Below are positions 1 through 33,928 of a stretch of 33,928 nt of DNA, piece after piece (positions within the stretch are counted from its first letter, which is position 1; every line of letters begins with the position of its first letter). This DNA is from a virus. Made by a program: the position numbers and the translations under genes. Location of the stretch: the IMG/VR virus record IMGVR_UViG_3300028384_000371, positions 1 to 33,928 of that record; one strand, given 5' to 3'. The notes beneath the pieces were generated by a model. That model worked only from the letters and a program-made list of their open reading frames with translations, was not told the origin of the DNA and did not search any database.

Positions 1-7108: not shown

Positions 7109-8308
7109 ATGGAAGATAACATCAAAAAACAGCTTGATGAAATTGGTTCTTTAGTAGATTCTAAAATCGAAAAAGCAGCTGGTCAAGCTATGGATAACGC
7201 CAAGGGAGAATTTGAAACTTCTCTTAAAAGCGAAATCGACAACTTGACAAACAAGTTTGTTGAAATTAACGACCGTATTGACCAATCAGAGGTCAGTATG
7301 AAGAAATCTTTTGAAGGCGCTAAAAAAGCATCTTTTAAAGGGGAACTTACAAACGCTATCAACGATGGTGTTTTGAAAGGTTTAACTGAAGGTAACTATA
7401 ACTCTGCTAAATTCGAAGTAAAAGCAGCGGGGGATATGCTTATCTCTGGAAACACAACAGGCGACGTTGCTGAAATAGACAGAATCGCTGGAATCAAAGC
7501 TGAGGCGCTTAGAGCAGACCATATCCGCTCTTTAATTCCTCAAGGTTCTACACAGGCGCAAACTATTAGCTATGTAAAAGAAGCTAATGCTGAGGATGGC
7601 GCTGCTACTGTCGCTGAAGGTGCTACACTTGCACAGTCAGATATTGACATCGTAGAAAGCACTGTGAAGTTAGAAAAGATTGGAACTTTTATGAGAATCA
7701 CTGAAGAGATGCTCGCTGATATTCCAGCTTTAACTTCATTCCTTTCTGCTCGTGTGCCACAGCGTATTTTAGCTGTTGAAGATAACCAAATCCTAAATGG
7801 AGATGGAACTTCGCCAAACCTAGATGGTTTATTTACAGATGGAACTGCTTTTGCTGAAGGTAACTTCGCTGATGCTGTTGAGTCTGCAAATGAGTACGAT
7901 GTTTTAATTGCTGGTTTAAACCAAATCCAATTAAACAACTACAAGGCGAATGTAATCTTGATGAACCCAACTGATTTACATAAAATCGTATTGTTGAAAT
8001 CTACAGCAAACGAGTACTTGAAAAATCAAATTTATCAAGGTTTACAGCCATCTGTTGCTGGAGTACCAATCGTAACTAACACAGCTGTAACCGCTGGTAA
8101 GTTCTTGATTATGGACAGTAACTCTGCAACACAGCTTTGGATACGCCAAAACTTAGCAGTTGAGTTCTCTAAGGATGACTCTACTAACTTTAGAGATGGA
8201 TTCGTAACTGTAAGAGCCACTGAAAGAGTAGCTACTACAAACTACGAGCCTAAAGCTATCATCCAAGGAACATTTAGCACAGCTAAAGCAGCACTTGAGA
8301 CTCCATAA
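7109..8308 (+). CDS. Major capsid protein, HK97 fold
   Basis: 399 residues. Residues 1-95 form a charged coiled coil (QLDEIGSLVDSKIEKAAG, EINDRIDQSEVSMKKSF), the delta/scaffolding domain. The HK97-fold shell domain follows, with SLIPQGSTQAQTISYVKEAN, LEKIGTFMRITEEMLADIPA and the capsid signature ILNGDGTSPNLDGLF near residues 228-243. The protease immediately upstream should cleave near residue 105; the exact site is not visible. A strong terminator follows, as expected for the most abundant virion protein. Confidence 0.95.
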   Translation: MEDNIKKQLDEIGSLVDSKIEKAAGQAMDNAKGEFETSLKSEIDNLTNKFVEINDRIDQSEVSMKKSFEGAKKASFKGELTNAINDGVLKGLTEGNYNSAKFEVKAAGDMLISGNTTGDVAEIDRIAGIKAEALRADHIRSLIPQGSTQAQTISYVKEANAEDGAATVAEGATLAQSDIDIVESTVKLEKIGTFMRITEEMLADIPALTSFLSARVPQRILAVEDNQILNGDGTSPNLDGLFTDGTAFAEGNFADAVESANEYDVLIAGLNQIQLNNYKANVILMNPTDLHKIVLLKSTANEYLKNQIYQGLQPSVAGVPIVTNTAVTAGKFLIMDSNSATQLWIRQNLAVEFSKDDSTNFRDGFVTVRATERVATTNYEPKAIIQGTFSTAKAALETP

Positions 8309-8334
8309 TAAGTTTCATTTGTTTACTAAAAGAG

Positions 8335-8361
8335 AGGGGGGTATGTACTCCCCTTTTTTAT
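8335..8361 (+). terminator. Strong terminator after the capsid gene
   Basis: AGGGGGGT (8335-8342) pairs with ACTCCCCT (8347-8354), one G-T pair, with a 4-base loop and 7 T. Confidence 0.9.
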
Positions 8362-8388
8362 GCTCAACTAAAAAAAAGTAAAAAAAAG

Positions 8389-8419
8389 TTTGGTAGTTAA
8401 AAAAAACTTTATATCTTTG
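8389..8419 (+). promoter_or_regulatory. Strong promoter, TTTGG plus TATCTTTG
   Basis: TTTGG (8389-8393), then 18 bases, then TATCTTTG (8412-8419), preceded by an A-tract with AGTAAAAA. The block TTTGGTAGTTAAAA is identical in the promoter at 26107-26138, with the same spacing. Confidence 0.85.
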
Positions 8420-8448
8420 AACTATTAATAACAACAAAACAATTAAAA

Positions 8449-8592
8449 ATGAAAAATTCAAAACTTCACAACAAAATTAACTTAAGAGCTAGGATGATTG
8501 AATCTGAAACACAGAGACAATTAAGAGAAAACGGGTACGTGAACAAACATAATGTAGGTCAATTTGTATCAATCTTATTAAAATACGTATAA
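8449..8592 (+). CDS. Small 47-residue protein
   Basis: ATG at 8449 after an A-rich leader (ACAACAAAACAATTAAAA) and strong promoter; stop at 8590. The sequence is basic (KLHNKINLRARMIES) with a helical middle and hydrophobic end (VGQFVSILLKYV). It lies alone between a promoter and a terminator-like hairpin, so it is probably made in large amounts. Family unknown; it could be a virion, decoration or host-interaction protein. Confidence 0.6.
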   Translation: MKNSKLHNKINLRARMIESETQRQLRENGYVNKHNVGQFVSILLKYV

Positions 8593-8603
8593 AAATAAAA
8601 AAC

Positions 8604-8628
8604 AGGGGGGAGGCAACTCCCCTTTTTA
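8604..8628 (+). terminator. Intrinsic terminator or attenuator
   Basis: AGGGGGG (8604-8610) pairs with CTCCCCT (8617-8623), loop AGGCAA, followed by T5. The T-run is short and the next gene has no consensus promoter of its own, so partial read-through from 8412 is likely. Confidence 0.75.
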
Positions 8629-8641
8629 AGCAAACAAAAAA

Positions 8642-8794
8642 ATGGAAGCAAACAATTTTGAAAACTATGAGCGCGAGTACTGGGGGATGTACAGTACCGA
8701 AGAACTGAAAAGAATTGTGGATAATGGTAAACTTCTGCAAGACTTTACAGAGAAAGCCAGAAGGCAGTTAGAACTAAGAACCAAAAAAAAATAG
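8642..8794 (+). CDS. Small 50-residue protein
   Basis: MEANNFENYEREYWGMYSTE, then a predicted amphipathic, highly charged helix rich in E, K and R that ends RTKKK. The ATG follows an A-rich stretch (AAACAAAAA); the stop is 2 bases before the next ATG, suggesting coupling. Unknown function. Confidence 0.55.
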   Translation: MEANNFENYEREYWGMYSTEELKRIVDNGKLLQDFTEKARRQLELRTKKK

Positions 8795-8796
8795 TT

Positions 8797-9024
8797 ATGA
8801 ATAAACTCAGAGCGACATACACAGGGGGACAATCTGACTATGAAATTGCAGTAGATTATACTTACTACTGGGATGTAGGAGATTGGGAAACGCCAGCAAG
8901 CGCCGACTTAGATGTCACAGCTTTTTATATCAATGGCGTAGAAATGTCAATAGATTTTTATTACGAGTTTGTGCATCAAAAGTTGGAGGATAGTATTCTC
9001 GAACACGCACGCGGTAATATGTAA
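8797..9024 (+). CDS. Unknown 75-residue acidic protein
   Basis: Rich in Y, D, W and E (YEIAVDYTYYWDVGDWETPA), with predicted beta strands in the first half and a helix at the end. It begins 2 bases after the previous stop. Similar short acidic proteins occur in phage accessory gene clusters, but I recognise no family. Confidence 0.6.
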   Translation: MNKLRATYTGGQSDYEIAVDYTYYWDVGDWETPASADLDVTAFYINGVEMSIDFYYEFVHQKLEDSILEHARGNM

Positions 9025-9042
9025 ACTTATAAAATATATAAA

Positions 9043-9198
9043 ATGAAAAGAATACAAGAAACACCCGAATACATAATTGTTAAAAGGATGACTAGCAGAG
9101 AGGCAAAAAGAAACTTTAGAAAAGTTGTTTTACAGGCAGCTGGATTTGTTGGCGCTGTTTATGCTTGGATGTACCTTTTACTGTTTTTGATGTTATAA
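9043..9198 (+). CDS. Small single-pass membrane protein
   Basis: 51 residues from ATG 9043 to TAA 9196. The N-terminal half is charged and basic (VKRMTSREAKRNFRK), and the C-terminal 23 residues are one hydrophobic helix (AAGFVGAVYAWMYLLLFLML). This suggests a tail-anchored inner-membrane protein. Superinfection exclusion or a lysis accessory role is possible, but neither is shown by the sequence. Confidence 0.55.
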   Translation: MKRIQETPEYIIVKRMTSREAKRNFRKVVLQAAGFVGAVYAWMYLLLFLML

Positions 9199-9232
9199 AA
9201 AATTGCTATATTAAGAAACCTTTTTTCATATT

Positions 9233-9240
9233 TAATTTTG
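9233..9240 (+). promoter_or_regulatory. Possible -7 element TAATTTTG
   Basis: Matches TAnnTTTG but lies upstream of a strong terminator, so any transcript from it would end within about 40 bases. It is either non-functional or makes a short RNA. Confidence 0.3.
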
Positions 9241-9251
9241 TTTTGTAAAAG

Positions 9252-9279
9252 CGCTCAATTTCGGTTGAGCGTTTTTTTT
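9252..9279 (+). terminator. Intrinsic terminator
   Basis: CGCTCAA (9252-9258) pairs with TTGAGCG (9265-9271), 6-base loop TTTCGG, then T8. It ends the small-gene unit 8449-9198. Confidence 0.9.
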
Positions 9280-9293
9280 GTAGATTAGTATTC

Positions 9294-9668
9294 GTGGACA
9301 ATAACCAAAGAGGCACTTTTGCCGAATATTTATTTGCTACTGAATGCTTAAAGCGGGGGTATAACATTTCTTTTCCCTTATCTGATGCCTCTATTTATGA
9401 TTGCATTGTGGACACTGGAGAAAAACTTTATAAAATACAAGTTAAATCTACTAGGAAAAAACCATTCAAGGAAACTTACAGCACTGTCCATGTAAACATC
9501 CATAATTCTAAAAGTTCTTATACAAAAAACAATGTCGATTATTTTGCTGTTTGGAGTTATTTTTACGATGGGTTTTTCATATTCAAAAATAAAGGCGATA
9601 TGAAAACAATAAGGTTGAGTAAAGTAGGTAAGAATAAGATTTATTTTAATAACTTTGTATTTATATAA
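9294..9668 (+). CDS. Free-standing PD-(D/E)XK endonuclease
   Basis: 124 residues. RGTFAEYLFATECLKRGY (E11), then DASIYDCIVD (D36) and YKIQVKS (Q49, K51) form a PD-(D/E)XK core like that of the small PD-(D/E)XK homing-type nucleases (I-Ssp6803I family); Holliday-junction resolvase-like enzymes share the fold. It is flanked by a terminator on each side and sits between capsid and connector genes, typical of an inserted selfish nuclease gene. The only usable early start is GTG at 9294, just after the upstream terminator; no convincing promoter was seen, so expression may be low. Confidence 0.72.
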   Translation: MDNNQRGTFAEYLFATECLKRGYNISFPLSDASIYDCIVDTGEKLYKIQVKSTRKKPFKETYSTVHVNIHNSKSSYTKNNVDYFAVWSYFYDGFFIFKNKGDMKTIRLSKVGKNKIYFNNFVFI

Positions 9669-9702
9669 ACTTTCTCGAGTTTGTAATTGTTTTGTTATTA
9701 AG

Positions 9703-9732
9703 AGCGCCGATTAGCTTCGGTGCTTTTTTTTT
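9703..9732 (+). terminator. Intrinsic terminator after the nuclease
   Basis: AGCGCCGA (9703-9710) pairs with TCGGTGCT (9717-9724), one G-T pair, 6-base loop, then a T-run of about 9. Confidence 0.88.
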
Positions 9733-9739
9733 ATCTTTG
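9732..9739 (+). promoter_or_regulatory. Promoter -7 element of the connector operon
   Basis: TATCTTTG directly abuts the T-run of the upstream terminator, 16 bases before the ATG at 9756. Confidence 0.65.
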
Positions 9740-9755
9740 TTTAAAATTATAAAGC

Positions 9756-9953
9756 ATGAAGATTTTAATTAAAAAGGATGTCTATTCTTCAAATGGTTGG
9801 CGAAAGGAAGGCGACATTGTAGAACTCGACAACAAAACCGCAAACAATTATATAATTAAAGGAATCGGTATCGAGTATAAAGAAGTTAAAGTTGAAAAAG
9901 AAACTAAAGAAGCTAAAGCGCCTAAGAGAAGAACAACTAAAAAAGCCAAGTAA
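9756..9953 (+). CDS. Small head-associated protein with Lys-rich tail
   Basis: 65 residues. The N-terminal 40 form a small beta domain (MKILIKKDVYSSNGWRKEGD, IVELDNKTAN) of a kind often encoded just before gp6-like connectors in phages. The C-terminal 20 residues are almost all K, E, R, A and T (KAPKRRTTKKAK), suitable for binding DNA or an acidic surface. It overlaps the connector gene as TAATG. Exact role unknown; a minor head or scaffold-associated protein is likely from position. Confidence 0.65.
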   Translation: MKILIKKDVYSSNGWRKEGDIVELDNKTANNYIIKGIGIEYKEVKVEKETKEAKAPKRRTTKKAK

Positions 9954-10468
9954 TGCCAGAGATAAAAATATCTGCAACAACAGGAAGCGAAATTGTAACC
10001 GCTGCCGATGCAAAGACTTACATTAGAATCGACACTAGCGATGATGACACGCTTTTAGGTACAATGATTGAGCAGGCGCGTATCTGGTGCGAGAATTATA
10101 TAGGCAAAGATATTGTGGCTAAGACTAGGATTTATTATTTAGAATATGCTGACGACAGGTTTGAATTACCTTTTTCGCCAGTGGCTTCTATTAGTTCGGC
10201 AACTGTTGAAGGTGTTAGCGCTGAGTACGATACCTACGGCGTAGATAAAAACATTTTTGCGCTAAAGAAACTAGCGGCTAAAGATATAAAGGTTACTTAC
10301 ACAACAAGCGGGCTAGACGATGCACTTTTGCAACAAGCTATTTTACAACTGGTTTCTACTTACTACGATAACAGGGCGGACTTTGTTGTGATGCAGGGGG
10401 TGTCCTTTGTGGAAGTGCCAGCAAACGTAAAACAAATCTTAGCGCCTTATAAAAACTCGTTTATTTAA
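9953..10468 (+). CDS. Head-tail connector, gp6-like
   Basis: 171 residues. The helical N-terminal part (TAADAKTYIRIDTSDDDTLL, then IEQARIWCENYIGKDI), central beta insertion (YYLEYADDRFELPFSPVASI) and C-terminal helices (LLQQAILQLVSTYYDNRADF) match the HK97 gp6/SPP1 gp15 adaptor family, which forms the ring under the portal. First gene of a tightly overlapping connector series. Confidence 0.87.
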   Translation: MPEIKISATTGSEIVTAADAKTYIRIDTSDDDTLLGTMIEQARIWCENYIGKDIVAKTRIYYLEYADDRFELPFSPVASISSATVEGVSAEYDTYGVDKNIFALKKLAAKDIKVTYTTSGLDDALLQQAILQLVSTYYDNRADFVVMQGVSFVEVPANVKQILAPYKNSFI

Positions 10469-10800
10469 TGGATGCGGGCAAACTAGATACTAGAGTTGAG
10501 GTTATTACGCAAACTAAAACAGCGGATGGATTTGGTGGCTTTTCAGCTACCGAAACTGTCTCGGCTACTGTTTGGGCTTATGTAAAGGAAACCAAAGGAG
10601 ATATAGAAAGCGATGGTTTTAGAAGGGGGCGCTACCTTAACGTAGATATTATAATGCGCGACAAAACTGTCGAGGAAAACAGTATTGATGTTGACACTAT
10701 TCTGAAGATACAATCCAAGACTGGTAAATACCGAATAAAAGGAATATTTGAAAGTTTAAAAAGCAAGTTTGTAAAAATTAGCGCAACTAAAATAGACTGA
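10468..10800 (+). CDS. Head closure / head-tail joining protein
   Basis: 110 residues. The pattern LDTRVEVITQTKTADGFGGF followed by VSATVWAYVKETKGDI is characteristic of the Phage_H_T_join family (SPP1 gp16-like), a small beta-barrel that seals the connector after packaging. The start overlaps the stop of the previous gene (TTTAATGG) and the stop overlaps the next start (TGATG). Confidence 0.87.
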   Translation: MDAGKLDTRVEVITQTKTADGFGGFSATETVSATVWAYVKETKGDIESDGFRRGRYLNVDIIMRDKTVEENSIDVDTILKIQSKTGKYRIKGIFESLKSKFVKISATKID

Positions 10801-11177
10801 TGGGCGATATAAAGGTAAATAAGCAGGATTTAAGACGCTTAAATGCAAAGCTTAGGCAAATAAAGCTTGGAACGCAAAAAGACACCTTAGAAAGCCTTAA
10901 ATGGTTTGTTTTGAATTCTGTGGCTGATATTAAAAAAGATTCGCCTATTGATACTGGTAACCTTAGAAAAAGTATAAATGGCAATATGATAAATAAAAAC
11001 AGCGCAATAGTAGAATCCATAGCTTTGGCTGAAGATAATTTTGATTACGCGCCTGTACAGGAATTTGGCAGTGTTTACAGAAAAGGAAAGCCATACTTTT
11101 ACCCAAACATTTTTAAGAATATAAAAAAGACAATGGCAATGCTTAAAGCTAAAAACAGAAGAACTGTAAAGAAATGA
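10800..11177 (+). CDS. HK97 gp10-like tail completion protein
   Basis: 125 residues. A long N-terminal helix, then VADIKKDSPIDTGNLRKSI, the family hallmark (S/A-P-V/I-D-T-G-x-L-R), and YAPVQEFGSVYRKGKPYFYP, the typical Y-x-x-x-V/Q-E-F-G segment. Basic C-terminus. Acts at the head-tail junction. Translationally coupled to both neighbours. Confidence 0.88.
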   Translation: MGDIKVNKQDLRRLNAKLRQIKLGTQKDTLESLKWFVLNSVADIKKDSPIDTGNLRKSINGNMINKNSAIVESIALAEDNFDYAPVQEFGSVYRKGKPYFYPNIFKNIKKTMAMLKAKNRRTVKK

Positions 11178-11605
11178 GAGAGGCGTTACACTATATCAGA
11201 AAAAAATACATTGATGCTATTGATGGCAATATAACAATAAACGGAAGCGCTGTGCCTATTTACAACAGAGTACCAACAGCGGCGCAAACCCCTTTTATAA
11301 AAATATATAGCTACTTACAAGAGGAAATTGACCAGAACGCTAGTACATTTACAAATGAATGTATCACACGAATTGAGCCAGTAACTTCTTTTTTTGGAGA
11401 TAGTGGCGGGGAGTATCAACTAAACTTGATTATTGATGGCATCTTAGATATTGTGCGCGACAGAACAAATATTAATTTAACCGCCGAAGGTTTTAATGTT
11501 TATATGAACACAATAGACAAGATTAGATATTTTGAAGATGTTGAGAATGATATAACTTATTTCAGAGCAATTATAGAGGTAGCAAACCGAGTCGAGAAAA
11601 CTTAA
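11174..11605 (+). CDS. Tail terminator-like protein (DUF3168-type)
   Basis: 143 residues. The N-terminal helix (LHYIRKKYIDAIDGNITING), VPIYNRVPTAAQTPFIKIYS strand region and later helix-strand layout fit tail completion proteins such as the DUF3168 family, which cap the tail tube. It overlaps the gp10-like gene by 4 bases. In most siphophages the tail tube gene follows directly; here a 7.6-kb lysis and adhesion block intervenes. Confidence 0.8.
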   Translation: MREALHYIRKKYIDAIDGNITINGSAVPIYNRVPTAAQTPFIKIYSYLQEEIDQNASTFTNECITRIEPVTSFFGDSGGEYQLNLIIDGILDIVRDRTNINLTAEGFNVYMNTIDKIRYFEDVENDITYFRAIIEVANRVEKT

Positions 11606-11614
11606 TTTAATTTT

Positions 11615-11983
11615 ATGAAAACTTATAAATACTTTGATTTAAATGAATTTGATTCGCCCGATGCTGTGGGTAGCGGGGCTGAGTTTATGTCTGAAGATTT
11701 TTTATCTAAACTTAATTCAGCTAGGCACGAAGCGGGAGTGCCTTTTACCATCACCAGCGGATATAGAAGCCAAGAGCATAATGACTCACTCGAGCATAGT
11801 GTGCCAGATTCAGCCCACACAAAAGGACTCGCTGCCGACATTGCAGTGGAATCCTCTGCTGACAGGTACAAAATTATCAAGGCGCTCATCAACCAAAAGT
11901 TTAACCGCATCGGTATCGCCAATGGATTCATCCATGTTGATGACGACAAAAGCAAGGCGCAGGGAGTTATCTGGACTTACTAA
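11615..11983 (+). CDS. Endolysin, M15-family peptidase
   Basis: 122 residues, a single catalytic domain of the VanY/M15A kind. TITSGYRSQEHN (R51) and zinc ligands H68-x6-D75 (SAHTKGLAADI) and H107 (GFIHVDD) are all present. It cleaves peptide cross-bridges of peptidoglycan. No signal peptide, so it needs the holin encoded downstream. It lacks a cell-wall-binding domain, as expected for a Gram-negative host. Confidence 0.92.
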   Translation: MKTYKYFDLNEFDSPDAVGSGAEFMSEDFLSKLNSARHEAGVPFTITSGYRSQEHNDSLEHSVPDSAHTKGLAADIAVESSADRYKIIKALINQKFNRIGIANGFIHVDDDKSKAQGVIWTY

Positions 11984-12028
11984 TACAGTAGGTAGTACGA
12001 TAAACCATACAAAAAAGGTAGATTAATA

Positions 12029-12036
12029 TATATTTG
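12029..12036 (+). promoter_or_regulatory. -7 element TATATTTG, 1 base before the holin ATG
   Basis: Perfect TAnnTTTG followed by A and ATG at 12038. Transcription would start inside the holin codons, so this promoter could serve the downstream genes while the holin itself is read from upstream transcripts. It may also be fortuitous. Confidence 0.45.
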
Positions 12037-12037
12037 A

Positions 12038-12457
12038 ATGGGAAATACAACAAAAAAGAAGTTCAAAGATACTCAAGTAGGTCAGTTCTTACTTAATAAG
12101 ATACCTAATGTAGTAGAAGCTGTAGCAGGTGATACTTTAGCAGGTAATGTTATTCAAGCTATAATAGGGGGGTCTGATATGTCCGATGAAGATAAAAGCG
12201 TTGCCCTTAAAAAGCTAGAATTAGAGCGTGCTGAGATAGATGGCATTACTAGAAGGTGGGTCGCCGATAGTGGCTCACAAAGTTGGCTGGCGCGTAATGT
12301 AAGACCGCTGACGCTCGCTGTGCTTGTTTTAAGCTATGTGGGGGGCTGGTTTTATGGTTTAGATACAGATAACACTAGCGACCTTTTGACTTGGGTTCTA
12401 TGTGGCTATTTTGGGGCGAGAACGGCAGATAAGATTGGAGTTAATTTTAAAAAATAA
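12038..12457 (+). CDS. Holin, 3TM-holin family
   Basis: 139 residues. ITRRWVADSGSQSWLARNVR followed by PLTLAVLVLSYVGGWFYGL and LLTWVLCGYFGARTADKI matches the Holin_3TMs family pattern (R-R-W-x-A-D, S-W-L-x-x-N-x-R-P). Two hydrophobic helices are obvious; the GAR-T-x-x-KI end is typical. It would form the inner-membrane pore that releases the endolysin encoded just upstream. Confidence 0.88.
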   Translation: MGNTTKKKFKDTQVGQFLLNKIPNVVEAVAGDTLAGNVIQAIIGGSDMSDEDKSVALKKLELERAEIDGITRRWVADSGSQSWLARNVRPLTLAVLVLSYVGGWFYGLDTDNTSDLLTWVLCGYFGARTADKIGVNFKK

Positions 12458-12459
12458 AA

Positions 12460-12756
12460 ATGGCAACAAAAGACTTATATTCAACCAACAACTTTCAAAG
12501 GATGTCCTTTGGTGACTTTGGAATGAGAACGCTTATTAAGGGTGCTGAAAATCTTACAACTGTCAGCGGGGAGTATTTCTGTATGATTGAATGTATAATT
12601 TCAGCCACCTTTAGCGGAACAAATGATACGCCAGCTGGTGATACTACTTTAACGGATTACGACCTTTTGGATGGACAGATTATCTATGGTAATTTTACAG
12701 ACATAACTTTAACTAAAGGACATGTTATCTGTTATTTGCGCCATGTTCCACAATGA
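12460..12756 (+). CDS. Small putative virion protein
   Basis: 98 residues, 2 bases after the holin. Beta-rich (FCMIECIISATFSGTNDTPA, DGQIIYGNFTDITLTKGHVI). Its position before the fibre genes suggests a small fibre-associated or decoration protein. No recognised family. Its stop overlaps the next ATG as ATGA. Confidence 0.65.
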   Translation: MATKDLYSTNNFQRMSFGDFGMRTLIKGAENLTTVSGEYFCMIECIISATFSGTNDTPAGDTTLTDYDLLDGQIIYGNFTDITLTKGHVICYLRHVPQ

Positions 12757-12887
12757 TAGGTGCTATACGTACAATAAAACAACAAGCGGGAAGGTTTCGT
12801 AAAAAAGTATTGAAGAAACTAAAAAACCTTATTTGGCAAAATAAAAATAAAAATTGGAACAGTTTAGAAGAAAATTGGGAAGATTAA
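12753..12887 (+). CDS. Small basic 44-residue protein
   Basis: Starts at the ATGA overlap with the previous gene. It is strongly basic in the first 35 residues (QQAGRFRKKVLKKLKNLIW) and Trp-rich near the end (NWNSLEENWED). The amphipathic basic helix could touch membrane or nucleic acid. Function unknown. Confidence 0.55.
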   Translation: MIGAIRTIKQQAGRFRKKVLKKLKNLIWQNKNKNWNSLEENWED

Positions 12888-12894
12888 AAATCAC

Positions 12895-12902
12895 TAAATT
12901 TG
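12895..12902 (+). promoter_or_regulatory. Promoter -7 element before the fibre gene
   Basis: TAAATTTG (TAnnTTTG), 13 bases before the ATG at 12916, followed by TAAAAAATATAAT. Confidence 0.6.
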
Positions 12903-12915
12903 TAAAAAATATAAT

Positions 12916-14532
12916 ATGGGTTCAAGTTTAACTGGCAATAAAATAAAAGACACCTATAAATCGCTGATAAAAATAAGCGATACTACCGAAGCTGGGTCAA
13001 GTGCAAAAGAACTTTCTGATGGCGATGGAAACGACCTAGGGCTTTATGTAGATACAGATGGGGTTTTTGGTATAGGTTCGCCAGCAAGTTTTACACTTGA
13101 TGTAAGTTCAGCAAACGATGGGGTTGCCCTTCCAGTAGGTACAACTGCAAACAGACCGACAGGCTCTGCTGGTCTTATCCGTTATAATTCAACACTGGGA
13201 AAATTAGAGTACTTCGATACTGCATTTAAACAGATTGCATCTGAAAGTTATGTGAATACACAAATTGACGCAGTTTTAGATTCAGCGCCAGGCACTCTTG
13301 ACACCCTTAATGAGATTGCAGCTGCTTTAAACGACGACCCAGATTTTCACACTACAATAACCGCCTTAATAAATGGCAAAGAAGATACAATAACTGGAGC
13401 AGCAACTACAATAACAGATACAGATTTAACAGCTGACAAAGCTGTGGTTTCAAATGGTAGCGGAAAAATTGCTGTAAGCGTTGTAACCTCAACAGAGTTA
13501 GGATATTTAAGCGGAACAACTTCGGCAGTACAAACGCAAATAAATAGCAAACAAGACGAATTAACTGCTGGAACTGGTATTGATATCACAGGCGCTACAA
13601 TAAGCGCTGACTTATCTGGTTTAGTAGATACAGGCGCAATACAAAGTGACGCTGTAACCGCTCCAAAAATTGCACAGTTTGATGACAACTTGAGCGCAGC
13701 TGTGGCAGGTACAATTATGATATCTGATGGAACGGACTTTACTGACGTTGCAATGTCTGGAGATGTCACAATAACAAGCGCGGGGGTTACTGCAATAGGG
13801 GCAGATAAAATAGATGGAAGTAATATTGCCGATGACAGTATTGACTCTGAACATTACGTTGATGGAAGTATTGATACAGCCCACATTGCGGATAATCAAG
13901 TAACGGCTGCAAAGGTTGAAGATAATATACAACTAGAGGGAACTGAAAGCGTAGGAATACCAGCAGGAACAACAGCGCAAAGACCTAGCATCCCAGCCGC
14001 TGGAATGTTTAGATACAACACCACAGATGGACAGTTTGAGGGTTATACAAATGCTTGGGGGGCATTAGCTGGTGGTGGTGGTGGAGGAGGTTCGACTACA
14101 ATAGTTACTGAAAGTTTTAATGGCGATAATTCGACAGCAGGTTTTGATTTAGCCAACACAATAGCAAGTGAAGATAATGTTCAAATATATATAGATGGCG
14201 TTTATCAGTCAAAAAGTAATTACTCAACAAGTGGGAATACAATAACATTCTCAACTGCTCCAAATACAGGAACAGATAATATTGAGGTTACTCATTTTGT
14301 TGCAATAGGTGGTACGCCAAGCGTTGAGGTTGATACATTTAATGGAGATGGCACAACTGGACCTTTTACGTTAACAACAGAGCCAGCGACTAAAAACAAT
14401 TTGCAAATCTATATTGATGGTGTTTATCAATCAAAAAGTAATTACAGTGTAAGCACAACAGATTTAACTTTCACAGACAATACGCCAACAGGCACAAATA
14501 ACATAGAAGTAACCCATATAAAATTATCGTAA
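12916..14532 (+). CDS. Tail fibre / appendage protein
   Basis: 538 residues. An N-terminal DGDGNDLGLYVDTDG region precedes two copies of a motif common in marine phage fibres (VGTTANRPTGSAGLIRYNS at about 75, AGTTAQRPSIPAAGMFRYNT at about 350). Between them are TLDTLNEIAAALNDDPDFHT and collagen-free beta-helix-like repeats rich in TAPKI, DGS and ADNQVTAAKV. A seven-glycine linker (about 389-395) leads to two tandem 65-70-residue modules (FNGD...F..., QIYIDGVYQSKSNYS...NIEVTH). Likely a trimeric host-binding fibre. Confidence 0.85.
   Translation: MGSSLTGNKIKDTYKSLIKISDTTEAGSSAKELSDGDGNDLGLYVDTDGVFGIGSPASFTLDVSSANDGVALPVGTTANRPTGSAGLIRYNSTLGKLEYFDTAFKQIASESYVNTQIDAVLDSAPGTLDTLNEIAAALNDDPDFHTTITALINGKEDTITGAATTITDTDLTADKAVVSNGSGKIAVSVVTSTELGYLSGTTSAVQTQINSKQDELTAGTGIDITGATISADLSGLVDTGAIQSDAVTAPKIAQFDDNLSAAVAGTIMISDGTDFTDVAMSGDVTITSAGVTAIGADKIDGSNIADDSIDSEHYVDGSIDTAHIADNQVTAAKVEDNIQLEGTESVGIPAGTTAQRPSIPAAGMFRYNTTDGQFEGYTNAWGALAGGGGGGGSTTIVTESFNGDNSTAGFDLANTIASEDNVQIYIDGVYQSKSNYSTSGNTITFSTAPNTGTDNIEVTHFVAIGGTPSVEVDTFNGDGTTGPFTLTTEPATKNNLQIYIDGVYQSKSNYSVSTTDLTFTDNTPTGTNNIEVTHIKLS
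14104..14529 (+). repeat. Tandem duplication of a fibre module
   Basis: Two direct repeats of about 200 bases (from 14104 and from 14323) encode the same pattern: FNGD, NVQ/NLQIYIDGVYQSKSNYS, then TGTDNIEVTH / TGTNNIEVTH. Copies are clearly diverged, so the duplication is not recent. Confidence 0.8.
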
Positions 14533-14537
14533 ATTTG
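14530..14537 (+). promoter_or_regulatory. Promoter -7 element overlapping the fibre stop codon
   Basis: TAAATTTG; its first three bases are the stop codon of the preceding gene. The ATG at 14552 follows after 14 A/T-rich bases. Confidence 0.55.
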
Positions 14538-14551
14538 TAAAAAATAAATAA

Positions 14552-14911
14552 ATGGCATTAACTAAAGTAACACACGATGTTTTAGAAGATAGATACACAG
14601 CTTCAAGTGCTGTGACTTCTGCAACTACAATAACTATTGATTCATCCAGTGCTGATGTATTTACTTGGACTGCTGGTCATTCGGCTACAATAAACTTTAC
14701 AAATGTAAAGATTGGAGATGTAGTTACTTTAGAAGTGACTGGCGGTGGCGGGTCTTATACGCTCACACTAAATAATATAAATGGCTCGAGCGGTACGTTT
14801 AATAAAATTGCTGGGGATTACAGCGACACTTCCGCAGCCAAAAACCTTATAGAGTTTAAATTCATTTCTACCAGCGCAGCTTGGTATCAAATCTCACAAA
14901 TAGCATCATAA
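14552..14911 (+). CDS. Small beta-rich appendage protein
   Basis: 119 residues, rich in S, T, G and A with alternating hydrophobics (SAVTSATTITIDSSSADVFT, GDVVTLEVTGGGGSYTLTLN). Resembles the beta-structured fibre segments of marine phages. Acts most likely as part of the adhesion apparatus. The stop overlaps the next start as TAATG. Confidence 0.72.
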   Translation: MALTKVTHDVLEDRYTASSAVTSATTITIDSSSADVFTWTAGHSATINFTNVKIGDVVTLEVTGGGGSYTLTLNNINGSSGTFNKIAGDYSDTSAAKNLIEFKFISTSAAWYQISQIAS

Positions 14912-15393
14912 TGGCATACGCAATAAACAGAAACGGTACAATACAGGTTTATTCTTCAGTACCTAAATCATTCAAGGGAAGTCAAAAGGAATATCTAGGA
15001 GGGTTTGACCAACTAACAAGAGCCGAGCAGAAAGCAGAGGGCTTGTTTGATGTTGTATTGCCCGATGGTTATAATTCACAGATACACGATTTAGGAGACA
15101 TCTTTTGGGATTCAGCTAATACACAGTTTACTTATCCAAAGACTAATAAGACTTGGAGTCAAACAGTAGCGGAGTTAAAAGAACAGAAGATTGCTAATCT
15201 AAAAGCTAGTGCTAACAGTAAACTTGCTGAAACTGATTGGGTGATTATTAGAGATACAGAATTAGGTAATACTACTGACTCTGCAATTACAGATGCTAGA
15301 GCAGCAATCAGAACAACTGTAGCAACAAAAGAAAGTGAGATAAACGCAAAGACCACAAAGGCTCAAGTAGTACAGTACGACATAACTTTATAA
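14911..15393 (+). CDS. Tail fibre assembly-like protein
   Basis: 160 residues from the ATG at 14911, which overlaps the previous stop; an upstream TTG start is unnecessary. The second half (ELKEQKIANLKASANSKLAE, TDWVIIRDTELGN, then a helix with ARAAIRTTVATKES) resembles the C-terminal part of tail fibre assembly/DUF4376-like proteins, where K-L-x-x-T-D-W-x-x-x-R precedes an R-x-x-I/L-R helix. It may chaperone or cap the fibre encoded next. Confidence 0.65.
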   Translation: MAYAINRNGTIQVYSSVPKSFKGSQKEYLGGFDQLTRAEQKAEGLFDVVLPDGYNSQIHDLGDIFWDSANTQFTYPKTNKTWSQTVAELKEQKIANLKASANSKLAETDWVIIRDTELGNTTDSAITDARAAIRTTVATKESEINAKTTKAQVVQYDITL

Positions 15394-15394
15394 T

Positions 15395-16642
15395 ATGGCT
15401 TTAAATAGAAAGACATTTAAAAAAGCTGCTGCGGTAGCAGATACTAACTTACCATCAAGCTACTTCAACACCGTACTCTATACAGGAAACGGAGGCACTC
15501 AAAGAGTAGGTGGGTATATAAATAGAGGTGCTGTAACTAATACAACTCCAATAGATTTCTCTACTGAAAATTGGTCTATATCTTGGTGGATTTATTTAAA
15601 TACACTTTCTGATAGCAAACAAATGATTGGAAAATGGGGTGCTTCACCGGGTGTTGTATTTTTATTTAGAACAAAGTCTAATGGACAAATTGAACTTTAC
15701 GAAAGAGATGGCACTACGAACTTTTTAGAAACTACATCAGCAGGCACTATAGCAGCGGGTCAATGGTACAATATGACATACTCAAGGTCAGCAACTGAAG
15801 CTAAATTTTATTTGAATGGCTCTCTTAACAAAACAATGAGTCGCACTAATGCTATAAATCAAGGAGGAACAGAGCCTATTAATATAGGTGGTAATGGTAG
15901 TAGTGGAATAGATGGCAAAATAGACCAAGTAAGAATCTTCAACAAAGCAATAAGCAGTAGCGAAGTAACTACTCTATATGAAGAAACACACGCTTCTACT
16001 ACAAAATCAACTACGGATATATTTAATGACGCCTCTGGAGTAGCACTATACCAATTAGATGGGAACGCTAATGATACAGGAGGAGCAAGTGGATATATAG
16101 GAGAGGGTGCTATATTTAATGGGAGTAGTAGTAAGATTACAATTTCTGAAATATCTGCTACATCTATATCAATGTGGGTTAATTTAGACACTCTTGATAG
16201 ATATGACGCTTTACTTGGTCATTCAACTAATAGTTCAAATTATGTATATTGGGCAGATAGTGGCGAATCTTATCAATTAAGGTTAGGAACTTTATTATTT
16301 GGAAGTGGAACTGCAAAAAATACAGTTGGTGTTGTTGGTAGTTGGGTTAATGTTATTTTGGTTGATAATGGTTCAGGAACTGTAACTTGTTATGTAGATG
16401 GAAGTAGTGCAGGTAGTGTTAGCGGAAGTTTACCTTCTTTTAATGAAATAGGAGCAAGAACAGCAGGTACAGACCAATGGACAAAAGGCAAATTAGACCA
16501 AGTAAGAATATACGACAAAGCACTATCTTCTTCAGAGGTCACTACACTATACGGAGAAACAGCATCTTCTAACATTACTATAAGTGATTTAGTAGCTTAC
16601 TATCCTATGGAGGGTACATCTTTAGACCAAGAGGGTAGCTGA
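15395..16642 (+). CDS. LamG-domain adhesin, first part of a frameshifted fibre
   Basis: 415 residues ending at TGA 16640. Two concanavalin/LamG-type lectin domains are visible: about 25-195 (WSISWWIYLNTLSDSKQMIG, FYLNGSLNKT, GKIDQVRIFNKAISSSEVTT) and about 215-385 (ISMWVNLDTLDRYDALLGHS, CYVDGSSAGS, GKLDQVRIYDKALSSSEVTT). Such domains bind glycans and would contact the host surface. The protein ends abruptly at GTSLDQEGS. The +1 frame is open from 16626 and continues as fibre sequence to 18596 without its own start codon before 17073. One base removed from GGG at 16633-16635 would join them. Confidence 0.82.
   Translation: MALNRKTFKKAAAVADTNLPSSYFNTVLYTGNGGTQRVGGYINRGAVTNTTPIDFSTENWSISWWIYLNTLSDSKQMIGKWGASPGVVFLFRTKSNGQIELYERDGTTNFLETTSAGTIAAGQWYNMTYSRSATEAKFYLNGSLNKTMSRTNAINQGGTEPINIGGNGSSGIDGKIDQVRIFNKAISSSEVTTLYEETHASTTKSTTDIFNDASGVALYQLDGNANDTGGASGYIGEGAIFNGSSSKITISEISATSISMWVNLDTLDRYDALLGHSTNSSNYVYWADSGESYQLRLGTLLFGSGTAKNTVGVVGSWVNVILVDNGSGTVTCYVDGSSAGSVSGSLPSFNEIGARTAGTDQWTKGKLDQVRIYDKALSSSEVTTLYGETASSNITISDLVAYYPMEGTSLDQEGS
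15922..16552 (+). repeat. LamG-end duplication inside the adhesin
   Basis: TAGACCAAGTAAGAAT occurs at about 15922 and 16495, each followed by a similar stretch coding for the D/N-KAISSSEVTTLY or KALSSSEVTTLY end of a LamG domain. The two lectin domains arose by internal duplication. Confidence 0.75.
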
Positions 16643-18596
16643 CGTAGAATATAGCTACAACGGTACTGCTACTAATGTATCTTATCAAGAGGCTACAAAT
16701 TTTACTCCTGATGCAATTTGGATAAAGGAAAGAGGTGGAACATCTAACCATCAGTTTAAAAATAGTGTAGCAGGGGATTTTGCAGTTTTTCCAAATTTAA
16801 CTAATGCAGAATCTGCAACTTCTGTTTTAGATTTTGAATCAAATGGATTTTCATTTACAGGTAGTGATGGAAGTATTAATAATAATAATGATACCTACGT
16901 AGCTTGGTGTTGGAAAGCAGGAGGTGCAGCGGTAAGCGGAAGCGGAACAAACGTTTCATCAGTTACTCAATCTGAAAATGCTGATGCAGGTTTTGGGATA
17001 TATAGATTTACAACAACAAGTAGTGATAATACCAATATAACTATAAATCACAATCTAAACGCAACACCCGAAATGGTAATTGCAAAAGAAACAAGCGGTA
17101 GTGGTAATTGGTATATTTATCATTCAGCATTAGGAGCAGGCAAATATTTACAATTTAAAAATACAGCAGCAACAACTGCAAGTTTCGCTTGGGGTGCAGG
17201 TATGACAAGTTCTGTGATTGGTGCAAGAACTGCTCAATCGGTTGATAGTGGCGAAACTCACATTGCTTATGCGTTTCACAGCGTAGACGGAATACAGAAA
17301 GTCGGTAGCTATACAGGGACAGGAGCAGCAGGAAATATGATTGAGACAGGATTTGAACCTGCTTTTTTAATGATTAAAAAAACAAGCGGTACAAGTAGAT
17401 GGAGAATAGTAGATAATAAAAGAGATACGTCAAACCCAAGAAGTAAAAATTTATTTGCGGAAGATAATATTGCAGAAACAGGTAGACCAACTCACACAAC
17501 TCAAGATTTTAATTTCTTATCAAACGGTTTTGAAATACCTGCAGGAATGGATGGTGAATTAAATGGAAATAATGATACATTCATCTACCTAGCAATAGCA
17601 GCAGACCCTGACACTACTACTCCAACAGTAGAAGATAGTTTTGAGGTTGTTACTTATACAGGTAATGGAAGTACTCAAGATATTGATACAGGGTTTAAAC
17701 CTGACTTTGTTTGGGTGAAGGAAAGAACAACAAGTGAAGGACATAGGTTGTATGATTCAGTAAGAGGTGCAACTAAACACCTTAATTCAGAAAATACGGG
17801 TGCGGAAGCTACAAATTCAGCAGGATTAACTTCTTTTGACTCTAATGGGTTTGGCATAGGCAGTTACGCTCCTGTAAATACAAATAATGAAGACTACGTA
17901 GCTTGGTGTTGGAAAGCAGGAGACCACGATGACAACCTACCACAGATTAACACAGAGGGTACTATAGATAGTACTGTATCGGTTAATGATGCAGCAGGGT
18001 TTAGTATTGTGAAGTATAATAAATCAAGCGGTTCAACGGCTACTGTAGGACACGGATTATCATCTGCTCCTGAACTTATTATTGTTAAAACTTTAGACGT
18101 TGCAGATACTTGGAGGGTTTATGTTTCTGCATTAGGAGGAACAAAATATATTAATTTAAATAACAGTGATGCTGCAGCTACTGCTTCATCCGTTTGGAAT
18201 AATACAGACCCAACATCAACCGTTTTTTCATTAGGAACTGATGGTTCTGTAGGTAATGGAGATATGATTGGATACTGCTTCACATCTGTAACAGGTTATC
18301 AAAAGATAGGGAGTTATACAGGGACAGGTACAACAAATTCAATTACAGGAGTTGGTTTTGAGCCAAGATTTACATTAATTAAACGTACTGATGTAGCTGA
18401 CAATTGGGTGATTCACGATGCAGTACGTGATACAACTGACCCAAGAACTAAAATACTTCTGCCTAACGGGTCAGATGCTGAATATGATAATTCTCTATAT
18501 GGAATATCTTACAATCAAGATGGGTTTACATTAGAACAAGGTTATACGGCAATTAACGCTTCAGGAGGCACATACATCTATTTAGCAATAGCATAA
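16626..18596 (+). CDS. Second part of the frameshifted fibre (two 333-residue repeats)
   Basis: An open frame with no stop from 16626 to 18594; the first ATG is at 17073, well inside a domain, so this is not a separate gene with a normal start. It encodes two repeats of about 333 residues. Each has a G/S-rich first part (FTPDAIWIKERGGTSNH / FKPDFVWVKERTTSEGH) ending YVAWCWKAG, a middle (ITINHNLNATPEMVIAKETS / ATVGHGLSSAPELIIVKTLD) and a last part (VGSYTGTGAAGNMIETGFEP / IGSYTGTGTTNSITGVGFEP) ending TFIYLAIA / TYIYLAIA. This architecture is common in marine phage tail fibres. With the LamG part the whole protein would be about 1,066 residues. Confidence 0.8.
   Translation, partial: TKRVADVEYSYNGTATNVSYQEATNFTPDAIWIKERGGTSNHQFKNSVAGDFAVFPNLTNAESATSVLDFESNGFSFTGSDGSINNNNDTYVAWCWKAGGAAVSGSGTNVSSVTQSENADAGFGIYRFTTTSSDNTNITINHNLNATPEMVIAKETSGSGNWYIYHSALGAGKYLQFKNTAATTASFAWGAGMTSSVIGARTAQSVDSGETHIAYAFHSVDGIQKVGSYTGTGAAGNMIETGFEPAFLMIKKTSGTSRWRIVDNKRDTSNPRSKNLFAEDNIAETGRPTHTTQDFNFLSNGFEIPAGMDGELNGNNDTFIYLAIAADPDTTTPTVEDSFEVVTYTGNGSTQDIDTGFKPDFVWVKERTTSEGHRLYDSVRGATKHLNSENTGAEATNSAGLTSFDSNGFGIGSYAPVNTNNEDYVAWCWKAGDHDDNLPQINTEGTIDSTVSVNDAAGFSIVKYNKSSGSTATVGHGLSSAPELIIVKTLDVADTWRVYVSALGGTKYINLNNSDAAATASSVWNNTDPTSTVFSLGTDGSVGNGDMIGYCFTSVTGYQKIGSYTGTGTTNSITGVGFEPRFTLIKRTDVADNWVIHDAVRDTTDPRTKILLPNGSDAEYDNSLYGISYNQDGFTLEQGYTAINASGGTYIYLAIA
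16895..17922 (+). repeat. Exact 29-bp direct repeats 999 bp apart
   Basis: 16895-16923 and 17894-17922 are identical and encode YVAWCWKAG in the same frame. They mark the 333-codon period of the fibre and could recombine to delete or add one repeat. Confidence 0.85.
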
Positions 18597-18599
18597 ACA

Positions 18600-18749
18600 A
18601 TGGAACAATTGAAGATATACGGATTTAACGCAATAGCATTAGCAATATCAATAACAGAGATTAATCCCTATCTTCAGACAATATCTTTAGTGTTGGCAAT
18701 AGGGTACACAATAATACAAATAACAAAGAAACTAAATGGCAAAAATTGA
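18600..18749 (+). CDS. Small hydrophobic membrane protein (holin-like)
   Basis: 49 residues from the ATG at 18600, 3 bases after the fibre stop. Two hydrophobic stretches (FNAIALAISITEI and TISLVLAIGYTIIQI) separated by NPYLQ and a basic end (TKKLNGKN) suggest a short helical hairpin in the membrane. It overlaps the next gene by 14 bases. Role could be a second holin or antiholin. Confidence 0.6.
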   Translation: MEQLKIYGFNAIALAISITEINPYLQTISLVLAIGYTIIQITKKLNGKN

Positions 18750-19020
18750 TATAGACGGAGACGGAAAGGCTGATGTTTCAATCAGCATCACACAAATTAT
18801 TACGATAGCTGCAATGTTTGCTTCTATAATAGGTTCTTATTATACATTAAGTGCCAAGATAGAAACTAATGCTTCTGACGTAGCTAAACTTAAATACAAC
18901 GAAAAGGAATACACTTGGAAGAATCAAAGACAACTTGAAGCTGAAGTAAGAACTATTACTTTAGAGATGCGAGACTTTATGAAAGACCTTGAGTATTTAC
19001 AAAGAGATAAAAAAAGATAA
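18736..19020 (+). CDS. Membrane-anchored coiled-coil protein
   Basis: 94 residues. It starts with a Ca-binding-like loop (DIDGDGKADV), then one transmembrane helix (ITQIITIAAMFASIIGSYYT), then a long charged helix (LEAEVRTITLEMRDFMKDLE) ending basic. The layout fits a spanin-like or holin-accessory protein, though there is no lipobox. Coupled by overlap on both sides. Confidence 0.7.
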   Translation: MAKIDIDGDGKADVSISITQIITIAAMFASIIGSYYTLSAKIETNASDVAKLKYNEKEYTWKNQRQLEAEVRTITLEMRDFMKDLEYLQRDKKR

Positions 19021-19181
19021 TGGATAAGATAAAAGAATACGGAAACAAAGCAATAGCTTGGACAAAGAATTGGTATGTAACTAATTGGAATGGTGGTATG
19101 TTTAACAGAGGTAAAACCATTTTTATTAGCTTTACTATCTTAATGTTTTTAATTAAGGTTGTACACAATATATTCAACTAA
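19020..19181 (+). CDS. Small membrane protein
   Basis: 53 residues from the ATG at 19020 (TAATG overlap with the previous stop). Trp-rich N-terminal half (IAWTKNWYVTNWNGGMF), then one hydrophobic helix (IFISFTILMFLIKVV). Third of three consecutive small membrane proteins; the cluster looks like a lysis or envelope module, but no individual family is recognised. Confidence 0.6.
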   Translation: MDKIKEYGNKAIAWTKNWYVTNWNGGMFNRGKTIFISFTILMFLIKVVHNIFN

Positions 19182-19200
19182 ACAGAAAAATAATAATCAC

Positions 19201-19208
19201 TATATTTG
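19201..19208 (+). promoter_or_regulatory. Promoter -7 element of the tail operon
   Basis: TATATTTG (TAnnTTTG), 17 bases before the ATG at 19226. It drives the tail tube gene, which must be expressed strongly. Confidence 0.7.
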
Positions 19209-19225
19209 TATAAAATTTATAACTA

Positions 19226-19636
19226 ATGGCGACAACAGGCGTATTTAACGGAACTAACTTAATTATTACAGTCGAAGGTGCAACTGTGGGACATACTACA
19301 AGCTGCACTTTAAGCTTATCAAATGATTTACCAGAAGCTACAACTAAAGATAGCAGCGGTTTCCAAGAAGTGATTGCTGGGGTTATGAGTGGCGAAATCT
19401 CTTTTGAGGGGTTAGTTGCTTATGATGACTCTGCAAACGCTATTGAAATGGCTGACTACCTTTTAGCTAGAACTCAATTAACTTGCGTATTCGGTACTGC
19501 CGAAAGCGGAGACGATGTTTTTACAGCTGAAGGGTTCTTATCTAGTGTTGAAATGAGCGCTGAAGCTGAATCTCCAGTTTCTTACAGCGGTTCTATCACA
19601 CTTACTGGTAGCATCACTAAATCAACTAACGCTTAA
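19226..19636 (+). CDS. Major tail (tube) protein
   Basis: 136 residues. GTNLIITVEGATVGHTTSCT, LPEATTKDSSGFQEVIAGVM, GEISFEGLVAYDD and the ending YSGSITLTGSITK match the small tail tube protein family (TP901-1/phi13-like), in which a beta-sandwich forms hexameric rings. Position directly before the tail chaperones and tape measure confirms the call. Confidence 0.9.
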   Translation: MATTGVFNGTNLIITVEGATVGHTTSCTLSLSNDLPEATTKDSSGFQEVIAGVMSGEISFEGLVAYDDSANAIEMADYLLARTQLTCVFGTAESGDDVFTAEGFLSSVEMSAEAESPVSYSGSITLTGSITKSTNA

Positions 19637-19652
19637 TAAAGGTTAGAACATT

Positions 19653-20036
19653 ATGGCAAACAAAAAGAGGGGGTATTATACCCTAGATATAGGTGGGCGT
19701 AAAAGAACGATGCATTTTAGTATGAACTTCTGGAGCGCCTTTACTGAAGAAATGAAAGTGCCACTTGATAAAATTGGAGAAATTTTTGATGGTGGCGTTT
19801 CGCTTACAGGTATTCGTGCGCTGGTTTACTCTGGTCTATTGGCTTTTGACCAAGAGGAAGGAAACGAAATCGATTACACTATTTACAAAGTGGGGGCTTG
19901 GCTAGATGATATGAAGGCGGATGAACTTGAGAAGATAGTCAACGCAATGCTAGAGAGTAAAATCTTAGGCACTGACTTAAATATGGGTATTGATAGAAAC
20001 CCAAAGAGTGAGGGAAAGCAAGCGCCGACACCCTAA
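19653..20036 (+). CDS. Tail assembly chaperone G-like protein
   Basis: 127 residues. The central part (FSMNFWSAFTEEMKVPLDKI, ALVYSGLLAFDQEEGNEIDY, VGAWLDDMKADELEKIVNAM) is the helical fold of gpG-like tail assembly chaperones that coat the tape measure during tail assembly. It ends shortly after a slippery heptamer at 20012-20018, where a minority of ribosomes should shift to make the G-T fusion. Confidence 0.88.
   Translation: MANKKRGYYTLDIGGRKRTMHFSMNFWSAFTEEMKVPLDKIGEIFDGGVSLTGIRALVYSGLLAFDQEEGNEIDYTIYKVGAWLDDMKADELEKIVNAMLESKILGTDLNMGIDRNPKSEGKQAPTP
20012..20018 (+). promoter_or_regulatory. -1 ribosomal frameshift site GGGAAAG
   Basis: In the G frame this reads G GGA AAG, the classic X-XXY-YYZ form and the same heptamer used by lambda between genes G and T. 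After slipping to GGG AAA the -1 frame is open to 20353, while the 0 frame stops at TAA 20034. Confidence 0.9.
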
Positions 20037-20353
20037 GCTGGGATAAACTATTTGATTATTATATAGGGCAAGTCGGCACAGACCCAGACAAGTTCTGGAA
20101 ATACACTTGGGCTGAAAACCAGCTGCTCGGAGAATCATATAATATAAAACAAAACCTTGAGTGGGAACGTACGCGCTATGTCGCCACTATGATACACAAT
20201 GTGAACTGCCAAAAGAAGCAGCACATGATTAAGCCACACAAGCTTTTCCCATTGCCACAGGATAGACTTAGCAGGGTTATAAAGCCAAGGAGTACTAAAG
20301 AGAGTTTTCTCAAGTTTAAAGCGGTTTGTGAAGCTGCAGGGGTTAAATTCTAA
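20012..20353 (+). CDS. Tail assembly chaperone T extension (made as G-T fusion)
   Basis: The -1 frame relative to G is open from just after TGA 20009-20011 to TAA 20351, with no early start of its own, so it is expressed by frameshifting at 20012-20018. The fusion from 19653 would be about 233 residues. The T part (SWDKLFDYYIGQVGTDPDKF, WKYTWAENQLLGESYN, LEWERTRYVATMIHN, IKPHKLFPLPQDR) has the usual T features: early Trp, helical middle, and a K-x-x-x-x-F-P-L segment. It links the G-coated tape measure to tube subunits. The 317 bases 20037-20353 hold only this. Confidence 0.9.
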   Translation, partial: GKASADTLSWDKLFDYYIGQVGTDPDKFWKYTWAENQLLGESYNIKQNLEWERTRYVATMIHNVNCQKKQHMIKPHKLFPLPQDRLSRVIKPRSTKESFLKFKAVCEAAGVKF

Positions 20354-20368
20354 AGCCCCTTTTTTTTT
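20338..20368 (+). terminator. Intrinsic terminator overlapping the T stop codon
   Basis: AGGGG (20338-20342) pairs with CCCCT (20356-20360) around a 13-base loop that holds the stop codon, followed by T9. The stem is short, so termination may be partial. Confidence 0.65.
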
Positions 20369-20369
20369 G

Positions 20370-20377
20370 TAATTTTG
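20370..20377 (+). promoter_or_regulatory. -7 element of the tape measure gene, 4 bases from the ATG
   Basis: TAATTTTG then TGAC and the ATG at 20382. Same leaderless geometry as at 2105, 6403 and 26683. Confidence 0.65.
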
Positions 20378-20381
20378 TGAC

Positions 20382-22667
20382 ATGGCAGATAATACTTTAA
20401 GAATAGCGATTAACGCCGATATAAAAGGCTTAAATCAAAATTTAAACAAAGCACAAACTCGTTTAAAGGCTTTTAGCGGGCGTTTAAAAAATATAGGGGG
20501 TCAACTACAAACTAGACTTGCGCTGCCTTTAATCGCAGCGGGAGGGGCTTCTATTAAGATGGCAGCTGACTTTGATAAGTCAATGACCAAAATAAAAACC
20601 TTAGTAGGTGTTGCGGGCGCTGAAGTAGACCAGATGTCTATGGGCGTAAAAGCTATGGCTACCGCCGCAGGTGTTAGTTCTGGCGAGGCTGCCGATGCAC
20701 TATTCTTTATTACTTCTGCTGGTTTACGCGGTTCGGATGCAATGGCTGTACTAGAACAATCTACAAAGGCAGCTGCATTAGGTTTAGGGGAAACAGCAAC
20801 AGTAGCCGACTTAGCTACTTCTGCCCTTAATGCTTATGGCGTTGAAAACCTTTCGGCAACCGATGCAACGGATGTACTTACAGGCGCGGTTCGTGAAGGT
20901 AAACTTGAGGCTAGTGAATTATCTAGTGTAATGGGTCAAGTTCTTCCAGTAGCTTCTAATATGGGAGTACAGTTCCATGAAGTGGGTGCGGCATTTGCTG
21001 CAATGAGTAGAACAGGTACGCCAGCTGCACAGGCTGCAACTCAGCTAAACAGTATTTTGATGGCTATAATGAAGCCAACAAAACAAAGCGCTGCGGCAAT
21101 GGCTGAACTAGGTTTGAGTAGCGCAGGTTTAAGGCAGCAAATAAAAGACGAAGGTTTACTATCAGTTTTTCAAAGTTTAAAGACTGCAAGTGAAGGCAAC
21201 GCTGAGGCTTTTGAAATGGTGTTTGGAAACATTAGAGCTTTGAAAGGTATAATGGACTTGACTGGTGCTAGTGCAGCCACTACTGCCGAGATATTTGCTA
21301 GAATGGCAAATACTACTGGCATAACTTCACAGGCTTTTGACGAACTGCAAAAAAGTTCAGAATTTAGGTTGCGTAAAGGTTTAAAGGCTTTGCAAAATAG
21401 TTTTACAGATTTAGGCGCTGAATTAATGTCTAGCTTATTACCAGTATTTCAAAATATATTAGGAACAGTCACAAAACTATTTAAAGCTTTTGGAAGGTTG
21501 TCGCCTCAAACAAAGCAAATAGCGATAGGTTTTGCAGCGCTTGCAGTTGTATTACCTACTGTTTTATCAGTTGGTGGTGCGGTGTTAGGTGTTATATCAG
21601 CTATGATTTCCCCTATTGGTTTAGTCGCTGTGGCTGTTGCAGGTTTAGTACTTTATTTTGATGATATTGCAAACGCTTTTGTAATGTTTAAAAATGCAGT
21701 AAAATATAATGTATTAGCTGTATTGATTAGAATAAATGAATTTTTTGAAAAGTATTTGTTTAGACCTTTGCGTACAGCATCCAAACTATTTAATCAGTTT
21801 TTAGAAGATGGATTTGGAGCAGATTTTGGAGGAATTATTGATGATTTCTTTAAAGAAGGTGATGATATATCTAAAAAAGCGGGAAAAAAACTAGCAGAAA
21901 ACTACGTTAAAGAATGGGAGCAAAACAGCAAAGAAAGGTTTGATGGAAGTTTAAGAAAACTTGGAAGTTATTTAAAAAGTAAATCTTCTGATATGTTAGG
22001 AGATATTGGAATAGCAGCGCCAAGTGGCGTTTCAACACCAAAAGGTCCAGCGAAATCTCCATTTGACGCGGCTAGAATGCCAGCTGTTTCTGCTGCCGTA
22101 TTAACTACAAGCGAATCATTTGGTAAATTAAATGAGCAAATAAAAAACAGTCAAACCTTTGGGGAAAAATTAGGTGCATTTTTTATGCAGTTTGAGCCTC
22201 AAGTTAACTATTTAGCACAAGCTGTCGGAGGCACACTTATGAGTGCATTTCAATCTTTAGGTCAAGGCGGCAATTTCTTTGATACTTTAATACAGGGTTT
22301 AAAAAGGTTAATAATACAATTAGCCGCTGCCGCTGCTGCTGCTTTTGTTTTAACTCTGTTATTGCCAAGTGTTGGCTTAGGCGGTCTTACAAAAGGTTTG
22401 GGCGGCTTCAAAGAGGTTTTTGCTGGCTTGTCTGGACTTCCAAAATTCGCAAACGGAGGTATTGTATCTGGTCCGACTTTAGGACTTATGGGAGAATACA
22501 GTGGGGCTAGAAGTAACCCAGAGGTAATAGCGCCACTTGACAAATTAAAAGGAATGATAGGGCAACAAGCACAAACAGTTAACGTAGGCGGCAAATTTAG
22601 ATTAGAGGGTCAAGATTTAGTTGTAGCTTTACAGCGAGCAGATAAAAACAGAAGCAGACTTTTATAA
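20382..22667 (+). CDS. Tail tape measure protein
   Basis: 761 residues. The N-terminal part (NADIKGLNQNLNKAQTRLKA), the TP901-like core (ADFDKSMTKIKTLVGVAGAE, EAADALFFITSAGLRGSDAM, VLTGAVREGKLEASELSSVM, FAAMSRTGTPAAQAATQLNS) and a hydrophobic region at about 385-430 (AIGFAALAVVLPTVLSVGGA) define it. A second hydrophobic stretch lies near 645-670, before the Gly-rich end (FANGGIVSGPTLGLMGEYSG). From length I expect a tail of roughly 110 nm. It is the largest gene, as usual in siphophages, and follows the G-T chaperones. Confidence 0.95.
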   Translation: MADNTLRIAINADIKGLNQNLNKAQTRLKAFSGRLKNIGGQLQTRLALPLIAAGGASIKMAADFDKSMTKIKTLVGVAGAEVDQMSMGVKAMATAAGVSSGEAADALFFITSAGLRGSDAMAVLEQSTKAAALGLGETATVADLATSALNAYGVENLSATDATDVLTGAVREGKLEASELSSVMGQVLPVASNMGVQFHEVGAAFAAMSRTGTPAAQAATQLNSILMAIMKPTKQSAAAMAELGLSSAGLRQQIKDEGLLSVFQSLKTASEGNAEAFEMVFGNIRALKGIMDLTGASAATTAEIFARMANTTGITSQAFDELQKSSEFRLRKGLKALQNSFTDLGAELMSSLLPVFQNILGTVTKLFKAFGRLSPQTKQIAIGFAALAVVLPTVLSVGGAVLGVISAMISPIGLVAVAVAGLVLYFDDIANAFVMFKNAVKYNVLAVLIRINEFFEKYLFRPLRTASKLFNQFLEDGFGADFGGIIDDFFKEGDDISKKAGKKLAENYVKEWEQNSKERFDGSLRKLGSYLKSKSSDMLGDIGIAAPSGVSTPKGPAKSPFDAARMPAVSAAVLTTSESFGKLNEQIKNSQTFGEKLGAFFMQFEPQVNYLAQAVGGTLMSAFQSLGQGGNFFDTLIQGLKRLIIQLAAAAAAAFVLTLLLPSVGLGGLTKGLGGFKEVFAGLSGLPKFANGGIVSGPTLGLMGEYSGARSNPEVIAPLDKLKGMIGQQAQTVNVGGKFRLEGQDLVVALQRADKNRSRLL

Positions 22668-24799
22668 TGGCATACGGACTTAAATACGAATTGTTTTTCT
22701 CTGATGTAGAAAGGAACAAATTTAAGATTGAAATTTTAGAAAAAGATTTTGAGATTGACCCTTTTGGTTTAGGGACAACGCCAACACAGCTAATAGGTAC
22801 AGGAAGCCCAGCTGTAATTGAATGGAATGCAGACGATGATATTTACTCACCTATAATTGGTTCACGCTGTAAGCTTAATTTTTTTGCAACAGATTCAGAA
22901 ACTTATGATGAGTTTTATAAAGCAGGCGAAAGGCAATACAAAGTAAAAATACTTGAATACACTTCTTTTGGTAGTGATTGGGATGGCGAAGAATTGATTT
23001 GGAACATAATTGACCAAACTTGGGATAAAAGTTTACTTGGAAGTGAGGTCTTTTATAATCCAATTTGGGAGGGTTTTATAGTGAATGATGGATATCAAGA
23101 AGCTGTGATTACAGCGCCTTATGAAATTAATTTAGAGGCGATAGATGGGCTTGGAACTTTAGATTCTTTTGATGTCCCATACCCTAGCGACAATGCAAAC
23201 GCTAAAGAAGAAATGTTCTTTTATTTAAAAGAGATATTAAAACTAACTGGACACGAGTTTGATATTTATATAGCTAATGATATTCGTAAAGATGGCGGGG
23301 CTGCTAATGACACTGTGTTTCACGATATAGAAGTTGATAGGTATATTTTTTCAAATAAAAACCTTACACTAATGAACGCTAAAGAGTCGCTGCGTTACAT
23401 TATGAAAATGACAAATAGTAGGGTTTTTCAATCATTTGCAAAATGGTACGTTGTAAGCAACTCTAATTTAATTGACAATAGGGTTGACCAAAGTGCTGTT
23501 GCGCCTAGTATAGCTGATATAGTAAATGAGCCAGACGAGCCAGTTGCGACCCCAGTTTATGGTTCGCCAGACATTACGATAATAGGGCAAGACCCTATGT
23601 ATAATGATGGCACTACTTATTCACTTATAGTGCAAAATTCTGGAACTGATATTGTTTCTTATTTATGGACTTTGCCCGATAGCAGTACGCTTGCACAACC
23701 ATCATTGTATTTAGGGAGCGTCAATTTAAGTCAAGATGGCGATGTTTATTCAGTCACAGCAACTGATGCTAATGGACAAACAGACACAGCTACATTTACT
23801 TTGAATGTAGATGAACAAACAGTAACCCCTACAAATAGCCAAGCTGGTATTGTAGAAGAAGATGACGAAGAAGCGGATGACCCAGTTCCAGTTGAAACAC
23901 CTACTGTTTACTATAAAATTGAACTTACTGGTGTTGACGATGTTACAAATGCTTATTTATCGCCAGTTACGGGAACTTATAATTATACAGCTTCGGAAGT
24001 TGGTAATTCATTTTCAATGACATTTAATGTTGTTTCAACTTCTGGGGAGTTTGATAGTGTTTCGCAAATTAGTAGCATATCAGTAACTGGAGGCTTTACA
24101 ATTACAAAGCAACTTATTGCTGATTATATTAGGTTAACTGTCTCTGGAACGTTACCAGTTGGAGGTCATATTGGTAATTATTCAGTAAGTGGGGCAGCTA
24201 ATGTACAGCAATTTGTGCATAGCTATTCAGTTTCAAATTCTGGTTTATCAAACGCTACTGTTTCGCCTGGCTCTTTTTCGGCTACTGCTGGACAAGGCAA
24301 ATCTTACACAAAATCATTTAGCATTAATGCATCAAGTGGTTATAAGTGGCAAAGCGCTGGTAATGTAACTGTCATATCAAGCGATGCCATTTATGATACT
24401 TTAACAGTATCTAAAACTAATGACACAACGTTGACAGTAACTATATCTGGAACAATAGGTGTAACGGATGAAAGTGCTACAATAACAGTAAGCGGTGCGC
24501 CAGTAGGTTCTGGTCCAGCTACGACTTTAAGTTTTAGCCCTTCTTCTCCATACGATATATCTGAAAGTAATGGTTACTTTGATTTAAGAGTTACAGCAGA
24601 TGGAAACTTTACAGTAAGGCCAAACCGAACTTGGATAACTGTAAACCCAGAAAAAGGAGCAACAGGCACTACTACAATAAGAGTTAAATTTAATGCAAAT
24701 ACAGGCGCAAAAAATAGGAAAGGAATTTTAGAATTTTTTCCATCTGGCAGCAACACGCGAATAACTTCAATATTAATAAATCAAGATGGCGTAGCATAA
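22667..24799 (+). CDS. Baseplate/distal tail protein with PKD-like and BACON-like domains
   Basis: 710 residues. Residues 1 to about 290 are a baseplate hub-like domain (LKYELFFSDVERNKFKIEIL, VIEWNADDDIYSPIIGSRCK) of the type found after the tape measure in Bacteroidetes phages. Then come a PKD/Ig-like domain (about 300-385; IVSYLWTLPDSS, YSVTATDANGQTDTATFTLN), an acidic linker (EEDDEEADD), a repeated beta region (YSVSNSGLSNATVSPGSFSA) and a C-terminal BACON-like domain (about 620-710; TWITVNPEKGATGTTTIRV, ending ITSILINQDG). BACON domains are Bacteroidetes-associated and thought to bind carbohydrate or mucin. The overlap with neighbours indicates coupled translation. Confidence 0.82.
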   Translation: MAYGLKYELFFSDVERNKFKIEILEKDFEIDPFGLGTTPTQLIGTGSPAVIEWNADDDIYSPIIGSRCKLNFFATDSETYDEFYKAGERQYKVKILEYTSFGSDWDGEELIWNIIDQTWDKSLLGSEVFYNPIWEGFIVNDGYQEAVITAPYEINLEAIDGLGTLDSFDVPYPSDNANAKEEMFFYLKEILKLTGHEFDIYIANDIRKDGGAANDTVFHDIEVDRYIFSNKNLTLMNAKESLRYIMKMTNSRVFQSFAKWYVVSNSNLIDNRVDQSAVAPSIADIVNEPDEPVATPVYGSPDITIIGQDPMYNDGTTYSLIVQNSGTDIVSYLWTLPDSSTLAQPSLYLGSVNLSQDGDVYSVTATDANGQTDTATFTLNVDEQTVTPTNSQAGIVEEDDEEADDPVPVETPTVYYKIELTGVDDVTNAYLSPVTGTYNYTASEVGNSFSMTFNVVSTSGEFDSVSQISSISVTGGFTITKQLIADYIRLTVSGTLPVGGHIGNYSVSGAANVQQFVHSYSVSNSGLSNATVSPGSFSATAGQGKSYTKSFSINASSGYKWQSAGNVTVISSDAIYDTLTVSKTNDTTLTVTISGTIGVTDESATITVSGAPVGSGPATTLSFSPSSPYDISESNGYFDLRVTADGNFTVRPNRTWITVNPEKGATGTTTIRVKFNANTGAKNRKGILEFFPSGSNTRITSILINQDGVA

Positions 24800-26022
24800 T
24801 GGGACAAATAAGAACATATCAACTTGAGTATTTGTATAAAGGTACAGAGCAAATAAGTTACAAGGTTTTTAACTCAGAGGGAGTGTATCAAGAAACAAAA
24901 GATGAAGATGTTTTAGTTAGCTGCCCAGAGCAATTAGTTCCACTCGATAGGTCTTTAATAAAACGCTATGAAAAGCCATTAAAGGAGGCTATATTTTTAA
25001 CAGAGTTAGCAGCGTTAAATTATATAAACCAAAACAGTCAGTTTTTATATGATACAGATGGTTGGGTATTAGGTACTTCTGGGGTTGGTCACAGTGCGCC
25101 AGAAATTGTAGAAGCTAACGACTATACTATAAAGCCTTTATCTGGTAATAAGTATTTAAGGGCAAATGGAACTGGGACTGCTGATTTGATGATAAAATCT
25201 GACATTACTTCTAATACAGTGCGCCAAGGTTTCCCAATAGAAATAGGTTTTTCTTATTATGTACAAAGACCACAAAGCGACACAGGAAAATACAGGTATG
25301 ATATTTATGCCTTGATTGATACAACTGGAAACGGCAGCCCAGATTATGAATATGATTTTGATGAAAATAAATGGGTGTCTTATTCCGCACCTCCTAATAG
25401 ATTCCTTTTATCAAACAACGCAAACAATAAATGGGTCGGATTTACCAAAACCCTAGAGCCTTTCTCATATACTACAAACGATGACGATGTTAATATTGAA
25501 ATTGGTATTTACTTTCCTAATGGCTTGGCTGTTGGAGAAATAACTTACATTGATAATTTTACAATAGGCGAAAAAATTGAATTTAATTTTACAAAGGTTA
25601 AAAATGTAAGGTCAAGATTTTCATATACAGGCGGTTTTACTGAAAAGTACGAAACCAAAAACATAATGTCAAACGAGTTAAAAGATGATGACAACTTTGT
25701 AGGGCAAATAGAAGGCGACTTTGAGCGCCCTAGAGATAGCGTTACAAAAACACTTGAGGCAATTATTACCCAAGAAATAGTAAACGATAACAGAGACTAT
25801 ATGACAAAGTATGAAGGCGTTTTTAGAAATGTTCGCGAGCAAAACGTAGGCTTACATAATAAGCTTTGGATTGATTTCGGTGTCGATACTTTACAAGAAG
25901 AAGTAAGTTGTTATTTAGATGCAATGACTTTCAATATAAAGGCAGCTGAGTATGATGTTAAAATGCACATACCCAATCAAGATGATGACGCCTTATCTAC
26001 CTATAAAACAATAGCAGAATAA
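24799..26022 (+). CDS. Baseplate protein with a carbohydrate-binding-like insert
   Basis: 407 residues, overlapping the previous stop (ATAATGG). The N-terminal 80 residues and the C-terminal 140 (YTGGFTEKYETKNIMSNELK, ITQEIVNDNRDYMTKYEGVF, AAEYDVKMHIPNQ) look like one baseplate module. A jelly-roll-like insert (about 85-250; YLRANGTGTADLMIKSDITS, NKWVGFTKTLEPF, EITYIDNFTIGE) has the layout of carbohydrate-binding modules. Probably the host-proximal tail tip, working with the BACON protein. Followed by the strongest terminator in the window. Confidence 0.72.
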   Translation: MGQIRTYQLEYLYKGTEQISYKVFNSEGVYQETKDEDVLVSCPEQLVPLDRSLIKRYEKPLKEAIFLTELAALNYINQNSQFLYDTDGWVLGTSGVGHSAPEIVEANDYTIKPLSGNKYLRANGTGTADLMIKSDITSNTVRQGFPIEIGFSYYVQRPQSDTGKYRYDIYALIDTTGNGSPDYEYDFDENKWVSYSAPPNRFLLSNNANNKWVGFTKTLEPFSYTTNDDDVNIEIGIYFPNGLAVGEITYIDNFTIGEKIEFNFTKVKNVRSRFSYTGGFTEKYETKNIMSNELKDDDNFVGQIEGDFERPRDSVTKTLEAIITQEIVNDNRDYMTKYEGVFRNVREQNVGLHNKLWIDFGVDTLQEEVSCYLDAMTFNIKAAEYDVKMHIPNQDDDALSTYKTIAE

Positions 26023-26041
26023 AAATCCTTTTTTGTTTGCT

Positions 26042-26078
26042 CTCCCCCTATTCGGTTTCGGCTGGTAGGGGGTTTTTT
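26042..26078 (+). terminator. Strong terminator ending the late operon
   Basis: CCCCCTA (26044-26050) pairs with TAGGGGG (26066-26072), 15-base loop, then T6. It separates late and early genes. Confidence 0.9.
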
Positions 26079-26106
26079 ATTTTTATTTAAAAAAAAGTAA
26101 AATATT

Positions 26107-26138
26107 TTTTGGTAGTTAAAATATTCTTTATATATTTG
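26107..26138 (+). promoter_or_regulatory. Strong promoter of the early region
   Basis: TTTTG at 26107-26111 followed by the shared block TTTGGTAGTTAAAA and TATATTTG at 26131-26138, with an A-tract and AGTAAAA upstream. Nearly the same promoter lies before 8449. The leader to the ATG at 26165 is A-rich with no Shine-Dalgarno sequence. Confidence 0.85.
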
Positions 26139-26164
26139 TACTGTTAAACAATTAAAACAAAACA

Positions 26165-26563
26165 ATGAAACAAGTCAATGATTACGTTTATGATGATGGG
26201 GGTCGCCATAATTATTTTCAAATGAAATACAAAAAAGACAGAGTTGCTGATTGTGTCGTTCGAGCATTAGCAATAGCAACAAATGAAGATTACCAATCAG
26301 TAAGAAAAGAACTTTGGGAGATTTCATTTAACAACGGATGTATGCCAAACGAAAAGCAGACTTATGAAGAATTTCTAACAAAAAGAGGCTTTATAAAAGA
26401 AAAGAAAATTAAGGGCTTTACGCTTAAAGAATACCCTTTGAGTGATACCGAAACTTATGTCGTTATACTAGCAAATCACTTAGTTTGCTTAGACCAAGGA
26501 ATAGTAAGAGATATATGGGATTGCAGAAATAAATACCCATACAACACTTGGAAAAAACCTTAA
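26165..26563 (+). CDS. Cys-His hydrolase-like (papain-fold?) protein
   Basis: 132 residues and first gene of the early region under a strong promoter. The layout DCVVRALAIATNEDY (C30), YEEFLTKRGF, ANHLVCLDQG (H105) and VRDIWDCR (D116, D119) is the Cys-His-Asp order of small papain/C39-like folds: Cys at the start of a helix, His at a strand start, Asp in a D-x-W-D strand. I have seen similar proteins in phages, but the substrate is unknown. It could be a protease, deubiquitinase-like or amidase-type enzyme, or a non-catalytic host-takeover protein. Confidence 0.6.
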   Translation: MKQVNDYVYDDGGRHNYFQMKYKKDRVADCVVRALAIATNEDYQSVRKELWEISFNNGCMPNEKQTYEEFLTKRGFIKEKKIKGFTLKEYPLSDTETYVVILANHLVCLDQGIVRDIWDCRNKYPYNTWKKP

Positions 26564-26573
26564 CTTAAAAACA

Positions 26574-26651
26574 ATGAAAAAATTCACTTACATATTTATG
26601 GCGCTATTTACAGTCTTTATAGCGCTACAATTCCTAAGAGGAATATTATAA
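26574..26651 (+). CDS. Very short membrane peptide
   Basis: 25 residues (MKKFTYIFMALFTVFIALQF then LRGIL), a single hydrophobic helix with a basic start. The ATG follows TTAAAAACA, 10 bases after the previous stop. Such peptides are easily missed; it may also be a chance frame. Confidence 0.4.
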   Translation: MKKFTYIFMALFTVFIALQFLRGIL

Positions 26652-26682
26652 AACAAAATTTTTTTTAACCATTAAAATAAAT

Positions 26683-26690
26683 TATATTTG
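26683..26690 (+). promoter_or_regulatory. Promoter -7 element, 4 bases from the HTH gene ATG
   Basis: TATATTTG, then CATT and the ATG at 26695. Probably leaderless. The T-tract at 26659-26666 lies in the -33 region. Confidence 0.72.
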
Positions 26691-26694
26691 CATT

Positions 26695-26886
26695 ATGACA
26701 GAATCGCATTTTAAATTTATTCGACTTATCAAGGATAAGAGAATAACAAAGAAAGAGATAGCAAGTAGGATGGGTATGACATTACCTACTTTGAACGCTA
26801 GGTTTAATAACCCCAGAACATTAAAACTTTCTGAGGTTGAAGAATTAAGTAAAATTTTAAACACAAATATTTTAGAACAATTATGA
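26695..26886 (+). CDS. Cro/CI-type HTH regulator
   Basis: 63 residues, nearly all one HTH_3-type domain: ITKKEIASRMGMTLPTLNAR is the helix-turn-helix, followed by KLSEVEELSKILNTN. Small size suggests a Cro-like dimer rather than a CI repressor. It heads the replication operon and overlaps the next gene by 4 bases (ATGA). There is no divergent repressor or integrase in the window, so a lysogeny switch is not evident; it may instead turn down early transcription. Confidence 0.85.
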   Translation: MTESHFKFIRLIKDKRITKKEIASRMGMTLPTLNARFNNPRTLKLSEVEELSKILNTNILEQL

Positions 26887-27404
26887 AAGAGTATTACAAA
26901 GCAATTTCAAAATTCCAGAAAGAGTGTCCAGTGCTGCCAAAAAATACAAAAGGCTATGGATACAAGTACTGTAATTTAAGCACAATGACAACTATTATAA
27001 ACCCTGTGCTAAATGAAAATGGTTTAGCATATACGCAGCCACTTTCTACAAATCCGCTGACACTCAATAGGGCAATTAAAACAACTGTATTGCACCTTGA
27101 GAGTGGCGAGTTTGAAACAGAGTACTGGGATTTACCAGAGATAGAATTAAAAGGGCAAAACAGATACCAGTCAGATGGTAGCGGTATAACGTATTGTAGA
27201 AGGTACGCCTTAGCAGCCCATTTAGGTCTTGTATCTGAAGATGATACCGATGGAGCAGGCAAACAAGTTGGCAAACCAAAACTAACTAGCGTGCAGCTTA
27301 ATCAATTACTTAAAGGCGATGCAGATACTGCTCGAAGTGCATTGTCTAAATATCAAATGACAGAAGAGCAAATACAAAAATTAACTAATAAATTTTCAAA
27401 GTAA
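26883..27404 (+). CDS. erf: ERF-family single-strand annealing protein
   Basis: 173 residues. The core YYKAISKFQKECPVLPKNTK, GYKYCNLSTMTTIINPVLNE, GLAYTQPLS and QSDGSGITYCRRYALAAHLG is the ERF superfamily pattern (K-x-x-x-x-Y-x-Y-x-x-L, then G-S-x-x-T-Y-x-R-R-Y-x-L). It anneals complementary single strands in phage recombination. The C-terminal 45 residues hold a small helical domain. It acts with the RecE-like exonuclease (27835) and the SSB-like protein encoded next. Confidence 0.92.
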   Translation: MKEYYKAISKFQKECPVLPKNTKGYGYKYCNLSTMTTIINPVLNENGLAYTQPLSTNPLTLNRAIKTTVLHLESGEFETEYWDLPEIELKGQNRYQSDGSGITYCRRYALAAHLGLVSEDDTDGAGKQVGKPKLTSVQLNQLLKGDADTARSALSKYQMTEEQIQKLTNKFSK

Positions 27405-27405
27405 A

Positions 27406-27663
27406 ATGGCACAACAAACAAAAATTTTCGCAAAAGGAATCAATTTTAAAAGAAGAGAAGGCGCTCCAGATTTTGTAGTGGGTAACCTAAACATTAAAGT
27501 TGATGAAGCAATCGAAACATTAAAAGAGAATGAGAAAAATGGCTGGGTAAACCTAGATATTTTGACAAGCAAAGAAGGCAAGCCTTATGTAGAAGTGAAC
27601 ACATGGACACCAGATGGCGAGAAAAAAGAGCAAGTTAAAGAAGGCGGAGACCTACCATTTTAA
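27406..27663 (+). CDS. Single-strand DNA-binding-like protein with DLPF tail
   Basis: 85 residues. Beta-rich first part (IFAKGINFKRREGAPDFVVG, WVNLDILTSKEGKPYVEVNT) and a C-terminal acidic tip ending GGDLPF, which mimics the SSB C-terminal tip (D-D-L/I-P-F) that recruits replication and repair proteins. Shorter than bacterial SSB (about 110 for the OB fold), so the fold assignment is tentative. Starts 1 base after the ERF stop; functional link to recombination is strong by position. Confidence 0.72.
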   Translation: MAQQTKIFAKGINFKRREGAPDFVVGNLNIKVDEAIETLKENEKNGWVNLDILTSKEGKPYVEVNTWTPDGEKKEQVKEGGDLPF

Positions 27664-27667
27664 TGAG

Positions 27668-27692
27668 AGGGGGGCTATATGCCCCCTTTTTA
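27668..27692 (+). terminator. Intrinsic terminator or attenuator within the early operon
   Basis: AGGGGGGC (27668-27675) pairs with GCCCCCTT (27681-27688), loop TATAT, followed by T. A short T-run and no clear promoter after it suggest partial termination that lowers expression of downstream genes. Confidence 0.8.
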
Positions 27693-27695
27693 ATT

Positions 27696-27860
27696 ATGAA
27701 AAAACATACGATTTACGATATAACACAGGATGAACTTGACTTCCTTTATGCACACAACCAAAAGCTTTTGGAAACAGTGGCAACATTAAATAACCTAGTA
27801 ACAATGCAACAAGCACAAATTAAAATACTACAAAATGAGAAAGCAAATAGAGAGCAATAG
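27696..27860 (+). CDS. Small coiled-coil protein
   Basis: 54 residues (ITQDELDFLYAHNQKLLETV, then ATLNNLVTMQQAQIKILQNE), almost entirely one predicted coiled coil. I prefer the ATG at 27696, after the terminator hairpin; the in-frame ATG at 27663 would place the hairpin inside the gene. It overlaps the exonuclease start by 26 bases. Function unknown, perhaps a partner of the recombination proteins. Confidence 0.6.
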   Translation: MKKHTIYDITQDELDFLYAHNQKLLETVATLNNLVTMQQAQIKILQNEKANREQ

Positions 27861-28599
27861 CAAATACCACAGCGACCCGAGCATTTCGGCGAGTGGTCTT
27901 AAAACAATATTTTTAAAAAGTGTTTTTCACCATATAAACAGAAAATTTAAAAGCACGCCATCTACTATATTTGGCAGCGCTGTACATTCCTATGTACTAG
28001 AAGGCGAGACACAATTTTATAAAGAGTTTGCTGTTTGGGATAAACCTAAAGGCAATAGCAAAGCTATAAGAGAAGAAAAAGCAGAAAAGCTTATGTCTAT
28101 AGGTTCAAGGGATATAATAACTAGCCAGCAGTTTAAGAACATAAAACAGATAAATAAAAATATACTTGAAGATGATAGGATTGCGCCCTATGTAGTGGGC
28201 GAAGTTGAAGTGAGCCACTATAGCGAAATAGATGGCATACCTATTAAGTGTCGCCCAGATTGTATGAACCGACAAGAAGGTTGGATTAGCGACATTAAAA
28301 CCTGTGGTAATAACAGCCCTAATAAATTCAGGTGGGATATACTAGGCTGGGCTTATCATTTACAGGCGGTTTGTTATTCTAAAATAATGGGCTTACCTGT
28401 GGAAAATTTTCGTTTTATAGCGGTCGAGAATGTTTACCCATTTAGCGCTGAACTTTACAGCTTGAGTGATGAAATGATTGAGAAGGGCGAACTAGCATTT
28501 GAAAAAGCACTTAATGATTGGCGCTTTTATTTAGAAACTGGTATTGAGTTAAAACATAACTCAGACAAAACTTCTGAGGATGGAAGCATAATTATTTAA
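27835..28599 (+). CDS. RecE/Exo VIII-like PD-(D/E)XK exonuclease
   Basis: 254 residues. SISASGLKTIF at the start, H51 (FGSAVHSYVLEG), E125, IPIKCRPDCMN (D142) and WISDIKTC (D153, K155) with HLQAVCYSKI form the PDDEXK exonuclease core of RecE/YqaJ-type enzymes. It would resect 5' ends to give 3' tails for the ERF protein. Exonuclease plus annealase in one operon is the usual phage recombination pair. The start overlaps the coiled-coil gene. Confidence 0.88.
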   Translation: MRKQIESNSKYHSDPSISASGLKTIFLKSVFHHINRKFKSTPSTIFGSAVHSYVLEGETQFYKEFAVWDKPKGNSKAIREEKAEKLMSIGSRDIITSQQFKNIKQINKNILEDDRIAPYVVGEVEVSHYSEIDGIPIKCRPDCMNRQEGWISDIKTCGNNSPNKFRWDILGWAYHLQAVCYSKIMGLPVENFRFIAVENVYPFSAELYSLSDEMIEKGELAFEKALNDWRFYLETGIELKHNSDKTSEDGSIII

Positions 28600-28601
28600 A
28601 G

Positions 28602-29063
28602 ATGAAAAAGAGATTAACGAAATATTTTTGTGAAAAGAACAATATAGATTTATTTACAATTAAGGATATAATAGAGAAAAAACTTAATGTAAAATTGAAA
28701 CCAAAAAACAGAAAAAGGCATATAACAGATGCTAGAAAAATATTTTTCTTTTTAGCCTATAAACACACAAAATTTAACTTAGCTGTAATAGGCGGTTACT
28801 TGAACAGAGACCACGCAACAGCTTTGCATAATATAAGAGCAGCAAAAATTTTAAAAGATAACGATAGAGACTTTAGAGAAAAATTATATAATTTAGATAA
28901 AATAGTTTTTGAAAAAAAGACAAATAAATTTAGAAAACCAACAATAGAACCACAGCCCAGAGTTATACATCCAGCAATAAGATATGCGCAAAAATCCGTT
29001 CGAAAAGTATTTATCAAAAGAAGACAGACTGCAAAATCAAGTTATGTACTATCTCAAAGCTAA
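28602..29063 (+). CDS. DnaA domain IV-like protein
   Basis: 153 residues. Residues 38-85 resemble the DnaA C-terminal DNA-binding domain: ITDARKIFFFLAYKHTKFNL, AVIGGYLNRDHATALHNI (68-78 corresponds to the D-H-x-T-V/A-x-x-A/H signature). It has no AAA+ domain. The rest is basic. It may bind DnaA boxes to hijack or displace host DnaA at an origin. The last 80 bases overlap the next gene in another frame. Confidence 0.82.
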   Translation: MKKRLTKYFCEKNNIDLFTIKDIIEKKLNVKLKPKNRKRHITDARKIFFFLAYKHTKFNLAVIGGYLNRDHATALHNIRAAKILKDNDRDFREKLYNLDKIVFEKKTNKFRKPTIEPQPRVIHPAIRYAQKSVRKVFIKRRQTAKSSYVLSQS

Positions 29064-29358
29064 ATATCCAAAGGCGTTATCTATTCATGTTCCAAATGAG
29101 GGTAAGCGTTCGCCATTTGAAAGGTACAAGTTTAAATACCTAGGCGGGCTTTCTGGTGTGCCAGATATTTTAGTTTTTAAGCAAAACGCAAATAAATGCG
29201 GTCTAGCGATAGAACTCAAGGTCGGGTATAACAAACCTACAGAAAACCAAAAAAAGCTATTAGAAGCGCTTAAAATGGCAAATTGGGAGGCTCAGTGGGT
29301 TAATAACTACCAAGATGCTGTTAATTTAATAGATAAATATTTTAGCGATGAAGTATAG
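28984..29358 (+). CDS. VRR-NUC nuclease
   Basis: 124 residues. HVPNEGKRSPFERYKFK (N38, E39), GLSGVPDILVF (D61) and LAIELKVG (E77, K79), followed by PTENQKKLLEALKMANW, is the standard stand-alone VRR-NUC pattern of phages, a PD-(D/E)XK fold suited to DNA junctions or flaps. It overlaps the DnaA-like gene by 80 bases, unusually long, and the next gene by 11. Confidence 0.92.
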   Translation: MRKNPFEKYLSKEDRLQNQVMYYLKAKYPKALSIHVPNEGKRSPFERYKFKYLGGLSGVPDILVFKQNANKCGLAIELKVGYNKPTENQKKLLEALKMANWEAQWVNNYQDAVNLIDKYFSDEV

Positions 29359-29608
29359 AAAAGTTTTTTATAGCGAGAAATTAAACAAGGTACGCTCAAG
29401 GCAAAATTTATGGACTACTAATTCCACGATGGATTTAAGTGATGGTTATGAATATGTAGGGTCTATGACGCCTGTTGAACTTGATTTATTAATTGAGGCG
29501 CTGTTCGAAAAATATGGGATTAAAGATATAACGCACGAACAATTTGAAACTATGTTTGGAGATGTGAGAACTTTTTGCGACATTTTAAAAGGAATTTTAG
29601 AGAAGTAA
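29348..29608 (+). CDS. Unknown 86-residue protein
   Basis: Basic start (KYRKVFYSEKLNKVRSRQ) and an acidic helical second half (TPVELDLLIEALFEKYGIKD, THEQFETMF). No motif recognised. It overlaps the VRR-NUC gene by 11 bases and precedes the initiator gene, so is probably part of the replication operon. Confidence 0.65.
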   Translation: MKYRKVFYSEKLNKVRSRQNLWTTNSTMDLSDGYEYVGSMTPVELDLLIEALFEKYGIKDITHEQFETMFGDVRTFCDILKGILEK

Positions 29609-29621
29609 ACAAAACAATACA

Positions 29622-30296
29622 ATGCAAACGGGAAGGATATACAAACCAGAAAAGTTTGATAGCTACTTTGTAGTGCCTAGAGTTATTTTTAGAGATAAAA
29701 ATTTAAGTACTGGCGCTGTGGGTTTATACTGCTTTTTGCTATCACACGATAAAGATTTTAAATTAACAGTACAATTTTGTATTGAAGGATTTAAGGATGG
29801 AAAAGATGCCATAAGAAATAGGTTTAGAGAATTAATTGATGGCGGTTACTTGGAAAAAGTACAAGTGAGGGATAAAAATACAAAGCAATTTTTGGGGTAT
29901 GATTTTATAATTAAATTACCCCATAGCGGAAAAGCCGTCGACGGAAAAGCCGTAGGCGGGAAATCCGCCACAAAGAATAATAACATTAATAATATAGTTA
30001 AAACATATAAAGAAATAGTTGTTAAATGCTATAATGAACTTGTTTTATTATTCCCGAATGAATACCGACCAAAGACAGACCAGCAAAAAAATAAATGGCT
30101 ACAAGTAATTGACGAACTAGATAGGATTGATGGCATAAACCCTAGACAGGTTTTTTATATATCTAAGAAAACACTTGAAGATGAATTTTGGGCTGAGAAT
30201 TATAGAAGCCCATTAAAATTAAGGCGTAAAAATAAAGATGGTATTAAGTGGGTTTTTGTTTTTAAAAACAGATACGCAAAAGATATGAAGGTATGA
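29622..30296 (+). CDS. Replication initiator-like winged-helix protein
   Basis: 224 residues. The N-terminal part (VVPRVIFRDKNLSTGAVGLY, CFLLSHDKDFKLTVQF, KDAIRNRFRELIDGGYLEKV) is a winged helix as in DnaD/lambda O-like phage initiators. A low-complexity linker (GKAVDGKAVGGKSATKNNNI, about 102-121) joins a helical C-terminal domain (NKWLQVIDELDRIDGINPRQ, YISKKTLEDEFWAENYRSPL). Such proteins bind the origin and load helicase. The linker DNA carries three 15-bp iterons followed by an AT-rich stretch, as in lambda gene O. Starts after an A-rich leader; overlaps the next gene by 4 bases. Confidence 0.82.
   Translation: MQTGRIYKPEKFDSYFVVPRVIFRDKNLSTGAVGLYCFLLSHDKDFKLTVQFCIEGFKDGKDAIRNRFRELIDGGYLEKVQVRDKNTKQFLGYDFIIKLPHSGKAVDGKAVGGKSATKNNNINNIVKTYKEIVVKCYNELVLLFPNEYRPKTDQQKNKWLQVIDELDRIDGINPRQVFYISKKTLEDEFWAENYRSPLKLRRKNKDGIKWVFVFKNRYAKDMKV
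29926..30045 (+). repeat. Three iterons plus AT-rich region, candidate replication origin
   Basis: CGGAAAAGCCGT starts at 29927 and 29942, and the related CGGGAAATCCGC at 29957, giving a period of exactly 15 bp. Each copy is an imperfect palindrome; the last is GGCGG-GAAAT-CCGCC. About 70 bases of very A/T-rich DNA follow (29970-30040). This lies inside the initiator gene's linker. Confidence 0.68.
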
Positions 30297-30685
30297 TTAA
30301 GCACGAAAATAGAATAAAGCAAGTATTGAATTTTAAAGGCGTGGGGAATAGCAAAATACATCCTACAGATATTGATGCTGTTTTAGAATTTGATAAGAAG
30401 TACTTAATTATGTTTGAGGTAAAATATAAAGGCGTACAAGTTCCAACTGGTCAAGAGTTAGTTTTACATAGAATAGCGGATGCTTGGGAATCTACTGGGG
30501 GGGAGGCTTTTGTGGTTTATTGTTGGCACGAAACGGAAACTAGCGAAATAGTAGATATGCAAAACACAGTTGTATATAAAGTTTATCACAATAAAAAAAA
30601 TTTTAAGCGAGAGCAAAATATTAAAGAATTTTTACAGACATTAGCGAAACATTACAAAATAACAAAACTAGAGAAAGCATTATGA
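30293..30685 (+). CDS. Putative PD-(D/E)XK nuclease
   Basis: 130 residues. HPTDIDAVLEFDKKYLIMFE (D28, E42), VKYKG (K44) and GQELVLHRIADAW (Q54) fit a compact PD-(D/E)XK core (D...E-x-K...Q). The C-terminal third is basic. Phages of this type often place such a resolvase-like nuclease between initiator and helicase genes. It overlaps both neighbours by 4 bases. Confidence 0.7.
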   Translation: MIKHENRIKQVLNFKGVGNSKIHPTDIDAVLEFDKKYLIMFEVKYKGVQVPTGQELVLHRIADAWESTGGEAFVVYCWHETETSEIVDMQNTVVYKVYHNKKNFKREQNIKEFLQTLAKHYKITKLEKAL

Positions 30686-32370
30686 TAGAACAATTTCAAG
30701 AAATTGGCATTTACCCGAAGGGCAACTATGAAGAGCAAAAGGTAAAATGCCCAAAGTGTAGCCCAGATAGAAAAAACAAGGGCGACAAGAGTTTAAGTAT
30801 TAACTTATCTAAAGGGCTATATAATTGCCACCACTGCGGATGGCAGGGCAATGTTAAAATAAAGCAGAAAAAAGAATACACAAAGCCAGTACTGCACCAA
30901 ACTGATTTAGATAGTAAAGTATTAGATTGGTTTGCAAGCAGGGGTATTAACTTACCTACATTGGCACACTACAAAATAACACAAAGCAAAGAGTATTTTC
31001 CACAAACAAAGAAAAATTCAAACTGCATAAATTTTAATTATTACCGAAACAAAGAACTGATAAATGTAAAGTACAGAGATGCACAAAAGAATTTTAAACT
31101 TGTAAGCGGCGCTGAACTTATTTTTTATGGACTAGATAACATAAAAGAAAGCGAAAAGTGCTACATAGTAGAAGGCGAGATTGATGCTTTGAGTTTCCAT
31201 GAGGCGGGCTTATTTAGTGTTTGTAGCGTACCTAATGGCGCTAGTAAGGGAAACCAAAAGCTTGACTATTTAGATAACTGCTGGGAGTACTTTGTAGAAA
31301 AAAAAGAAATAATACTTTGTACAGATAACGACGCCGCTGGTTTAAGCTTGAGGGGGGAGTTAGCTAGAAGGCTTGGAAAATACAGGTGCAAATACGTTGA
31401 TTTTAAGGAGTATAAAGATGCAAACGAAATACTAGTAAAAGAAGGGACTAGGGCTTTACAGGAATTTATAGCTAATGCTAAAAGCTTTCCTCTGGAAGGT
31501 GTGTTAAATATTAGCGACATTTGGGAGAATGTTTTAAATTTTAATGAAAATGGAATCAAAAATTATTCGTTTGGTCTTGGAAATAGTGGAGACTTTCTTA
31601 ATATTAGTTTTGGTGAGTGGACTGTCGTTACTGGCATACCTAACAGCGGTAAATCTGATGTGGTTGACCAGATTAGCGCAAATCTTGCTTTGACAAAAGG
31701 TTTTAAAACAGCTTTCTTTGCCCCAGAGTCTTTTCCTTACGAGGGACATATAAAGCGAATAGCTAATAAGCTTAATGAGAAAAACTGCGATACAGAAACG
31801 CTAAACAACACAAAGGATTTTATAGAGGAACATTTTCATTTTATAAAAATTAACCTTGATAACCTTACATTAAAAAACATACTTGACAACTTTAGACAGC
31901 TTGTATTTCAGAAAGGCGTTAATATATGCGTGATTGACCCTTGGAATATGTTAGACCATAGCGAACAGCGAGACCATAGCTACATAGGGCGGCAGTTAAG
32001 TGAGATAACACAATTTTGCCAGCAAACAAATACGCATTTATTTTTAGTGGCGCACCCTCGAAAAATGGAAAGCGAAAATGGTATTTACAAAGTGCCTACG
32101 CCTTACAGCATTTCGGGGAGTGCTGACTTTTTTAATAAGGCTTATAACTGCCTTACTGTTTACAGGAAACTAAACGAGAAAACGGAGTACGATAGTGATA
32201 TAGTCGAAATACATATACAGAAAGTAAAAAGAAAGGAAAACGGACAGCAAGGCTGTTTTGAAGTAGCGCCAGATTTTAAAAAGGGTGGGGGTGCTTACAA
32301 GGGCGTAAATATTACGCAACACCAACAGAAAGTAAATAAAGAAATACAAAAAATACAAGTTCCATTTTAA
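30682..32370 (+). CDS. Primase-helicase (T7 gp4-like)
   Basis: 562 residues. Zinc-binding region C23/C26 (VKCPKC) and C49/C52 (YNCHHCGW); TOPRIM primase with CYIVEGEIDALSF (about 161-173) and ILCTDNDAAGL (about 210-220); RecA-like helicase with Walker A GIPNSGKSD (about 318-326), Walker B NICVIDPWN (about 413-421) and LFLVAHPRK (about 453-461). It primes and unwinds DNA at the replication fork. No DNA polymerase is in the window, so host polymerase is probably used. Coupled to the upstream nuclease by ATGA. Confidence 0.95.
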   Translation: MIEQFQEIGIYPKGNYEEQKVKCPKCSPDRKNKGDKSLSINLSKGLYNCHHCGWQGNVKIKQKKEYTKPVLHQTDLDSKVLDWFASRGINLPTLAHYKITQSKEYFPQTKKNSNCINFNYYRNKELINVKYRDAQKNFKLVSGAELIFYGLDNIKESEKCYIVEGEIDALSFHEAGLFSVCSVPNGASKGNQKLDYLDNCWEYFVEKKEIILCTDNDAAGLSLRGELARRLGKYRCKYVDFKEYKDANEILVKEGTRALQEFIANAKSFPLEGVLNISDIWENVLNFNENGIKNYSFGLGNSGDFLNISFGEWTVVTGIPNSGKSDVVDQISANLALTKGFKTAFFAPESFPYEGHIKRIANKLNEKNCDTETLNNTKDFIEEHFHFIKINLDNLTLKNILDNFRQLVFQKGVNICVIDPWNMLDHSEQRDHSYIGRQLSEITQFCQQTNTHLFLVAHPRKMESENGIYKVPTPYSISGSADFFNKAYNCLTVYRKLNEKTEYDSDIVEIHIQKVKRKENGQQGCFEVAPDFKKGGGAYKGVNITQHQQKVNKEIQKIQVPF

Positions 32371-32380
32371 ATACAAAACA

Positions 32381-32602
32381 ATGATAGATACAAAACCAGA
32401 ACACTATAGAGCAATGAGTTGGTGTCACAAAAACAGAATTACAGTTTATCCTAAACTTCGCGGAAGCAAGTATATCCTAGTACATACAAAGGATGGCGTA
32501 GCTTTTAGCAGCGGAAAAGAGTACAACGTAAAAGAGTATCAGCAAGTTATATGGGATTATTACTTATATTTGTTCAGACAATATAACAATGTTACAAGTT
32601 GA
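32381..32602 (+). CDS. Unknown 73-residue protein
   Basis: Aromatic-rich and basic (EHYRAMSWCHKNRITVYPKL, VKEYQQVIWDYYLYLFRQYN). No motif recognised. It starts 10 bases after the helicase stop and overlaps the next gene by 14 bases. Confidence 0.62.
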   Translation: MIDTKPEHYRAMSWCHKNRITVYPKLRGSKYILVHTKDGVAFSSGKEYNVKEYQQVIWDYYLYLFRQYNNVTS

Positions 32603-32753
32603 ATTTTTCCCGATTTATGGAGTTATAGCTGGCGTGAATTACAGCAATGAAGATATTGAAAACATTGAAGTTGTCGCTGATGACAAGCGCCATACAATAC
32701 AGCTGTTCTTTTTTATTTTTGGGATAAACATACATTTTTTCACGAGCAAATGA
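32589..32753 (+). CDS. Unknown 54-residue protein
   Basis: ATG 32589 to TGA 32751, overlapping the previous gene by 14 bases and the ParB-like gene as ATGA. Mostly beta-type hydrophobic sequence (VEFFPIYGVIAGVNYSNEDI, TIQLFFFIFGINIHFF). Small size and overlaps suggest a real coupled gene. Function unknown. Confidence 0.6.
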   Translation: MLQVEFFPIYGVIAGVNYSNEDIENIEVVADDKRHTIQLFFFIFGINIHFFTSK

Positions 32754-33328
32754 TAAAGAAAGTAAACATAGCGGCTATAAAGCCAAACGAAGAAAACCCG
32801 CGTTTTATTACAGATGCGAAATTTAAAAAACTTGTAAAATCAATTAAAGAATTCCCAGAAATGCTTGAAACTCGACCTTTGGTGGTTGATGAGGATATGG
32901 TAGTTTTAGGCGGAAATATGCGCTTGAAAGCTTTAAAATCGGCGGGGGTGTTTGAAGTTCCTGTTCATCAAGTTAAAGGTTGGAATGAAAAACAAAAGCA
33001 GGAGTTCATAATAAAAGATAACGTTGGATTTGGTCAATGGGATTGGGATATTTTAGCAAACGAATGGCATGGAGAATCTTTAAAGGATTGGGGTATTGAT
33101 TTGCCAGAGTTTGAGGTAGAGCCAGATTATTCAATATTAGATGATTTCGATTTATCTGAGCAGCTTGATGAAATGCAGTCTGGAGTTAAAAAAGCAATTC
33201 AAATACCTTTTGAAAATGAACATTATGATGAAGCTTTTGAGTTGGTTAAATATTTTAGAGAACAAGGTCATTATGTCGGAATGATACTCATTGATAAATT
33301 AAAACAGCTTAAAGATGAAATTAAATAA
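32750..33328 (+). CDS. ParB/Srx-fold protein
   Basis: 192 residues. The N-terminal ParB-like domain (VNIAAIKPNEENPRFITD, TRPLVVDEDMVVLGGNMRLK with G54-G-N-M-R58, HQVKGWNEKQKQEFIIKDN) is followed by an acidic linker and a C-terminal domain (AIQIPFENEHYDEAFELVKY, FREQGHYVGMILIDKL). In phages and genomic islands this fold is often fused to or next to DNA methyltransferases; here no methylase domain is attached, but an FkbM-type methyltransferase gene overlaps its end by 14 bases. It may guide a DNA modification system or act as a nuclease or segregation factor. Confidence 0.85.
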   Translation: MIKKVNIAAIKPNEENPRFITDAKFKKLVKSIKEFPEMLETRPLVVDEDMVVLGGNMRLKALKSAGVFEVPVHQVKGWNEKQKQEFIIKDNVGFGQWDWDILANEWHGESLKDWGIDLPEFEVEPDYSILDDFDLSEQLDEMQSGVKKAIQIPFENEHYDEAFELVKYFREQGHYVGMILIDKLKQLKDEIK

Positions 33329-33928
33329 ATCCGAAATAAAAGGAATTAATTTTTATTACAGAGAAGATTACTCAGACCTAAAAACTTTTAATGAAGTAAT
33401 TGATAGAGATGTTTATCAAAAAAAAGATTTTAAAATCGAATCAGGCGAAAAATGGATGGATTGTGGGGGTAATGTTGGCGCTTTCGCTTTGCTAGCTTTG
33501 AGTAAAGGTGCTATTGTAGATATTTTTGAGCCAGACCCTTTTAATTGTAAATTGATTGAAAAAAATTTGAAATTAAACAACTTTAATGCTAATATTTTTC
33601 AAAAGGCTCTTGTTCACGATGAAACTAAAAGTTGCTATTTATTTGTAGGTAATAATAATCAAGTTTGGAGAAACAGCATAGTCAAGAAATGGAACAATAA
33701 AGGAATAAAAGTAGATTGCTTAAATTTTGACGAAGTTCAGGGAGACTATGACTGTTGTAAAATGGATATAGAAGGCGCTGAAATGTTAATTTTAGAAACA
33801 TATGAAACTAATTTCAAAAAGTTAGTTTATGAGTGGAGTTTTGATATTGACAACAACATAGACAGGCTTAGAAAAGTTTTAGAAAAACAGAAAAAAAATT
33901 ATCCTAATATTTACGGAATAGACAAGGT
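33315..33928 (+). CDS. FkbM-family methyltransferase, truncated by the window edge
   Basis: At least 204 residues from the ATG at 33315, still open at the right edge. SAM-binding motifs are clear: WMDCGGNVGAFALLALSKG (49-58 core), VDIFEPDPFN (71-75) and CCKMDIEGAEMLIL (149-156, the FkbM acidic K-x-D-I-E-G motif). FkbM enzymes usually O-methylate hydroxyl groups of sugars or polyketides. Here it overlaps the ParB-like gene, and in a circular genome would lie next to the 2OG oxygenase. Methylating a hydroxylated base, or a sugar on it, is a speculative role. Confidence 0.85.
   Translation, partial: MKLNKSEIKGINFYYREDYSDLKTFNEVIDRDVYQKKDFKIESGEKWMDCGGNVGAFALLALSKGAIVDIFEPDPFNCKLIEKNLKLNNFNANIFQKALVHDETKSCYLFVGNNNQVWRNSIVKKWNNKGIKVDCLNFDEVQGDYDCCKMDIEGAEMLILETYETNFKKLVYEWSFDIDNNIDRLRKVLEKQKKNYPNIYGIDK

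Follow-up and report, generated by a model that had tools for sequence, protein, structure and literature searches.

What do a ParB-like protein, an FkbM-family methyltransferase and a TET/JBP oxygenase do together when their genes are brought side by side in a viral genome? The question is raised by the virus record IMGVR_UViG_3300028384_000371 (positions 1 to 33,928), whose 33,928 nt were analysed as a whole and are referred to here as the window. The original prediction had the first two genes overlapping at the right edge and the oxygenase just inside the left edge, and read them, if the genome were circular, as a cassette for O-methylated hydroxymethyl bases. Profile matches confirm the three genes at these places, all on the plus strand: a ParB/Srx-fold protein of 192 aa (32750..33328), belonging to a type whose members adjoin phage DNA methyltransferases or are fused to them; the first 204 codons of an FkbM-family SAM methyltransferase (33315..33928), interrupted by the contig end; and a TET/JBP Fe(II)/2-oxoglutarate dioxygenase of 261 aa (68..853). 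It is proposed that they form a post-replicative DNA hypermodification cassette in which ParB guides, TET/JBP makes 5-hydroxymethyluracil (5hmU) and FkbM O-methylates it to 5-(methoxymethyl)uracil, a reading to which we give slightly better than even credence.

The ends of the window split one FkbM gene. Its 5' part (33315-33928) runs off the right edge, and its last 23 codons lie at the left edge (plus strand, 1..71), where the frame at 3-71 reads SNEYDIWQKNWFPMAKNLYLKK up to its stop codon and matches the C-terminus of the uninterrupted FkbM in two related loci, L002 and L003. The FkbM proteins of L002 and L003 end in SSGEYQFWQKNWFPMAKNLYLKK before the stop and are 89% identical to that of the window; the oxygenase adjoining their intact FkbM gene downstream is 94% identical to the window TET/JBP. 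Spacing and reading frame, compared with these two loci, agree that about 5 nt are absent between the contig ends. Because the contig ends split a single gene, ParB, FkbM and TET/JBP are direct neighbours in the same orientation, and their adjacency across the genome junction no longer depends on an assumed circular genome. A partial gene does precede the oxygenase, as had been noticed; it is not a separate truncated gene but the FkbM C-terminus. The ParB and FkbM genes overlap by 14 nt, in keeping with the overlap first seen at the right edge, and the FkbM stop codon (69-71) overlaps the oxygenase start codon (68-70) as ATGA.

Downstream of the cassette come the genes for terminase, portal, protease and major head. 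The small (2081..2482) and large (2445..3623) terminase subunits, both on the plus strand, are conserved downstream neighbours outside the proposed chemistry; the large subunit is named from its sequence, position and conservation. A 91-aa gene directly 3' of the oxygenase (857-1132) was seen only in the window, L002, L003 and L082. Near-identical leaders (TATATTTGTARTGTAATTAAAAC) at 1270-1310 and 1560-1615 stand ahead of small genes at 1309 and 1612, and in them TAnnTTTG resembles a Bacteroidota promoter element; together with a BACON domain at 22667-24796, these leaders hint at a Bacteroidota host.

The oxygenase carries an intact catalytic apparatus. It matches Tet_JBP at 4.8e-12 (45.8 bits, cut-off 34.9), and H182, D184, H233 and R247, comprising the HxD...H metal triad and the 2-oxoglutarate-binding Arg, are invariant in 50 aligned sequences. 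The nearest solved fold to its structure model (pLDDT 95) is TET2 (E 3.5e-11); structure-model alignments were run without rows from annotated phage records. This family goes under misleading names in databases: it is misnamed 'queuine tRNA-ribosyltransferase' in PHROGs and RefSeq (PHROG 6059; NC_020847.1 CPAG_00035, a cyanophage oxygenase that matches Tet_JBP at 3.4e-06, below the cut-off), and the oxygenase of Pelagibacter phage HTVC112P (MN698246.1 gp18) is annotated 'DnaJ chaperone/SNF2', yet matches Tet_JBP at 1.1e-29.

The window FkbM protein belongs to its family both by profile, with a match to Methyltransf_21 (PF05050) at 1.3e-12 (48.6 bits, curated cut-off 22.7) besides PHROG 28597 at 5e-70, and by the KxDxEGxE motif, whose residues K149, D151, E153, G154 and E156 are invariant in 43 aligned FkbM sequences; the solved FkbM structure 2py6 matched at 8.9e-06. 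A model built on the L002 copy (pLDDT 92) resembles the RNA base methyltransferases Trm5, RlmK, RlmO and RumA (Z 13-14, all tied), its fold neighbours being many tied class I methyltransferases among which nucleic-acid methylases prevail, a likeness that is not specific for chemistry. Neither the adenine-N6 nor the pyrimidine-C5 methylases share their catalytic motifs with this protein, which has no DPPY-type or (D/N/S)PP(Y/F/W) motif; its motif region reads KMDIEGAE without a conserved Cys. A profile scan of 84,980 species genomes returned only generic bacterial FkbM of at most about 31% identity, none adjoining ParB, TET/JBP or TerL. A second FkbM-domain gene lies away from the cassette in the record of L057 (G008:C1:25169-25624). 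FkbM proteins of giant viruses have been called DNA methylases of unknown target, with no DNA methylation tied to them (PMC7253447).

The ParB-like protein scores under the model cut-off for Pfam ParB_N (2e-4, 21.8 bits, cut-off 26.3) and matches the PHROG families 'DNA methyltransferase' (5e-28) and 'ParB-like partition protein' (4e-27). With the profile of its family, ParB/Noc structures are retrieved at 7e-11, and it is assigned to the ParB/Srx fold by a ParB_N domain whose NPR and G-x-R motifs are conserved.

Related phages were searched for the same trio through viral contig scans with the oxygenase and FkbM as queries; with two annotated phages included, the set comprised 258 TET/JBP loci, sampled by similarity rank, so that the counts and percentages below are biased and no census. 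ParB is encoded in 243 of these loci, and the remaining 15 are cut by a contig edge just upstream. FkbM is present in 166; in almost all of these it directly meets the adjoining genes, and terminase lies downstream. Of the 130 loci measured for it, 106 show a 4-nt overlap of the ParB stop and the FkbM start; the FkbM stop lies -14 to +5 nt from the TET start in almost all of 135. An additional scan with the cyanophage oxygenase found FkbM in 68 of 80 viral loci. The order ParB-FkbM-TET/JBP recurs in the cultured Prochlorococcus phages MED4-184, MED4-117 and P-HS2 (57% identity to the window in FkbM, 54% in the oxygenase); Pelagibacter phage HTVC112P and its relatives have ParB-TET/JBP-FkbM, with FkbM last, so the trio is kept even where its genes are ordered differently. 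The adjacency, recurring in well over 100 other viral loci, goes far beyond chance, and the ParB-FkbM-TET/JBP cassette itself is well supported.

FkbM fills an exchangeable slot, in the sampled loci more often than any other occupant. In loci lacking FkbM, the slot between ParB and TET/JBP is empty or holds a TET-associated glycosyltransferase or related glycosyltransferases, P-loop kinases, or a kinase with a glutamine amidotransferase and ADDT. Matches reach 3.9e-19 and 5.3e-16 for TAGT (PF20691), which occupies the slot in L052, L063 and L381, and 1.1e-12 and 4e-9 for ADDT (PF18724), by its Pfam name an amino acid:DNA transferase, which acts on 5hmU in thymidine hypermodification. Mapped on a tree of 94 oxygenases, the slot content must have changed 25 times or more. 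Considering the presence of FkbM alone still requires 15 changes, of which well-supported branches force 9 or more; the closest kin of the window include loci both with and without FkbM. The simplest reading is one conserved ParB-oxygenase core whose tailoring enzymes have been swapped repeatedly. Further variants were noticed on the way. The kinase/ADDT cassettes encode a class II glutamine amidotransferase (GATase_6; L200:854-1450, L254:3833-4423, L217:3882-4514) and sometimes a GNAT-like acetyltransferase (weak match), which suggests amidated or acetylated amino-acid adducts. In 46 of the 258 loci (L004-L014, L025, L034-L036 and others) ParB and TET/JBP stand with no recognised tailoring gene nearby, so that either plain 5hmU is the end product or a tailoring enzyme is encoded elsewhere.

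That the three genes are mere neighbours in a late or packaging region, with FkbM modifying a protein or a surface sugar unrelated to DNA, appears highly improbable to us. Bacterial FkbM families commonly act on small molecules and glycans, and the cassette does adjoin terminase. Against this stand the gene overlaps, which are typical of coupled translation, the independently rearranged order in HTVC112P-type phages and the repeated exchange of the slot with DNA-tailoring enzymes. A consistent linkage of FkbM to glycan genes would also have spoken for such a role; no glycan genes were seen between ParB and terminase in FkbM loci, where the family is instead linked to ParB, TET/JBP and terminase. 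Adjacency, the trio in relatives and a slot shared with enzymes of hydroxymethyl bases all support the modification cassette that had been predicted.

A second possibility is that FkbM acts before the oxygenase, as a DNA base methyltransferase making the very methyl group that TET oxidises. ParB domains are often fused to or adjoin DNA methylases (PMC12783734), the methylase precedes the oxygenase in the gene order of most loci, and the fold neighbours include uracil-C5 and cytosine-C5 RNA methylases; the modelled fold, resembling RNA base methyltransferases, would be compatible with methylation of a ring atom as well and to that extent speaks against O-methylation. However, 92 of the 258 loci keep TET, and ParB wherever the contig reaches, without FkbM, and the slot is otherwise empty or occupied by hydroxymethyl-tailoring enzymes, with no recognised DNA methylase there in any locus examined. 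The persistence of the oxygenase core without FkbM and the lack of a DNA methylase in the slot argue against FkbM supplying the oxidised methyl. The sole invariant Cys of FkbM, C135, precedes the KxD-bearing strand and does not coincide with motif IV or VI of C5-methyltransferases, which, with the missing DPPY-type motif, also weighs against this role, and we regard it as distinctly unlikely.

If the oxygenase comes first, as we prefer, its substrate has to be named. TET/JBP enzymes act on 5-methylcytosine (5mC) or thymine. A C5-cytosine methyltransferase (PF00145) is absent from 21 of 26 related records, including the window, MED4-184 and HTVC112P, and present in the other five, many of the records being possibly incomplete; the window thus does not carry the full TET, C5-methyltransferase and glycosyltransferase set of cytosine hypermodification. 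A thymidylate synthase-family hydroxymethylase (PF00303), which a nucleotide-level route would call for, was found in none of the 26. The 5hmU DNA kinase of thymidine hypermodification acts on 5hmU in DNA (PMC6449724), and Rhodococcus phage Tonitrus, which combines ParB and TET with aGPT-PPlase and a kinase, is annotated for thymidine hypermodification (PMC11955845), a reading that extends to Gordonia phage CaiB (PMC9302106). Since most records lack a C5-methyltransferase, none has PF00303, the slot partners belong to 5hmU pathways and Tonitrus is read in this way, conversion of thymine to 5hmU in DNA is more likely than a reaction on cytosine. In the cytosine version TET would oxidise 5mC made by the host or the phage, and FkbM would O-methylate 5-hydroxymethylcytosine to 5-(methoxymethyl)cytosine. 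The nearest solved structures to the oxygenase model, TET2, NgTET1 and CcTet, are 5mC oxidases, some slot genes are TAGT, a family that works on derivatives of hydroxymethylcytosine in phages of the T-even type (PMC13390438), and five records do encode the C5-methyltransferase. Its absence from the others, the window and both reference phages among them, and the kinase/ADDT partners of the 5hmU pathway count against this version, which we judge unlikely.

Characterised members of the FkbM family O-methylate, and their relatives often methylate sugars. Given this chemistry, the position in the tailoring slot and the scarcity of further tailoring enzymes beside FkbM, our best guess is that FkbM O-methylates the hydroxymethyl group. 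A glycosyltransferase accompanies FkbM in 0 of 166 loci and a kinase or ADDT in a single one, L103. Whole-record searches agree: FkbM occurs in 19 of 31 records, TAGT scores above the cut-off in two, both without FkbM, and ADDT is found in four, one of them (L103) with FkbM; a sub-threshold TAGT-like match lies far from the cassette in the FkbM-bearing record G019. These counts bear on the idea that FkbM methylates a further group, either an attached sugar or amino acid, or the carboxylate of 5-carboxyuracil formed by repeated TET oxidation, which would then become a methyl ester. TET enzymes oxidise stepwise, the sugar methylation of FkbM relatives would suit such a substrate, and in L103 (6001-9506) FkbM is followed, ahead of TET/JBP, by an ADDT-like gene, by what may be an FAD oxidoreductase (weak Pfam match) and by a P-loop kinase, so that one phage may have two tailoring routes; this coexistence also counts against our main reading. 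L195 (1-2158), a further slot variant with TET/JBP followed by a Methyltransf_31 SAM methyltransferase and TAGT before terminase, points the same way. With FkbM and other tailoring genes kept so nearly apart, methylation of a further group seems very unlikely.

Returning to O-methylation of 5hmU, we picture the following sequence of events. ParB would bind or clamp phage DNA and recruit or orient the oxygenase; it is proposed as the DNA-guiding partner because it alone of the partners recurs in every version of the cassette. A role of ParB as the base kinase was also considered and dropped, P-loop kinases being found beside ParB and not in its place. The TET/JBP dioxygenase would then oxidise a base methyl in phage DNA, most likely converting thymine to 5hmU, and FkbM would use SAM to methylate the hydroxyl so formed, yielding 5-(methoxymethyl)uracil. 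The small cap would block tailoring of the kinase or glycosyltransferase type at that hydroxyl and probably shields the DNA from host nucleases in an anti-restriction role, perhaps around packaging, a timing suggested by the adjoining terminase.

If this is true, the methoxymethyl base would be a DNA letter unknown in nature and a simple shield for phage DNA. That 5-(methoxymethyl)uracil or its cytosine counterpart is a natural base, made by TET/JBP and FkbM with a ParB-fold guide and widespread in aquatic phages, seems to us evenly balanced between right and wrong. Aquatic viral contigs often carry the cassette, so that a function open to testing would be assigned to many uncultured viruses; cultured Prochlorococcus and Pelagibacter phages carry its genes, which makes a direct test possible. 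The exchangeable slot also offers a route to discovery, any gene between ParB and TET/JBP being a candidate tailoring enzyme.

Known phage TET/JBP clusters carry glycosyltransferases or amino-acid transferases; in the literature searched, no description of the FkbM, TET/JBP and ParB trio or of methoxymethyl phage DNA was found, although an earlier prediction may exist. From other FkbM methyltransferases (PF05050, 2py6), with which it shares the sequence family and the DxEGxE motif, the cassette clade differs in being found here only in viruses, in a very different genomic context and with DNA as its predicted substrate. The phage TET and TAGT (PF20691) systems likewise couple a TET oxygenase to an enzyme that tailors the hydroxyl it creates; those described by Burke et al. 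in 2021 reportedly convert 5mC to 5hmC with a C5-methyltransferase, whereas most genomes here lack that enzyme and have FkbM in place of the glycosyltransferase. The clusters of Tonitrus and of Gordonia phage CaiB (PMC11955845, PMC9302106) are constant in ParB and TET/JBP, placed before terminase with short overlaps as in the window, and their oxygenases fall in the same superfamily as that of the window (1e-17 for Tonitrus, 1e-13 for CaiB), but they have an amino-acid transferase and a kinase where the window-type cassette has FkbM. Thymidine hypermodification in phages M6, ViI and phiW-14, with its 5hmU DNA kinase, aGPT-PPlase/ADDT and lyases, so far as Lee et al. (2018, 2022) are relayed in PMC6449724 and PMC11955845, shares the hydroxymethyl pyrimidine in DNA as a handle, and loci related to the window carry its ADDT and kinase genes in the slot of FkbM; in those phages 5hmU arises at the nucleotide level, whereas here it is predicted to be formed in DNA by TET/JBP with FkbM tailoring. 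ADDT is absent from the window record and no kinase was found in the cassette, which is of the same kind of design as thymidine hypermodification and not a member of it. The proposed route also resembles that to base J of kinetoplastids, in which a JBP dioxygenase (JBP1/2) oxidises thymine in DNA and a glucosyltransferase caps the hydroxyl; the cap proposed here would be a methyl group instead of glucose, in a phage and linked to ParB.
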